Below, piece by piece: positions 1-64,000 of a DNA stretch of 64,000 bases (positions are counted from its first letter, which is position 1; every line of letters begins with the position of its first letter). Origin of the DNA: a bacterium (GTDB lineage Bacteria > Auribacterota > Tritonobacteria > UBA1439); contig JAQUPF010000003.1 of the NCBI GenBank assembly GCA_028716845.1, forward strand, positions 1 to 64,000. Direction: 5' to 3'. Both the position numbers and the translations under genes were made by a program. Below the pieces are notes generated by a model. That model was not told where the DNA came from and searched no databases. It saw only the letters and a list, made by a program, of their open reading frames with translations.

Positions 1-3000
1 CCGCCGGGGATGCCGTGGTAAACGCCGCCCAGTCGCTGAACGAATAATTGGCGCTCCCCGGGGCGTTCAGACCGTCATACGCCTCCACCCGCCACCGGTA
101 GAGCGTGCCCCCGCTCAGGAGACCGGCAGGTACCGTGTACTCCGTCGATGTGCCCCACGGGGGGATCGAGAGGTAGATGGTATTGAAACTCTGATCTACT
201 ATCATCACCCGATAGTAGACCGTCTCACCGTAACTCACACCCGCCCAGCTCAGCGTCGCTGTCGGCGACACGCCCGTCACCCCGTCCGACGGACTGAACG
301 ATGCAACGTCCGGCACCGGTATCGGATCGACCGCCAACACCTTCTCCGCCGTGTCGGTCAACCCGTCTATGTCCTCCACCATAAAGTAGTACGTTCCGGT
401 CGCCGCCGCCGTGCCGATTTCCGTATACCGATACAATCCCGGCCCCGCAAGATACTCGCCCGCGCCGAATGAATGCGAGAACCCTCCCGGACCCGTCACC
501 GTCAACGAACTGATCGTCCCCGGCACCGAGCCGTCGGGATCGGTCACGCTGGCTTGAACCATGATCCCTTCACCATAAGGGCTGTTCACATGACAGACCG
601 AGACCCAGTTCAACACCGGCGGAACCAGCATCGGCGTTTCAGTCGGCGTGGGCGTGGGCAACACGGGTGTTTCCGTTGGCGTGGCTGTCGGCGGAATAGG
701 CGTCTGCGTAGGTGTGCTTGTGGGCTCCGGCGTCCCGGTAGGTGTCGACGTAGGAGACATCGTGGGCGTCGCCGTCGGCTCGGGTGTTGCGGTCGGCGTG
801 ATCGTGGGCTCAGGAGTCCCGGTGGGCGTGGCCGTTGGCTCGGGCGTCGCCGTCGGCGTGGGCGTCGGAGTATCTTCTGCAAATATTGTCAGGAATGGAT
901 AACCGTCATTTTCACCAGGGCTGATATTCCAGATATCCTCCGCACCCTCGTCCTCATAAGGGTTGCCCACAAAGTCCCAGGCCGCATCTAAACCCTCACT
1001 CCAAGTCGTGTCGGTAAATGTCCTGATATCGTGCATCGCCGAGGTTATTTTCCCCGTTCCGCCATCGCTCGACATTCTTCCGGAAGTCTGGGTGTCCCAG
1101 AACGAGTCCGTCACCGTCCCCTCGTTATACCCCACAAGACCGCCCGTGGATGAATAGTCACCGATACTGGTTATATAGCCGATGGAATAGGAATTCGACA
1201 CCGCTCCATAATTCAACCCGACGAGACCACCCACATGCGATCGGTTATACCAACCGCTGGATTCGCTGGTCACGGAGCTGCTGGAGTATGAGTTCGACAC
1301 CAACCCGGAATTCCACCCGATGAGACCACCCACATACTGGCTCCTCCATTCAGATACCGGTGTGTTGGTCACGGAGCCGGCTGAACAGGAACTCGATACT
1401 GACCCGTAATTCATCCCGACAAGGCCGCCCGTATACTTCGTATGGCCGGACATGGTAGTGCCGGTCACGGAGCCCCTGCAGGAGGAATCCGATACCCACC
1501 CATAATTCATCCCGGCAAGACCACTCGTATAATTACTGCCGGTGACGCTCATTTCATTCAACCTGACATTCTTCACCACCGCATCTTCACCGATATAGCC
1601 GAAGAGACCGACGTAGTTCATCCCGGGCCTGTCAATGTGCAGACCGGTAATACTGTACCCCCCTCCGTCAAAGCTCCCCGCAAACATACTGTCGGCGGCA
1701 GCCCCGATCGGATCGAAGCCCAGCCCGCTATTCCATTCCGATGTGGCCGAGGCATCAATATCGTTACCCAGGACGAAGTGCCCATCCAGAAGATATCCCG
1801 CCTCCTGCAACTGCTCCACCGTGGTTATGACATAAGGGTCGCCCGGCGTCCCCGAGCCCTCCCCGCTGAAACCGGCACTGAACAAGGGCTCCGCTGTTCC
1901 TTCTATTGCCCCCAGGAATGGATAACCGTCGTTAATTTCTCCAGTGTAATCAATGTTCCAGATATCCTCACTTCCGACATCATCATATGGATCACCGATA
2001 AAATCCCATGCGTTATCCAGGCCTGCGCTCCATCCTGCATGGGTGTAAGTCAGAACGACCTTCATCGCCGCAGTGGTCTTCCCCGTTCCGCCATCGCTCG
2101 ACATTCTTCCGGAAGTCTGGGTGTCCCAGAACGAGTCCGTCACCGTCCCCTCGTTATACCCCACAAGACCGCCCGTGGATGAATAGTCACCGATACTGGT
2201 TATATAGCCGATGGAATAGGAATTCGACACCGCTCCATAATTCAACCCGACGAGACCACCCACATGCGATCGGTTATACCAACCGCTGGATTCGCTGGTC
2301 ACGGAGCTGCTGGAGTATGAGTTCGACACCAACCCGGAATTCCACCCGATGAGACCACCCACATACTGGCTCCTCCATTCAGATACCGGTGTGTTGGTCA
2401 CGGAGCCGGCTGAACAGGAACTCGATACTGACCCGTAATTCATCCCGACAAGGCCGCCCGTATACTTCGTATGGCCGGACATGGTAGTGCCGGTCACGGA
2501 GCCCCTGCAGGAGGAATCCGATACCCACCCATAATTCATCCCGGCAAGACCACTCGTATAATTACTGCCGGTGACGCTCATTTCATTCAACCTGACATTC
2601 TTCACCACCGCATCTTCACCGATATAGCCGAAGAGACCGACGTAGTTCATCCCGGGCCTGTCAATGTGCAGACCGGTAATACTGTACCCCCCTCCGTCAA
2701 AGCTCCCCGCAAACATACTGTCGGCGGCAGCCCCGATCGGATCGAAGCCCAGCCCGCTATTCCATTCCGATGTGGCCGAGGCATCAATATCGTTACCCAG
2801 GACGAAGTGCCCATCCAGAAGATATCCCGCCTCCTGCAACTGCTCCACCGTGGTTATGACATAAGGGTCGCCCGGCGTCCCCGAGCCCTCCCCGCTGAAT
2901 TCATGCGGCGTCGGCGTCGGTTCAGGTGTTTCGGTAGGTGTCGGCGTCGGCTCGGGAGTCTCCGTGGGCGTTGCCGTGGGGGGCATCGGTGTATCCGTAG

Positions 3001-6000
3001 GCGTACTCGTGGGTATAGGCGTCTCCGGTGTCGCTGTCGGCTCGGGTGCTTCGGTCGGGGTTGGAGTCGGCTCCTGGGTCCCGTACTGCCATCCCAGCCT
3101 CGGGTAATCGTGCCCATCGTTGATATACCACGTCTCGTCCACGTACACTCCCATCAGTACCATGTCCCACGGATCATCCAGCCCCTCGCTCCATGCCACA
3201 TCGGTAAAGGTGCGGATATCCTTCATCTCCGTCGTCGTCTTCCCCGTCCCGCCCGCACTCGTCTCCCGTCCGGATGACTCCCCGTCCCACAGGGAGTTGA
3301 ACACGGTTCCACCAAAATCAATTCCGACAAGACCGCCCAAGTCACCACCGCCGCTTACGAAACCGGTCGAGTAGGAGTTCGTCACGGATCCCAAATTTAT
3401 TCCGACGAGACCGCCCACTTGACTGCTGCCGCTCGCAGAACCAGTTGCGTAACAGTCGGAAATATTCCCCCCCCAATTTGCCCCGACGAGACCGCCCCCC
3501 CTGTAACCGCTTACAGTACCGGTTGCGCAGGATCTCAAGACGGTTCCACTGTTCTGCCCCGCGAGGCCGCCCACAGCATCATTGCCGCTTACAGTGCAGC
3601 TTGAATAGCAGTCGGACACAAATCCATTATTCTGTCCGATGAGGCCGCCCGCATGGTACACACCATTACTACTTACAATACCCGTCGAGTAGCAGTCGGC
3701 CATGCTTCCACTATTCTGGCCGACGAGACCGCCTGTATTCATACTACCGCTCACGTTAACGCTCTCCAACCCCACGTTATTCAGGACGACCCCGCTTCCA
3801 GTGCATCCGAAAAGACCGACGTAGTCCGTGCCGACCCTGTTGATATACAGGCCGGTGATCCTGAATCCCCGGCCGTCAAAGCCTCCAGTAAATGGAGAGG
3901 GATTATTCCCTATCGGCTCGAAACCCGCACCTCCGTCCCAGTCCGACGTGGCCGAGGCATCGATGTCATTTCCCAACGCATAGTGTGCGGCCTTGTCGCT
4001 GTTCATTGCCTGCAACTGGATCTCGTTTGTGATGATGTAAGGGTCTTCCGAGGTGCCACTTCCGCTCATGGCCGACGTGGGTGTGGGCTCCGGCGTTTCG
4101 GTTGGCGTTACCGTCGGCGCAGGCGTCTCCGTCGGTGTTGCTGTGGGAGGCACCGGCGTCTCCGTGGGTGTGGCCGTCGGCTCTGGCGTCTCAGTCGACG
4201 TAGCCGTGGGGACGGGTGTCCCAGGTGTCTCGGTCGGCGTCGGGGTAGGTTCCTGCGTTTCCCGTATACCTGTATATAACCTACCGCCAACACTTGAACT
4301 ACCGGCTATCAAACGGCTCCCATCGGCATTGGAGGCGACGGCGTACCAATTCTCGCCTACATCCCCAGCCGGCTTTGTTTCCATCCAGTATTCGCCGCCA
4401 TCAGAAGATATAAATAGCCTCCCCCCTTCAACACCGGCTACCAGATAGTTTCCATCGGCACTTGACGCAACACAACTCCAGTTCCAGTCCTCATCCCCCG
4501 CCGGTCGCCTTTCCTCCCAGCTATCACCCCCGTCGGAGGAAATGAACATTCTTCCGCAAGGGGCACCGTTTGCATAGGAACATGCAATCAAACGGCTGCC
4601 GTCGGCATTAGAGGCAACGGATCTCCAGTTCCAGTCACCTTCACCACCGGGGAATATCTCCATCCAGTCTTCACCGGCGTTTGAAGAAATGTATACAGCA
4701 GTGCTGCTGTAAGACCCTTTTGGTGCACAGACTATCAGACGGCTGCCATCCACACTGGAAGAGGCCGATATCCACGTTTTGGCAGTCAGCCTTTCAGTCC
4801 AGTTTTCACCACCATTCGATGAAGTGTACAGATTGCCGTAAATATAGTTGCCCGAACCATAAGCAGCTAGTAGATTACTGCCTTCGGCATCGGAAGCGAC
4901 ACATCTCCAGTTGGCATTCTGGTTACCTATTGGTCTCCTCTCTGTCCAGTTTGCTCCACCATCAGAGGAAGTGTATAATCTGCCATACCAACTATCATTA
5001 CTGGCGGCTATTAGAAGACCACCATCGGCATTCGAAGCAACAGCGTACCAATCCCTATTAACATCCCCCTGCGGTCGCCTCTCCACCCAATTTTCACCGC
5101 TGTCAGAAGAGGTGTATAGCCTCCCGGTACCAGAAACACTACCTGCTATTAAAGTGCTTCCATTATGATCGGAGGCAACAGAAGCCCAATACCTGTCTAC
5201 ATCGCCTGCAGGCCGCCTCTCTGTCCAAATATAGGACGGCGGCGTCACACTGGGCGTTGGCGTTGGTGTCGGCGGTGCAGGCAGATCAAATCGCGCAAAA
5301 AAACTGCGCGGCTCTCCCCCAATGGTTGAGAAAGCCCCTCCCACATACACGGTCTCTCCATGAACCGCAACCGCATACACCGTGCCATTCGCATCGGGAT
5401 TCCACAACCTCGCCACGCCCGTCACCGAGGAAAGTGCCGCAAGACGATTCCTTGTCGCTCCGCCTATGCTCGTAAAATCCCCGCCGGCATATACAGTGCT
5501 GCTGTCAATCGCGAGGGAATTCACGTAGGAATATGGGACCCACTGGCCGGGAGTCCATTTCGTGGCAAGGCCTGTCCCGGCGTCAAGAGCGGCAATGAAG
5601 TACCTCGTTTGGCCACCGATGGACGTGAAACTCCCTCCCGCATATATCGTCCCGGCGCTCAGGGCAAGGGCATTCACGCCGCCATTTGCATTCGGGTCCC
5701 AGTCGGCTGCCAGACCCGTTTCAACGTCAACTGCCGCTATCCGGCTCCTTGTCTCGCCGCCGATGGACGTGAAATCCCCCCCCGCATATACCGTCACGGC
5801 GCTCAGGACAAGGGCTTTCACGGTGCCATTTGCATTTGGATTCCACGCGCCAGGAATACCCGTTAGAACGTTGATCGCCGCAATTCTGTTCCTCGTCTGG
5901 CCGCCGATGCTTGTGAACGACCCTCCCGCATACACGGTCTCTCCACTAACCGCAAGAGCATGCACCGTGTTGTTCGCATCAGGGTTCCAATCAATAACCA

Positions 6001-7423
6001 TGCCCGTCTCAGGATCAATTGCCGCTATTCGGTTCCTTGTCTGGCCGCCGATGGTCGTGAAGTTCCCTCCTATATAAACAGTCCCTCCATTTATCACGAG
6101 CGAATACACAGTACCATTTGCATTCGGATTCCAGTCGGTTGCCGAACCGGTCTCGACATCGAGGGCAGCAATGTAGTATCGCGTCACTCCTCCGATGCTC
6201 GTAAAAGATCCGCCGACAAATATTGTGTCTCCGCTTACTGAGAGGGTCCTCACAAAGCCACCTGCGCTCGGCCAGTCGGTGGCCAGACCGGTCTGGGCAT
6301 CAATTGCCGCCATCCCGTTCCGTATCTCGCTGCCGATGGTCGCGAACTCACCCCCCGCATAAACCGTCCCACCACTCACCGCGAGTGCCAGAACATCGGA
6401 ACCGGCATTCGGATCCCAATCAGTTGCCACGCCCGTTTCAATATCCAAAGCCGCAATGCGATTCCTCGGATGGTAGCCAATCCACGTGAAATTTCCACCT
6501 GCATATACTTTCCCGCCGCTCACCTCGAGAGAATACACGATGCGATCTGCATCCGGATTCCACTCGATAGCGAGACCCGTTGCAGCGTCGAGCGCCGCAA
6601 TTCTGTTTCTCGTCTGGCCGCCGATGGTCGTGAAGTTCCCTCCTATATAAACAGTCCCTCCATTTATCACGAGCGAATACACAGTACCATTTGCATTCGG
6701 ATTCCAGTCGGTTGCTACACCTGTCTCAATATCCAAAGCCGCAATGCGATTCCTCGCCTGTCCCCCGATGTTCGAGAATTCTCCCCCCACATACAGGGTA
6801 TCCCCGCTCACTGTGAGAGCGCGCACGGTCGAATCCGCGTTCGGTTCCCAATCCGTGACTGAACCTGTCTCAGCATCAATGGCGGCGATTCTGCTTCTCG
6901 ACTGGCCGCCGATAATCGTGAACGATCCCCCCACATATACCGTCACGCCATTCACAAGGAGGGTATACACAGTGGAATTCGCGTCGGGGTTCCAAAGCAA
7001 GTCCACGCTTCCATCTGAAAGAATATGTGCGAGACGATTTCTTTCCACCCCACCCACGCGCGTAAATGTTCCTCCTATGTACCAGCCGCCAGAGCCATCC
7101 GGAACTGAAGCATATATACTGCCATCCACTTTGGGATATTGCCCACTCGGAGTACCTGTGGAGATATCAAGGGGGACACCGGAACCGGTGCACGGCCCGA
7201 CATAAGTAAAGTCTCCGCCGATATATACCCTATCCCCCGCCTGCACTATCGACGACACCGACCCATTGGTTATCCAGGTGTTTCCATCAGGACTACTTGA
7301 CTCTGCGAGAGTGACCGCGGTGAGATTTATTGAAGACAGAGCTATACCTACGGTACCAAGAAATATGCGCGCGACGGAATAACCATGTCGCGGCCAATCT
7401 TTATCTTCTCTCGGGTCATTCAT
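1..7423 (-). CDS. Giant secreted repeat protein: propeller, BNR, GLUG and Ig/FN3 modules (C-terminus cut by window edge)
   Basis: An ATG at 7421-7423 opens a frame that stays open to base 1, at least 2,474 residues. A purine-rich GGGAGGG Shine-Dalgarno lies 9 bases upstream. The first 40 or so residues have basic residues, a hydrophobic stretch ([13 protein letters not shown]) and a small-residue cleavage-like site before ESSS, so export is likely. In protein order: about 12 repeats of roughly 52 residues of the type IAALD.ETG..DWNPNA..TVY.L.V.G.TVYVGG.F (residues ~45-712, like DUF5122 propellers); six or seven BNR-like repeats with [10 protein letters not shown] (~725-1051); PT-rich linker; GLUG-type block with GGLVG.N..S (~1121-1446); PT linker; two more GLUG blocks containing an 820-bp exact DNA duplication; PT linker; Ig/FN3-like segment at the edge with Y.WRVEAYDG and W.AFTT. 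Probable role is cell-surface display or adhesion; this is inference. I checked the frame at 60, 900, 3120, 4320 and 5280. Confidence 0.85.
1051..1870. repeat. 820-bp direct repeat, copy B, inside the giant secreted protein
   Basis: This stretch reads the same as 2080-2899, with a constant offset of 1,029 bp (343 codons), so the reading frame is kept. It encodes most of one GLUG block. The sequence between the copies (1871-2079) is not shared. By eye I saw no mismatch, which implies very recent duplication, gene conversion or an assembly effect. Confidence 0.9.
2080..2899. repeat. 820-bp direct repeat, copy A, inside the giant secreted protein
   Basis: Partner of 1051-1870. The repeat begins at the same point in the GLUG block and ends at the codons just after the PT linker, where the flanks diverge sharply (one copy continues into a PT-rich linker, the other into a short unrelated segment). 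Confidence 0.9.
6039..6142. repeat. 104-bp identical segment shared by two propeller repeats (first site)
   Basis: The segment is identical to 6612-6715, offset 573 bp (191 codons). The other propeller repeats in this gene differ from one another at many positions, so this pair looks homogenised by recent exchange. Confidence 0.8.
6612..6715. repeat. 104-bp identical segment shared by two propeller repeats (second site)
   Basis: Partner of 6039-6142, in frame with it, and encoding the same part of a DUF5122-like propeller unit. Confidence 0.8.
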
Positions 7424-7484
7424 GGACAACACCCTCCCTTTGATGAGATGTCTTCTTCCCAGAGCTTAAATGCCTATTCCTAAT

Positions 7485-7799
7485 TCATCCCGGCACTGAG
7501 CAGGTGCACGAAATGCCTTCACAGGAGCATGCGCTATCTACCGTGCATATTATATAGTGCGCCCGACGATCCAATATGCGGTTGGCCACTCCTTCCACAT
7601 TGTTATGTCTCATGATCCGAACCGGAATTTTCCCATGGTATTTCTCCATTTCGAGCATGCCCATCCAATCCATGGCGCCTTGTTTGCTGGTCCATGTATA
7701 ACATATTGCCCCGCAATAAATTGCGATCATATTTCGCCGTAATTCCCTAATGAAAATTACCCGATTCAACATTATGGATGCGGAAGAGCTGCGCGGCAT
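7485..7799 (-). CDS. Small Cys-rich protein of unknown function (doubtful gene)
   Basis: A frame of 104 residues, 61 bp upstream of the giant secreted protein. I do not recognise a family. The C-terminal 30 residues have six cysteines in the arrangement C-x6-CxC-x4-CxC. The DNA is visibly richer in A and T than the surrounding genes, and no convincing Shine-Dalgarno precedes the ATG; the internal ATG at residue 24 is an alternative start. It could be a real but foreign gene, a decayed fragment or a chance frame. Confidence 0.35.
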   Translation of the reverse strand: MPRSSSASIMLNRVIFIRELRRNMIAIYCGAICYTWTSKQGAMDWMGMLEMEKYHGKIPVRIMRHNNVEGVANRILDRRAHYIICTVDSACSCEGISCTCSVPG

Positions 7800-7838
7800 C
7801 TCTGCGATCTTTGTGCATGGAATGGGGTGATTTTCATA

Positions 7839-7866
7839 TTGACGCCTGTTTCAAATTGGGTATAAT
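7839..7866 (+). promoter_or_regulatory. Near-consensus sigma-70 promoter on the plus strand
   Basis: TTGACG at 7839-7844, a 16-base spacer, and a perfect TATAAT at 7861-7866. Transcription would start near 7873 and run rightwards, antisense to the zinc-ribbon, HTH and kinase genes. No plus-strand gene lies downstream, so an antisense or small RNA is the natural product if the promoter is active. Confidence 0.5.
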
Positions 7867-7919
7867 CCCCTTTACCTTTCTTTGAGTAATACTAATCAGC
7901 TGCGTTACCATCCCCTGGA

Positions 7920-8258
7920 TTATTTTCTTTCTCCGGCGATTCGCACGATCCAGTGATACAGGGCCGGCGGGCCTTTGAGATGGGCGCCCGCACCGCAGTT
8001 CACGCAGACGAATTTCTGGACGGGGATCCTGTATTCGAAGCCGTTCCTGTCGATATTGAGAATTCGCTTCAGGTGAATCGAGGTCATCCCGTTCTTGTAC
8101 AGCTTCTCGCACCCGCATCTCGCGCACCGCGCGGGGACCGGCTCGCCGGGCTGCTTCTTCAGCGCGGCCTCGAGACGCCGGATGGTTCTCCTCTGCTCAG
8201 CGATTATGGCGCGGAGATCGTTCACCCTGTCACGCCTTTCTGTTCCTCCCGCCCGCAC
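7920..8258 (-). CDS. Zinc-ribbon protein, transposase-InsA-like
   Basis: 112 residues from a GTG at 8256-8258 preceded by AGGAGG at good spacing. The N-terminus is a charged probable coiled coil (LRAIIAEQRRTIRRLEAAL). Two Cys pairs follow, CARCGC and CVNCG, about 40 residues apart, with KNG after the first pair. This layout resembles the zinc ribbons of IS1 InsA-type and related transposase N-terminal proteins. The gene overlaps the end of the upstream HTH gene by 29 bp in a different frame, which suggests coupled translation. No DDE catalytic domain is present, so it is not a complete transposase. Likely role is nucleic-acid binding together with the HTH protein (inference). Confidence 0.6.
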   Translation of the reverse strand: MRAGGTERRDRVNDLRAIIAEQRRTIRRLEAALKKQPGEPVPARCARCGCEKLYKNGMTSIHLKRILNIDRNGFEYRIPVQKFVCVNCGAGAHLKGPPALYHWIVRIAGERK

Positions 8259-8436
8259 CGCCCTTCCTCCTGACTGTGAATTCCCTCCGCATTGCCTCCT
8301 TCGCGCGGCGAATCCACAGCGACACCGAATTCCTGCTCACGCCCAGATCCCGCGCCACGACCAGCAGACTCTCTCCACCGAAGACCCTGATGACGGCCTG
8401 TACCTTCTCGCCGGGTCCGATCTTCCGGTACGCCAT
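8230..8436 (-). CDS. Small helix-turn-helix protein, transposase-like
   Basis: 68 residues. The core AVIRVFGGESLLVVARDLG followed by VSRNSVSLWIRRAKEA is a typical HTH of transposase-associated families. Its ATG (8434-8436) lies three bases after the stop of the kinase at 8440, so it is almost certainly cotranscribed and translationally coupled. Its tail is basic and overlaps the zinc-ribbon gene. It could be the N-terminal half of a decayed insertion sequence, but placement and coupling argue for a retained function as a DNA-binding partner. Confidence 0.6.
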   Translation of the reverse strand: MAYRKIGPGEKVQAVIRVFGGESLLVVARDLGVSRNSVSLWIRRAKEAMRREFTVRRKGGAGGRNRKA

Positions 8437-8439
8437 TTC

Positions 8440-9705
8440 TCACCCCTCGAAGAGGGGGATCTGGAGAACGAAGGTCGCGCCCTGGCCAGCCCTGCTCTTC
8501 GCCCACAGGCGGCCGCCGTGGGCCTGCACGATCTTCCGCGCCACGCACAGCCCGAGGCCGGTCCCCTCCCCGGCGGGCCTCGTCGTGAAGAACGGCTCGA
8601 AAATCCTGCCCATGTTCTCCTTCGGTATGCCCCTGCCGGTGTCGCTGAATTCGACTATGGCGTGCCCCCCCTTCAACATGCCTTTGATGGAAAACGTTCG
8701 TGTCGCCGCGCTCCTCAGTTCGTGGTGGGCGTTCTTCACGATATTGAATACGGCCTGCTGGAGCTGGAAATCGTCGACCAGGACCTTCAATGCGGTCGAC
8801 GGCAGCGTGCACCGGACCGTGATGCCGTCCCGGTCGAACGGCCCCGCGTGGAATTTCAGGACGTTCTCGATGATCTTCCGCAGGTCCCGTCTCTGCTTCC
8901 TGTCGGTGATCCCCCTTGCGAATTCGAGGATGCTCTCGGCGGTCCTGCTGCAGCGGTCCACCGTGTCGAGAAGCCGGCCGAGGCACTTTTCCCGTTCCCG
9001 GCCGTCCTTCACGATCTTCAGAATGTCCCGGTACCCCGCTATGGAGGTCAGCGAGTTTGCGAGTTCATGGACGATCTCGGACGTTGATTCTCCTATGGAG
9101 ACGAGATGCGATGCCCGCCTGATCCGCATGTTCATGCCGATGAGGCGCGACACAAGCCGTGTGTTCGTGACGGCGATCCTGTGATGGCAGGCGGCGATCG
9201 CCGCCATGTCGGCGACGAGATCCAGTTTCCGGCTCAGGTCCTCCGTGACGTCATGGCCCGGGTCCCAGTGCGTGAGATAGCATCCCAACACCCTTCCCCT
9301 GCTTCTGATCGGAAGGCAGATGATCCTGCCGGCAACCGATCCTCTCCCGGCCGGCCGACCGCGCGGCATGAATTCACCGCCGCATGCGGCGAGCGGCGAG
9401 CCTGTCGAAACGACCCTGAAGGCGGCCCGCTTCCCCGCATCGACCGCCCCGCTGTCCATCCGGTCGCTCGCGATCGCCTCGATCTCATAACATCTCTTCC
9501 ACGCAAGGTAGATGGCCGCACCCTTGTACGGAAGGATGGTTCCGGCATACGAGAGGATGGAATCCGCCGCCCGGTGGAGTTCGCACTCTGACAGGACCTT
9601 CCGCGTCAATTCACCGAGGATCATGAAATGGTCCGGAGAGGCCTCGGCGTTCTCGGATTCCGGATACGATGCATATCCATGACCGGTCATTTCCCTTCGA
9701 TCCAT
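8440..9705 (-). CDS. Cytosolic sensor histidine kinase with GAF-like domain
   Basis: The frame extends back to a GTG at 9789, but I place the start at the ATG 9703-9705 because an AAGAGG precedes it and a sigma-54 promoter match would put the transcript start near 9788. Counting from the GTG, residues ~55-215 form a GAF-like sensor domain with no membrane segment. The H box VHELANS has the phosphoacceptor at about H241. The ATPase domain shows an N box (NIVKNAHHE), DTGRGIP and GTGLGL. The family autophosphorylates and passes phosphate to a response regulator. No regulator follows it; the nearest is the NtrC-type gene upstream, so it may cross-talk with that one or feed the HTH/zinc-ribbon pair (inference). 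Confidence 0.85.
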   Translation of the reverse strand: MDRREMTGHGYASYPESENAEASPDHFMILGELTRKVLSECELHRAADSILSYAGTILPYKGAAIYLAWKRCYEIEAIASDRMDSGAVDAGKRAAFRVVSTGSPLAACGGEFMPRGRPAGRGSVAGRIICLPIRSRGRVLGCYLTHWDPGHDVTEDLSRKLDLVADMAAIAACHHRIAVTNTRLVSRLIGMNMRIRRASHLVSIGESTSEIVHELANSLTSIAGYRDILKIVKDGREREKCLGRLLDTVDRCSRTAESILEFARGITDRKQRRDLRKIIENVLKFHAGPFDRDGITVRCTLPSTALKVLVDDFQLQQAVFNIVKNAHHELRSAATRTFSIKGMLKGGHAIVEFSDTGRGIPKENMGRIFEPFFTTRPAGEGTGLGLCVARKIVQAHGGRLWAKSRAGQGATFVLQIPLFEG

Positions 9706-9798
9706 GCCGCCTCTTGCGCGACACGTAAGTAACGATGGAGTACCGTATCGAATTGCCGGCTTCACCGAATTCATGAACGGCGTTTCCACCTACCATAA

Positions 9799-9814
9799 AG
9801 CAACTATCATGCCG
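9799..9814 (-). promoter_or_regulatory. Sigma-54 (-24/-12) promoter candidate
   Basis: Reading the minus strand from 9814: cGGCAt, five bases, TTGCt. The invariant GG (9813-9812) and GC (9801-9800) are separated by exactly 10 bases, as sigma-54 requires. The site lies between an upstream gene for an NtrC-type activator carrying GAFTGA and the downstream GAF kinase. A short dyad CGATTgAATCG at 9911-9921, about 100 bp upstream, is a possible but weak activator site. Confidence 0.6.
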
Positions 9815-9965
9815 CCATGGTTGTGATTTCCATGCCGGCGTAAGTGGACGCAACTAACTTGCTTACAGTGAGTTATGCCTAATGGCGAAGGGAAGCGGGG
9901 AGAAATGTTACGATTGAATCGGATGAGGGGTATTCAACAATGGCAAGATGCTCAATAGATGAACA

Positions 9966-11336
9966 TCAGGGCGTTTTCGCGACGGGCTTCGCCAGTTCGT
10001 ATTCCCTGATTCTGCGGAGGAGCGTATTCCTCGCTATGCCGACGGCCTTTGCCGTTTTCGAGTAATTCCAGCCGTTCTCATCGAGGGCGGAAGCCAGGTA
10101 TTCCCGCTCGATATCCCTGAAAGATCCCCTCGCTCTCAAGCCGGGACTGTCTCCGGCGACACTCTTCCTGATCGAGGGCGGGAGATCGTCCGCCTGAACC
10201 ATGGCCGACTTCGAGAGGACAACGGCCCGCTCGACGGCATTGTGCAGCTCCCGGACGTTCCCCGGCCAATGGTACTCGTACATGATCCGCATCGCCTCCG
10301 CGGATACCCGCTTCGGGTCGGCATCCTTCTTCCCCGACGATCCCGTCCGCCGCAGGAGATGATCGATGAGGAGCGGGATGTCCTCCTTCCTTTCCCTGAG
10401 CGGGGGGATTTCGACCGAGATGACGTTGAGCCGGTAGTACAGATCCTCCCGGAATTTACCCTCCCCCACGAGTTTCACGAGGTCCTGGTTGGTCGCGGCG
10501 ATGACCCGCACGTCGATCTTTATCGTATCGTTGCTCCCCAGCCGGCGGATCTCCTGCTCCTGGAGGACACGGAGGAGCCGGACCTGCGTCATGGGTGAGG
10601 TCGCGGATATCTCATCGAGGAAGATCGTGCCCCGGTCGGCCTCCTCGAAGAGACCCTTCTTCGCGTTGATCGCCCCCGTGAACGCGCCCTTCACGTAGCC
10701 GAACAATTCCCCCTCGAGCAATCCCTCGGGGAGCGCGCCGCAGTTGATGGGGATGAACGGCATCTCCCGCCGGCGGCCCCCGCCGTGGATCGCCCGGGCG
10801 ACGAGCTCCTTCCCGGTCCCGCTCTCGCCGCAGACGAGGACGGTCGAATCGGTCATCGCCACCTGTTCGATGAACTCATGCAGGCGGAGGATCCCCGGGC
10901 TCCGGCCGACGATGTGCCTTCGCGAGAAGGTGTCCTTGAGGGCCATCCTGAGTTGGCGGACCTCTGTCCGGAGGCGCTTCCGCTCGACGGCGTTCCTGAC
11001 CCGAATCATGATGTCCTTCGGCTCGATCGGCTTGGTCAGGTAATCGTAGGCACCGAGCTTGATCGCCTCGACGGCGGATTGTATGGTGCCGAACGCGGTC
11101 AGGATGATCACCTCCGTGTCGCCGGGGCCTTCCTTGACCCGTTTCAGGAGATCGATCCCGCCCATGACGGGCATGTTGAGATCGGCGATCACGAGGTCGT
11201 AGCAGGAGGCGTCGATCTTCCGCATCGCCTCCTCGCCGTCGCGGGCCTCCTCCGGACGGAATCCGTTTCTTTTCAGGAGAATGGAAAGGGCCTTCCGAAT
11301 CGATTCCTCGTCATCCACGATCAGGACGGATTCCAT
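9966..11336 (-). CDS. NtrC-family sigma-54-dependent response regulator
   Basis: 456 residues. The receiver domain (1-120) has the acidic pair D8-D9, phosphoacceptor D52 in IADLNMP and conserved K near 105. The AAA+ domain has Walker A GESGTGKE, the sigma-54 contact loop GAFTGA and Walker B GTIFLDEI. The C-terminus is a Fis-type HTH (YSKTAKAVGIARNTLLRRI). It activates sigma-54 RNA polymerase after phosphorylation. Its ATG overlaps the end of the five-PAS kinase by 26 bp, so that kinase is its probable partner. The sigma-54 promoter match just downstream makes the second kinase operon its likely target. Confidence 0.93.
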   Translation of the reverse strand: MESVLIVDDEESIRKALSILLKRNGFRPEEARDGEEAMRKIDASCYDLVIADLNMPVMGGIDLLKRVKEGPGDTEVIILTAFGTIQSAVEAIKLGAYDYLTKPIEPKDIMIRVRNAVERKRLRTEVRQLRMALKDTFSRRHIVGRSPGILRLHEFIEQVAMTDSTVLVCGESGTGKELVARAIHGGGRRREMPFIPINCGALPEGLLEGELFGYVKGAFTGAINAKKGLFEEADRGTIFLDEISATSPMTQVRLLRVLQEQEIRRLGSNDTIKIDVRVIAATNQDLVKLVGEGKFREDLYYRLNVISVEIPPLRERKEDIPLLIDHLLRRTGSSGKKDADPKRVSAEAMRIMYEYHWPGNVRELHNAVERAVVLSKSAMVQADDLPPSIRKSVAGDSPGLRARGSFRDIEREYLASALDENGWNYSKTAKAVGIARNTLLRRIREYELAKPVAKTP

Positions 11337-13914
11337 CGGCGCCCTCCTTCGCCAGCGGAAAGGTGATGACGAACGTCGTTCCCCCGCCGGGCTCGCTCTG
11401 GCAGGAGATGGAGCCGTGATGCGCGTTGATGATGCGGTTCACGATGGCGAGGCCGAGGCCGGTCCCGCCTTTCTTCCTGCTGAAGAACGGTCGGAATATG
11501 TTTCGCAGATCCGCCGCCGGAATCCCGCATCCGCTATCCCGGAAGACGATGGCGGCCGAATTCCCCTCCCGCTCGGTTCGGAGGCGCAGTTCCCCGGATC
11601 CGCCCATGGCCTGGCTTGCATTGATGACGAGGTTGAGGAAGACCTGCCTGATCTGGTTCTCGTCGAGGAGCGCCGTCAACGGCTCCTCGGAAAGGTCAAC
11701 CGTGATTTGTATCGTATCGGTCACGACCTTCTCCCGCGTGAAGGAATCGATGATTTCACGCATCAGCCGATTGACGTCCACCGGCGAGCAGATCGGTTCC
11801 TGCGGCCTTCCGAAGCGCAGGAAATCGGTGACGATGCCCTCCAGGCGGGCGGCCTCCTTCTCGATGATGCCGAGGAGACTCATCTCGTCCGTGCCGATGA
11901 CCTGTCCCTGCTGCTCCAGGAGCATCTTCACCGAGGTGAGGATCCCGCCGAGCGGATTGCGTATCTCGTGGGCGACGCCCGCCGCGAGCTCACCGAGACC
12001 CGCGAGATGCTGCGCCTCGGCCAGCCGTTTCTCCGTTTCACGCTGCTCGGTGACATCCCGCTCGATACACACCTTGGCGGTGAGTTTCCCTGTCTCGTCA
12101 AACAGGTAACCGGTCGAAAGCCATGAGATGAAATCGGTTCCGTCCTTCCTCCTCCTGTAGAGCTCGGCGGACCACGGCTGGAGGTCATCGGCCTTTTGGC
12201 GAATGCGTTCCAGCAGGTCGGCCGGATTCCTGTCTGAGTAGAACATACTGATGGGCTTCCCCAGCAGCTCCTCTGCCCGGTAGCCGTACATCTCCTCGCC
12301 CGCCTTGTTGATGCTCACAATCCTGTTCCCGGGATCGGTGGATATGATGCCGAGCGATGCCCTTTCGACGAGATCGGCCATATAGCGGATCTTCTCCTCG
12401 GCGTGCTTCTGTTCGGTGATGTCGCGGATGATGCTGATGCCCCCCTTCCGCCTGCCTGACGCGTCGAAGAGATAGGAGACCGACAGCCAGATGGGGAACA
12501 GGGTGCCGTCCTTCCTCCTGTCCAGTATTTCCCCCTCCCAGTTCTCGCCCTTCGCCGATTTCTCCCTGAGACTCCTGAGAAGCGACGGGTTGTTCCTCTC
12601 GGAGTGGAGGATGCTGATATGCTGCCCGATCAACTCACCGGCCGTGTAGCCGAACATCCGCTCGCCGGCCCGGTTGATGCTCATGATGACGCCGCTCTCA
12701 TCCGTCGAGATGATGCAGTGCGCCGCGCTCTCGACCAGCTCCGCCATGTAGCGGAGTTTCTCCTCGTACTCCTTGAACCGCGTCAGGTCGCGCGAGATGC
12801 CCACCGCGCCCTTGATCCTTCCCCGATCGTCCCGCAGGTACGAGGTCGCCAGCCAGATCGGGAACACCTCCCCGTTCTTCCGCCTCCCGAGCGTCTCTGC
12901 CTCCCAGGATTCGCCTTTCCCCGCAAGTTCCGCGAGCCGCTTCCTCGTCCCGCGCGGCGTCTCCGGCGCCCACAGCACGCTCACCGGCTTCCCCGGCAGT
13001 TCTCCGGCATCATAGCCGAACATCCGCTCGCCGGCCCGGTTGATGCTCGTGATGATCCCCCTCGCGTCCGTGGAGATAATGCAGTGCGCCGCGCTTTCCA
13101 CCAGCTCCGCCATGTAGCGCAGCTTCTCCTCGTACTCCTTGAATCGCGTCATGTCGCGCGAGATGCCCACCGCGCCCTTGATGTTCCCCCTGTCGTCCCG
13201 CAAATACGAGGTCGCCAGCCAGATCGGGAACACATCCCCGTTCTTCCGCCTCCCGAGCGTCTCCGCCTCCCAGGATTCGCCTTTCCCCGCAAGTTCCGCG
13301 AGCCGCTCCCTCGTCCCGTGCGGCGTCTCCGGCGCCCACAGTGCGCTCACCTGTCTCCCAACCAGTTCGCCGGTGCCGTACCCGAACATCCGCTCGCCGG
13401 CCCGGTTGATGCTCGTGATGACGCCGTTCGCGTCGGTGGAGATGATGCAGTGGGCCGCGCTCTCGACCAGCTCCGCCATGTAACGCAGCTTCTCCTCGTA
13501 CTCCTTGAAACGCGTCATGTCGCGCGAGATGCCCACCGCGCCCTTGATGTTCCCCCCGTCGTCCCGCAAATACGAGGTCGCCAGCCAGATCGGGAACACC
13601 TCCCCGTTCTTCCGCCTCCCGAGCGACTCCGCCTCCCACGACTCCCCCCTGTCCGCGAACTCCTTCAGGCGGCGGCGGAGGTCCTCAGGCACCAGTTCCG
13701 ACTGGAGGATGCTCGCGGGCCTCCCGATCAGCTCCCCGGCCGTGTAGCCGAACATCCGCTCGCCGGCCCGGTTGATGCTCGTGATGACGCCGTTCGCGTC
13801 GGTGGAGATGATACAGTTGGCGGCATGCTCCGTCAGGTTCGCGAGATGGCGGATGTAGTCGTCATTACCCTTCATGGTTTTCATCTCAATCTTGCCGCCG
13901 CGGACGAGAAGCAC
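11311..13914 (-). CDS. Sensor histidine kinase with five tandem PAS domains
   Basis: 867 residues from a GTG; ATGs at residues 11 and 14 are equally plausible starts. Five PAS-PAC units of about 122 residues fill positions ~20-625. Units 1-3 are nearly identical (NRAGERMFGY, GRRKNGEVFPIWLATSYLRDD) and are linked by KEYEEKLRYMAELVESA. At the DNA level the middle units repeat with a 366-bp period. H box VAHEIRNP puts the phosphoacceptor near H649; N box NLVINASQAM, DSGCGIP and GGTGLGL follow. There is no membrane segment, so it senses cytoplasmic signals. The NtrC-type gene overlaps its 3' end, forming a kinase/regulator pair. Confidence 0.93.
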   Translation of the reverse strand: MLLVRGGKIEMKTMKGNDDYIRHLANLTEHAANCIISTDANGVITSINRAGERMFGYTAGELIGRPASILQSELVPEDLRRRLKEFADRGESWEAESLGRRKNGEVFPIWLATSYLRDDGGNIKGAVGISRDMTRFKEYEEKLRYMAELVESAAHCIISTDANGVITSINRAGERMFGYGTGELVGRQVSALWAPETPHGTRERLAELAGKGESWEAETLGRRKNGDVFPIWLATSYLRDDRGNIKGAVGISRDMTRFKEYEEKLRYMAELVESAAHCIISTDARGIITSINRAGERMFGYDAGELPGKPVSVLWAPETPRGTRKRLAELAGKGESWEAETLGRRKNGEVFPIWLATSYLRDDRGRIKGAVGISRDLTRFKEYEEKLRYMAELVESAAHCIISTDESGVIMSINRAGERMFGYTAGELIGQHISILHSERNNPSLLRSLREKSAKGENWEGEILDRRKDGTLFPIWLSVSYLFDASGRRKGGISIIRDITEQKHAEEKIRYMADLVERASLGIISTDPGNRIVSINKAGEEMYGYRAEELLGKPISMFYSDRNPADLLERIRQKADDLQPWSAELYRRRKDGTDFISWLSTGYLFDETGKLTAKVCIERDVTEQRETEKRLAEAQHLAGLGELAAGVAHEIRNPLGGILTSVKMLLEQQGQVIGTDEMSLLGIIEKEAARLEGIVTDFLRFGRPQEPICSPVDVNRLMREIIDSFTREKVVTDTIQITVDLSEEPLTALLDENQIRQVFLNLVINASQAMGGSGELRLRTEREGNSAAIVFRDSGCGIPAADLRNIFRPFFSRKKGGTGLGLAIVNRIINAHHGSISCQSEPGGGTTFVITFPLAKEGADGIRPDRG

Positions 13915-13924
13915 TAATCAACCA

Positions 13925-14149
13925 CGGATGCAACTACAGTTCAAAGTCGAAAGTTCAAAGTCGAAAGTTGAAAGTTGAAAGAATGAAGAACCAATCAACA
14001 ACGGATTTGCACGGATACTTACGGATATCCACTGATACTATTGAAGTGGGATCCGTAAGCATCCGTGGAAATCAGTGGCTCGTGGTTCGTGTGCCCCTCC
14101 TCTCCACTTTTAACTTTCAACTTTTCACTTTGAACTGTAGTTGCATCCG
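13925..14149 (+). repeat. MITE-like element, full copy 1 (225 bp)
   Basis: A 23-bp stretch beginning CGGATGCAACTACAG at 13925-13947 is repeated exactly as its reverse complement at 14127-14149. Between them are AAAGT(T/C) runs, CACGGATAC words and an internal inverted repeat (TTACGGAT ... ATCCGTAA). CGGAT-rich sequence continues to about 14224, so the whole gap 13915-14253 holds repeats and no gene. Confidence 0.8.
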
Positions 14150-14253
14150 CGTGGATCCGCGGCAAAAAACGACCCTTTTCAAGTGCAATCCGTGCGTATC
14201 CGTGGTAATCCGTGAAGATCCGCGGAAAATTTGTTCCTTGTCCCCGCCGCGGG

Positions 14254-14856
14254 TCAGGGCGTCTCCTCGTCAGGCTCGGCCGAGAAGATGTCGCCCTCGT
14301 ACGCCGCCGACTCCTCGGTCGGCGCCGGCTCGGGCGCCGGCTCCGGCGTCGCCGTCGCGGCGGCCTCGGGCACGGGCGTCGGCGGCAGCTCGCCGAGCGT
14401 CTTCGCCACGGCGCCCGCCTCGTCGATGAGATCGACCTGGTGGACGAGCGCCAGCCAGTAGACCTCCCCGTGGAACTCGGCGCGCTCGACCGTGCAGCGG
14501 ATCCTGGCCGGCCTCGCCTCGCCGAGGGAGAGCTCGTCGGAGAGCGCCCGGGCGAGGGACGGGGGGGCGACGAAGTTGGCGCGCTGCTTGCTGAGGAAGG
14601 CGGGCGCCCATTCGCCCCGCTCCTGGGCGCCCCTCGTCCGCTCCGCCGTGCGCTCGCTGATGTCGAGGCAGAACTGGTTCTCGTCCCTCCTGATGGTCCC
14701 GCCGAGCGTGACGTTGTCGATCTCGATCAGGGCCTCCTCCTTGTACAATTCAGGAAAGCGGTTGACGTCGTGGAGCTGCACGCCGACGGGAGCCGTCGGC
14801 GAGGCGGCGAGCCACGCCGCACAGGAAACCAGGATGATGCACGCATTCATGTCCAC
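14254..14856 (-). CDS. Exported protein of unknown function, last gene of the kinase/cyclase operon
   Basis: 200 residues. The N-terminus (MDMNACIILVSCAAWLAASP) looks like a signal peptide. The middle part, residues ~25-140, is a folded-looking domain with EIDNVTLGGTIRRDENQFCL, and the C-terminal 60 residues are rich in Pro, Ala, Thr and Glu. I recognise no family. It starts 9 bp after the stop of the preceding exported protein, so it belongs to the same transcript. Confidence 0.7.
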   Translation of the reverse strand: MDMNACIILVSCAAWLAASPTAPVGVQLHDVNRFPELYKEEALIEIDNVTLGGTIRRDENQFCLDISERTAERTRGAQERGEWAPAFLSKQRANFVAPPSLARALSDELSLGEARPARIRCTVERAEFHGEVYWLALVHQVDLIDEAGAVAKTLGELPPTPVPEAAATATPEPAPEPAPTEESAAYEGDIFSAEPDEETP

Positions 14857-14865
14857 GCCCTCCCT

Positions 14866-15201
14866 TCACTCGGTGTCACGTCGATCATCCGCCCCGCGCG
14901 CGTCCCGCCGGGGCTCCTCCGCAGCCGCCTGCGGGAGCATCCCCCTTCTCGCCCGGCGGACCCACTCCCACTCCGGGTCGCCCCGGAGCCATTCGATCTG
15001 GTCCTTCGCGATCGTCACGAAGACGCCGGGGGCGTCCCGCAGTTCCACGACCGCGTTCTCCTCGTCCTCGCTGACGATGATGCAGCGCATCGAAACGCCG
15101 TCCTTGAGCCTGATCCAGTCCGGGTACGTCACCGCCTGCGCCGAGGCGCCGCACGGCGCACCGCACAGCGCGACCGCGATCGCCCACATTGCCGCCTTCA
15201 T
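14866..15201 (-). CDS. Small exported protein of unknown function
   Basis: 111 residues, with a clear signal peptide ending in GASAQA. The mature part contains DGVSMRCIIVSEDEENAVVE and ends in a charged, disordered tail. Its ATG overlaps the stop of the upstream lipoprotein by 4 bp (ATGA), the mark of translational coupling. A longer frame extending to 15966 in the same frame lies over the lipoprotein gene and is rejected. Confidence 0.7.
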   Translation of the reverse strand: MKAAMWAIAVALCGAPCGASAQAVTYPDWIRLKDGVSMRCIIVSEDEENAVVELRDAPGVFVTIAKDQIEWLRGDPEWEWVRRARRGMLPQAAAEEPRRDARGADDRRDTE

Positions 15202-15986
15202 TCCCGCCTCCCCGCACGCCGCCGGAATTCCGCCTCGAGCGGCTTCGAGAATAGGAGGAGCCGCATCCGCCGCTCGTCGAACTGCACCTCGACGTCCCTG
15301 TGGCGCCGCCGGGCCGGTTTGACGTGCCGGGCCCGCACCCGCTCGCGTAGCGGCTCCGTCTTCCACGCCTCGGTGAGCGAGTACGGGTACTGCGCCTTGA
15401 GCCAGTAGAGCCGGCCCCGGTCGTCGAACTTGAAGTAGAGGGAGAGGATCTCGTGGGACGGGTTGTTCACCATGAAATCGCCGTACTCCCCGCCGGTGGA
15501 GGCGTAGATCCGCTTCCGGTAGTCCGACGGGGCGATGGCGTTCACCGCCTCCTCGACCTCCTCCTTCCCCATCCCGAACCTGATCCCCTCGAACGAAAAC
15601 TCGCCGTCGTCCGCCGGAACGGGCGTCGGCGCCGCCGGCGCGGGCGCCCGCCTCGCCGGGGCCTGCCGCCCGGCGGCGACGAACGGACCCGGCTGGAGGG
15701 CGTTGTCGAGGAACTCGACCCGAACCATGCTTCCGAACGCCGGAGGGATGAGGTAGCCGTGCCCCGCGAGGACGTTCGGGACGCCGCGGAACCGGTAATT
15801 CCTGTACACCCAGATCTCCCGCCTCGACGCCCCCTCGCGCAGGGCATGGGAGTCGTCGGGCCGTCCGAGGAGGGCGATCACCTCGCCCTTCCCCATCCCG
15901 GCCCGAAGGCCCGCCGGCGGCGGCGCGGCGCAGCCGCATGCGACCGCCGCTGCCGCCACCGCCCATATCCGCGCCCCCGTCCCCAT
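15198..15986 (-). CDS. Lipoprotein with two BamE/SmpA-like modules
   Basis: 262 residues. The N-terminus MGTGARIWAVAAAAVAC ends in a lipobox with the acceptor Cys at 17. Two segments, GMGKGEVIALLGRPDD and GIRFGMGKEEVEEAVNAI, carry the helix motif typical of BamE/SmpA-like domains. The second module is followed by Y.LTEAWKTEPL and a basic tail. It starts 8 bp after the Ser/Thr kinase stop. Likely anchored in an envelope membrane; a link between kinase signalling and envelope assembly is inference. Confidence 0.75.
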   Translation of the reverse strand: MGTGARIWAVAAAAVACGCAAPPPAGLRAGMGKGEVIALLGRPDDSHALREGASRREIWVYRNYRFRGVPNVLAGHGYLIPPAFGSMVRVEFLDNALQPGPFVAAGRQAPARRAPAPAAPTPVPADDGEFSFEGIRFGMGKEEVEEAVNAIAPSDYRKRIYASTGGEYGDFMVNNPSHEILSLYFKFDDRGRLYWLKAQYPYSLTEAWKTEPLRERVRARHVKPARRRHRDVEVQFDERRMRLLLFSKPLEAEFRRRAGRRE

Positions 15987-15994
15987 AAGCCCCC

Positions 15995-17941
15995 TCAGCG
16001 GCCGGACTGCCCCGCCTTGAGCAGCGCCTCCAGCCGGCGGTTCGCCTCGAGGGCGTCGGCGGTCCCCGGCTTCTCCCGGATGACCCGCCGGTATCCCTCG
16101 ATCGCGGCCGCGGCGTCCTTGAGCTTCTCCTCCTTCACGACGGCGATGTTGATGAGAAGGTGGAACTCCTCCTCGCGGTCGGGATAGCGCGCGAGGATCT
16201 GCTCGTACGTCTCGATCGAGCGCTCGTAGTTGCGCACCTTCCTCCCCTTGGAGATCTCGGCCACCTTGAGCATCGCGAACGGCGCCTCGTCGCTCTTCGG
16301 GTAGGCGGCGGCGATCGCCGAGAAGCTCTCGACCGCCTCCTCCAGCTCCGCGAGCGTGTTCCCCTCCTCCTGGAGGAGGCCCATCTGGAAGAGCGCCTTC
16401 GGGGCGAGCGGGTGCGACGGGTACTCGGCGCGGACCTTCGCGTACTCCTCGACGGCCTTGAGACGCTTCTCCTTCCTCGAGAAGTCGAGCGCGCTCATGA
16501 TCCCGGACGGCTTCAGGCACTCGGCGATCCGGAACTGCGCCGGCGCCCGGAACGTCCCCGAGGGGAAGAGATCGAGCAGCCGCCGGTACTCCGAGAGGGC
16601 GAGGTCGATCATGCCGGCGTGTTCGTAGATCTCGCCGATCCGCATCTGCGCCTTCTCGGCCCACTCCGGCTCGGCGTCCTTGTAGTTCTCGACGACCGCC
16701 CGCATGGACATCACCGCGAACTGCCTGAGGCCCGTGGACGTCATGTCCGCCGCGGCGTAGTTCTCCGCCTTCCTGAAATCCGCCTCGGCGGGCGAGGCCG
16801 CGGGCGGCTCCTCCCGCTGCGGCGCGGGGGCGGCGGTCGCGATCGGGAGGGGCGTCCTCGTCGGGACGGGCGTCCTCGTCGGGACCGGCGTCCTCGTCGG
16901 CGCCGCCGGCGCCGGAATCGCGGGGGCCGCCTCGAACGCGGCCTCCTCCGCCGCCGGGGGCGGGGGCGGCTCCTCCCCTCCCCTCCGCGCCCGGACGAAC
17001 AGGAAGAGGATGGCGGCGAGCGCGAGGCAGCCGCCTCCCGCGGCGAACCACCGCGGGCGGGACCGGATGGCCGTCGAGGCGCGGACGCCGGCCGTCCTGA
17101 CCGTCCGCACGATGGTGTCGAGCATCCCCGAATCCTCGCGGAGGACCCCCTCGATCGCCGCCCTGAGCTCGCCGGCGCTCTGGAACCGCTCGGCCGGATT
17201 GGGCTTGAGACAGCGGAGGATGATCTCGTCGAGGGCGCGCGGGATCTCGGTGTTGATTTCGCACGGGCTCCTGAAATGCCCCATCGGGAGCTGGCCCGTG
17301 AACATCTCGTAGAGGATGACCCCGAAGGAGAAGATGTCGGCCCGCTGGTCCACGGCGCGGGCGTCACGGCGCTGCTCCGGGGCCATGTACTCGATGGTCC
17401 CCATCGCGATGTGGGACTGGGTGAGCGTGGAGAACTCGCCGGCGGCCTGGGCGAGCTGGACGAGGCCGAAGTCGGCGACCTTCACCGTGAGCGTGTCGCG
17501 GGTGACGAGGATGTTCGACGGCTTCAGGTCGCGGTGGACGATCCCCTTCGCGTGGGCGTAGGAGAGCGCCCGGCAGGTCTGCGCGGCGATGTCGAGCAGC
17601 TGGCGGACGGTGAGCGTCCGCTCCTTGAGGAGGGCGTCGAGGCCCAGGCCGTCCACGTACTCCATCACGAAGTAGCAGAGGTCCCCCTCGCGGCCCCGGT
17701 CGATGATCTGGATGATGTTCGGGTGGCTCAGGCGCGCGATCGTCTCGGCCTCGCGGTCGAACCGCGCGATGAACTCCGGGTCGCGGGCGAAGGCCGTCGG
17801 CAGGACCTTGACCGCCACCGCGCGGTTGAGGGACGGCTGGATCCCGCGGTAGACGACGGCCATCCCCCCCCGGCCGATCTCCTCCGTGATCTCGTAGTGC
17901 CCGAGCCGCTTGACCTCGGCCTTCCTCGGCGCCTTCGCCAT
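15995..17941 (-). CDS. PknB-type Ser/Thr protein kinase with external TPR-like region
   Basis: 648 residues. Kinase domain ~15-280: glycine loop IGRGGMAVVYRG, ATP-binding K45, catalytic HRDLKPSN with D138, DFG at 157-159, and APE in the activation segment. A membrane span lies near 300-320 (LALAAILFLFV), followed by a Pro/Thr-rich stalk with TPTR repeats and then TPR-like helices (AQMRIGEIYEHAGMIDLALS). The sensor half should therefore lie outside the cytoplasmic membrane. The gene starts 21 bp after the FHA-cyclase, whose FHA domain could bind phosphothreonine made by this kinase. Confidence 0.92.
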   Translation of the reverse strand: MAKAPRKAEVKRLGHYEITEEIGRGGMAVVYRGIQPSLNRAVAVKVLPTAFARDPEFIARFDREAETIARLSHPNIIQIIDRGREGDLCYFVMEYVDGLGLDALLKERTLTVRQLLDIAAQTCRALSYAHAKGIVHRDLKPSNILVTRDTLTVKVADFGLVQLAQAAGEFSTLTQSHIAMGTIEYMAPEQRRDARAVDQRADIFSFGVILYEMFTGQLPMGHFRSPCEINTEIPRALDEIILRCLKPNPAERFQSAGELRAAIEGVLREDSGMLDTIVRTVRTAGVRASTAIRSRPRWFAAGGGCLALAAILFLFVRARRGGEEPPPPPAAEEAAFEAAPAIPAPAAPTRTPVPTRTPVPTRTPLPIATAAPAPQREEPPAASPAEADFRKAENYAAADMTSTGLRQFAVMSMRAVVENYKDAEPEWAEKAQMRIGEIYEHAGMIDLALSEYRRLLDLFPSGTFRAPAQFRIAECLKPSGIMSALDFSRKEKRLKAVEEYAKVRAEYPSHPLAPKALFQMGLLQEEGNTLAELEEAVESFSAIAAAYPKSDEAPFAMLKVAEISKGRKVRNYERSIETYEQILARYPDREEEFHLLINIAVVKEEKLKDAAAAIEGYRRVIREKPGTADALEANRRLEALLKAGQSGR

Positions 17942-17962
17942 AAATGCTCCTTCCCTCCCCCG

Positions 17963-19519
17963 TCAGGGCGCGAGCACCCTGTGCACCTCGACCGGCTCCG
18001 CCTTCCCCTTGACCCGCACCGGCTCCATCCGCTCCCCGCGGACGCGCCCCTCCACCGCCCGCCACGTCGCGCCGCTCACGAGGATCCCGCCGCCCGGGGC
18101 GATCTCCGCCAGGCGCGCGGCGAGGTTCACGGCGTCGCCGATGACGGTGAGCTCCATCCGCTGCTCCGACCCGACGTTCCCGTAGAGCGCGTCGCCGGTG
18201 TTGATCCCGATGCCGATCCGGAGCGTCGCCCTCCCCTCCCCCCGCCACCGCTCGTTGAGGACCTCCACCGCCCGCTGCATGTCGATCGCCGTCTCCACCG
18301 CCCTGGACGGGTCGTCGCCGTGCGTGAACGCCGCCCCGAAAACGACGACGAGGGCGTCGCCGATGAACTTGTCGATCGTCCCCTCGCGCCGGAAGGCGAT
18401 GCGCGTCATCTCGCTGAAATACTCGTTGAGGGTGCCGACCACCTCGTTCGGCGGGAGCTCCTCGGAGAGGCGGGTGAAGTCGCGGATGTCGGAGAAGAGC
18501 ACCGTGACCTCCCTGATCTCGCCGCCGAGGTTGATCTCGCGCCTCCCGTCGATGACCTGCTCGACGAGGCCCGGCGGGAGGTAGCGCTGCAGGTTGTTCC
18601 GGCGGCGCACCTCGAGCTGGATGTTCGCGTAGAGGAGGGCGTTCTCGATGGCGAGGGCGGCCTGGCCGGCGATCCCCGAGAGGAGCTGGAGGTCGTCCTC
18701 GCTGAATTCGCCCGACGAGATCCTGTTCGAGACGTGGAGCACCCCGAGGGCGCGGCCCTTCCGCATGAGCGGGGCGCACATCGCCGACATCATCCGGAAT
18801 CTGAGCACGCTCCGCGCCGCCATGAACCGCTCGTCGCTCGAGGCGTCCGCCGTCAGGATCGCCACCCCCTCCCCCAGGGCCCTGTCGAGGATCGTCCTGC
18901 TCACGGCGACCGTCCCGTCGGTATCCGACTGGATCTTCGAGCGGAACAGGCGGAGCTTCAGCCGGCCGGTGGCCTCGTCCCGGAGCATGATGAACGCCTC
19001 ATCGGGGTGGAAGACATCGAAGACGGTGGCCATGAGGGCGCCCAGGAGGTCGCCGAGGTTGAGCGTGTTCGAGACGGCGCGCCCGACCTCGTACAGGACG
19101 GCGAGATGGCGGTGCGCCTTTCTGAGGCGCCCGAGGTCGGCCGGCTCCTCCCCGACCGGCGCCATCCCCTCCTCCACCTTCAGGACGGACCGGACCGTCG
19201 GCTCGGCCGGCCGGTTGTCCCCCTCCGGGCGGTCGTCCCGGTAGACGAGGACGCGCGCCCCGATGCCGATCTCGTCGCCGTCCCTGACCTCCGCCCGCTC
19301 GATCCGCGCGCCGTTCAGGAGCGTGCCGTTCTTGCTCCCGAGGTCCTCGAGGACGGCCGCGCCGCCGGGGCCGACCGTGATCGAGGCGTGCCGGCGCGAG
19401 ATGCCGAGGCCGGCGATCCCGACGGTGCAGTCGCGGCCCCTCCCGATCGTGCTCGTTCCCTCCCGGAGCTCGTGGGAGGAACCCTCTCCCGTCACGTCTT
19501 TCACCAACAGCCGCGGCAT
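17963..19519 (-). CDS. FHA-GAF-class III adenylate cyclase
   Basis: 518 residues. FHA domain at 1-95 with G26-R27 and SRRH at 41-44. GAF domain at roughly 125-290. Class III cyclase domain from about 325 to the end: metal Asp in FSDIRDFT, substrate Lys and second metal Asp in TIDKFIGDALV, adenine-type Asp and catalytic Asn/Arg in VIGDAVNLAARL. The Lys/Asp pair indicates ATP, not GTP, as substrate. It is the first gene of a five-gene operon with an extended -10 promoter 24 bp upstream. Confidence 0.92.
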   Translation of the reverse strand: MPRLLVKDVTGEGSSHELREGTSTIGRGRDCTVGIAGLGISRRHASITVGPGGAAVLEDLGSKNGTLLNGARIERAEVRDGDEIGIGARVLVYRDDRPEGDNRPAEPTVRSVLKVEEGMAPVGEEPADLGRLRKAHRHLAVLYEVGRAVSNTLNLGDLLGALMATVFDVFHPDEAFIMLRDEATGRLKLRLFRSKIQSDTDGTVAVSRTILDRALGEGVAILTADASSDERFMAARSVLRFRMMSAMCAPLMRKGRALGVLHVSNRISSGEFSEDDLQLLSGIAGQAALAIENALLYANIQLEVRRRNNLQRYLPPGLVEQVIDGRREINLGGEIREVTVLFSDIRDFTRLSEELPPNEVVGTLNEYFSEMTRIAFRREGTIDKFIGDALVVVFGAAFTHGDDPSRAVETAIDMQRAVEVLNERWRGEGRATLRIGIGINTGDALYGNVGSEQRMELTVIGDAVNLAARLAEIAPGGGILVSGATWRAVEGRVRGERMEPVRVKGKAEPVEVHRVLAP

Positions 19520-19542
19520 CGAGGCACCGTCCCGAGGGGGCG

Positions 19543-19551
19543 ATTATAGCA
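19543..19551 (-). promoter_or_regulatory. Extended -10 promoter of the cyclase-kinase operon
   Basis: On the minus strand the sequence reads TGCTATAAT, an extended -10 element with perfect TATAAT at 19548-19543. No good -35 is seen, which is usual for this class. The start site would be near 19536, giving a leader of about 17 bases. Confidence 0.55.
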
Positions 19552-19565
19552 TACCACCGGCCGCC

Positions 19566-20069
19566 TCACGGCCTCCCGCCGGCATCGGCCGGCAGGGTGT
19601 ATTTCTCGAGCACCTCGCGCGCGGCATCCGCGCCCAGCCACCCCTCGATGTGCGTCTCCTTGCGCTCGAGCACCTTGTAGGTGTCGAAGAAGTTCTCGAT
19701 CTCGCGGAGCCAGTGCCGCCGGAGGTCGCCGATGTCGTTGATGCCGTCGAACCGCGGGTCGGCGACGGGGACGCCCAGGATCTTCTCGTCCACGCCCTTG
19801 TCGTCGCGCATGATGAGAACCCCGATCGGCCGGACCCGCACCCTGCAGCCGGGGAAGGTCGGCTCCTCGACGATGACGAGGGCGTCGAGGGTGTCGCCGT
19901 CCGCGGCCCGGGTGCCCGGGATGAAGCCGTAATCGGCGGGGTAGTGCACGGAGGAGAAGAGGACACGGTCGAGCCGGATCTCACCCGTCCGGCGGTCGAA
20001 CTCGTACTTGTTCCGGCTCCCCTTCGGGATTTCGACGACGACCTCGACCGGCCTCCGGGGCTCAGCCAC
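19566..20069 (-). CDS. ppa: Inorganic pyrophosphatase (family I)
   Basis: I choose the GTG at 20067-20069, preceded by GGGAGGGAG; a longer frame to 20150 adds an Arg/Pro-rich tail that lies over the upstream lipoprotein gene. The 167-residue product matches family I enzymes: VVEIPKGSRNKYEFD, HYPADYGFIPGT, and the metal-site signature DGDTLDALV. It hydrolyses pyrophosphate and pulls biosynthetic reactions forward. It overlaps the end of the lipoprotein gene by 8 bp. Confidence 0.93.
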   Translation of the reverse strand: MAEPRRPVEVVVEIPKGSRNKYEFDRRTGEIRLDRVLFSSVHYPADYGFIPGTRAADGDTLDALVIVEEPTFPGCRVRVRPIGVLIMRDDKGVDEKILGVPVADPRFDGINDIGDLRRHWLREIENFFDTYKVLERKETHIEGWLGADAAREVLEKYTLPADAGGRP

Positions 20070-20274
20070 GACAGGCTCCCTCCCCGCCGGGGACGCACGC
20101 CTCGAGCCGGGCGTCCTCCTCCGGCTCCGCCGGCTGGTCCCCGTGGCCATCGCACGGATCGACGCACCAGTCTCCCTCGTAATAATCGCCGTAGATGTAG
20201 AAGGGTCCCTTCCGCACGCAGCCCTGGCCGAGCGCGAGCGCCGCGACGGCCAGGCAGAGCAGCATGACCTTCAT
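20062..20274 (-). CDS. Small lipoprotein of unknown function
   Basis: 70 residues, with an excellent AGGGAGG ribosome site. MKVMLLCLAVAALALGQGC is a lipoprotein signal with the acceptor Cys at 19. The mature part has GPFYIYGDYYEGDW followed by an acidic, Cys-containing tail. The frame extends further upstream to 20388, but that part overlaps the zinc-ribbon gene and lacks a start signal. No family recognised. Confidence 0.65.
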   Translation of the reverse strand: MKVMLLCLAVAALALGQGCVRKGPFYIYGDYYEGDWCVDPCDGHGDQPAEPEEDARLEACVPGGEGACRG

Positions 20275-20309
20275 GGTTCCTCCCTTGCGGTGTGTGCTCC
20301 CCGTCCCTC

Positions 20310-20837
20310 TCAGAACGCGCCCCAGGGCTGGTCGCCCGGGATGTAGTGGCTCGGGCAGATGTACCTGAACATCCGCGCGATCCGCCACGCCCGTTCGGCC
20401 TTCTCGCTGCCCTCGGCCCGCATGGCGGCGAGCTCGTGGCCGAATATGTCCTTGAAATACTCCCGCGCCGCCACGCGCCGCTCCTCCTCGCTGCCGTACT
20501 CGCTCCGGATGAGCGCGAGCTCACCCGGGTCGAGCCAGTAGCCGCCGCAGCCCGGGCACTGGTCGACCTCGACCTGCTGCTTGACGCTGAAGAAGTGCCG
20601 CATCATCACCGTGTCGGGACAGCGCGGGCAGTTCCGCCGGCGGCCGTGGTCCACCTCGACGTGCGGGCTCCCCTCCGACGCGAGGAGGACGGGGCAGGCG
20701 GCCTCGTGCGGCTCGTCCACCCGCTGGAGCTCGAACCGGTCGAACCAGATCCCCCCGCAGCCGCCGTCGCAGACGTCCACGACGACCGATTCGGTCTTCA
20801 TCTCGCGGAGTTCACTGCCGCAGGCAGGGCAGATCAT
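20310..20837 (-). CDS. Protein with two TFIIB-type zinc ribbons
   Basis: 175 residues. Two ribbons: CPACGSEL with CDGGCGGIWFD (residues 3-33), and CPRCPDTVM with CPGCGGYWLD (about 68-105). The second Cys pairs followed by G.W.D are typical of the zf-TFIIB family. The C-terminal 70 residues are helical and charged. The family function is not established; binding of nucleic acid or protein partners is likely. It sits upstream of the small lipoprotein and ppa in the same direction. Confidence 0.8.
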   Translation of the reverse strand: MICPACGSELREMKTESVVVDVCDGGCGGIWFDRFELQRVDEPHEAACPVLLASEGSPHVEVDHGRRRNCPRCPDTVMMRHFFSVKQQVEVDQCPGCGGYWLDPGELALIRSEYGSEEERRVAAREYFKDIFGHELAAMRAEGSEKAERAWRIARMFRYICPSHYIPGDQPWGAF

Positions 20838-20914
20838 GGATGGCTCCTTTCCTTCGGGTCGCGCCGCTCCCGCTTCGCCATATTGTATCGAGGATAGTCG
20901 TCACATTCAATCTC

Positions 20915-21235
20915 TTGCAGCAAGAATCCGTGGGGATCCGTGGTGAAGTGGTTCATTATGGCCGCGGATTGACGCGGATTATCGCGGATCATGCAGCGGA
21001 TTGAAAGTCCACCTACGAGGTGGTCTTGGAGGGCCATCTATATGCTGTGAGAAGGAGTGATTAGGCCTGTTATATTGAGGGCAGGAAGCCGCGAGCCGCA
21101 AATCGAGATCTGCCTGAGATTGAGGTAATAGCAATACTCTCCGTGCTCTCTGTGATCTCTGTGGCCGGTGAGAATCCGCGTGGATCCGCGTGCATCCGCG
21201 GCAGAAACAACATGCCGCCGCGGATGTTGCGAGAC
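20915..21235. repeat. CGGAT-rich repeat block with ACAGAG/CTCTGTG words
   Basis: The gap 20838-21257 holds no gene. The left part has tandem GCGGATT-type words (20960-21000); the right part has CTCTGTGATCTCTGTGG and CGCGTGGATCCGCG. The middle (about 21005-21120) is unrelated to the repeat family and carries a hairpin CCACCT-ACG-AGGTGG at 21009-21023. Confidence 0.65.
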
Positions 21236-21257
21236 GCGAGATACGAACGACGCGCCG

Positions 21258-22664
21258 CTATGGAAGGGGGCGGCGGAGGCGGGAGACGACGGTCTCCCTC
21301 CCGAGGAGGGCCAGCACCTCGAAGAGGCCCGGGGTCTCGGCGCGGCCGGTGACCGCGACGCGGGCGGGCTGCATGACCGCGCCCGCCTTCACCTTCAGCT
21401 CGGCGACGAGGCCGCGCACCGCCCGCTCGATCCCCGCCTCGTCGAATTCGGCGACGCGCTCGAGCCGGGCGGCGAGATCCCCGAGCATGGCGGCGACCCC
21501 CTCTCGGCGCAGGTGCCTGGCGACCGCCGCGTCGTCGAGGCGGACCTCGTCGTCGAAGAAGCAGCGGGCCTGGTCGGCGAGTTCCCGGAAATTCCTGAAC
21601 CGCTCGCCGAGGAGGCGGACGACGCGCTCGAGGCGCTCCACATCGATCCGCTCCGCCGGCACCCCCGACGCGATGAGGAACGGCGTCCCCATCCGCGCGA
21701 TCTCCCCGGGCGGCCTCTTCTTGAGATATTGCATGTTGAGCCAGGCGAGCTTCCTCGGATCGAAGACCGCGCTCTTTGTGCTCACCCGATCGAGCGAGAA
21801 CGCCTCGATGAGCGCCGGGAGGTCCATCATCTCCCTCCCGTCGCCGGGCGACCAGCCGAGGAGCGCGAGGAAGTTGACGAGCGCCTCCGGGAGGAACCCC
21901 TCGTCCCGGTACTGGCCGACCGAGGTCGCCCCGTGCCGCTTGCTCAGCCGCCTCCCGTCCGGGCCGAGGATGAGGGGGACGTGCGCGAAGCGCGGCGGCG
22001 GGATGCCGAGCGCCTCGTAGATGACGACCTGCTTCGGCGCGTTGCTCAGGTGGTCGTCGCCGCGGATGACGTGCGTGACGCCCATCTCGGCGTCGTCCAC
22101 CGCGCAGGCGAAGTTGTAGGTCGGCGTCCCGTCGGACTTCATCAGGACGATCGTCCCGGCCTCCCCGCCCGCCTCCCCCTCCTTCCCGCCGGGCGGCCCC
22201 GCGAGGACGGCGCCGAGGTCGAACTCGACGCTGCCGTGGATGAGGTCGGAGACGGCGATGCGCCCCGCGGGCGCCCGCAAGATGACGGCGGGACGGGCAC
22301 CGCGCCGCTCTTCCGAGAGGGACGCCCTCCCCTCCTCCAGGAGCCGGGCGGCGGCCCGTTCGTAGCGGGTGGCCCGCTGCGATTGGAAGAACGGGCCCTC
22401 GTCCCAGTCGAGGCCGAGCCAGCGGATGGAGTCGAGGATGGCATCGGCGGCCTCCCGCGTGGAGCGCCGCGCGTCGGTGTCCTCGACGCGGAGGATGAAC
22501 GCCCCCCCCGAGCGCCGCGCGAAGAGCCAGTTGAAGAGGGCCGTCCGCGCGCCCCCCACGTGGAGGTAGCCGGTCGGGCTCGGCGCGAACCGTACCCGCA
22601 CCCTTTCCCCGGACGATTCGACAGTGTCCATGCCCGATGCGCCGGCTGCGGGGACGCGCTCCAT
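21258..22664 (-). CDS. gltX: Glutamyl-tRNA synthetase
   Basis: 468 residues from the first ATG; an ATG at residue 12 (22631) is an equally good start. The class I signatures are clear: APSPTGYLHVG (HIGH region) and RRLSKRHGA (KMSKS region), plus FNWLFARRSGGAFILRVEDTD. Length fits bacterial GltX. It charges tRNA-Glu, and in bacteria lacking GlnRS also tRNA-Gln. It starts 19 bp after the gamma subunit of the oxidoreductase, so the two are probably cotranscribed. Confidence 0.95.
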   Translation of the reverse strand: MERVPAAGASGMDTVESSGERVRVRFAPSPTGYLHVGGARTALFNWLFARRSGGAFILRVEDTDARRSTREAADAILDSIRWLGLDWDEGPFFQSQRATRYERAAARLLEEGRASLSEERRGARPAVILRAPAGRIAVSDLIHGSVEFDLGAVLAGPPGGKEGEAGGEAGTIVLMKSDGTPTYNFACAVDDAEMGVTHVIRGDDHLSNAPKQVVIYEALGIPPPRFAHVPLILGPDGRRLSKRHGATSVGQYRDEGFLPEALVNFLALLGWSPGDGREMMDLPALIEAFSLDRVSTKSAVFDPRKLAWLNMQYLKKRPPGEIARMGTPFLIASGVPAERIDVERLERVVRLLGERFRNFRELADQARCFFDDEVRLDDAAVARHLRREGVAAMLGDLAARLERVAEFDEAGIERAVRGLVAELKVKAGAVMQPARVAVTGRAETPGLFEVLALLGRETVVSRLRRPLP

Positions 22665-22683
22665 GGGGCGGGCGGGCGGGGCC

Positions 22684-23277
22684 TCAGCCGAGGCCGAAGC
22701 CGCGCGTGATCTTGCTCCAGATCGCGTCGGGGCCCTGGGCGTCCGCGGCCGCCTTCCCCTCGAGGATCGCCCGCCGGTTGAGCTCCGCGAGGTGCTGGCG
22801 GTAGGGAGGGAGGACCTCGCCTACGGCGGCGAGGACCGTCTCCGTCTTCACGATCTGGCTCTTGGAGAGGAATCCCCCGAGCGCGACCATGTTCGCCACC
22901 CGGGTGTTCCCCATGCGGTCGGCGATCGTCGTGGCCGGCAGCATGACGACGCCGATGTCCTTCCTCTTCGGATGGCGGTCCACGATCGAGGAGTTCACGA
23001 TGAGGAGCCCCCGTTTCACGATCTCCGGCTCGTACCGTATCATCGAGGGGGTGTTCATGATGATCGCCGTCGTGGGGCTCGTGATGACGGGAGAGGCGAT
23101 CTCCTCCGAGGAGATGATCACGTTGCAGCAGGCGGTCCCCCCCCTGACCTCGACGCCGTAGGAGGGGAGGTAGGTGATGTGCCTGCCGTCCAGCATGCCG
23201 GCGTGGCAGAGGAGCTTCCCGAGGAACATGATCCCCTGGCCGCCGAACCCCGCGATGACGATCCGCTCCTCTTCCAT
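22684..23277 (-). CDS. 2-oxoacid:ferredoxin oxidoreductase, gamma subunit
   Basis: 197 residues. The N-terminal IVIAGFGGQGIMFLGKLL and PSYGVEVRGGTACCNVI are hallmarks of the gamma subunit of Kor/Vor enzymes. It closes the set with the ferredoxin, alpha and beta subunits upstream, but a 222-bp repeat block separates it from the beta gene, so its expression may be partly uncoupled. Confidence 0.92.
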   Translation of the reverse strand: MEEERIVIAGFGGQGIMFLGKLLCHAGMLDGRHITYLPSYGVEVRGGTACCNVIISSEEIASPVITSPTTAIIMNTPSMIRYEPEIVKRGLLIVNSSIVDRHPKRKDIGVVMLPATTIADRMGNTRVANMVALGGFLSKSQIVKTETVLAAVGEVLPPYRQHLAELNRRAILEGKAAADAQGPDAIWSKITRGFGLG

Positions 23278-23317
23278 CCCCCGCCTTCCGGTCTCCGACT
23301 CAATGAACTACTTCACC

Positions 23318-23475
23318 ACGGATCTTCACGGATGCAACTACAGTTCAAAGTGAAAAGTCGAAAGTTCAAAGTGGCGATAATCCGTGAATATCCGCGGCAG
23401 GAAACTCTTCTTTCCTGCTGCAATCCAATCCGTGAAGATCCGTCATGATCAGCGCGAATCCGTGGTTGATTTGTT
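23318..23475. repeat. CGGAT/AAAGT repeat between beta and gamma subunit genes
   Basis: Begins with CACGGATCTTCACGGATG and CAACTACAGTTCAAAGTG, the same terminal unit as the MITE-like copies, then runs of ATCCGTG words. Only one terminal unit is seen, so it is a partial or composite copy. Confidence 0.75.
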
Positions 23476-23499
23476 CGTGATTCTCTCAGCCTCGGGCCT

Positions 23500-24246
23500 T
23501 CAACCTTCGGCTGCAGGCTCCTTGATGCGGCCGAGGGGGAAGATCTCCTCCATCCGCTCCTCGATCATCCGCATCGCCACCCGCGGCTGGAGTCCCCAGT
23601 AGGTCGGGCAGGGGGAGAGGATCTCCACGAAGCCGAACCCCTTCCCCTCGATCTGGAGGCTGAGCGCGGTCTTGACCGCGGCGCGGGCCTTCAGGACGTT
23701 CCGCGGCTTGCTGACGGTGCAGCGCTCCACGAACTTCACCCCGTCGAACTGGGCGAGGAGCTCGGCGACGCGGATCGGCGCCCCCTCCCCCAGCGCGTTC
23801 CTCCCCCGGGGTGTGGTCTCCGTCTTCTGGCCGAGCATCGTCGTGGGGGCCATCTGCCCGCCGGTCATCCCGTAGACGGCGTTGTTGACGAAGAAGACGG
23901 TGATGTGTTCCCCCCGGTTCGCCGCGTGGATGATCTCCGCCATGCCGATCGCGGCGAGGTCGCCGTCCCCCTGGTAGGCGAAGACGATCAGGTCGGGCCG
24001 CGCCCGCTTCATCCCCGTCGCGACGGCGGGGGCGCGCCCGTGCGCCGCCTCGCTGACGTCGAAGTTGAAGTATTCGTACGCGAGGACGGCGCAGCCCACC
24101 GGCGCGATGCCGACGACCCGCTCCCTGATGCCGAGCTCGTCCACGACCTCCGCGATGAGACGGTGGACGATGCCGTGCCCGCACCCGCTGCAGTAGTGCG
24201 TCTCGGTGTCCTTCAGGCTCTCGGGCCGCTTGAACACGGTCGTCAT
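23500..24246 (-). CDS. 2-oxoacid:ferredoxin oxidoreductase, beta subunit (TPP-binding)
   Basis: 248 residues. CSGCGHG near the start, VGIAPVGCAV, and the thiamine-diphosphate motif GDGDLAAIG followed by NNAVYGMTGGQ identify the beta subunit of Kor/Vor enzymes. It binds TPP and decarboxylates a 2-oxoacid. It lies 7 bp after the alpha subunit gene. Confidence 0.94.
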   Translation of the reverse strand: MTTVFKRPESLKDTETHYCSGCGHGIVHRLIAEVVDELGIRERVVGIAPVGCAVLAYEYFNFDVSEAAHGRAPAVATGMKRARPDLIVFAYQGDGDLAAIGMAEIIHAANRGEHITVFFVNNAVYGMTGGQMAPTTMLGQKTETTPRGRNALGEGAPIRVAELLAQFDGVKFVERCTVSKPRNVLKARAAVKTALSLQIEGKGFGFVEILSPCPTYWGLQPRVAMRMIEERMEEIFPLGRIKEPAAEG

Positions 24247-24253
24247 CTGTCCC

Positions 24254-25327
<1,074 letters not shown>

Positions 25328-25344
25328 GATATTGATCAAGCCCC

Positions 25345-25372
25345 AAGCTGTAAGCCATAAGCCGTAAGCCGG
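25345..25372. repeat. Four tandem 7-mers (AAGCYNK-type) in the oxidoreductase operon
   Basis: AAGCTGT, AAGCCAT, AAGCCGT and AAGCCGG follow without spacing. They sit between the ferredoxin gene and vorB, just upstream of the vorB start. Confidence 0.7.
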
Positions 25373-25478
25373 AGGAACTGATGGCATTCATCCGATCGGG
25401 TCTCCTCGCGCAGGGCATCAATCTCTTCCGCCCGGCCCCCATCTTGCCGCGTACAGCCTGGATCTGACTGCTCCCCCC

Positions 25479-25682
25479 TCACTTCTCCACCTCGATGATG
25501 ACGTCGGGGCACATGACGGCGCAGAGCCCGCAGCCGGTGCACTCCTCGAGCCGCGCCGGCTGGGCGAAGTGGACGCCCCGGTCGTTGAGCGCCGTCGACA
25601 TGACGATGACGCCGTGCGGGCATGCCTCCACGCACAACTCGCAGCCCTTGCAGCGCCTGCTGTCGATGGTGACCTTAGCCAT
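25479..25682 (-). CDS. 2-oxoacid:ferredoxin oxidoreductase, ferredoxin-like delta subunit
   Basis: 67 residues with two 4Fe-4S motifs: CKGCELCVEACP and CTGCGLCAVMCP. It passes electrons from the TPP site to ferredoxin. It overlaps the end of nadK by 8 bp. A 150-bp gap with a small 7-mer repeat separates it from vorB. Confidence 0.94.
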   Translation of the reverse strand: MAKVTIDSRRCKGCELCVEACPHGVIVMSTALNDRGVHFAQPARLEECTGCGLCAVMCPDVIIEVEK

Positions 25683-26544
25683 GGTGCCCCCTGCCGCCCC
25701 AGTGCAGCTTCTCCCGCAGGAGACGGCAGTACCCCTTCTCCTGAGAGGTCACGAGGGAGAGCCGGGGGCCGAACCCCCCGACCGTCACCTCGTCCCCGTC
25801 CTCGAGCGCCGCGCTCTCCTGGCCGTCGAGCGTGAGGACGGTGTCCGCCGCCCGTGCCGACACGCGCACCCGCACCCTCGTGCGGCCCGGCACGATGAGC
25901 GGCCGGTTGGTGAGCGTGTGCGGACAGATCGGCGTCACGATTATAGCATCCGTGTCGGGGCTGACAAGCGGCCCGCCCGCCGAGAGCGAGTAGGCCGTCG
26001 AGCCGGTCGGGCTCGCGATGATGAGGCCGTCGGCGACGAAGGTGGCGAGGTACTCCTCGCCGACGAACGTCTCGAGCGAGACGAGGCGCGCGAGCTCCCC
26101 CTTCGAGATGACGGCGTCGTTGAGCGCCACGTGGCGGGAGACCTCGCCTCCCCCGCGCGCGTGCGACACGGCGAGGAGCAGCCGCTCCTCGGCCCGGCAC
26201 CCGCCCTCGAGGACCCGCGGGAGCAACTCCCCGGCGCCGTCGAGCGCGACCGCGGTGAGGAAGCCGAGGCCGCCCATGTTGATGCCGACGAGCGGGACCG
26301 CCGCCCCGGCGATGAGCCGGGCCGCCTTGAGGACGGTGCCGTCGCCGCCGACGCTCACGACGAGCGCCGCCTCCTCGCGGATCCGGCCCGCCTCGACCGT
26401 CGCCGCGCCGCCGCCGACGGCGGCGGCCGACTCCGGGTCGGCGATGACGCGCGCGCCCTTTTCGGCGATGATCCGGACGATCTCCGCGCACGCCTCCCGC
26501 ACCCCCGCCTTCCGCACGTTGACGACGAGGGCGACCGTCTTCAT
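25675..26544 (-). CDS. nadK: NAD kinase
   Basis: 289 residues. VVSVGGDGTVLKAARL holds the GGDGT motif; LNDAVISKG and SPTGSTAYSLSAGGPLVSP are the conserved NAD-binding segments. It phosphorylates NAD to NADP. Its ATG overlaps the tlyA stop by 4 bp. A TATAAT-like string inside this gene is explained by the conserved protein segment DAIIVTP. Confidence 0.95.
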   Translation of the reverse strand: MKTVALVVNVRKAGVREACAEIVRIIAEKGARVIADPESAAAVGGGAATVEAGRIREEAALVVSVGGDGTVLKAARLIAGAAVPLVGINMGGLGFLTAVALDGAGELLPRVLEGGCRAEERLLLAVSHARGGGEVSRHVALNDAVISKGELARLVSLETFVGEEYLATFVADGLIIASPTGSTAYSLSAGGPLVSPDTDAIIVTPICPHTLTNRPLIVPGRTRVRVRVSARAADTVLTLDGQESAALEDGDEVTVGGFGPRLSLVTSQEKGYCRLLREKLHWGGRGHHG

Positions 26545-27302
26545 CCGTCTCCTCCTCCGCGCGCGCCCGGCGGGTGCGCGAGCGTCGCGTGGATGAAAAA
26601 CTCCCTGTTGCCGGCGGGTCCCCGCAGGGGGGATTCCATGATCCCCCGCACAACGAAGCCCGAGCGCTCGAACAGGTCACAGACCCGCCAGATCACGCGG
26701 GCGTGGACAAGGGGGTCGCGGACGACCCCTCCCCTCTTCACCTCGGCCCTCCCCGCCTCGAACTGCGGCTTGACGAGGGCGACGATCTCGCCGCCCCGCC
26801 GCAGGACGCCGGCGACCGCCGGCAGAATCCTGTCGAGCGAGATGAACGAGACATCCACCGTCACGAGGGCGGGCCTGTAGGGGAGGTCGCCCGGCGAGAG
26901 CGCGCGGGCGTTCGTCCGCTCCATGACGACGACGCGCGGGTCCCGGCGGAGCCGATCGGCGAGCTGCCCCCGGCCGACGTCGAGGGCGACGACGGCCGTC
27001 GCGCCCTCCTGGAGGAGGCAGTCGGTGAAGCCGCCGGTGGACGCGCCGATGTCGAGGCACCTCCGCCCGGCGACCCGCACGCCGAACCGCTCGACGGCGG
27101 CGGCAAGCTTCTCCCCTCCCCTCCCCACGTAGCGCGGCGGCGCCGCGACGGCGATACCCGCGACCGCCGGCACGCTCCTCCCCGGCTTTCCCTCGATTCT
27201 GCCGTCCACCGCCACGAGGCCCGCCATCACCGCCCGCCGCGCCTTCTCGCCGCTCGGGAAGTAGCCCCGATCCACCAGCAGCCGGTCGAGCCGCACCTTC
27301 AT
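26541..27302 (-). CDS. tlyA: TlyA-family rRNA 2'-O-methyltransferase
   Basis: 253 residues from the ATG at 27300-27302; a longer frame to 27380 runs into a repeat and is rejected. The N-terminal S4 domain starts MKVRLDRLLVDRGY. The SAM site is CLDIGASTGGFTDCLLQ, then DVSFISLDRILP and ALVKPQFEAGR, all typical of the TlyA/FtsJ-like family, which methylates ribosomal RNA. The hemolysin annotation often given to this family is not supported here. Confidence 0.92.
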   Translation of the reverse strand: MKVRLDRLLVDRGYFPSGEKARRAVMAGLVAVDGRIEGKPGRSVPAVAGIAVAAPPRYVGRGGEKLAAAVERFGVRVAGRRCLDIGASTGGFTDCLLQEGATAVVALDVGRGQLADRLRRDPRVVVMERTNARALSPGDLPYRPALVTVDVSFISLDRILPAVAGVLRRGGEIVALVKPQFEAGRAEVKRGGVVRDPLVHARVIWRVCDLFERSGFVVRGIMESPLRGPAGNREFFIHATLAHPPGARGGGDG

Positions 27303-27371
27303 ATCAGTCCGCCGCCCGTCTGACCCTCGGCATCGATGCGCCAATCCACCGCGGATCCCCACGGATTCCTG

Positions 27372-27528
27372 CGGATGCAACGACAGTTCAAAGTGAAAAG
27401 TTGAAAGTTCAAAGTCCAGTCCCTTTCGGCTGCCTTCCCATCCGCGATAATCCGCGTCAATCCGCGGCTGATTTGTGCATCATTCTTTCGACTTTGAACT
27501 TTCAACTTTGGGCTGTAGTTTGGATCCG
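27372..27528 (+). repeat. MITE-like element, short variant (157 bp)
   Basis: The left end CGGATGCAACGACAG (27372-27394) is an imperfect inverted match to the right end (27505-27528, reading CTGTAGTTTGGATCCG). The inside differs from the three 220-bp copies and consists of ATCCGCG words. It fills most of the gap between dxs and tlyA. Confidence 0.7.
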
Positions 27529-27571
27529 CGCGAATCCGTGGTTGATTTGTTCTTCATTCCTTCCTTCGGCT

Positions 27572-29467
27572 TCAGGCCGCGGTCGCGTCACTCTTCACCG
27601 CCTGCCGCCGGAACCGCTCCAGGACCGCCCGCGCCACCCCCTCCGCGTCGAGGCCGAGGGCCGCGAGCAGCTGCTCCCGCGAGCCGTGCTCGGCGAACCG
27701 GTCCGGTATGCCGAGGCAGAGCGTCTTCACGCCCCGCTCCCCCGCCGCCGCGAGGCACTCGAGGACCGCGCTCCCGAACCCGCCCTGGAGGGCGTTCTCC
27801 TCCAGCGTCACGAGGCTGCCGGTCGCCCGGGCGGCTCGGAGGACCGCCTCCGCGTCGAGCGGCTTCACGAACCGGGCGTTGATGACCGCCGCCCGCATCC
27901 CGGCCGCCTCGAGCAGGCGCGCCGCCGCCTCGGCGGTCCGCACCATCGGGCCGAGCGCGAGGATGGCGAGGTCGTCCCCCTCGCGCACGACCGCCGACCG
28001 CCCGATCTCGACGGGCGCGGCGTCGGCCGGCAGGGCGCCGCCGCCCTTCGGGTAGACGATCGCGGCCGGCCGGCCGCACCGGAGGGCGCAGGAGAGCATC
28101 CCGGCGAGCTCGCCGGCGTCCGCGGGCTCCATCAGGGCGAGGTTCGGGACGTGCCGGAGGTAGGAGACGGCGAACTGGCCGCTGTGGGTCGCCCCGTCCT
28201 CGCCGACGATGCCGCCGCGGTCGACGGCGAAGACCACCGGGAGGTTCTGGAGGCAGACGTCGTGCACGACGCCGTCGTAGGCGCGCTGGAGGAAGGTGGC
28301 GTAGATGGCGACGACCGGCTTCATGCCGCCCGCGGCGAGGCCGGCCGCGAAGGTCACCGCGTGCCCCTCGGCGATCCCGACGTCGAAGAACCGTTCCGGG
28401 ATCTCGGCGGCGAACCGGTCGAGGCCCGTGCCGGAGGCCATCGCGGCGGTGACGGCGGCGACGCGGTCATCGGCGCGGGCCGCGGACAGGAGCGCCTCCC
28501 CGAAGACCGCCGAGTAGGTGGCGCCCGCGCCCGCCTTCTTCGGCCTGCCGGTCGCGACGTCGAACGGGCTCGTGCCGTGGAAATACCCAGGGTGCTCCTC
28601 CGCGTGGACGTAGCCCTTCCCCTTCCGCGTGAGGACGTGGAGGAGGACCGGCTCCTCCATCCGCTGGATCCGCCGGAGGATGTCGACGAGCGCGCGGACG
28701 TCGTGGCCGTCCACCGGCCCGACGTAGCGGAACCCCAGCTCCTCGAACAGGATGCCCGGGGTGAGAAGGTTCTTCAGGCTCTCCTCGAGCCGGCGCGCCG
28801 CGTCGAAGACGAGCCGGCCGATCGCGGGGATGCTCCTGACGATGACCTGGATGTCGGTCCGGACCTTGTTGTAGATCTCGGAGGTGATGATCTTGTTCAG
28901 GTAGGCGGAGATGGCGCCGACGTTCCGCGAGATGGACATCTCGTTGTCGTTGAGGACGATGATGAAGTTCCTCGCCCGGTGCCCCGCGTTGTTGATCCCC
29001 TCGTAGCAGAGGCCGCCGGTGAGCGAGCCGTCGCCGATGACCGCGATGACCTTCCCGGCGCCGCCGCGGGCGTCGCGCGCCGCCGCGAGGCCCAGGGCCG
29101 CGGAGACCGCCGTGCTCGCGTGGCCCGCGCCGAAGGGGTCGTGGGGACTCTCGGCGCGGCGCGGGAAGCCGGAAATCCCCCCGAGGCGCCGCATCGTCTC
29201 CAGCGCCCCGTTCCTGCCGGTGAGGACCTTGTGCGCGTACGCCTGGTGGCCGACGTCCCAGACGATCGCGTCGCGCGGGCTGTCGAAGACGTAGTGGAGC
29301 GCGACGGTGAGCTCGACGGCGCCGAGGCTGGAGGCGAGGTGGCCGCCAGTGGAGGAGACGACGCCGACGAGCCGCTCCCTGATCTCCGCGGCGAGCGCGT
29401 CGAGGTCGGAGACGGCCAGCTCCTTCAGGTCCTCCGGCGATTCGATCTCGTCGAGGTACCGGCTCAT
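27572..29467 (-). CDS. dxs: 1-deoxy-D-xylulose-5-phosphate synthase
   Basis: 631 residues, the usual length. Motifs: VWDVGHQAYAHKVLTGR, GAGHASTAVSAALGLA, TPP motif VIGDGSLTGGLCYEGINNAG, and the transketolase-pyrimidine part DRGGIVGEDGATHSGQF. It makes DXP from pyruvate and glyceraldehyde-3-phosphate, the first step of the MEP isoprenoid route. The xseB-xseA-dxs-tlyA-nadK order resembles clusters in other bacteria. Confidence 0.96.
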   Translation of the reverse strand: MSRYLDEIESPEDLKELAVSDLDALAAEIRERLVGVVSSTGGHLASSLGAVELTVALHYVFDSPRDAIVWDVGHQAYAHKVLTGRNGALETMRRLGGISGFPRRAESPHDPFGAGHASTAVSAALGLAAARDARGGAGKVIAVIGDGSLTGGLCYEGINNAGHRARNFIIVLNDNEMSISRNVGAISAYLNKIITSEIYNKVRTDIQVIVRSIPAIGRLVFDAARRLEESLKNLLTPGILFEELGFRYVGPVDGHDVRALVDILRRIQRMEEPVLLHVLTRKGKGYVHAEEHPGYFHGTSPFDVATGRPKKAGAGATYSAVFGEALLSAARADDRVAAVTAAMASGTGLDRFAAEIPERFFDVGIAEGHAVTFAAGLAAGGMKPVVAIYATFLQRAYDGVVHDVCLQNLPVVFAVDRGGIVGEDGATHSGQFAVSYLRHVPNLALMEPADAGELAGMLSCALRCGRPAAIVYPKGGGALPADAAPVEIGRSAVVREGDDLAILALGPMVRTAEAAARLLEAAGMRAAVINARFVKPLDAEAVLRAARATGSLVTLEENALQGGFGSAVLECLAAAGERGVKTLCLGIPDRFAEHGSREQLLAALGLDAEGVARAVLERFRRQAVKSDATAA

Positions 29468-29495
29468 CCGTGCCCCCCCGCACGGGCGGACGCCG

Positions 29496-29810
29496 TCACA
29501 GGAGGAGCCCGCCTTCCTCGGGCGCGCCGCCGCGGGGGCGACCGCCGCGCGCGGGGGCGTCGACGGCCTCCGCCCCGGCCCCCCCGTCGAAGGGGACGGC
29601 CGTCGCCGTGCCGTCGGGATTCTTCGCGAGGACCTCGATCCGCTTCTCGGCGGCGTCGAGCATGCGCGTGCAGAGGCGCGTGAGGCCGATCCCCTCCTCG
29701 TAGAGCTCGAGCGCCCTGTCGAGCGCGAGGTTCTCGTCCTCCATCCGCGCGACGATCTCCTCGAGCCTTTTCAGGGCCTCCTCAAACCTCGGTTTCTTCT
29801 CCTTCGCCAT
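29496..29810 (-). CDS. xseB: Exodeoxyribonuclease VII small subunit
   Basis: 104 residues. The first 65 (FEEALKRLEEIVARME, then LALDRALELYEEGIGLTR) are the standard helical XseB fold. The extra 35-40 residues are Gly/Ala/Pro-rich and probably disordered, longer than usual. It lies 44 bp after xseA and forms the ExoVII complex with it. Confidence 0.93.
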   Translation of the reverse strand: MAKEKKPRFEEALKRLEEIVARMEDENLALDRALELYEEGIGLTRLCTRMLDAAEKRIEVLAKNPDGTATAVPFDGGAGAEAVDAPARGGRPRGGAPEEGGLLL

Positions 29811-29854
29811 CGGACCGTCCCCCCCGCTTATTACACATCAGATGCGGCCGCGGT

Positions 29855-31099
29855 TCAACTGTTTCCTTCCCTCGCGCCGCCGGGCGGCTCCCCTCCCTCG
29901 ATTGCGCGCACGCGGGCGGTGAAGCCGCCGCTCCTGAGGCGGGCGCGGACCATGTCGCCGTGGCGCAGCTGGGCGGCAGAGGTCACGACGGCGCCGTCCG
30001 CCTCGCGCAGGATGACGCTGTAGCCCCGCCCGAGGATCTCGAGCGGGCTCAGGCTCTCGATCTTCCCCGCGAGCGCCCCGAGGCGGCCCCGGGCGATCTC
30101 GAGGAGGTGCCGGAGGGCGCGGCCGAGCCGTCCCTCGAGCTCGTCCACCTGCTGCTGGTGCTGGCGGACGAGCGCGGCCGGGGCCCGGAGGGCGTAGCTC
30201 CGCTCGCAGCGGGCGAGGCGCCCCTTGAGCTCCGCGAGGATACGCCGGGCGGCGGCGGCGATCCTGGAGCCCGCCGCCTCGAGCCGGCCCCGGAGCTCCG
30301 CCTTCCCCGCCACGACGAGCTCCGCGGCGGCCGACGGCGTCGGGACCCGGAGGTCGGCGACGAAGTCGGAGACGGTGAAATCGATCTCGTGGCCGACCGC
30401 CGAGATGACCGGTATCCGCGAGCGGGCGATCGCCCGGGCGACCGTCTCCTCGTTGAAGGCGTGGAGGTCCTCGATGGAGCCGCCGCCGCGGGCGACGATG
30501 ATGACGTCCACGTCTGCGCGCGCGTTGAAGGCGTCGAGGGCGGCGGCGATCTCGGCCGGCGCCGTCTCTCCCTGGACGCGCACCGGGTCGATGAGGACGC
30601 GGACGTCGGCGAAGCGGCGCCCGAGGACGTTGAGGATGTCGCGGATGGCGGCGCCGGTCGGCGAGGTGACGATGCCGATCCGGTCCGGCAGCATCGGGAT
30701 CGGCTTCTTGCGCGCCCGGTCGAAGAGCCCCTCCGCCTCGAGCCGTGCCTTCAGCTGCTCGAGGGCGAGCTGGAGGGCGCCGATCCCGCGCGGCTCGATC
30801 TCCCCGACGGCGATCTGGTAGCGGCCCCCCTTCGCGTAGACCGAGACGTCCCCGAAGGCGACCGCCTGCATCCCGTCCCGCAGCTCGAACCGGAGCCGCG
30901 CGGCCTGGGCGCGGTAGATGACCGCCTGGAGCTGGCTCCCCTCGTCCTTGAGGGTGAAGTAGAGGTGCCCCGATCCCGGCCGCCGCACGTTCGAGACCTC
31001 GCCTTGCACCCAGACGCCGCGGAACCTGCCGTCGAGGAGGGCCTTGATCTCCCGGGTGATCTCGGTGACGGTGTAGATCTTCGCGTCGGGCGGGTTCAT
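29855..31099 (-). CDS. xseA: Exodeoxyribonuclease VII large subunit
   Basis: 414 residues. An N-terminal OB-fold (VWVQGEVSNVRRPGSGHLYFTLK) precedes the catalytic core (GIVTSPTGAAIRDILNVLGRR, IIVARGGGSIEDLHAFNEE, SAVGHEIDFTVSDFVADLR), then a coiled-coil region. It degrades single-stranded DNA in DNA repair and recombination. Confidence 0.95.
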   Translation of the reverse strand: MNPPDAKIYTVTEITREIKALLDGRFRGVWVQGEVSNVRRPGSGHLYFTLKDEGSQLQAVIYRAQAARLRFELRDGMQAVAFGDVSVYAKGGRYQIAVGEIEPRGIGALQLALEQLKARLEAEGLFDRARKKPIPMLPDRIGIVTSPTGAAIRDILNVLGRRFADVRVLIDPVRVQGETAPAEIAAALDAFNARADVDVIIVARGGGSIEDLHAFNEETVARAIARSRIPVISAVGHEIDFTVSDFVADLRVPTPSAAAELVVAGKAELRGRLEAAGSRIAAAARRILAELKGRLARCERSYALRAPAALVRQHQQQVDELEGRLGRALRHLLEIARGRLGALAGKIESLSPLEILGRGYSVILREADGAVVTSAAQLRHGDMVRARLRSGGFTARVRAIEGGEPPGGAREGNS

Positions 31100-31127
31100 C
31101 TCTCTGCCATGGCGGCGGGCGTCGGGT

Positions 31128-31913
31128 TCAGGCGATCCGCTCCCGGATCCGCTCGATCCCGAGCGCCCTCCCGGTCTCCGGGTCCGCCCTGATGACGACC
31201 CCCTGGATCTCTATCCCGCCGCCGGCGACGGCGAACCGCTGCGGCATCTGCGTGAGGAAGAACCGGATGACCGGCTCGACCTCCCTGCCCAGGACCGAGT
31301 CGCGGGGGCCGGTCATGCCGGCGTCCGTGATGTAGGCGGTGCCGCCGGGGAGGAGCGCCTCGTCCGCCGTCTGCACGTGCGTGTGCGTGCCGATGACGGC
31401 GGTCACCCTCCCGTCGAGATGCCGTCCCATCGCGACCTTCTCCGAGGTCGCCTCGGCGTGGAAGTCGACCACGATGAGGGGGGTCGCCGCGGCGATGCGC
31501 TCGATCTGCCGCGCCGCCTCGGCGAACGGGCACTCGCCCGGCTTCATGAAGACGCGCCCGAGGAGGCTGACGACGCCGACCCGCGCGCCGCCGGGGAGCG
31601 TGAAGACCCCGCCGCCGCGGCCGGGGACGCCCGCCGGGAGGTTCGCGGGCCGGAGGAGGCGCTCCTCGGAGCCGATGATCTCCAGGACGGCCTTGTTCCG
31701 CCAGATGTGGTCGCCCGCCGTCAGGACGTCCACGCCGTCGCGGGTGAGCTCGCGGACGACATCGGGGGTGAGGCCCGAGCCGCCGGCGGCGTTCTCGGCG
31801 TTCGCGATGACGAGGTCGACGGCGTGCCGCTCCCGGAGCACCGGGAGGGCCTCCCGCACCGCCCGCCTCCCGGGCTTGCCGACGACGTCCCCGGCGAACA
31901 GGATCGTGATCAT
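31128..31913 (-). CDS. ymdB: YmdB-family calcineurin-like phosphoesterase
   Basis: 261 residues from the ATG at 31911-31913; the frame runs further upstream over the RNase Y gene and that part is discarded. ILFAGDVVGKPGRRAV, ANAENAAGGSG, DFHAEATSEK and GTHTHVQTADE are the metal-binding blocks of the TIGR00282/YmdB family. Such enzymes hydrolyse 2',3'-cyclic nucleotides. The start lies 1 bp after the rny stop; the rny-ymdB pairing is common in bacteria. Confidence 0.93.
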   Translation of the reverse strand: MITILFAGDVVGKPGRRAVREALPVLRERHAVDLVIANAENAAGGSGLTPDVVRELTRDGVDVLTAGDHIWRNKAVLEIIGSEERLLRPANLPAGVPGRGGGVFTLPGGARVGVVSLLGRVFMKPGECPFAEAARQIERIAAATPLIVVDFHAEATSEKVAMGRHLDGRVTAVIGTHTHVQTADEALLPGGTAYITDAGMTGPRDSVLGREVEPVIRFFLTQMPQRFAVAGGGIEIQGVVIRADPETGRALGIERIRERIA

Positions 31914-31914
31914 G

Positions 31915-33465
31915 CTATTTCGCGTACTCGATGGCCCTCGTCTCCCGGAGGACGACCACCTTGATCTGGCCCGGGTACTCGAGCTCCTCCTGTATCTTCT
32001 TCGTGATGTCGCGGGCGACCTGGGCCGCCTCGTTGTCGTCGATCTTGTCCGGCTCGACCATGACGCGGATCTCCCGTCCCGCCTGGATCGCGTAGGCGTG
32101 GTGGACGCCGCGGAAGCCCATGGCGAGCCCCTCGAGGTTCTCGAGCCGCTTGATGTACGCCTCGATCGACTCGGAGCGCGCGCCGGGCCGGGCCGCGGAG
32201 ATCGCGTCCGCGGCGGAGGCGAGGACGGCGCAGATCGATGCCGGCTCGACGTCGTTGTGGTGGGCGGCGATGGCGTGGACGACCTCCGGCTGCTCGCCGT
32301 GGCGCTTGGCGATGTCCGCGCCGATGACCGCGTGCGCCCCCTCGACCTCGTGGTCCGCGGCCTTGCCGAGGTCGTGGAGGATCCCGATCCGCTTGGCGCT
32401 CTGGATGTCCTCCCCGAGCTCCGCCGCCATGATCCCCATGAGCCGTGCAACCTCCTTCGAGTGCTGGAGGACGTTCTGGCCGTAGCTGGACCGGTACCGG
32501 AGCCGGCCGAGGAGGGCGACGAGCTCCGGGTGGAGGTCGTGGATCCCGAGGTCGAACGCGGCCTGCTTCCCCGCCTCCCTGATGTTCTCGGCGGTCTCCT
32601 TCCGCACCTTCTCGACGATCTCCTCGATCCGGGCCGGATGGATACGGCCGTCGGCGATGAGCCGCTCGAGCGTGACGCGGGCGACCTCCTTGCGGATCGG
32701 GTCGAAGGAGGAGAGGGCGACCGCCCCCGGCGTGTCGTCGATGATGACGTCGACGCCCGTCGCCGCCTCGAGCGCCCGGATGTTGCGCCCCTCCCTCCCG
32801 ATGATGCGGCCCTTCATCTCGTCGTTCGGCAGGCTCACGCTCGTCACCGTCGTCTCGGAGACCTGGTCGGCGGCATAGCGCTGGATCGCGAGCGAGATGA
32901 TCTTCCGGGCCTGCTTGTCCGCGGTCTCCTTCGCCTCCTCCTCGATGCGGCGCGCGAGCGCGGCGGCGTCGCGCCGGATCTCGTCCTCGAGGCTCTGGAG
33001 CAGCATCTGCTTCGCCTCATCCCTGCTCAGGCCGGCGACCTTCTGGAGGCGCCGCCGCTCCTCCTCGATGACGGCGTCGAGCTCGCGCTGCCGCGCCTCG
33101 ACCGCCTTCCCCCGCTCGTCGATCTCGCGGGCGCGCCGGGAGAGGTCGCCGTCCTTCTTTTCCAGAAGCGCGACCTTCCGGTCGAGGTTCTCCTCCTTCT
33201 GGAGAATGCGCGCCTCGAGCGACATGATCTCCTTCCGCCGGTTCTTCGTCTCCCGCTCGAACTCGACCCTCGACCGGTGGAGCTCGTCCTTCGCGAAGAG
33301 CTCCGCCTCCTTCCGCTTGTTCTCCGCCTCCCGCGTCGCCGCCTCGACGATCCTGGCCGCCTCCTCGCCCGCCCCCGACAGCCGCCTCGTCGCGAGCAGC
33401 CCCCTCCCGACATATCCGGCGACTCCCGCCGCCGCCCCTATGATGACCGCCAGCAGGTACCACAT
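31915..33465 (-). CDS. rny: Ribonuclease Y
   Basis: 516 residues. One N-terminal membrane span ([21 protein letters not shown]), a long charged coiled coil (~35-200), a KH domain ([21 protein letters not shown]) and an HD domain ([23 protein letters not shown]). It is the membrane-anchored endoribonuclease that starts mRNA decay in bacteria lacking RNase E. Confidence 0.97.
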
Positions 33466-33483
33466 GGCCGTCCTCCTTCCGTA

Positions 33484-34125
33484 TCAGCTGTCCCGCGGGC
33501 CCGCCTCGCGCGCCCGCCGGGCGCCTTCCCGTATCTTCGCGCAGTCGATGATCCGGTCCTCGGTGACGATCCAGTCCATCGGCACGTCGTGCGGCTCCTG
33601 CTCGAGCCGGCGGACGATCTGGACCTCGTAGGCGAGGGCCACCCGCGGCGCGCGGGGGGACGCCCCCGCGAGGAACAGGTCGTAGCAGCCGCGCCCCCGC
33701 CCGAGCCGGGTCCCCGTCGTGTCGAAGCCGATGCCGGGGACGACGAACAGGTCGATCCGGCCGGCCTCCACGACGGCGTCGCCGCGATCCGGCGGCGCCG
33801 GTATCCCCCACCGCCCCGGCGTCAGGTCACGGTCGAAATCCCGTATCGACACCGCGGCGATGGAGCCGTCGCCGGCGCAGTGCGGGACCGCCACCCGCGC
33901 GCCGCGGGCGAGGCACTCCCGGATGAGCGTCTCGGTGGCGACTTCCCCCCGCACCGCGACGTAGAACATGACGGTGCGGGCGTCGTCGTACGCCGCGAGC
34001 CCCCGCAGCCCCGCTGCGATCCGCCCGTCGCGCGCCCGCCGCTCCTCCTGCGGGATGGCGAGGCGCGCCTCGAGAAGCCGGGCGCGCAGCGCCGCCCGCT
34101 CATCCGCCCGCGCCGCTCTGTCCAT
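33484..34125 (-). CDS. 5-formyltetrahydrofolate cyclo-ligase
   Basis: 213 residues. The ATP-binding and folate motifs VVPGIGFDTTGTRLGRGRGC followed by YDLFL, and DWIVTED, fit the MTHFS/YgfA family, which returns 5-formyl-THF to the folate pool. The ATG lies inside the 3' end of rarA (26-bp overlap). Confidence 0.92.
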   Translation of the reverse strand: MDRAARADERAALRARLLEARLAIPQEERRARDGRIAAGLRGLAAYDDARTVMFYVAVRGEVATETLIRECLARGARVAVPHCAGDGSIAAVSIRDFDRDLTPGRWGIPAPPDRGDAVVEAGRIDLFVVPGIGFDTTGTRLGRGRGCYDLFLAGASPRAPRVALAYEVQIVRRLEQEPHDVPMDWIVTEDRIIDCAKIREGARRAREAGPRDS

Positions 34126-35431
34126 CTCCCCGCCGCCCCCCCGCGCGCGCCAGCCGCTCGAGGATCACCTTCTCGAAGCCGATCCCCTTCGGCTCGTAGA
34201 AGCGGACCGGCGACGGCGTGTAATCCTGCGCGCCGTCGTCGTCGTGCGGGTACCGGTACCCCTTCCCCCGCCCGAGCCGGGCCGCGCCCGCATACCCCGT
34301 CCCCCGGAGATGCGCCGGCACCTCCATCGTCGGCCGGCTCCGCACCTCCTCGAGCGCCTTCTCGATGCCGGCATAGGCGGCGTTGCTCTTCGGGGCGCAG
34401 GCGACGTAGACGGCGGCCTGCGCGAGCGGTATCCGCGCCTCCGGCATCCCGACGAACTCGAGGGCCTGCATCGCGGCCGTCGCCACCGCGAGCGCCTGCG
34501 GATCTGCGTTCCCGACGTCCTCGGCGGCGCAGATGAGGATCCGCCGGGCGATGAACCGGGGGTCCTCCCCCGCGTGGAGCATCTTCGCCATCCAGTAGAG
34601 CGCGGCGTCGGGATCGGTGCCGCGCATGCTCTTGATGAAGGCGGAAATCGTGTCGTAGTGCCCGTCCCCGTCCCGGTCGTAGACCACCGCCTTGCTCTGG
34701 ACCGAGTCCTCGGCCGCCGCGAGCGTGACGCGGACGGTCCCGTCCCGCCCGGGCGGCGTCGTGAGGGCGGCCACCTCGAGGGCATTCAGGGCGCGCCGCG
34801 CGTCGCCCTCGCACTTCCCGGCGATGTGCGCGAGGGCATCCGGGTCCGCCGTCACGCGCATCCCCCCGAGCCCCCGATCCCGGTCCGCGAGCGCCCGGCG
34901 GAGGATGGCGCCGATCTCCTCCCGCCCGAGCGGCCTGAGCTCGAACAGGATCGAGCGCGACAGGAGCGGGGCGTTCACGTAGAAGCACGGGTTGTGCGTG
35001 GTCGCCCCGATGAGCGCGACCGTGCCCGCCTCGATGTGCGGCAGGAGGACGTCCTGCTGGGCCTTGTTGAACCGGTGGATCTCGTCGATGAAGATGATCG
35101 TCTTCGTCCCCCCGTGGCGGAGCCGGTGCGCCGCCGCCCCGATCGCCTTCCGGAGCGCCTCGACGTTCGCGGTGACGGCGCTCATCCGATCGAAGTGGCG
35201 GTGCGTCGCCCCCGCGATCACCTCCGCGAGGGTCGTCTTGCCGGAGCCGGGCGGCCCCCACAGGATGACCGAGCAGACCCGGTCGGAGACGATCGCCCGG
35301 CGGAGGAGCTTCCCCTCGCCGAGGATGTGCGCCTGGCCGGCGAACTCCTCGAGCGTCCGCGGGCGCATCCGCGCGGCGAGCGGGGCGTTCGCCCCGAAGT
35401 CCGCCGCCTCGTCCCTCTCGAACAGGTCCAT
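34100..35431 (-). CDS. rarA: Replication-associated recombination protein A (RarA/MgsA, AAA+ ATPase)
   Basis: 443 residues from ATG 35429-35431; longer upstream frames overlap pheT and are rejected. MRPRTLEEFAGQAHILG, Walker A WGPPGSGKTTLAEVI, Walker B FIDEIHRFNKAQQD, sensor GATTHNPCF, and the family-specific SAFIKSMRGTDPDAALYWMA identify RarA. It acts at stalled replication forks. Confidence 0.95.
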   Translation of the reverse strand: MDLFERDEAADFGANAPLAARMRPRTLEEFAGQAHILGEGKLLRRAIVSDRVCSVILWGPPGSGKTTLAEVIAGATHRHFDRMSAVTANVEALRKAIGAAAHRLRHGGTKTIIFIDEIHRFNKAQQDVLLPHIEAGTVALIGATTHNPCFYVNAPLLSRSILFELRPLGREEIGAILRRALADRDRGLGGMRVTADPDALAHIAGKCEGDARRALNALEVAALTTPPGRDGTVRVTLAAAEDSVQSKAVVYDRDGDGHYDTISAFIKSMRGTDPDAALYWMAKMLHAGEDPRFIARRILICAAEDVGNADPQALAVATAAMQALEFVGMPEARIPLAQAAVYVACAPKSNAAYAGIEKALEEVRSRPTMEVPAHLRGTGYAGAARLGRGKGYRYPHDDDGAQDYTPSPVRFYEPKGIGFEKVILERLARAGGRRGDGQSGAGG

Positions 35432-35447
35432 CGGACGGCGCCCTCCC

Positions 35448-37850
35448 TCAGTCGGTCCTGATCCGGCAGCCCGCCCGCTCGAGCGCCTCCCGGATCGCGC
35501 CTGTCGCCGCCTCGATCTCCCGCTCCGTGAGCGTCGCGTCCGCGGCGCGGAGCGTGACCGAGAGCGCGACCCCCTTCTTCCCCGCCGGGATCGGCGGCCC
35601 GGTGAACAGGTCGAACAGCTCCACCGATTCGACGAGGCCGGGCGCCGCCGCGCGCGCGCACTCGATGATCGCCGCCGCCTCGTGCCCCTCTTCAGCGACG
35701 ACCGCGATGTCCCGCCGGACCGCCGGGTGGCGCGGGAGCGGCCGGTAGGCCGGCTCGCGCGTGAGGGCGGCGAAGACGGGGGGCGCATCGATCTCGGCGA
35801 AGACGACGGCGTGCCGTATGCCGAGCGTCTCGCGGACGCGCGGGTGGATCTCGCCGATCCAGCCGGCGGCGATGCCGTCGATCGAGACGGCGGCCGACCG
35901 GCCGGGATGGCAGGAGGGGACGGGCGCCCGCCCGAAGGAGACCGAGGATCCGGTCCCCGCCAGCAGCGTCTCGAGGATCCCCTTCAGCGTGAAGTAGTCC
36001 GCCTCGGCCGTCCTCGAGCGCCAGAACCCCGGCCCCGCCGATCCCATGACGGCGATCGCGAGGCGCTCCTCCTCCCGCGGCAACTCCCCCTTCCCCGCGG
36101 CGCGGAACACCGTCCCGATCTCGAAGAGCATCGCGTCGCGGTTCCCCCTCCCCGCGTTCAGGGCCAGGCACCGGATGAGCGGCGGCAGCATGGAACTCCT
36201 CAGGTACGCGAGCTCGTCGCTCACCGGGTTCGAGAGCCGGACCGCGTTCCGCGCCGCGGCGTCCGGCGCCCACATGAGGGCGTCCATGTCCGCCTCCCCC
36301 ATGAAGCTCAGGCAGACCGCCTCGGAGAGGCCGAGGCCGCGCAGGAGCGACCGCGCCCGCTCGCGTGCCGCGAACCGCCCGTCGCCCCCCGGCTCCGGCG
36401 CGGCGCCGTCGGGGGGGGCGGCTGCGACGCGGTCGTACCCCTCGAGCCGCGCCACCTCCTCGACGAGGTCGATCTCCGCCCGGATGTCCACGCGGAACGA
36501 GGGGGGCGTCACGGCGAGCGTGTCCCGCCCCGCCTCCTCCGCGCGGAGCCCGAGCCGTTCGAGGCAGGCCCGCACCTCCGCGGGTCCGCGCGACGAATCG
36601 AGCAGCCGGTTCAGCCGCGCGACGCGGAGCGCGACCGGCCGCGGGGCCCCGACCCCCGGCCCCGCCTCGACGATCCCGCGGCACGTCCCGCCGCCGGCGA
36701 GCGTCGTGATGAGCGAGGCGGTCCTGTCGGCCGCCGCGGCGATCCCGCCGGGGTCGGCGCCGCGCTCGAACCGGGCGGAGGACTCGGTCGAGAGGCCGAG
36801 CGACCGCGCGGAGCGCCTGACGGCCGCGGGATTGAACCAGGCGCTCTCGAGGAGGACGTCCCTCGTCCCCGCGCCGACCTCGCTCGCGAGGCCCCCCATG
36901 ACGCCCGCGACCGCCACCGGCCCCGCCTCGTCGGCGATGACGAGCGTCCCCGCGGCGAGCACGCGCTCCTTCCCGTCGATCGTGACGATCCGCTCCCCCT
37001 CCCGCGCGCCCCGAACGATGACCGCCCCTCCGCGCAGCGCTCCCAGGTCGAAGGCGTGGAGCGGGTGGCCGCGCTCGACGAGGACGTAGTTCACGGCGTC
37101 CACGACGTTGTTGACGGGCCTGAGGCCGGCCATGCCGAGCCGGTGCCTGACCGGGAACGGCGACCGGCCGACGAGGACGCCCCGGATGACGCGGGCGCAG
37201 TAGCGCGGGCAGTTCCCCGCGTCCTCGACGACGACGCGGACGAGGCCCGCGGCGTCCTCCGCGCGCTCCGCGACGCCGGGCGCCGGCACGCGGAGCGGGG
37301 CGCCGAGGATCGCCGCCGCCTCCCGGGCGATGCCGATGACGCTCATGCAATCAGGCCGGTTCGGCGTCACGTTGATGTCGAGGATCTCGTCGCGGAGGCC
37401 GAGCGCCTCGTCGAGCGCCGTTCCCGGCGCGGCCCCCTCCGGCAGGATCATGATGCCGGCGGCGTCCTCGCCGAGGCCGAGCTCGCGCTCCGAGCAGAGC
37501 ATTCCCTCGGAGACGATCCCGCGGAACCTGCCGGGGCGGATGCGCGTGCCGTCGGGGAGGACCGCTCCGGGGCGCGCGAGCGGGGCGCTGTCGCCCGCCT
37601 TCATGTTGGAGGCGCCGCAGACGATGCGGAGCTCGGCCGTCCCGTCGTGCACGCGGCAGACCGAGAGCCGGTCGGCGTCCGGGTGCGGCTCGACGGCGAG
37701 GATCCGGCCGACGACGATCCCGCCGACCTCGTGCGCCACGCGCGTGACCGACTCGACCTCGAGCCCCGCCATCGTGAGCCGGTCGCCGAGATCGGCGGCC
37801 CCGATCGGGCAGTCCGTGAATTCCCGCAGCCAGCTGTACGGCACCTTCAT
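35448..37850 (-). CDS. pheT: Phenylalanyl-tRNA synthetase beta subunit
   Basis: 800 residues. MKVPYSWLREF opens the family N-terminus; tRNA-binding domain (~40-150), B3/B4 editing domain (NVVDAVNYVLVERGHPLHAFD), B5 and class II-like core, and a C-terminal FDX-ACB domain (PAVRRDIAVV). It pairs with PheS to charge tRNA-Phe. A 332-bp repeat block separates it from pheS; most genomes have the two genes close together. Confidence 0.96.
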   Translation of the reverse strand: MKVPYSWLREFTDCPIGAADLGDRLTMAGLEVESVTRVAHEVGGIVVGRILAVEPHPDADRLSVCRVHDGTAELRIVCGASNMKAGDSAPLARPGAVLPDGTRIRPGRFRGIVSEGMLCSERELGLGEDAAGIMILPEGAAPGTALDEALGLRDEILDINVTPNRPDCMSVIGIAREAAAILGAPLRVPAPGVAERAEDAAGLVRVVVEDAGNCPRYCARVIRGVLVGRSPFPVRHRLGMAGLRPVNNVVDAVNYVLVERGHPLHAFDLGALRGGAVIVRGAREGERIVTIDGKERVLAAGTLVIADEAGPVAVAGVMGGLASEVGAGTRDVLLESAWFNPAAVRRSARSLGLSTESSARFERGADPGGIAAAADRTASLITTLAGGGTCRGIVEAGPGVGAPRPVALRVARLNRLLDSSRGPAEVRACLERLGLRAEEAGRDTLAVTPPSFRVDIRAEIDLVEEVARLEGYDRVAAAPPDGAAPEPGGDGRFAARERARSLLRGLGLSEAVCLSFMGEADMDALMWAPDAAARNAVRLSNPVSDELAYLRSSMLPPLIRCLALNAGRGNRDAMLFEIGTVFRAAGKGELPREEERLAIAVMGSAGPGFWRSRTAEADYFTLKGILETLLAGTGSSVSFGRAPVPSCHPGRSAAVSIDGIAAGWIGEIHPRVRETLGIRHAVVFAEIDAPPVFAALTREPAYRPLPRHPAVRRDIAVVAEEGHEAAAIIECARAAAPGLVESVELFDLFTGPPIPAGKKGVALSVTLRAADATLTEREIEAATGAIREALERAGCRIRTD

Positions 37851-37902
37851 GCTCTATCGTCGCCCCGTATCCCGCCGGATCCGCTGCTTCGATGCACCAC
37901 TT

Positions 37903-38140
37903 CACCACGGATCTTCACGGATGCAACTACAGTTCAAAGTGAAAAGTGAAGGTTCAAAGTGGCGATAATCCGCGAAAATGCGCTGCGAAAACACCGTTCC
38001 TTTCGGCTGCCTTCCTATCTGCAGTAATCTCCGTTCATCTGCGGCGGAAACCCCCGCCCAGATCGGCTGCCTTCTCATCCGCGGCGATCCGCGTCAATCC
38101 GCGGCAAGAACCCCTTTCCTCACCGCTCCAATCCGTGGTG
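37903..38140. repeat. CGGAT/AAAGT repeat block between pheS and pheT
   Basis: Starts with CACGGATCTTCACGGATG and CAACTACAGTTCAAAGTG and continues with ATCCGCG and ATCTGCGG words to about 38140. The gap 37851-38182 contains no gene. Confidence 0.75.
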
Positions 38141-38182
38141 GATTCGTTCATTGCTCATTTCCACCCGCCACTCGTCACTCCC

Positions 38183-39202
38183 TTATCTGAACTGGGCGAG
38201 GAAACGGACGTCGTTCTCGTAGAAGAGCCGGATGTCGTCGATCCGGTAGCGGAGCATCGCGATCCGCTCCACCCCCATCCCGAAGGCGTAGCCGGTCCAC
38301 CGCTCGGGGTCGTAGCCGACCGCCTCGAAGACGGCGGGGTGCACCATGCCGGCGCCGAGGATCTCCACCCACCCGGTGTCCTTGCAGACCCGGCACCCCT
38401 TCCCCGAACAGATGACGCAGGAGATGTCGATCTCCGCGCTCGGCTCCGTGAACGGGAAGAAGCTCGGCCTGAAGCGGATGCGGGTGCCGGGGCCGAACAT
38501 CCGCCCGACGAAGAAGGAGAGGATGCCCTTCAGGTGACCGAAGTGGACCCCCTCCCCGACGAGGAGCCCCTCGACCTGGTGGAAGACCGGCGAGTGCGAG
38601 ACGTCGCTGTCGCACCGGTAGACCCGCCCGGGCATGACGCAGCGGAGGGGCGGCTGCCGGCGCTGCATCACCCGTATCTGGACGGGGGAGGTGTGCGTCC
38701 GCATGAGCGCGTCGCCCGCGATGTGGAGCGTCGCCTGCATGTCGCGCGCCGGATGGTCGCGGGGGAAGTTGAGGGCGTCGAAGTTGTAGTACTCGGTCTC
38801 GGCCTCGGGCCCCTCCTCGACGGTGAACCCGAGGCCCGTGAAGATCTCCGTGGCGGCGGCCATCACCATGGAGACGGGGTGGCGCGCGCCGATCGCGCGC
38901 GGCTCGCCGGGGAGGGTGACGTCGACGGCCTCCCGGGAGAGATCCCGCCGGTCCCGCTCCCCCTCGAGGGCGAGGCGGCGCGCCTCGACGGCGGCGGCGA
39001 CCTCGCGCTTCGCGGCGTTCAGCGCCGCCCCCGCCGCCGGGCGCTCACCGGCCGGGAGGCCGCCCAGGCCGCGGAGCATGAGGGTGAGCCGCCCCTTCCG
39101 TCCGAGGAACCGCACCCGGACCCGCTCGAGTTCCTCGAGGGACGGGCAGGAGGCGGCGAGTTCCAGCGCCTCCGCCCGGATTGCATCGATCTTCGCCTTC
39201 AT
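38183..39202 (-). CDS. pheS: Phenylalanyl-tRNA synthetase alpha subunit
   Basis: 339 residues. Class II motifs: HPVSMVMAAATEIFTGLGF, FHQVEGLLVGEGV (motif 2 area), and FGMGVERIAMLRY (motif 3). The N-terminal ~95 residues form the usual coiled coil. It makes the (alpha-beta)2 enzyme with PheT. Confidence 0.96.
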   Translation of the reverse strand: MKAKIDAIRAEALELAASCPSLEELERVRVRFLGRKGRLTLMLRGLGGLPAGERPAAGAALNAAKREVAAAVEARRLALEGERDRRDLSREAVDVTLPGEPRAIGARHPVSMVMAAATEIFTGLGFTVEEGPEAETEYYNFDALNFPRDHPARDMQATLHIAGDALMRTHTSPVQIRVMQRRQPPLRCVMPGRVYRCDSDVSHSPVFHQVEGLLVGEGVHFGHLKGILSFFVGRMFGPGTRIRFRPSFFPFTEPSAEIDISCVICSGKGCRVCKDTGWVEILGAGMVHPAVFEAVGYDPERWTGYAFGMGVERIAMLRYRIDDIRLFYENDVRFLAQFR

Positions 39203-39310
39203 GCGGACAGCCGCGGGCTCGGCGAAGGGGAGGAGAGAAGGGACCGTTTCCGGCGGACGGACGGACGCCGCCGGCGAGGACCCGATCGAGGAGGGCTAGC
39301 CGGGCATACT

Positions 39311-39328
39311 GTCGGCGGGTTCGCCGAC
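39311..39328. other. Hairpin in the rplT-pheS leader
   Basis: A perfect 7-bp stem GTCGGCG / CGCCGAC with a 4-base loop, in the 163-bp gap between rplT and pheS. No T run follows, so it is not a standard terminator; it could mark a processing site or attenuator, but that is speculation. Confidence 0.4.
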
Positions 39329-39365
39329 CGCGCCCCCGGCTTCGCTGCCTCTATCGAGAATGGAG

Positions 39366-39770
39366 TCAACTCGCTCCAGCATGATCTCTCTCCGCCGCCC
39401 TGCTCCCGCGCGTGCGCTCCCCCGTTCCCCGGGCGACCTTCGCCAGCTCGCTGAACACCGCCGTCTCGCGGACGGCGAGGTCGGCCAGGATCTTCCGGTC
39501 GATCGCCACGCCGGCCCTCTTCAGGCCGGCCATGAACTTCGAATACGACATCCCCTCGGCCCTGCTCGCCGCGCCGATGCGCGTAATCCAGAGGCCGCGG
39601 AAATCCCGCTTGCGGACCTTGCGGTCCCGGTATGCGTAGGCGAGCCCCCGCTCGACGGCCTCCGTGGCCTGGCGGGTGAGCTTCCCCCGGGAGCCCCTAT
39701 ACCCCTTGGCCCGCTTGAGGATCCTCCTCCGCCGCTCCCGCGAGGCCGGGGCGTGTGCGACACGTACCAC
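39366..39770 (-). CDS. rplT: 50S ribosomal protein L20
   Basis: 134 residues from a GTG preceded by GGAGG; usual length is about 117-120, so there is a short C-terminal extension. RILKRAKGYRGSRGKLTRQA and WITRIGAASRAEGMSYSKFM are family signatures. It follows rpmI by 15 bp in the classic infC-rpmI-rplT order. Confidence 0.96.
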   Translation of the reverse strand: MVRVAHAPASRERRRRILKRAKGYRGSRGKLTRQATEAVERGLAYAYRDRKVRKRDFRGLWITRIGAASRAEGMSYSKFMAGLKRAGVAIDRKILADLAVRETAVFSELAKVARGTGERTRGSRAAERDHAGAS

Positions 39771-39785
39771 GTCTGCCTCCTCTCG

Positions 39786-39983
39786 TCAGGCGTACGGCAT
39801 GAGCGCCCGCACCCGCTTCTGCTCAACGCCGCTCAGGACGCTGCTCTTCCTGAGGGCGCGCTTCCGCTTGCGGCGCTTCCCCGTGAGCAGATGGCTCAGA
39901 TACGCCTGCTTCCTTTTCACCTTGCCGCGCCCCGTGATCCTGAACCGCTTCGCCGCCGATCGGCGTGTCTTTATCTTTGGCAT
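39786..39983 (-). CDS. rpmI: 50S ribosomal protein L35
   Basis: 65 residues, standard length: [20 protein letters not shown] and [16 protein letters not shown] are typical. A GGAGGAAGGA ribosome site lies upstream inside infC. The first 161 of its 198 bp are also read in another frame as the tail of infC. Confidence 0.96.
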
Positions 39984-40536
39984 CTGCGCCGTCCTTCCTC
40001 CGGTCGGGCGCCTGCCGGAGTTTGCCGGCCTTGTGCGGCCCGAACATCATCACCACGTTCCTGCCGAACTTCTTCGGGGTCATCTCCACGTGCGCGAGAT
40101 CGGCGAGGTCGGCCTCGAGCCGCCGGAGAAGGTTGTTTCCCAGTTCGGCGTGGGCCATCTCGCGGCCCCGGAAGAACAGCCGTATCCGGACCTTGAACCC
40201 CTTCTCGAGAAAATCCCGCGCGTGGCGGAGCTTGACGTTGTAGTCGTGGATCTCGATGCGGGGGCGGAACTTGATCTCCTTCATCTTGCCCCCGACCTGC
40301 TTCTTCCGGGCGACGCGGTCCTTCTTCATCTGCTGGTACTGGTACTTGCCGAAGTCCATGACCCTGCAGACGGGAGGGTCCGCGTTCGGCGCCACCTCGA
40401 CCAGGTCCAGCTTGCTCGCCCTCGCCAGCCCGAGGGCGTGCTCGAGCGTGAGGATCCCGACCTGCTTGCCGTCCTTGTCGATCGTGCGGACCGTCCTGGC
40501 CCGTATCTGCCCGTTTGTCCGGATGAACGTCCGAAT
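39823..40536 (-). CDS. infC: Translation initiation factor IF-3, AUU start, extended C-terminus
   Basis: I place the start at the ATT 40534-40536, since a perfect GGGAGGTGAT (40550-40541) sits 8 bases upstream, and the alternative GTG at 40545 lies inside that site. AUU is the classic infC start, used for autoregulation. The IF3 domains are clear: [50 protein letters not shown] and [15 protein letters not shown]. The fold should end near [10 protein letters not shown]. The frame then continues about 70 residues (charged, Glu/Gln/Pro/Arg-rich), the last 54 reading through rpmI out of frame. Total is about 237 residues against the usual 170-180. A sequencing frameshift is an alternative explanation. 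Confidence 0.92.
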
Positions 40537-40626
40537 GCGTATCACCTCCCCGGGGGTTGCCGGCGCGGGGCCGGTGTCCCGTCACCCGTCCGCGCTGCTC
40601 GACCGTGGAATCTTCCCTGACGCAGG

Positions 40627-40656
40627 ATTATACCACCGCCCGTTCCCGGCCGACAA
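40627..40656 (-). promoter_or_regulatory. Sigma-70 promoter of the infC-rpmI-rplT operon
   Basis: On the minus strand: TTGTCG at 40656-40651, an 18-base spacer, and a perfect TATAAT at 40632-40627. The start would be near 40620, giving a leader of about 85 bases. A CCGGC/GCCGG hairpin (40560-40574) lies just upstream of the ribosome site. Confidence 0.6.
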
Positions 40657-40711
40657 GCCCAAAGCCGAAGAAATGATGCACCAATCGACCACGGATTGCC
40701 ACGGATCATTA

Positions 40712-40930
40712 CGGATCCAAACTACAGTCCAAAGTTGAAAGTTCAAAGTCGAAAGTTGAAAGAATGAAGAACCAATCCACCACGGATCTGCACGGATACT
40801 TACGGATATCCACTGATACTCTTGAAGTGGGATCCATAGGCATCCGTGGAAATCAGTGGCTAGTGGTTCGTCAGCCCCTCCTCCCCATTTTGAACTTTCG
40901 ACTTTTCACTTTGAACTGTGGTTGCATCCG
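40712..40930 (+). repeat. MITE-like element, full copy 2 (219 bp)
   Basis: Terminal inverted repeats at 40712-40734 and 40908-40930, with the same internal order as copy 1, including TTACGGATATCCACTGATAC and ATCAGTGGC. Partial CGGAT words flank it on both sides (40685-40711, 40931-40970). The gap 40546-40975 otherwise holds only the infC promoter and leader. Confidence 0.8.
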
Positions 40931-40975
40931 TGAGAATCCGTCGATGATCCGTGAACATCAGCGGCTGTGTGTGCA

Positions 40976-41584
40976 TCAGCAGCGGCAGGCGCCGCGCAGC
41001 GTCTCGCTCCCCTCGCGGACAAGGTAGGCGACGACGACGAGACCGACGGCCGGGTCCGCCCACCAGGCGCCCCAGAGGTAGTTCGCCCCGAGCCCCGCGA
41101 GGAGCGCAGCCGAGAGGAAGGAGCAGGCGAGCGTCTCCCGCGAGTCCGCCACGAGGCTCTCGCTCCCGATCGCACGCCCGACGCGATCCTTCATCCGGTA
41201 GAGGACGGGCATGACGGCGAGCGAGACGGCGGCAACGGCGATGCCGAGGACGCTCGGCTCCGGAATCTCCCGGCGGAGGAGCTTGCCGAGCGACTCGTAC
41301 AAGACGTACGCGCCGAGGACGAAGAAGGTGAGGCCGACGAGCCGGGTCGCCCGCGCCTCCACCCGCTCCTCCTCCTCCGGCGTGATGCGGCCGTGCTTCC
41401 GGAGCCGCCAGATCATGACGCCGCCGGAGAGGGACTCCACGAAGCTGTCGAGGCCGAAGCCGACGAGGGCGATGCTGCCGGCGAGGGTACCGGCCGCGAT
41501 GGAGACGACCCCCTCGACGACGTTGTAGCCGACGGTGACGTACGCGAGGCGGAGCGCCGTGCGGTGGAGGTCGCTCTTCATCAT
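40976..41584 (-). CDS. Cation diffusion facilitator-like membrane protein
   Basis: 202 residues with about five to six membrane spans. TALRLAYVTVGYNVVEGVVS, ALVGFGLDSFVESLSGGVMI and DSRETLACSFLSAALL match the CDF transporter core. The usual C-terminal cytoplasmic domain is missing, which is seen in a short subgroup. It probably moves divalent metals such as Zn or Co out of the cell. It starts 10 bp after the MgtC-like gene. Confidence 0.8.
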   Translation of the reverse strand: MMKSDLHRTALRLAYVTVGYNVVEGVVSIAAGTLAGSIALVGFGLDSFVESLSGGVMIWRLRKHGRITPEEEERVEARATRLVGLTFFVLGAYVLYESLGKLLRREIPEPSVLGIAVAAVSLAVMPVLYRMKDRVGRAIGSESLVADSRETLACSFLSAALLAGLGANYLWGAWWADPAVGLVVVAYLVREGSETLRGACRC

Positions 41585-41594
41585 GCCGGGGGCG

Positions 41595-42263
41595 TCAGTG
41601 CACCTCGACGCTCCGCACGTCCTTGATCGACGAGAGGGAGAAGAATATGGCGTCCGCCTTCCCGGTCGCGGGGACCCGCGCCGCGACCTCGATCTCCATC
41701 TCGCCCTGCTCGACGTCCTTGGCGAGGCTGATGGACTTCACGTCGATGCCGTGCCGCTCGAGAACGCCCTTCACGTCGTCCACGAGGCCGAAGCGGTCGC
41801 GCGCCTTCACCGAGAGGGTGCGGAGGACCTGGCCGCCGATGTACCGCTTCTCGATCTGGTCGAGGATGATGAGGACGATGAGGGCGAGCGCCGTCGTGGC
41901 GATGCCCGAGAAGTAGTGTCCCGCCCCCACCGCGAGGCCGATGATCGCGACGGTCCAGAGGGATGCGGCCGTCGTGATCCCCTTCACGCTCGCCCCGTAC
42001 CGGAGGATGGCGCCCGCCCCGAGGAAGCCGATGCCCGAGATTACCTGGGCCGCGAGCCGCGCCGGGTCGCCGTTCGGCGCCAGCCCCTTGAACTGCAGGG
42101 CGAGGTTGACGGAGATGCACATCGCGAGCGCCGCGCCGAGTGCGAGGATGATGTGCGTGCGCAGGCCCGCCGGCTGGCTGTGCCGCTGGCGCTCGAACCC
42201 GACGAGGCCCGCGAGGAGCGCCGTCACGAGGAGCCGCGTGACGATCTGGACTTCGGTGATCAT
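41595..42263 (-). CDS. MgtC/SapB family membrane protein
   Basis: 222 residues from ATG 42261-42263; the longer frame overlaps the tRNA gene and is discarded. Membrane spans with LLAGLVGFERQRHSQPAGLRT, ISGIGFLGAGAIL and TTAASLWTVAIIGLAVGAG are family hallmarks. The last ~85 residues form an ACT-like cytoplasmic domain. The family is linked to Mg homeostasis and acid or phosphate stress, but its exact activity is unsettled. Confidence 0.9.
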   Translation of the reverse strand: MITEVQIVTRLLVTALLAGLVGFERQRHSQPAGLRTHIILALGAALAMCISVNLALQFKGLAPNGDPARLAAQVISGIGFLGAGAILRYGASVKGITTAASLWTVAIIGLAVGAGHYFSGIATTALALIVLIILDQIEKRYIGGQVLRTLSVKARDRFGLVDDVKGVLERHGIDVKSISLAKDVEQGEMEIEVAARVPATGKADAIFFSLSSIKDVRSVEVH

Positions 42264-42379
42264 GTCCGACACCCCCTCCCGATGGACGGTTCGCGCGCGC
42301 GGAGGCGTCCGGCCGCCGCGCCGAGCCGGATGCCGCCGGGGCCGCGGCGATCGGCCCGGACGGCGGGGGGAAGGGAAGA

Positions 42380-42457
42380 TGGTCGGGGCGGTGGGATTCG
42401 AACCCACGACCTCAGCGTCCCGAACGCTGCGCGCTAAGCCGGCTGCGCTACGCCCCG
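42380..42457 (-). tRNA. tRNA-Pro (anticodon CGG), CCA encoded
   Basis: Acceptor stem CGGGGCG pairs with CGCCCCG, discriminator A, then genomic CCA. The anticodon arm is CAGCG-TTCGGGA-CGCTG, giving anticodon CGG with G37, typical of proline. The T arm contains GGTTCGAATCC. Length with CCA is 78 bases. Confidence 0.96.
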
Positions 42458-42487
42458 ACGGTGCGACGAAAAGCGGAAGCAGACGCC

Positions 42488-42493
42488 ATTATA
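42488..42493 (-). promoter_or_regulatory. -10 box of the tRNA-Pro promoter
   Basis: Perfect TATAAT on the minus strand 31 bases upstream of the tRNA 5' end; start near 42481. The -35 region is weak and lies inside the end of the COG2426 gene. Confidence 0.45.
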
Positions 42494-43232
42494 ACGAACT
42501 TCCCCCCGATTGATACCCCATTTTACCACGTCGCTCCCTTTCCTTCTTCATCCCCTTCCAGAGCGCCGTGACGGCCAGGCCCAGGAGCGCCGCGCCCGCG
42601 ATGATGCCGCCGACCCAGCCGAGAAGCGAGAGGGAGGTCACGATGGCGCCCGCCGTGAGGACCCCCAGGACGATGGACCAGATGGCGTGGTGGAACTTGA
42701 TCCCCAGGAGAAACGCGGCGAGCGCCCCCGTCCAGCCGCCCGTCACAGGCAGGGGGATCGCCACGAAGATCGCGAGCCCCAGCGTCTCGTACTTCTCGAT
42801 CTCGGCACTCTTCCTGCGGGTCCGCCTGAAGAGCCATTCGAAGAACAGCCTCCCGAGGCGGAACCGCATGAGATATCTCGAGGCGGGGCCGAGGAGCAGC
42901 AGGATGAACGGGATCGGGATCATGTTGCCGATGACGGCGAGGATGTAGACGCGCCACCAGGCGTCCATCTTGAAGAAGTTGATCCCCACCGGGATCGCGC
43001 CGCGCAGCTCGACGATCGGGAGCATCGAGATGATGACGATCACCCACTCCTTCGGTATCCCCTTCCGCTCCAGGCGGTCGGCGATCCGCTCCCCGACGGA
43101 CAGGTGGTCTCCATCGTCCGGCCGGGGGGGACCCGCGGCCGCGGCGGCCGTGCAGGCCGTCATGATCGACAGCGCCGCGATGATCGAAAGCGCGACGATG
43201 ACCGATGTGTTCTCCCCGCGCCACCGGATCAT
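42489..43232 (-). CDS. COG2426 small multidrug export-like membrane protein
   Basis: 247 residues. A signal-like N-terminus is followed by four or five membrane spans: WVIVIISMLPIVELRGAIPV, ILAVIGNMIPIPFILLLLGP and LGLAIFVAIPLPVTGGWTGA, characteristic of the Sm_multidrug_ex/COG2426 family. The true substrate of the family is not known. GGGAG supports the ATG. Confidence 0.88.
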   Translation of the reverse strand: MIRWRGENTSVIVALSIIAALSIMTACTAAAAAGPPRPDDGDHLSVGERIADRLERKGIPKEWVIVIISMLPIVELRGAIPVGINFFKMDAWWRVYILAVIGNMIPIPFILLLLGPASRYLMRFRLGRLFFEWLFRRTRRKSAEIEKYETLGLAIFVAIPLPVTGGWTGALAAFLLGIKFHHAIWSIVLGVLTAGAIVTSLSLLGWVGGIIAGAALLGLAVTALWKGMKKERERRGKMGYQSGGSSL

Positions 43233-43261
43233 TCCGATCTCCCTCCTGTTCGTGCGCCCCG

Positions 43262-43918
43262 CTATTTATTCCAGCCGTGCTTGCCGAGCAGCGGGACGAA
43301 GACGCAGCCGCAGACCTCCTCCTCCGTCAGCCGTCCCCCCGCCTTCCGGACGACGATGAGGTCCTGCGACCAGCCGCCGCCGACCGGGATGACGAGCCGG
43401 CCGCCCTCGGCGAGCTGCCCGACGAGCGGCTCCGGGACGCGGGGCGCCCCCGCGGTGACGATGATGCCGTCGAACGGCGCCGCCTCCGGCCATCCCAACG
43501 TTCCGTCGCCGACGCGGAGGCGCACGGTGCCGTAGCCGAGCGCATCCAGCAGCTCCCCGCTCCTCTCCGAGAGGGAGGCGATCCGCTCGATCGTGTACAC
43601 CTCCGCGCCGAGCTCCGCGAGGATGGCGGCCTGGTAGCCGGAGCCGGTGCCGATCTCGAGGACGCGATCCCCCGGGCGCACCTCCATGCACTGCGTCATG
43701 AGGGCGACCATGTACGGCTGGGAAATGGTCTGTCCCTCGCCGATGGGGAGCGGGTGGTCCGCGTAGGCGGCGTGCGCCATGTCGGGGGGAAGGAAGCGGT
43801 GCCGGGGGACCGTGCGGAAGGCGGCGAGGACGCGCGGGTCGTTGATGCCGCGCGGCTCGAGCTGCCGCTCGACCATCCGCTCCCGCTCCACGGCGAAATC
43901 ATCTTCCGGCGTCTTCAT
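43262..43918 (-). CDS. pcm: Protein-L-isoaspartate O-methyltransferase
   Basis: 218 residues. RGINDPRVLAAFRTVPRHRF, IGEGQTISQPYMVA and SAM motif VLEIGTGSGYQAAILAELG are diagnostic. It repairs isoaspartyl residues in aged proteins. It ends 29 bp before the COG2426 gene. Confidence 0.95.
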   Translation of the reverse strand: MKTPEDDFAVERERMVERQLEPRGINDPRVLAAFRTVPRHRFLPPDMAHAAYADHPLPIGEGQTISQPYMVALMTQCMEVRPGDRVLEIGTGSGYQAAILAELGAEVYTIERIASLSERSGELLDALGYGTVRLRVGDGTLGWPEAAPFDGIIVTAGAPRVPEPLVGQLAEGGRLVIPVGGGWSQDLIVVRKAGGRLTEEEVCGCVFVPLLGKHGWNK

Positions 43919-43994
43919 GTCGTATTCGTCGTCCGCATCCCGGATTTCGCATCACCCATCGCGCGTGATCGGATTATGGGCAATAGTGGTTTGC

Positions 43995-44130
43995 CGCGGA
44001 TGCACGCGGATGAATATCATGTTGCCGCAGATTCACGCGGATGAACGCGGATTGAATGGTGAATTGAAAAAAGAACGGTCGCTTTATCCGCACTCCATCT
44101 GCGGTGATCCGCGTTCATCCGTGGTTGCTT
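43995..44130. repeat. CGGATGAACGCGGAT-type repeat, reaching into the glycosyltransferase gene
   Basis: Words CGCGGATGCACGCGGATGAA (43996-) and CACGCGGATGAACGCGGATT, then the inverted ATCCGCGTTCATCCG near 44110. The repeat supplies the last few codons and stop of the GT2 gene. Confidence 0.7.
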
Positions 44131-44807
44131 AGTTCATTGTCCTTCCTGCTCAGGATGTACCGCGCGGTGAGGCGGATGAATCGCAGCGTGTCCACGAGCG
44201 GGTTGATGCGGCTCTTCTCGTCGCCGTAGATCGTCCGCACGGGGACGGAGGCGATCGCGCACCCCGCGCGCCCCGCCTGGATGAGCATCTCCGACTCGGT
44301 CTCGTACCGCGCGGTGCTCAGCCGCATCCGGTCGAACGCCCGCCTGTCCACGAGCCGGAACCCGCACTGGCTGTCCGGGATGGGCCGCCCCGCGAGCCGG
44401 GAGACGAAGAACGACGTCACCCGGTTCGTGAGGTAGCGGACGAGCGGCATCCTCCCCCTCTCCTCCATCCTGTTCCCGACGACGATGTCGGCCCCCGACG
44501 ACCCGGCCGCCTCGAGGAATCTCGGGATCTCTCCCGGGTCGTGCTGGCCGTCCGCATCGAGGATGACGGCGGCGTCGAACCCGTCATCGAAGGCCCGCCG
44601 GAGGCCGGTCTCGAGCGCCGCGCCCTTCCCCCGGTTCGCACCGTGCCGGATGAGGGCGGCGCCGGCCGCCGCCGCCGCGCGGGCGGTGCCGTCGGACGAG
44701 CCGTCGTCCACGACGATGGCCGCCGGCAGGTGGCGGAGCGCACCCCGAACGACGCCGGCGACGCGCTTCTCCTCATTATAGGCCGGTATGACCGCGCACG
44801 CCTTCAT
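44115..44807 (-). CDS. Family 2 glycosyltransferase (polyprenyl-phosphate sugar type)
   Basis: 230 residues. AVIPAYNEEKRVAGVVRGAL, VVDDGSSDGTA, and DADGQHDPGEIP (DxD) are clear GT2/DPM1-like motifs, followed by VGNRMEERGRMP and DSQCGFRLVDRR. It probably loads a sugar on a lipid carrier for cell-surface glycans. The final residues (about NELSNHG) are translated from the adjacent repeat, so the native C-terminus may have been trimmed or replaced. Confidence 0.92.
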   Translation of the reverse strand: MKACAVIPAYNEEKRVAGVVRGALRHLPAAIVVDDGSSDGTARAAAAAGAALIRHGANRGKGAALETGLRRAFDDGFDAAVILDADGQHDPGEIPRFLEAAGSSGADIVVGNRMEERGRMPLVRYLTNRVTSFFVSRLAGRPIPDSQCGFRLVDRRAFDRMRLSTARYETESEMLIQAGRAGCAIASVPVRTIYGDEKSRINPLVDTLRFIRLTARYILSRKDNELSNHG

Positions 44808-44839
44808 GCCGTCACCATCCTGTCCCGCTAAAACAATGC

Positions 44840-45246
44840 ACCACTAATCACTGATTTCCACGGATGCGTACGGATCCTCACGGATGTAACTACAGTTCAA
44901 AGTGAAAAGTCGAAAGTTCAAAGCCCAGTCCCTTTCGGCTGCCTTCTCATCCGCGATAATCCGCGTCAATCCGCGGCCACAATGAACCACTTCACCACGG
45001 ATCTTCACGGATTCCTGCGGATATCCACGGATTCCACTCCAGGAGTATCAGTGAACATCCGTAATGATCCGTGGCAATCCGTGGTTGATTGGTTCTTCAT
45101 GCTCCCAACCCTTGTATCCAATCCGAGGCAAGAACCTCTTCCCTCACCACTGCAATCCGATCCGTGGATATCCGTAAGTATCCGTGCAGATCCGCGGTGG
45201 ATTGGTGCTTCATTCTTTCAACTTTCGACTTTGAACTTTGAACTGT
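44840..45246. repeat. Composite CGGAT/AAAGT repeat block
   Basis: Contains two MITE-type terminal units in opposite orientation (GTAACTACAGTTCAAAGTG at 44886; CTTTCGACTTTGAAC near 45221) and many ATCCGTG and ATCCGCG words between. The gap 44808-45247 has no other content that I can see. Confidence 0.75.
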
Positions 45247-45247
45247 T

Positions 45248-46126
45248 TCACCCCCACACTTTGTAGAACGCGAACCACTGCGACGGGTAGCGCCGGATAT
45301 ACCGCTCGAAGACGGCGACCATCGCCTCGTTCACCCTCCTGACCTTCTCCGCGTGGGGCAGGTCATCGGCGACGCGGATCGGCTCCTCCGCCGTGATCCT
45401 GAAATAGCCGCCCGGCTCCTGGACGCAGAAGGTGGGGACGAGCGGCGCGCCCGCCCGCACCGCCATCTCGGCCGGCCCCCGCGGGATGTTGACCGGCCCG
45501 CCGAAGAAGGGCACGGGGCAGCCGGTGCCGTCCACGTCCCTGTCGGCGACGAACGCCGCGACCTCGCCCCGCCGCAGCACGCCGACCATCTCCCTCGCGG
45601 CGCGGCCGTGCGGGACGACGCGTATCCCGCTCGACCGCCGGAGGCGCGAGAAGAACCGGTCGACCCGCCTGTCCTCCATCTTCATGGCGACGGTCGAGAG
45701 GACGAATCCCAGGCGCGCCGTCGCCGAGGCCCCCATTTCCCAGTTGCCGAGATGCGCGGTGACGGAGACCAGGCCCCTCCCCTCCGCGAGCGCCTCCCGG
45801 AAGCGCGCCACGTGCTCCGGCCGCAGCAGGCCGATCCGGATGTCGGTGTCGATCTGCCCGAGGCGCATGAAGTCGACGACGTGAATGGCGAAGTTCTCGA
45901 ATGTCTTCCGGACGAGCCGTCTGAGATTCCGCCTGCCGTCGCGCGTCGCCGTGCCGCGGCCGTCGGATTCGAGCACCCTCGAGAGGTTCGCGGCGACCGC
46001 CCGCCTCGCGTTGCCGTCGAGGAGGTAGAAGAGGTCGGCGAGCAGCCTCCCCACCCGCACACTCACGCCGCGGGGGACGGTCTCGACAGCCATCCGGCAG
46101 AGGTTATACACAACGGACAGGAGCAT
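45248..46126 (-). CDS. LpxL/HtrB-like lysophospholipid acyltransferase
   Basis: 292 residues. VTAHLGNWEMGA carries the HxxxxE-type catalytic motif of the family (H and E in HLGNWE); FVADRDVDGTGCPVPFFGG and PRGPAEMAVRAGAPLVP follow, as in lipid A late acyltransferases. An N-terminal hydrophobic segment suggests membrane attachment. It overlaps the upstream diacylglycerol-glycosyltransferase-like gene by 23 bp, so the pair is probably a lipid-modification unit. Confidence 0.9.
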   Translation of the reverse strand: MLLSVVYNLCRMAVETVPRGVSVRVGRLLADLFYLLDGNARRAVAANLSRVLESDGRGTATRDGRRNLRRLVRKTFENFAIHVVDFMRLGQIDTDIRIGLLRPEHVARFREALAEGRGLVSVTAHLGNWEMGASATARLGFVLSTVAMKMEDRRVDRFFSRLRRSSGIRVVPHGRAAREMVGVLRRGEVAAFVADRDVDGTGCPVPFFGGPVNIPRGPAEMAVRAGAPLVPTFCVQEPGGYFRITAEEPIRVADDLPHAEKVRRVNEAMVAVFERYIRRYPSQWFAFYKVWG

Positions 46127-47237
46127 GCGCCTCCTCGAGTATCGTCCGGGCGATCGACGCCGCGGCCGCCGGGCGGGAGAGGCCGAGCGCGCTCAGCCGC
46201 ATCCGCCCGAGCCGATCCGGCCGCGCGAAGAGGTCCGCCACGATCGCCGCCGCCTCGTCGGCGCCGCCCGCCGCCAGGGCCGCCCCACCCCGGCAGAGGT
46301 AGTCGGCGTTCGCCCGCTCCTGCCCCGGGAGGGAGTCGACGAGGACGAGCGGCAGGCCTGATGCGAGCGCCTCCGCGGCGGTGAGGCCGCCCGCCTTCCC
46401 GACCATGACGTCGGCCGCCCGCATGAGGATGTCCGGGCGCCGGACGTACGGCAGGACCGTGATGCGGGAAGCGGCGGCCGCCGCCCGGCCGAGCAGCGCC
46501 TCGTACTGCTCCCGGTTGCGGCCGGTCGCGACGACGACCGTGCAGCCGGGAAGGACGCGGGCCGTCTCGAGGGCGAGCCGCTCGAGCGCCCCCCACCCGC
46601 TCCAGCCCCCCATGACGGCGACGACGGGCCCGTCGGGGGGGAGGCCGAACCGCCTCCTCGCCTCGGCCTTCGGGATCTCCTCCGCGAATGCGGGACTGAT
46701 CGGGATCCCCTCGTCGGCGGCGCGGTCGCGGCCGATGCCGGCGGCGGCGAGGTCGTCGAGCGCCTCCCGGCAGGCGACGAAGTAGCGGTCCACGGCGCCG
46801 TACACCCAGTAGGACGGGACGAAGAAATCGGTGAGGACGGCGTGGAGCGGGAGGTCGCTCCCATGGCGCTCCTTGAAATCGCTCACCATGCCGCAGGGAA
46901 ACGACTGCGTGCAGACGACCGCGTCCGGCTCGTGGGCACGCACGGCGTCCTCCACGCCGCGGGGGGCGAGCGTCCGGACGAGGCCCCGGAACCTGCTGAA
47001 CCGCGCCTCGCTCCTCGGGTCGGTGTAAATGCCGTCCCAGAGGGAGGGGGTGCTTTTCACCATCCGGTAGAACGCCTTCGTCGAGACGCGCTCGAGCAGC
47101 CGGCTCGCGTACCGGAAGAAATTGAGGAGGCGGACGTCGGCCGAGGGGTCGGCCGCCCGGAACGCCTCGCGCAGGGCGAGGGCGGCCGAATGGTGGCCCG
47201 AGTACTCGAACCCGTAGAGGATGAGGATCCGTTTCAT
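46104..47237 (-). CDS. MGDG synthase-like glycosyltransferase (GT28 fold)
   Basis: 377 residues from ATG 47235-47237; the longer frame to 47396 translates repeat DNA and is rejected. ILILYGFEYSGHHSAALALR is the N-terminal lipid-acceptor motif of monogalactosyl- and glucosyldiacylglycerol synthases; GGWSGWGALERLA and VMVGKAGGLTAAEALASGLP are the donor-site loops. It should glycosylate diacylglycerol or a related lipid at the membrane. Sugar specificity cannot be told. Confidence 0.88.
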   Translation of the reverse strand: MKRILILYGFEYSGHHSAALALREAFRAADPSADVRLLNFFRYASRLLERVSTKAFYRMVKSTPSLWDGIYTDPRSEARFSRFRGLVRTLAPRGVEDAVRAHEPDAVVCTQSFPCGMVSDFKERHGSDLPLHAVLTDFFVPSYWVYGAVDRYFVACREALDDLAAAGIGRDRAADEGIPISPAFAEEIPKAEARRRFGLPPDGPVVAVMGGWSGWGALERLALETARVLPGCTVVVATGRNREQYEALLGRAAAAASRITVLPYVRRPDILMRAADVMVGKAGGLTAAEALASGLPLVLVDSLPGQERANADYLCRGGAALAAGGADEAAAIVADLFARPDRLGRMRLSALGLSRPAAAASIARTILEEAHAPVRCV

Positions 47238-47299
47238 GCGGCCCGGGCGGGGCGGACAGGCGGTCTTCGCCCCGGACCCTTTCAGAACGCCACACTTAT

Positions 47300-47660
47300 A
47301 GCAACTACAGTCCAAAGTTGAAAGTTTAAAGTCGAAAGTTGAAAGAATGAAGAACCAAGCCACCGCGGATCTGCACGGATACTTACGGATAGTCACGGAT
47401 TGGATTGCGGCGGTGAGGAAAGAGGTTCTTGCCGCGGGTCTACGCGGATTGTCGCGGATGAGAAGGCAGACGAAAGAAACGGTGTTTTCGCCGCGGATTG
47501 ACGCGGATTACCGCGGATGAGAGCGCAGTCGAAAGAATAATGAACAAAGCAACCGCGGATCGACACCGATCATTACGGATATTCACTGATACTCCTGGAG
47601 TGGAATCCGTGGGGATCCGTAAGCATCCGTGGGAATCAGTGGCTCGTGGTTCTTTGTGGC
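47300..47660. repeat. Composite CGGAT/AAAGT repeat block
   Basis: Starts with GCAACTACAGTCCAAAGTTG next to the MGDG-type gene, then GCACGGATACTTACGGATAG, tandem GCGGATTGACGCGGATTACC near 47490, and the MITE central part (CACTGATACTCCTGGAGTGG) at about 47585. The gap 47238-47694 holds no gene. Confidence 0.75.
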
Positions 47661-47694
47661 CGCGGATGCGAAGGACGAACGAGGCGCCGCCCTC

Positions 47695-50600
47695 TTACGG
47701 CATGGAGACCGTGATCGCCTCCTCGTCCCAGTACCGGGCGATGAAGCCGTACGGGGGCGATGGGCCCGGCACGCCGCCGGGCGGCATGAGGCCGACGACG
47801 ACCTGGTGCGTCCCCTCGTAGCCGAGCGGGATCGACCCGGCGGAGAGGAGCGTCCCGCTCCAGCCGGCCGGCAGCGAGAGGTTCCTCCCGATCGGCTGGG
47901 GGACCGTGCTGAGCCTGCACGGCGGCGTCCCGTACATGTAGTAGACCCTGCCGCCCGGCGAGTGGATGATCCCCCACGCGTCGACCAGGCCGCCGTACGG
48001 CTGGACGACGGCGTTGATGTCGATCGGCCCGAACAGTTTCGGGTTCAGGGGGTTCCACGTGATGGTGACGAGCGGTATCGGTGTGGGCGTGGGCGTCGGG
48101 TTCCTCGTCGGGGTGGGCGTCGGGGTCCTCGTCGGGGTGGGCGTCGGCGTCAGCGTCGGCCCGACCGTGGGCGTGGGCGTCGGCGTCGGCGTCGGATCGA
48201 GGTACACGGTCAGCGTCACGTCGCTGTTCGACGCCCTGTCGTCCGGGTTGGTCACGATGACCGGCCACGAACCGACGGGCAGCGTGCCCGGCGCATACGC
48301 CGCCGTCAGCGTCGTCCCGCCGCCCCCCACCGAGGGCGACGGCCACACCGCCGTGCCGATCGCGAGCGAGCAGCCCGCCTCGAAATACGTGCCCGTGACC
48401 GTGAGGTCGCCGCCGTACCCCGTCCCGATCGGGTTCGGCGAGATCATCGTGACCTGCGGCGGCGGCGAGCCCGTGAAGTCCTGGCCGCCGATGTCCGTGT
48501 CCGCGAGCGTCACGCCGGTCTCCGGCGGATCGAAGACGTAATTCGTCTTCTCGGGGGTGATCGTGTAGTCGCCGGGGACGAGACCGTGGATCGTGAAGTA
48601 GCCGTCGTCGTCCGTCATCCCGAGCCGGTCGTTGTACGTGTAGGGCGTGGCAAAGCGCGCCACGACCTGGACCCGGTCGATCCCCTCGCCGAGCGGGTCG
48701 GTGATCCTGCCCGAGACCGAGTAGGTCCGGGGCGCGGCGAGGTAATCGGAGTAATCGACGAGGCCGAGGTTCGGGTCGTCATACTTGTGGAGGATGTAGT
48801 TCTCGATCACGGTGTCGTCGGCGGTCAGCCACCAGTTGAACCGCGCGCTCATGTCCCCGGCGCAGTTGTTGTGCACATAGTACTGCGCGAGGGGGTTCAT
48901 GATCCCGATGAACTCGTTGCCGCCCGTCGCCGCGCTCGTGCCGAGGTCCACCTCGCCGCAGCCGCTCCCCCTGAGGACGTGCGTCCCCCAGCTCTCGATG
49001 ACCGTGTTGCTGATGGCGCAGTCGCCGGCGCTCCGCCAGTCGACGCCGGTCCCGTCGGGGAGGCCCTGGACGATGTTGGAGTGGTGCCACCGGAGCGCCG
49101 CGGCCGTCTCGCCGAGGATGCCGACGGCGAGCGTCTTCGACGGGAAGACGAGATGGGTCGCCATCCGCGCGTTGAGGACAGCGGAGTCGGCGACCTCGAT
49201 CGAGCCGTTCCCGAGGAGGGAGAAGACGACGTTGAGGACGGAGGCGTTCGTCCGCTCGCCCGCCGCGGCGACCGGGCAGGAGACCGCCTTCGGCGCGTCC
49301 ACGATCGAGGAGCCCTCGACCGCCACGATCGCCCCCGCCTTCCCGCGGAGGCCGACGGACGTGACGTTCCTGAAGAGCATGGACCTGAAAATGGGGGCCG
49401 ACGTACCCCCGGCGTCGATCCCGACGTCCGCGCCGTCGATCGTTGAATCATCCACGGCCGGGCAGGTGAAGCCCTTCGAGCTGTTGAGGCCGATCCCGGT
49501 CGCGCACCTGGAGACGGCGATGTTCCGCACCCACGGCCGCGGGTTGTCCGCCGCCATCGGCCCGGCGAGGCTCGACTCGAACTGGAGGCCGTACACCGCG
49601 TGCGAGATGTCGGCGTTCTCGATCCACCCGGAGGCCGTCGCGTCGGAGAAGACGATCCCGAGCCAGTCGGAAGACCGGCCGGCGTCGGAGGCGAAGACCA
49701 CCCTCGCCCCGTCGACGCCGAGGATGTTCAGGCGGCCGGAGACGCGGATCTCCCCGCGCTCGTTGTCCCATCCGCCGCTCGACTCGTCCCGGAGCGCCGC
49801 GAAGACGAGCGTGGAGCCCGGCTCGATCGTGAGGATGCGCGGGTCGGGGACGACGAGGTCCCCCGTGAGCGTGGCGCCGCCCGCGATCGTCGCGTCCGCG
49901 TTCAATGTCCCGAAGCCGCCCGCCGTGAAGCCGTTCGTGCGCGTCCCCGCGCCGCCCGGGCAGGTCACCGTCACGTCGTAGGTCCCCACCGCGAGGCCCT
50001 TTGGCACCCGCGCGGTGATCTGCGTCGGGCCCGCGACGATTACGTTCGTGCAGGCCGTCGCGCCCACGTGCACCTGGGCGGGCGCGGCGAAGCCGCTCCC
50101 CGCGACCGTGATCTGCGTGAGGACGGTGTTCATGCCCGTCGCGGGCGTCACGCCGGTCACCACCGGCTGGCCGGCAGGCGCGGGATTCGCCGTGTAGGCG
50201 TTCGCGAGCGTCGCCGCCGCCCCGAGCGGGTTCGTCACCCGCACGCCGTACGTTCCCGCCGCGAGGCCCGACGGCACGCGGGCGGAGAGCTGGCCGGCGG
50301 AGAGGAACTCGACGCGCGTGCAGCGCGTCGGCGGATCGGTCATGATCTCGACCGTCGGGATGTAGGCGAAGTTGCCCCCGTTCACGGTGACGGGCGTCGT
50401 CTTGTTCGCGTCGCCGGCGTTCGGAACGACGCCCGCGATCGTCGGCGTCCCCACCGCCGTGAAGGCGTTCAGGAGCGTCGCCGGCGGGTCGATGTCGGCG
50501 TTGTCCACCGTGAGGGCGTACAGGCCCGGGACGATCCCCGCCGGCACCGTCGCGAGGAGGCAGGTCGAGCTGATCACCCGCACGTTCGCGCAGGCGGTTG

Positions 50601-53600
50601 CGCCGACGAGCACCGCCGGCGGGGCGACGATGTCCAGGAAGTTTTGGCCGACGACGATGATCTCCGTCTCGCCGGAGACGAGCCCCATCGGCGGGCTGGC
50701 GCCGATCACGGCGAGCGGCGGCGGGAGCACCTCGTAGCCGCCGGCGAGCTCACCGCACTGCTGCGGCGCGCCCGGGCTGCACGGCGGGTTGCACACCCGC
50801 ACCGTGTAGGGGCCGATGTCGAGGCCTGCGGGCACCTGCGCCTCCAGCAGCTCCGAGGAGATCTGCCGCTCGTTGAGGGCGGCCACGACCTTCCCCGTCA
50901 CCTCGTGGATGAGCGTCACGTCGGGCGTCGCCACGAACGGCCCGCCCCTGATGACGATCGTCACCACGTCGTCGTTCATCCCGCCGGCGGGCGTGACCTC
51001 CTCGACGGCCGGCGCCGGGGGACCGAGGATCTCCAGCGTCACGTCGCGGTTCGAGCCCTGCCCGTCCGGGTTGAACACCTGCACCGCCTGCGGCCCCTGG
51101 TCGCAGAGGCTCGCCAGGTTCGCCTCGGAGATCCTGAACCAGATGGTCGTGTCGGTCGGGACCGGGTCCCAGAACGGGGCATAGTGCGCGTAGTAGCCCT
51201 GCACGTCGCCGGCGTGGACCTCCGGGAGGCCCCAGAAGTTCCGGCCGCTGATGATGAACACCCCCGAGAAGTCCTTGAAGGTGGAGGCGGGCGAGATCGC
51301 GAACACCTCGGGCGGCGGCGGATCGAGGATCGTGAACGCCGGGTTCGCCGCGTCCGCGCCCCACGTCCCCGACTGGTTGTCCGGGTTCGTCACCCGCACG
51401 GCGTACGGGCCGAGCGGGAGGCCCGCCGGCACCGTCGCCGTGATCATCGTCGAGGTGACCGACTGCACGGGCAGCGTCCGCGGCGTCAGCGCCGGCAGCG
51501 GGCCGAGGAGCGCCGCCGTCGCGCCGGGGCGGAAGTTCAGCCCCGTCACGACCACGTCCGTCGCGAACGGCCGGTACGCCCAGCGCGCCCCGTACGTCCC
51601 GAGCGTCCGGCCGTCCTGCCTCCGGATGCCGTACACCGTCGGCGGGACGACGTCGGCGCGGCTGTTCTGGCCGGTGATGTCCGTGTCCGTCACCGTGACC
51701 GCGATCGAGCCGGGGTCGAACGCGTACCCCTCGCGTTCGCCCTCGATCGCGTAGTCGCCGGGGACGAGGCCGTAGATCGTGTAGTCCCCGTTCTCGTCCG
51801 TCATCCCGAGGCGGTCGTTGTCCGTGTGCGGCGTCGCGAAGCGCGCCGCCACGACCACCCGGTCCACCCCCGCGCCGGAACTGTCCGTGATCCGGCCCGT
51901 GACCGTGTACGTCCGCCGCGCGGCGAGGAAGTTCGAGTAATCGATGTTCCCGAGGGAGGGATTGTCGTCCTGGTCGTACAGGTAGTTCTCGATGACCGAG
52001 GTGTCCGTCGTCAGCCACCAGTTATGCTGCGCGATCATGTCCCCCGCGCAGTCGTTCCGGACGTTGTACGTCGCGTGCGGGTTCATCTTGCCGAGGAACT
52101 CGTTCCCGCCCGTCGCCGCGCTCGTCCCCAGGTTCACCTCTCCGCAGCCGCCCGACCGCCCGAGACCCACGCCCCAGTTCGCCACCACCGTGTTGCTGAG
52201 GGCGCACTCCCCCTCGCTCGTCCACTCGACGCCCGTCCCTTCCGCGTTCCCCTTCCCGAGGTTCGAATAGTGTGAGACGAGGACCGCCCCCTTCTCGCCG
52301 CGCAGCCCCGGCGTGATCTCCACGCCCTCGAACAACAGGTGCGTCACCATCCGCGCCGTCAGCCGCGCCGAGTCGGACAGCTCGACGGCGCCGTTCCCGA
52401 ACACCGAGAAGACCAGGTTCAGCCGCGCGGCGTTCGTCTTCTCGCCCTCCTCGGCCGGCGGGCACGACACCGCCTTCGGGGCGTCCACGATGGACGATCC
52501 CGCCATCGTCACGATCGCGTTCTCCCTCCCCTCGAGGCCCGTCCCCGTCACGCCCTTGAACAGGACGTCCGTGAAGATCGGCGACGCCGTCCCCTTCGCC
52601 CTGATGCCCGTCGAGGCGTCGTCGATCACGCACGCGTCCACCGCCGGGCAGGTGAACCCCGCCGAGCTGTTCAGCCCCACCGCCGTCTCGCAGTTCGCGA
52701 TGTTGATGTTCCGGACCCACGGCCGCGGATTCGAGGCCGTGATCGGCCCGGCGAGGTTCGACTCGAACTGGAGGCCGTAGACGGCGTTCGTCACGTCCGC
52801 GTGCCGGATCCACGCCGACGCCGTCGTGTCCGAGAAGACGATCCCCAGCCAGTCGGACCGGTTCCCCCCGCCCGACGTGAGCCCCACGCGCCCGGCCTCC
52901 TCGCCGAGGATGTTCAGCCGGCCGTACAGCCGGATCTCGCCCCGCTCGTTGTCCCAGCCGCCGCCCGTGTCGTCCAACAGCTCCTCGAAGACCAGCAGCG
53001 ACCCCGCCTCCACCGTCAGCGTCATGCCGGCCGGCACCTCCAGGTCGCCCGTCAGGTACACCGTCCCCGCGATCGTCGCGTCCGCGTTCAGCGTCCCGGA
53101 GCCCCCGACCGTGAAGCCGTTCGTCCGCGCGCCCTGCCCCGCCGGCGTCCACACCGTCACGTCGTACGTCCCCACCCGCAGGCCCGCCGGAACCGTCGCC
53201 GCGATCTCCGTATCGCCCGCAACCGTGAACGACGACGCGAGCGTCGCGCCCACCTGCACCGCCGTCGCCCCCGTGAAGCCGCTCCCCGTGATCGTGATCC
53301 CGGTCGTCCGGTCGTTCGTTCCGGCCGCCGGCGCCACGCCCGCCACCACCGGCTCGCCCGCCGGCGCGGCGTTCACCGTGTACGCATTCGCCGACGTCAC
53401 CGACGCGCCGAGCGGGTTCGTCACGCGCACGCCGTACGTTCCCGCCGCGAGGCCCGACGGCACCCGTGCCGTGAGCTGGTTCGCCGCCACGAACCGCACC
53501 CCCGTGCAGCGCGTCGGCGGCGCGGTCATGATTTCGACCGCCGGGATGTAGGCGAAATCGCCTCCATTGATCGTGACGGGAGTCGTCTTGTTCGAGTCAC

Positions 53601-56427
53601 CGCTCCCCGGGACGACGCTTGCGATGGAGGGCGTCCCCACGACCGTGTAGCCGTTCGCGAGCGACTGGGCGGGGTTCCCGTCGTTGTTGTTTATGGTGAG
53701 ATCGTACAGCCCCGGCGCGATCCCCGACGGCACCGTGGCGAGCAGGCAGGTCGAACTGATCACCCGCACGTTCGCGCAGGCGGTCGCCCCGACGAGCACC
53801 GCCGGCCCCGGCGCCGCCTTGATGTTCTCCCCCACGACGATGATGTCCGTCTCCCCGCTCTGAAGCCCCATCGGCGGGCTGGCGCCGATCACGGCCAGGA
53901 CCGGCTCGGTCACCGTGTAGCCGTTCGGGAGCGTGCCCGGCTGGCCGTCGGGGTTCGTGACCGTCACGTCGTAGACGCCCGGGGCGATCCCCGCCGGGAC
54001 CTGGGCGGTGACGCGCGAGGAATCCACGAAGGCGACGTTCAGGCAGGCGGTCGTCCCGATCCTGACCGACGGCGTCGCGGCGAAGCCGGAGCCGTTGATG
54101 ACGACGTCGACCACCCGGTTGCTCGGCCCCGAATCCGGAACGATGGAGTTCACGACGGGCGGCGGCAGTCCGTTGACCGTGAGCGTCACGTCGGCGTTGG
54201 AGGTGGCGCCGTTCGGGTTCGTCACGATGACGGGCCACGTCCCCGCGGGGATCGTGTCGGGGTTGTAGAAGACCATGAGGCTCGTCGCGGTCCCCGAGAG
54301 CGAGGTCCAGGTCTTCCCGTCGATCGAGAGGCTGCAGCCGTTGATGAAATTCCTGCCCGTCACCGTGAGCCAAACGCTGTCATCCTTGCCGATGGAGTTC
54401 GGGGTGATGCCGGTCACGCGCGGCGGGGGCGGCGGGACGATGGTGAAACCGGGGCTCGCCGCCGTGCCGAAGACGAACTCCTGCGCGTCCGGGTTCACGA
54501 CACGGACGGCATAGTCGCCCTCCGGGAGCCCCACCTGGACCGTCGCGGTGAGGCGCGTGGAGGTGATCCACTCGACGTTCGAGCACGGGGTGTCCCCGCT
54601 CAACGGGGGGAGGCCCCGGAGGAAGACGGACGGCGTGTCCCTGAAATTCGTGCCGTTGATGACGATGTCCGTCGTCTCGCTCGAGAGGCCCCAGTTCGTC
54701 CGGCCCGGGAGGCCGTAGGGCAGGCCGTCGAGGCCGTCCTCCCTCCCGACGCCCGTGACGCGCGGGGGCGGGAGCGTCGCCTCGAAGTCAATGTGGTTGG
54801 GATCCGTGGGGGTCGCCGGGTTGATGTTCACCGCGATGGAGACGGGGTCGAAGATGTAGCCGAGCTTCGTGGGGACGACCGAGTAATCGGTCGCATGCGG
54901 CGGGAGGCCGTAGATCGTGTAGTAGCCCTCCTCGTCCGTGATGTCGGCGAGGACGGTGTAGCCGGGGAACTGGGCGATGATGTCCACCTCGACCCGGACG
55001 CCGGGGACCGCCTCGTTCTGGTTGTCCACGACGATGCCCGTGACGTTGTAGGTCCTCCGCTCGAGGAGGATATAAGGGTTCCACGCGTACCAGACCCGGC
55101 CGAGGTTGGGCTGATCATTCCAGTCCCAGATATAGCGGTCGATGGCGGTATCGTTGTCCGTCATCCACCAGTTGTTCTGCGCCCAGACCTCGAGCTGGTA
55201 GAGGTTGGGCGGGAAGAGGCCTGCCTGCTCCATCTCGATATTGCTGCTCCCCTCCTCGTTGGGGCACAGGTCGCCGAAGAACTCGTTGAATCCAAGACTG
55301 TAATCAGCGGGATCGTAGCCGAGCGGCCATCGCCGGAAGCCGGGGGTCGGGGTGTTGAGGTCGCCGAGGTCGATGTTGTTCGGATCGGGACCGCCGAAGC
55401 GGATGCCGACGGCGTGGGGGACGGTCGGAGGATCGATCGTGCCGAAGCGGGGCCAGACGTTCGTCCGGAAGCCGCCGATCCGGGAATACTGGACCTTGAG
55501 AATGTTCAGGTTGTCGTCCCACTCGATGCCTGTTCCCCTGCACTCATCGACAACAACCTTCCCCAGGTTCTCGCCGATGATGTTGCAGTTGTCGAGGATA
55601 AGGGAACAAGATGACAGCTCCAGCGCCGCGCCGAAGGTTCGGGTCTCATGACCGATGACGGCGTTCTCGGCGCGGGCGACGGTCGTGTCCTGGAGGACGG
55701 CGTTCGCATGACTGTCGAGTTCGACCGAGCCGTCCGAGAAGGCGCAGCCGACGAAGTACGGGTTCGCCCCCTCCGTCGCGAAGGCGGCGATCTTCCTGCC
55801 GAAGAGGAAAGCGACGTTGGAGTTGGTGATGAGGGGGTATGAGAACCCCCAGCATTCGAAGGCGGAGTCGGCCTGGATGATCGTGACGTTCTCGATCAGC
55901 GGCGAGGATTCGCTGTCGAAGAAGATGCCGGTCGAGACGTCGTTGATGAGCGTGTTCCTGACGACCGGGTCCGCCCCGCCGTGGGAGAGGCCGGCGCAGG
56001 CGATGAAATTGATGCCGTAGACGCTTCGATCGATGTTGCAGTACTCGATGGTGCCGGTCGCCGAGTTAAGCGCGAAGATGATGCCGAGCCAGCCCCACTG
56101 GCCGGTCCCCGTGCTCGTGAGCGTCACGGGCTCGTCGGCGGTGCCGTTGATGTTGAGCATGCCGTTGACGATGATCTCGCTCCTCCCGGGGTCCCAGCCG
56201 CCGCTCGTGTCGTCCTTCCTGTCATTGAACCTGACGTCGCAGCCCGGCCCGATGTTGAGCGTTGCCCCGACGGCGACGGTGATATCACCCGTGACGATGA
56301 TGGGGTTGTCGCTCGCGGACCAGTTGTGGACGCCGTGGAGCGTGCGCCCCGATATGACGACCGCCCCGGCGGCCGACGGGAGCAGGCAGAGGACGGCGAG
56401 GAAAACAAGCGGACGGCATGATTTCAT
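47695..56427 (-). CDS. Giant secreted protein with beta-helix, IPT/TIG and carboxypeptidase-regulatory modules
   Basis: 2,910 residues from ATG 56425-56427, chosen because AGGAG precedes it and the signal peptide MKSCRPLVFLAVLCLLPSA follows. Three related super-modules: a parallel beta-helix-like region (residues ~20-340, ~1110-1475, ~2175-2555; each with GGWD..RGEI and GRLNILG-like words), a carboxypeptidase-regulatory/CNA-B-like domain (GIVVDNQNEAVPG; GRITDSSGAGVDRV; GRITDPLGEGIDRV), and IPT/TIG repeats (GSGFAATPSVRIG, ARVPSGLAAGTYGVRVTNP). A PT-rich linker near 2741-2785 leads to an unrecognised C-terminal domain of about 125 residues. It sits directly downstream of the pilus genes. Surface adhesion or glycan binding is inferred. 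Confidence 0.93.
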   Translation of the reverse strand: MKSCRPLVFLAVLCLLPSAAGAVVISGRTLHGVHNWSASDNPIIVTGDITVAVGATLNIGPGCDVRFNDRKDDTSGGWDPGRSEIIVNGMLNINGTADEPVTLTSTGTGQWGWLGIIFALNSATGTIEYCNIDRSVYGINFIACAGLSHGGADPVVRNTLINDVSTGIFFDSESSPLIENVTIIQADSAFECWGFSYPLITNSNVAFLFGRKIAAFATEGANPYFVGCAFSDGSVELDSHANAVLQDTTVARAENAVIGHETRTFGAALELSSCSLILDNCNIIGENLGKVVVDECRGTGIEWDDNLNILKVQYSRIGGFRTNVWPRFGTIDPPTVPHAVGIRFGGPDPNNIDLGDLNTPTPGFRRWPLGYDPADYSLGFNEFFGDLCPNEEGSSNIEMEQAGLFPPNLYQLEVWAQNNWWMTDNDTAIDRYIWDWNDQPNLGRVWYAWNPYILLERRTYNVTGIVVDNQNEAVPGVRVEVDIIAQFPGYTVLADITDEEGYYTIYGLPPHATDYSVVPTKLGYIFDPVSIAVNINPATPTDPNHIDFEATLPPPRVTGVGREDGLDGLPYGLPGRTNWGLSSETTDIVINGTNFRDTPSVFLRGLPPLSGDTPCSNVEWITSTRLTATVQVGLPEGDYAVRVVNPDAQEFVFGTAASPGFTIVPPPPPRVTGITPNSIGKDDSVWLTVTGRNFINGCSLSIDGKTWTSLSGTATSLMVFYNPDTIPAGTWPVIVTNPNGATSNADVTLTVNGLPPPVVNSIVPDSGPSNRVVDVVINGSGFAATPSVRIGTTACLNVAFVDSSRVTAQVPAGIAPGVYDVTVTNPDGQPGTLPNGYTVTEPVLAVIGASPPMGLQSGETDIIVVGENIKAAPGPAVLVGATACANVRVISSTCLLATVPSGIAPGLYDLTINNNDGNPAQSLANGYTVVGTPSIASVVPGSGDSNKTTPVTINGGDFAYIPAVEIMTAPPTRCTGVRFVAANQLTARVPSGLAAGTYGVRVTNPLGASVTSANAYTVNAAPAGEPVVAGVAPAAGTNDRTTGITITGSGFTGATAVQVGATLASSFTVAGDTEIAATVPAGLRVGTYDVTVWTPAGQGARTNGFTVGGSGTLNADATIAGTVYLTGDLEVPAGMTLTVEAGSLLVFEELLDDTGGGWDNERGEIRLYGRLNILGEEAGRVGLTSGGGNRSDWLGIVFSDTTASAWIRHADVTNAVYGLQFESNLAGPITASNPRPWVRNINIANCETAVGLNSSAGFTCPAVDACVIDDASTGIRAKGTASPIFTDVLFKGVTGTGLEGRENAIVTMAGSSIVDAPKAVSCPPAEEGEKTNAARLNLVFSVFGNGAVELSDSARLTARMVTHLLFEGVEITPGLRGEKGAVLVSHYSNLGKGNAEGTGVEWTSEGECALSNTVVANWGVGLGRSGGCGEVNLGTSAATGGNEFLGKMNPHATYNVRNDCAGDMIAQHNWWLTTDTSVIENYLYDQDDNPSLGNIDYSNFLAARRTYTVTGRITDSSGAGVDRVVVAARFATPHTDNDRLGMTDENGDYTIYGLVPGDYAIEGEREGYAFDPGSIAVTVTDTDITGQNSRADVVPPTVYGIRRQDGRTLGTYGARWAYRPFATDVVVTGLNFRPGATAALLGPLPALTPRTLPVQSVTSTMITATVPAGLPLGPYAVRVTNPDNQSGTWGADAANPAFTILDPPPPEVFAISPASTFKDFSGVFIISGRNFWGLPEVHAGDVQGYYAHYAPFWDPVPTDTTIWFRISEANLASLCDQGPQAVQVFNPDGQGSNRDVTLEILGPPAPAVEEVTPAGGMNDDVVTIVIRGGPFVATPDVTLIHEVTGKVVAALNERQISSELLEAQVPAGLDIGPYTVRVCNPPCSPGAPQQCGELAGGYEVLPPPLAVIGASPPMGLVSGETEIIVVGQNFLDIVAPPAVLVGATACANVRVISSTCLLATVPAGIVPGLYALTVDNADIDPPATLLNAFTAVGTPTIAGVVPNAGDANKTTPVTVNGGNFAYIPTVEIMTDPPTRCTRVEFLSAGQLSARVPSGLAAGTYGVRVTNPLGAAATLANAYTANPAPAGQPVVTGVTPATGMNTVLTQITVAGSGFAAPAQVHVGATACTNVIVAGPTQITARVPKGLAVGTYDVTVTCPGGAGTRTNGFTAGGFGTLNADATIAGGATLTGDLVVPDPRILTIEPGSTLVFAALRDESSGGWDNERGEIRVSGRLNILGVDGARVVFASDAGRSSDWLGIVFSDATASGWIENADISHAVYGLQFESSLAGPMAADNPRPWVRNIAVSRCATGIGLNSSKGFTCPAVDDSTIDGADVGIDAGGTSAPIFRSMLFRNVTSVGLRGKAGAIVAVEGSSIVDAPKAVSCPVAAAGERTNASVLNVVFSLLGNGSIEVADSAVLNARMATHLVFPSKTLAVGILGETAAALRWHHSNIVQGLPDGTGVDWRSAGDCAISNTVIESWGTHVLRGSGCGEVDLGTSAATGGNEFIGIMNPLAQYYVHNNCAGDMSARFNWWLTADDTVIENYILHKYDDPNLGLVDYSDYLAAPRTYSVSGRITDPLGEGIDRVQVVARFATPYTYNDRLGMTDDDGYFTIHGLVPGDYTITPEKTNYVFDPPETGVTLADTDIGGQDFTGSPPPQVTMISPNPIGTGYGGDLTVTGTYFEAGCSLAIGTAVWPSPSVGGGGTTLTAAYAPGTLPVGSWPVIVTNPDDRASNSDVTLTVYLDPTPTPTPTPTVGPTLTPTPTPTRTPTPTPTRNPTPTPTPIPLVTITWNPLNPKLFGPIDINAVVQPYGGLVDAWGIIHSPGGRVYYMYGTPPCRLSTVPQPIGRNLSLPAGWSGTLLSAGSIPLGYEGTHQVVVGLMPPGGVPGPSPPYGFIARYWDEEAITVSMP

Positions 56428-56460
56428 CGGACGGCTCCTCGGGTCTTGCAGCACGCATAT

Positions 56461-56489
56461 AATCTATCACGAAGGGCATGCTTCGTCAA
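56461..56489 (-). promoter_or_regulatory. Sigma-70 promoter of the 2,910-residue protein, with a dyad in the spacer
   Basis: TTGACG at 56489-56484, 17-base spacer, TAGATT at 56466-56461; start near 56454. A dyad CGAAG-N6-CTTCG (56470-56485) lies in the spacer and overlaps the -35 box, a possible operator. Confidence 0.55.
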
Positions 56490-56585
56490 AGGGCGCGGGG
56501 AGGGACTCATATGGGAGTGATTATCGCTCGCGGCCGTGGTGCAGGGGACTCTTTCCGGCCGGGCGTCTCGCATGCGGGACTGCCG

Positions 56586-57539
56586 TCACTGGATGTAGAA
56601 TTCCCTGCTCTCCAGTCTGCTGCGCCAGTATTTATCACTGTATACGTCGGCGTACGGCGTGTTGAGGACGCCGTAGATGACGTAGCGCCCCTCCGGAAGA
56701 GACGGATCGAGGAGAAAGGCGCCGAGGTCGTCCTCGGTTCTCACGCCGATGACGAACCCCCTGGCCATCGGCACGGCCCTCGCGTGCCACTTTTTATCAC
56801 GGAGGAAGAAGAGGCGGCCGAACGGGTCGAGAACGGCGATGTACGGATCGACCACGTTGAGCGACATGTTCGTTCCCGGGGTGACGATGTACCTGATCGA
56901 ACGGAGCCATCCCTTCGCGGTGAGTATGGCATCCGTGCCGAGCGCGAGCTGGGGGCCTTTCTGCTCGGGCGGTATCGAGGAGGGGTTCCGATGGATCTCA
57001 TACTTGAAGTCGGGGGCGAACGCCGGCAGTTTCGGCCCGAAATAGAGGGTGGTTGACGTATTGCCATTGATTTCGAACAGGACCTTCCGGGCCGTTCCCC
57101 CGACCGTCCCGTCCATATAGGCGTATTCCCCGTTGTATTGATCCGCCGGCCATTCCTTATCGGCGTCTTCCATCTGGAAGTCGCCCTTCCTTGTCCCCGT
57201 GCCGAAGTCAAGCAGCTCGGTATCCAGGACGTCGTAGCCGTCGCCGGGCTTCACCCCGGCGCCGGCGATCGAGGTTTCGTATTCGTTCAGCATGCCGGTG
57301 TCACAGGTAAGGTCCGTGCTCGTCGCGTCGGTGATGAAGAAGCGTCTCCCGGCCGCCTGTCCCGAGGTGAATTCCAGAATCTTGTTCCTGACTCTCCCCG
57401 GGGTGAATTCCTGCGCGGAGTCGATAATCCTGTTGCCGCTGACGAGTCCGACCGTTCCTGAATAGAGCGCGTTCTGCGCGCGGGCGGACGCGGAGATGAG
57501 GGCCAGAAGGATGCATGGAAGGATGATCCGGCGTTTCAT
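56586..57539 (-). CDS. Exported protein of unknown function next to pilQ
   Basis: 317 residues from ATG 57537-57539. Signal peptide MKRRIILPCILLALISASARA, then QNALYSGTVGLVSG, and a beta-rich body with GRRFFITDATSTDLT, LFFLRDKKWHARAVPMARGF and EGRYVIYGVLNTPYADVYSD. I recognise no family. It lies between pilQ and the giant surface protein in the same direction; its product may be a pilus-associated or envelope protein. Longer frames upstream lie over pilQ and are rejected. Confidence 0.75.
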   Translation of the reverse strand: MKRRIILPCILLALISASARAQNALYSGTVGLVSGNRIIDSAQEFTPGRVRNKILEFTSGQAAGRRFFITDATSTDLTCDTGMLNEYETSIAGAGVKPGDGYDVLDTELLDFGTGTRKGDFQMEDADKEWPADQYNGEYAYMDGTVGGTARKVLFEINGNTSTTLYFGPKLPAFAPDFKYEIHRNPSSIPPEQKGPQLALGTDAILTAKGWLRSIRYIVTPGTNMSLNVVDPYIAVLDPFGRLFFLRDKKWHARAVPMARGFVIGVRTEDDLGAFLLDPSLPEGRYVIYGVLNTPYADVYSDKYWRSRLESREFYIQ

Positions 57540-57619
57540 CGCGCCGCTGCTCTTTCCCGTATCCGCGCCGTGTTCCTCCGGCACGTCCATCTCCCGTTCC
57601 ACGGACGGGGCCGGCCCGA

Positions 57620-59701
57620 TCAATACCCCGCCTCGCTCCCGAGGCCGTACCGGAGCCGCTTCGGCTCCCACCACTTGGACCTCGGGAGGTTGAGCCGCCG
57701 GTCCCGCTCCTCGCGCTGGCTGACCCAGAGGCTGTCCCTGTTGTCCTCGGTGACGACGTTCGCCGTGATGAAGATGAGGACGTTGGATTTCCGGATCGCC
57801 TTCGAGCTGCTCGAGAAGAGGTACGGGCCCAGGCCGGGGATCTCGCCGAAGAGCGGGAGCTTGTTGACGATCGTGGATTCGTCCTCGCGGATGAGGCCGC
57901 CGATGGCGAGCGTCTGGCCGTTCCGGACGAGGACGTCGGTCTGCGCCGTGCGGGTGGAGATGACGGGGAGCTGCGCGCCGACCGCGCCGCCGAACGTCGT
58001 GAAGGTGATGATGTTGCTCACCTCCGGCGTCACCGTCATGCCGATGAAGTCGTCCTCGTTCACGTGCGGCTTCACCCTGAGAACGATGCCGATGTCCTTG
58101 TACTCGAAGTTCTGGATCTCCCAGGTGCCGGTGTCGTTGTTGAACTGGAACTGCGGGATCGGCCACTGGTCGGCGACCTTCACGACCGCCTGGATGTTGT
58201 CGGCGGTGACGATCTTCGGGTGGGAGATGAGGTTCGCGTCGGTCTGCTCCTGGAGGAAGTTGAGCGTGAGCTGGAAGTTGTCGGGGGTGAGGACCGCCTG
58301 CATCAGCTCGGTCGTGGTCACACTGCTCCCGCGCGCGTCCAGCCCCTCGGCCCTGTAGAAATCCTCCAGGATCCTTCCGCTGAGGTCCGCGCTCCTCCGC
58401 TGCGGGGTCGTGCTCACGGTCTCGATCCTCGTGCCGCTCGGCTGCCCGGTGGTATCGACGATGCTCGTGGTCGTGGTCGTCGTCCCCGTATATTCCGTCG
58501 ACGCCGTGCCCCCGAACGTGTCATCGGCCCCGAACACGCCCGTCCCGGCCTGGCGTTCCCTCCGGGAGAAATCCAGCTGCCGCGCGGTGCTCTCGGTCGC
58601 GTCCTCGCGCGTCCTGGTGTCCTCGCGCACGACGGAGAAGAACCCCTCCCCCTCCGGCGGCCCGATCCGCACGTTGTAGCCCTTGAGGGCGACCCAGTCG
58701 ATGCCGATGTTCTCGTCGAAGTCGTCGCGGAGCTCGAGGATGCGCGCCTCGATGAGGACCTGGGCGGTCCTGCGGTCGAGGCGGTCGATGATCCCCGCGA
58801 TCTCGCCGAGCTTCGCGGGCGTGTCCGTCACGACGACCGTGTTGCTGCGGTCGTCGGGCTTCACCTGCCCCCGGGTGGGCGTGAGGAGGTGCGCGATCGA
58901 GTTGCTGATCTCCGTCGCCTTCGAGTAGCTCAGCGGGAACACGCGCGTTTCGAGCGGCTCCTTGTCCATCTGGTCGCGCGCGAGGACCCGGATGACGTTC
59001 TCCGTCTTCACGTACGAGAAGTTGTTCGCCTCGAGGATGAGCTTGAGCGCCGTCTCCCAGGGGACGTCCGTCAGGCGGATGGTCACCTTCCCCTTGACCT
59101 CGGGGCCGGCGACGATGTTGACGCCGTACCGGACGGAGAAGATCCTGAGGATGTTGACGAGGTCGGCGTCCTTGAAGTCGAACGTCACCCTCCCCGGCTC
59201 CGTCGGCGGCCGCTCCGCGAGGGCCCGCTCGAAGGCGATCTCCTCGGGCACCGCCTCCTCGACGAGCGGCGTCTCGGTCGGCCGGGCGGCCACCCGCTCC
59301 GTCGGGCGCGGCGACGCGGCGGCGGCGACCGCGGGCGCCTCGGCGCCGAGGGCGACCACCCGGTAGACGCCGTCGGATTTCGCGTAGCCGTAGCCGCATG
59401 TCCCGAGGACCCGGCCGAGCGCCGTCTCCCAGGGGACGTCCGTCAGGGCGAGGGTGACCCGCCCCTGGACCTCCGGCCCCGCGTCGATCTGCACGCCGAA
59501 CCGGTACGAGATGGTCCTCAGGATGTCGCGGAGGTCGGCGTCCCTGAAGTTGAAGGTGACGGTCCCCGGGACCGCCTCGGCGACCGGGGCGGGGCTCCCC
59601 TCAGCGGGGGGCGGCTGGGAGCCGGCGCCCGGCGGGCGGGCCGCGGCCGCGAGCGCCATTGCGAGGAGACACGCGATCCGTGCGAGATTAGAAGTAGTCA
59701 T
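57620..59701 (-). CDS. pilQ: Type IV pilus secretin PilQ
   Basis: 693 residues. Signal peptide, then two similar STN/secretin N domains (VTFNFRDADLRDILRTISYR and VTFDFKDADLVNILRIFSVR, each followed by LTDVPWETAL), an N1-type domain (SNTVVVTDTPAKLGEIAGII) and the secretin core (VLIEARILELRDDFDENIGI, GQTLAIGGLIREDEST, VPLFGEIPGLG-like LPLFGEIPGLG). A Ser/Thr-rich loop with TGTTTTTTSI lies inside the core. It forms the outer-membrane pore for the pilus. Confidence 0.95.
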   Translation of the reverse strand: MTTSNLARIACLLAMALAAAARPPGAGSQPPPAEGSPAPVAEAVPGTVTFNFRDADLRDILRTISYRFGVQIDAGPEVQGRVTLALTDVPWETALGRVLGTCGYGYAKSDGVYRVVALGAEAPAVAAAASPRPTERVAARPTETPLVEEAVPEEIAFERALAERPPTEPGRVTFDFKDADLVNILRIFSVRYGVNIVAGPEVKGKVTIRLTDVPWETALKLILEANNFSYVKTENVIRVLARDQMDKEPLETRVFPLSYSKATEISNSIAHLLTPTRGQVKPDDRSNTVVVTDTPAKLGEIAGIIDRLDRRTAQVLIEARILELRDDFDENIGIDWVALKGYNVRIGPPEGEGFFSVVREDTRTREDATESTARQLDFSRRERQAGTGVFGADDTFGGTASTEYTGTTTTTTSIVDTTGQPSGTRIETVSTTPQRRSADLSGRILEDFYRAEGLDARGSSVTTTELMQAVLTPDNFQLTLNFLQEQTDANLISHPKIVTADNIQAVVKVADQWPIPQFQFNNDTGTWEIQNFEYKDIGIVLRVKPHVNEDDFIGMTVTPEVSNIITFTTFGGAVGAQLPVISTRTAQTDVLVRNGQTLAIGGLIREDESTIVNKLPLFGEIPGLGPYLFSSSSKAIRKSNVLIFITANVVTEDNRDSLWVSQREERDRRLNLPRSKWWEPKRLRYGLGSEAGY

Positions 59702-60101
59702 CCTGGTCCGGTTCCTTCTTCTCTTCGAGGAGCGGGATGTCCACCCTCTGCCGCATGTATTCGATCACGAGGCCGCCGGGCGTGATGTCAATGACGAGGC
59801 ATCCCCTGATCTCGTCGCCCACCGACACGATGCGGTCGCCGATCAGGGCGTACGGTATCTGGTAATCCCATACGATGCCGCCGAGGTTGTTGGAGAACCA
59901 CTGGCGGATCGGCTCCGTCTCGACGGTCTGGATCGGCTCCGCGGCCTCCTCCTCCGCCTTCGGCGGGGGCACGAACGGGTTCCTCCTGCCGCGGCTGTCG
60001 TAGCCGGGCTCCTCGGCCCGCATTATAGCAGCCGCGGCGGAAAAGATGAAGGCCGCAAGCAGAAATATTTTCAGCCGCCGCAGCCGCGTCGAGCGCACCA
60101 T
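59688..60101 (-). CDS. pilP: PilP-like pilus assembly protein
   Basis: 137 residues with an N-terminal signal or anchor (IFLLAAFIFSAAAAIMRA), the RRNPFVPP motif common in PilP and related secretin partners, and a beta domain with YALIGDRIVSVGDEIRG. It overlaps pilQ by 14 bp. The lipobox of classical PilP is not evident. Confidence 0.85.
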   Translation of the reverse strand: MVRSTRLRRLKIFLLAAFIFSAAAAIMRAEEPGYDSRGRRNPFVPPPKAEEEAAEPIQTVETEPIRQWFSNNLGGIVWDYQIPYALIGDRIVSVGDEIRGCLVIDITPGGLVIEYMRQRVDIPLLEEKKEPDQDDYF

Positions 60102-60120
60102 CGTGACCGGTCCTTCCGGA

Positions 60121-60678
60121 TTATTTTCGCGCGAGGTAGAGGACGGTGAAGGCGATCTCCTGTCCCTCCGGCTCGTTCCCCGAGATGACGATATCCGTCA
60201 CCTCGATGTACCTGTTCAGGCCCTCCAGGATGCTCAAGAACCTCCCGAGATCGTGGTAGTCGGCGCGGAGCCGGATCTCCCATCCCCGGAGCGCGTACGC
60301 CCCCTCGAACTCCTTGTCCACGGCGGCGGGCGGGGTGAGCACCATGCGCTGGCTCACGTCCCGCGCGCCGGTCTCCGCCGCCGCACCGCTCAGCTGGCGA
60401 GACAGCCAGGTGTGGTCGGCCTCGGCGGGGACCGAGGCGCGGCGGTCGGCGAGCTCCTTCTCCAGCGCGGCCACCTCCTGCCGCTGCTGGGGGAGTCGGT
60501 TCGCCATGATCTCCGCCTTTATGAGGCGGTCCCGCACGCTCTCCCGCGACTCGACCGCGGCGCCGGGCGGCCTCGTCCCGCCCGAGAAGCCGACGAACTG
60601 GCTCACGAGCACGATGGCGAGACTTCCGAAGATGACGGCGACGATGATGATCTCGATCTGCTTCTTTTCCAGTTTCAT
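60121..60678 (-). CDS. pilO: PilO-like pilus assembly protein
   Basis: About 185 residues from ATG 60676-60678; a GTG three codons upstream is possible. One membrane span near the N-terminus (IEIIIVAVIFGSLAIVLVSQ), coiled coil, then a ferredoxin-like domain containing YHDLGRFLSILEGLNRYIEV, which is typical of PilO. It pairs with PilN in the inner-membrane alignment complex. Confidence 0.88.
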   Translation of the reverse strand: MKLEKKQIEIIIVAVIFGSLAIVLVSQFVGFSGGTRPPGAAVESRESVRDRLIKAEIMANRLPQQRQEVAALEKELADRRASVPAEADHTWLSRQLSGAAAETGARDVSQRMVLTPPAAVDKEFEGAYALRGWEIRLRADYHDLGRFLSILEGLNRYIEVTDIVISGNEPEGQEIAFTVLYLARK

Positions 60679-60703
60679 TCCGTCCACCGGTCGCGGCCTG
60701 CCG

Positions 60704-61273
60704 CTACCCCCCCGCCTGCGCGGCGGGCCGTCGGCACCGTATCTCGAAGGACCGCCTCCCGCCCGGCGCGCTCTCGATCGAATACTCGATCCGCGGGAAG
60801 GTATCGAGGAAGGCGGGGATGCCGCGGAGCGCGTCGATGAACTCGACGACCCGCTCGATCCCCCGTTCCTGCATCGCCTCCCCCTGGATGACGAGGACGG
60901 CGGGCGGCCGCGCGCTGAAACTCATCTTCACCAGGAAGAGGTCCTCCGGTATCGCGTCGCCGATGTCGTTGAGCCGCCTGTGCCAGAGCACCCGCTCCGC
61001 GGCGATGCGGTCGTACACCGCCATCTCCTTCTGGGCCTGCGTCTTCTTCCGGAGGAGCGACTCGGACTCCTCGACGAGGGGCCTGAGCGCCTCGAGGCGC
61101 CGCTGCTCCTCGGCGAACTGCCGCATGCGCCGGCCGAGAAAGAACAGGACGATGCCGATGACGATGAGCACCGCCACGACGGCGACGCCGCCGATGACCG
61201 CGATGTTGATCTTGACCCGCCGGACGCGCTCGATCTTGCGCTGTTCCTCGGGAAGCAGATTGATCCGTATCAT
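60704..61273 (-). CDS. pilN: PilN-like pilus assembly protein
   Basis: 189 residues. The N-terminal INLLPEE is the PilM-binding motif of PilN; a membrane span follows (GGVAVVAVLIVIGIVLFFLG), then coiled coil and a fold with VVEFIDALRGIPAFL. It starts 298 bp after pilM, and a repeat element fills that gap. Confidence 0.92.
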   Translation of the reverse strand: MIRINLLPEEQRKIERVRRVKINIAVIGGVAVVAVLIVIGIVLFFLGRRMRQFAEEQRRLEALRPLVEESESLLRKKTQAQKEMAVYDRIAAERVLWHRRLNDIGDAIPEDLFLVKMSFSARPPAVLVIQGEAMQERGIERVVEFIDALRGIPAFLDTFPRIEYSIESAPGGRRSFEIRCRRPAAQAGG

Positions 61274-61316
61274 GCCGTTCCGCCGCCCGCGGCGATCATA
61301 ATGAACTCCTCACCAC

Positions 61317-61539
61317 GGATGCAACCACGGTTCAAAGTGAACAGTCGAAAGTTCAAAGTGGCGGTAATCCGCGGCCACAATGAACCACGAGCCACTGATT
61401 TCCACGGATGCTTACGGATCCCACTTCAAGAGTATCAGTGGATATCCGTAAGTATCCGTGCAAATCCGTTGTTGATTGGTTCTTCATTCTTTCAACTTTC
61501 GACTTTGAACTTTCAACTTCGGACTGTAGTTTGGATCCG
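61317..61539 (-). repeat. MITE-like element, full copy 3, between pilM and pilN (223 bp)
   Basis: Inverted relative to copies 1 and 2. Terminal units at 61317-61339 and 61516-61539; the internal part has TTACGGATCCCACTTCAAGA and GTATCAGTGGATATCCGTAA. It splits an otherwise compact operon. Confidence 0.8.
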
Positions 61540-61571
61540 CGGACATCCGCGGTCAATTCGTTCATCATTCC

Positions 61572-62678
61572 TCAGTCGGCCAGGGCGAGGCCGGCGGCGA
61601 CGGCGAGCAGCGGCTCTCGCCCCTTCGCCGCCTCGGCGGCCATCCCCCCCACGGAATGAATGCCGCGGAGCGGGTCCCAGCCCCGCACCGCGAGGCCGAG
61701 ATCCGCGGCGAGCTTCTCGACGAGTGGAGGGCAGAGCGCGCCGCCGCCGCTCACGTACACCTTCCCCACGGCCTTCTGCATCTTCGTGGCGAGGTAGCCG
61801 AAGGTGGAGTGGAGCTCGCGAGAGAGCATCATCGCCATCGGGGCGGTGAACTCCCTGACGGCGGGATCGTCCGCCTCCTTCCGCCGCTCCGCCTCCGGGT
61901 AGTCGATCCCGAGGCCGCGCGCGATGGCGACGGTGGCGCTCGCGCCGCCCACGTCGATGTCGCGGGTGAGCTCGAGCCCCTCGGCGGACATGATGTTCAG
62001 GACGGTGCGCGCCGCCCCCACGTGGACGACGGCGACCGTGTCCTCCGGGCTCGGCTCCGCCGCCTGCCCGGCCTCGCCGGGGGAGGCCGCGGGCGCGGGT
62101 TCGATCGGCGGCGCCTCGGTCCGCATCGCCGCCGCGAATGCGTTCGCGATCGCGACCGAATCGACGCTGATGACCTTCGGGACGAGCTCGAGCGCCTTCA
62201 GGAATTCGAGGCGCTCATGGATGACCGACTTCCGGGCGGCGGCCAGCACGACCTTCATGCGGGCGCGGTTCGATTCGGCGGGATCGAGGATGTGGCAGTC
62301 GAAGACCGACTCGTCGAGACTGAAGGGGAGGAGCACGTCGGCCTCGTACCTGATGCTCGACCTGAGCTCGTCGGGGTTCATGCGCGGCATTTCCGTCCGG
62401 CGGACGATCACCCCCTTCCCGGAGACGGAGACACGGAGGTCGGTGATCTCGAGGCCGATTCTCCCGAGGGATTCCGAGACGACCTGCCTGACGTGGCTGA
62501 CGGGGATCGGATCCTCGGAGACCCGCTTGAGGGGGGCGACGGAGGTGAAGAGGAGCGAGAGCCGGTCCGCCGTCCCGCCGACGGCGACGACCTTCACCGA
62601 GTGCGCGCCGATGTCGAGGCCGATGGCCTGCCGCGGTTTCCCGGCCTTCCCCCCGAAGAGCGAGAACGCCATTCGCAT
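61572..62678 (-). CDS. pilM: PilM-like actin-fold pilus assembly ATPase
   Basis: 368 residues; the third-codon ATG has the better ribosome-site spacing (GAGGGG). The AIGLDIGAHSVKVV phosphate-1 loop, VHVGAARTVLNIM phosphate-2 loop and VYVSGGGALCPPLVEKL match the PilM/FtsA-like actin fold. It binds the PilN tail inside the cell. First gene of pilMNOPQ, with a promoter upstream. Confidence 0.93.
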   Translation of the reverse strand: MRMAFSLFGGKAGKPRQAIGLDIGAHSVKVVAVGGTADRLSLLFTSVAPLKRVSEDPIPVSHVRQVVSESLGRIGLEITDLRVSVSGKGVIVRRTEMPRMNPDELRSSIRYEADVLLPFSLDESVFDCHILDPAESNRARMKVVLAAARKSVIHERLEFLKALELVPKVISVDSVAIANAFAAAMRTEAPPIEPAPAASPGEAGQAAEPSPEDTVAVVHVGAARTVLNIMSAEGLELTRDIDVGGASATVAIARGLGIDYPEAERRKEADDPAVREFTAPMAMMLSRELHSTFGYLATKMQKAVGKVYVSGGGALCPPLVEKLAADLGLAVRGWDPLRGIHSVGGMAAEAAKGREPLLAVAAGLALAD

Positions 62679-62764
62679 CCCCTCGCGCCCGTTGCGGCGT
62701 GGGAAGAACCGACCGCGCGGGCATCTCCGGTATCACATACTATCTATTCCTGCAACCGGAACAA

Positions 62765-62793
62765 AGTGTACCTCCGACCGGCGGTGATGTCAA
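62765..62793 (-). promoter_or_regulatory. Sigma-70 promoter of pilMNOPQ
   Basis: Perfect TTGACA at 62793-62788, 17-base spacer, TACACT at 62770-62765; start near 62758, leader about 80 bases. Confidence 0.6.
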
Positions 62794-62824
62794 GGAACCG
62801 CCCGCGGCGGCGCACCGTGAATAC

Positions 62825-63130
62825 GAAGAAACAATTCACCACGGATGACCACGGATCAGCACTACAGCCGAAAGTTGAATGTTTAAAGTGAAAAGCGTCG
62901 GAGTTTCAGCCGCGGATTGACGCGGATGAGCTTCTTGCGCCACGGAGGACACAGAGGACACGGAGAATGATGGGCCTGATCAGCACTCTATGGTCTCTGT
63001 GATCTCTGTGGCTCGATCAATCCGCGTTCATCCGCGGCAAAGCATATTCCTCTTCCTCGTCACTTTGAACTTTCGACTTTCCACTTTGAACTGTAGTTGC
63101 ATCCGTGAAGATCCGTGGTGAATTGGTTCG
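62825..63130. repeat. Composite CGGAT/AAAGT/ACAGAG repeat block upstream of pilM
   Basis: CACGGATGACCACGGATC (62840), GCGGATTGACGCGGATGA (62914), ACAGAGGACACGGAG (62950) with its inverse CTCTGTGATCTCTGTGG (62995), then ACTTTGAACTGTAGTTGC (63079). No gene is seen in 62679-63167. Confidence 0.75.
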
Positions 63131-63167
63131 TTGTGGCCGCGGCTGGTGGTGCATCGTTCAGGTGCAT

Positions 63168-64000
63168 CTACGGGAACGGGACCGAACGGACGCCGGCCAT
63201 ACCGACATCGCCCTCGCCTTCCTGCTCCATCTCCGGAAACACTCCACGCTTCAGGAAGACGACGGCCGTCCCCGACCGGAAGGCCTGGGACCACTCGGGA
63301 AGCCGGGCGATGACCGGCGCGACGGGGTTCTCCGGATGGAGGAGGATGATCTCGGTCGGGTAGCCGGCGATGAGGTTCCACCAGCGCTCCCCGGCGAAGA
63401 AGAACCTGAAATTGTCGTCGATGACGCGCTCCGGGTACACGGTGTCGTACCTGCCGTCGACCGAAACGAGGACGGTGCCGCCGAGGTGCCAGATGAGGTA
63501 TTCCCCCCAGTCGAACAGGACGGCGCAGTTCCCCGCGATCCCGCGCTCCCCCATCCAGCGGACGGCCGCGACCGGGTACCGGTCCGCGGGGACCACGAGG
63601 GAGAAGGCGGACCTTCCCCTCGCGAGCGGGATCGCCGCCGCGACAACCGCGGCGAGCAGCCACGCCGCCTTCCTGCCCGGTGCGGGCCGGGACGGCCCCT
63701 CCCCTCCCCTCCCGAGGCGCCCGAGCATCGCGGCGAGCGGCTCGGGCATGGCGAAGGACGCGGCGATCGCGAAGAACGGCATGTGCCTGTTGTGGGCGAA
63801 CGCGGCGGCGGCCGCCGCGGCGGCGATGCAGGTGAACCGCCATGGACCCGACGCGCGCGATGCGGCGACGGCGACGATGAAGAAGACGAGGAGGGCCTTG
63901 AAATCGACGAAATCAATGTCCCCCGGCCTGATCGGCGCCCATTCGGGGAGGTACGGTCTCCGGAGGGCGAGCGTCGACGCGAGGAACCGCCAGAGCCCGA
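63168..64000 (-). CDS. Polytopic membrane protein, GT-C-like (start beyond right edge)
   Basis: The frame is open from base 63998 to the stop at 63168; the ATG at 63782 is internal, because the frame upstream of it also reads as membrane protein (FKALLVFFIVAVAASRA, AFAHNRHMPFFAIAASF). Further hydrophobic segments are followed by an extracytoplasmic part with YPVAAVRWMGERGIAGN, DWGEYLIWHLGG and VDGRYDTVYPERVI. This tail is common in predicted GT-C or mannosyltransferase-like membrane proteins of many phyla. Exact function unknown. Confidence 0.8.
   Translation of the reverse strand, partial: GLWRFLASTLALRRPYLPEWAPIRPGDIDFVDFKALLVFFIVAVAASRASGPWRFTCIAAAAAAAAFAHNRHMPFFAIAASFAMPEPLAAMLGRLGRGGEGPSRPAPGRKAAWLLAAVVAAAIPLARGRSAFSLVVPADRYPVAAVRWMGERGIAGNCAVLFDWGEYLIWHLGGTVLVSVDGRYDTVYPERVIDDNFRFFFAGERWWNLIAGYPTEIILLHPENPVAPVIARLPEWSQAFRSGTAVVFLKRGVFPEMEQEGEGDVGMAGVRSVPFP

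Follow-up and report, generated by a model that had tools for sequence, protein, structure and literature searches.

An adenylate cyclase with an FHA domain and a membrane Ser/Thr kinase, encoded side by side in the 64,000-nucleotide stretch of DNA analyzed here (the window), form a real, partly conserved signaling pair, which we regard as a variant of the kinases encoded beside FHA proteins, extended by a lineage-specific tail of exported proteins. This pair probably connects the cell surface to cAMP. We assign a probability of about 55% to a two-protein module, running from the membrane kinase through the FHA-cyclase to cAMP, as the explanation of the locus. The five-gene set in which the pair is found is, taken as a whole, not one conserved system.

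Organization of the gene cluster

The initial annotation had described five tightly spaced genes, and all of them were confirmed as consecutive open reading frames (ORFs) on the minus strand, with gaps of 21, 8, -4, and 9 bp. It had omitted the gene for an inorganic pyrophosphatase that is located 46 bp upstream of the cyclase and is part of the conserved neighborhood. The features of the region are as follows:

19566..20150, minus strand: inorganic pyrophosphatase, directly upstream of the cyclase (Pfam Pyrophosphatase, 2.2e-56)
19543..19551, minus strand: candidate extended -10 box TGCTATAAT, read from the sequence, just before the cyclase
17963..19519, minus strand: predicted FHA-GAF-class III adenylate cyclase, 518 aa (Pfam FHA, GAF, and Guanylate_cyc), with no membrane helix
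15995..17941, minus strand: predicted Hanks-type Ser/Thr kinase (Pkinase and TPR_6) with a single membrane helix and an external TPR region
15198..15986, minus strand: lipoprotein with the lipobox-like motif ACGC, a BamE-like first module, and a second module of uncertain fold
14866..15201, minus strand: g4, a small exported protein of 111 aa with a signal-like N terminus by inspection
14254..14856, minus strand: g5, an exported protein of 200 aa with a predicted OB-fold-like core
13915..14250, no strand assigned: dispersed fold-back repeat of 336 bp, directly downstream of g5, at which the cluster ends

The similarity of the pyrophosphatase to its relatives begins only at about residue 27 to 35, and its true start probably lies inside the annotated ORF. 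For the candidate -10 box, a scan found no -35 element with which it could pair, and the box is absent from the same place in the relatives G003 and G005; because its position is not kept in relatives, we dropped it as the start of the operon. A plus-strand ORF of 1,129 aa (16160 to 19549) was also rejected as a gene, being an antisense open frame of GC-rich DNA. Beyond the cluster, positions 11311 to 13914 of the window encode a histidine kinase in which several of the five PAS domains are nearly identical to each other, and this gene is followed by one for an NtrC-type regulator (9966 to 11336).

Domains of the cyclase and the kinase

Both the Pfam matches of the cyclase (FHA, 1.5e-17; GAF, 1.2e-12; Guanylate_cyc, 6.3e-24) and its motifs bear out its initial identification as an FHA-GAF-adenylate cyclase, and a check for hydrophobic segments gave no indication of a membrane helix in this protein. 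The catalytic domain displays the motifs FSDIRDFT, DKFIGD, and VIGDAVNLAARL, and its sequence is predicted to supply all the residues that define a class III adenylate cyclase, namely, the two metal-binding aspartates, the specificity lysine, and the transition-state asparagine and arginine. In alignment with solved cyclases, it likewise shows the K and D that are characteristic of enzymes with adenylate specificity. Searches with phmmer matched this domain to class III cyclases in the PDB (CyaC, 1wc0/1wc1; 2w01; CyaB, 3r5g) with scores of 108 to 140 bits; these matches cover the catalytic part only, the PDB chains being without the FHA-GAF front end, and 2w01 reads DE at the position of the DK in the window protein. 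Among the aligned orthologs, the metal-binding Asp, DK, and VN...R motifs are conserved, with the exception that the G001 protein has IGN for IGD. In the FHA domain, the GR, SxxH, and NG motifs are all present (residues 26 to 27, 41 to 44, 64 to 65, and 69 to 70), and the GR, S, H, and Asn positions are kept in an alignment of eleven sequences. With its phosphate-binding residues intact, this domain is a putative phosphothreonine reader.

The second protein had been described as a membrane Ser/Thr kinase with an external TPR-like region, a prediction that agrees with its matches to Pkinase (1e-49) and TPR_6 (1.5e-14) and with the presence of every motif expected of a Hanks-type enzyme (the P-loop, VAVK with the catalytic Lys, HRDLKPSN, DFG, and APE). 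It has one strong hydrophobic segment at about residues 297 to 319, and therefore the TPR region, at about residues 396 to 648, should be external. In profile searches, the nearest solved relatives of this external region are the periplasmic TPR proteins CpoB (1.1e-9) and BamD/YfiO (7.5e-7), a kinship that fits a periplasmic protein-binding role. A second copy of the kinase in the relative G001 (L137:3548-5792) is degenerate, with no N-lobe and with LRD for HRD, and is located beside a g5 homolog.

Conservation in the family

Wherever the cyclase was found in the family, the kinase gene is its neighbor; the five genomes concerned are that of the window and those of the relatives G001, G002, G003, and G005, the contig of the last ending inside the kinase gene. 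In each of these except G001, the pyrophosphatase was seen just upstream of the cyclase, and the conserved core order is pyrophosphatase-cyclase-kinase. A related arrangement is found in G006, a member of another family, in which a kinase preceded by a small FHA gene is placed tail to tail with an FHA-GAF-cyclase.

The remaining genes behave differently from this core. The exact order of the five genes, whose conservation the initial annotation had proposed as a check, recurs among the relatives in G003 only. Likewise, the separation of the genes in relatives, which it had named as evidence against a joint system, was observed for the lipoprotein and g4, which follow the kinase in the window genome and G003 alone, and not for the cyclase and the kinase. 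G002 has only g5 beside the pair, lacking the lipoprotein and g4, and G001 has none of the three. Hence, the suggestion that the TPR region senses the lipoprotein and the exported proteins fares poorly, and, given that the relatives lack the lipoprotein, we set it aside as the main reading. Even in relatives that lack the lipoprotein, the external region is conserved (65 to 72% identity across the family), which makes the lipoprotein an unlikely essential ligand.

Orthologs of g5 are confined to the family among 44 genomes of the phylum; the gene follows the cluster in the window genome, G002, and G003 and is located near a contig end in G005. In the relatives, the cluster continues after g5 (G002 and G003) or after the kinase (G001) with another lipoprotein gene, lipoX, and then a gene for an M16 peptidase, between which a CoiA-like gene is inserted in G001 and G002, and one contig of G005 carries g5, lipoX, and the M16 gene in the same order. 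Across the relatives, the three genes coding for exported proteins are only loosely attached to the kinase-cyclase pair and are less important than was first thought. They are envelope genes specific to the lineage and are probably cotranscribed with the kinase-cyclase module.

Recurrence of the kinase-FHA association

Genomic context supports the predicted functional link between the kinase and the FHA domain. A single FHA domain was found in the window genome, together with two protein kinase domains, and the FHA gene adjoins one of these two kinases; with about 2,400 genes, we estimate the chance of such an adjacency to be near 0.2%. The pair is kept within the family and also recurs outside the phylum. 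A Ser/Thr kinase is encoded within 3 kb of the FHA-GAF-cyclase at five of nine loci from named genomes of other phyla (L035, L036, L039, L041, and L044; the others are L034, L037, L040, and L043, with the L037 contig measuring only 3 kb) versus 1 of 69 cyclase loci in which no FHA domain was detected (L038). The Fisher p value of 3e-5 for this comparison takes no account of common descent or sampling bias and, because the loci do share ancestry and were sampled unevenly, serves only as a guide.

The cyclases of L034 to L037 and L039 to L041 come from Acidobacteria, Terriglobia, Myxococcota, and Planctomycetota. They have the same domain order as the window protein and align with it along nearly its full extent, with 36 to 38% identity in the best segment; their neighborhoods yielded no lipoprotein, g4, or g5. 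At L035 and L036, the kinase bears PEGA repeats outside, where the window kinase has TPRs, a swap in keeping with a shared cytoplasmic core to which different sensors can be attached. A second type of pair was encountered in Nitrospinota (L038:4-4259) and at L116:4363-8437, where a TPR-kinase is followed by a GAF-cyclase-PilZ protein without an FHA domain.

As for downstream components in the window genome, the sole cyclic-nucleotide-binding domain detected is located at the end of an MFS-HEAT membrane protein (L143:733-3924), which is a possible cAMP reader; no CRP-like reader is known in this genome, and no PP2C_2 phosphatase was found in it. Given that the assembly is 95% complete, these domain absences are provisional.

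The exported proteins

None of the lipoprotein, g4, and g5 matches a Pfam family over its cutoff. The lipobox-like motif of the lipoprotein, ACGC as read from the sequence, appears as LCGC in the G003 ortholog, and the two proteins are 43% identical (38% for g4 and its G003 ortholog). The initial annotation had assigned two BamE-like modules to the lipoprotein, of which the first finds support and the second does not. In the first module alone, the G003 ortholog gives a subthreshold match to Pfam BamE (20.5 bits versus a cutoff of 23.2), and neither it nor the window protein attains the curated cutoff of this family. At the level of the fold, a low-confidence model of the lipoprotein (mean pLDDT of 60) superposes in its first module on OsmE and BamE with Z scores of 4.3 to 5.7, in most cases at about 2.5 Å over 53 to 57 residues. 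The model of the second module best matches the structures of YdcD, RhsI1, and YjgB, and BamE is not among its best matches. A sequence search of the PDB with the lipoprotein profile retrieved only matches with E values of 0.16 or worse, and Foldseek retrieved none at 0.001 or better with the model. For g5, the model (pLDDT of 69.5) gives Z scores of about 8 to many OB folds, from which its core is predicted to be OB-fold-like.

Single-module BamE-like lipoprotein paralogs were also observed in the family (L144:4122-4658, L141, L145, and L139), with no kinase seen beside them. The window genome itself codes for a single-module paralog away from the cluster, with no kinase in the surrounding 8 kb.

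Proposed mechanism and alternatives

It is likely that the kinase signals to the FHA-cyclase, in a variation on kinase/FHA pairings already known, because the FHA gene adjoins the kinase and the combination recurs in other phyla. We infer every biochemical step of the model from sequence. The membrane kinase would sense an envelope signal via its external TPR region and phosphorylate a threonine on itself or on a partner. The FHA domain of the cyclase would then read the phosphothreonine and thereby recruit or switch on cAMP synthesis, and the GAF domain could contribute a second input. The pyrophosphatase may remove the pyrophosphate made by the cyclase or may be a mere neighbor. The lipoprotein, g4, and g5 perhaps tune the sensor, and the core would not need them in every relative.

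The alternative that survives best, although we consider it unlikely, places the switch inside the cyclase: the kinase would phosphorylate the linker between the FHA and GAF domains, and the FHA domain would latch on to it without formation of a kinase-cyclase complex. There is an experimentally tested precedent in DgcB of Bdellovibrio, where binding of a phosphothreonine tail by the FHA domain gates a diguanylate cyclase (PMC6733907). Moreover, the linker motif V[RH][ST][VM] retains a Ser or Thr in all five family cyclases and in that of L034 (the window protein reads PTVRSVL). However, three of the compared cyclases have Ser at this position, and the linker aligns poorly outside the family. 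FHA domains bind mostly phosphothreonine, which counts against a serine at this site.

Less probable than this is that the genes are merely cotranscribed neighbors with no common pathway, on a par with the housekeeping pyrophosphatase. The presence in the neighborhood of that gene and, in the relatives, of the CoiA-like and M16 genes would be in keeping with such a view, as would the absence of the lipoprotein and g4 beside the pair in two relatives, but it is countered by the recurrence of the kinase with an FHA-cyclase in other phyla and by the FHA domain being the single one in the genome.

Within the BAM complex, BamD and BamE act as partners. We would regard as a long shot a widespread kinase/FHA/class III cyclase pathway to cAMP that reports outer-membrane assembly through the BamD-like region and the BamE-like lipoprotein. 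The slimmest chance goes to a single system made up of all five genes, its TPR region sensing the BamE-like lipoprotein and the exported proteins, e.g., to monitor the assembly of the outer membrane. In its favor are the tight spacing, the same order in G003, and the relationships of the external region to BamD and of the first lipoprotein module to BamE. It is at odds with the weak BamE call, with the single-module paralog that has no kinase in the surrounding 8 kb, and with G001 and G002, whose cyclase and kinase persist in the absence of the lipoprotein and g4, the external region remaining 65 to 72% identical.

Relationship to known systems

Kinase-to-cyclase signaling, the reading that we prefer, has parallels in two known systems. 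DgcB, the tested precedent for phosphothreonine gating of a cyclase by an FHA domain, supports this reading too; it resembles the window cyclase in having an FHA domain ahead of a nucleotide cyclase domain (FHA-GGDEF) and in the presumption of an upstream kinase, but it makes c-di-GMP, does not belong to the class III cyclases, and was described without identification of its kinase (PMC6733907). In mycobacteria, kinase and FHA genes cluster (PMC1262709). As in the window, the FHA protein is encoded there beside a membrane Ser/Thr kinase, whereas the mycobacterial FHA proteins are not cyclases and the external domains of the kinases are not TPRs. Examples of such mycobacterial pairs are PknB-FhaA/FhaB and PknF-Rv1747. 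In the literature searched, which had most subscription journals outside its scope, we found no description of an FHA-adenylate cyclase beside a Ser/Thr kinase and no earlier description of a link between Ser/Thr phosphorylation and cAMP at the envelope. If the core works as proposed, Ser/Thr phosphorylation at the envelope would determine cAMP levels in several uncultured phyla. Having a single FHA domain and a pair of protein kinase domains, the genome would be a clean test case for this connection.

The repeat at the end of the cluster

In the window genome, lipoX and the M16 gene are found together on contig C14, apart from the cluster. The nearest full copy of the repeat that ends the cluster is on the same contig (C14:1387-1710; 92% identical) and ends some 90 bp short of the lipoX match at position 1798, and the copies at both sides of the break have the same orientation, read in the direction of the cluster. 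Recombination between them would explain the split of the cluster; alternatively, the assembly could have been misjoined at the repeat, in which case the split would not be real. Further copies of the repeat are located in the window at 40711 to 40940, 61316 to 61542, 45147 to 45244, and 47301 to 47652. Its motifs include CACGGAT and AGTTCAAAGT(C/G)AAAG, and matches to it, full or partial, number 108 across the genome, most of them short.
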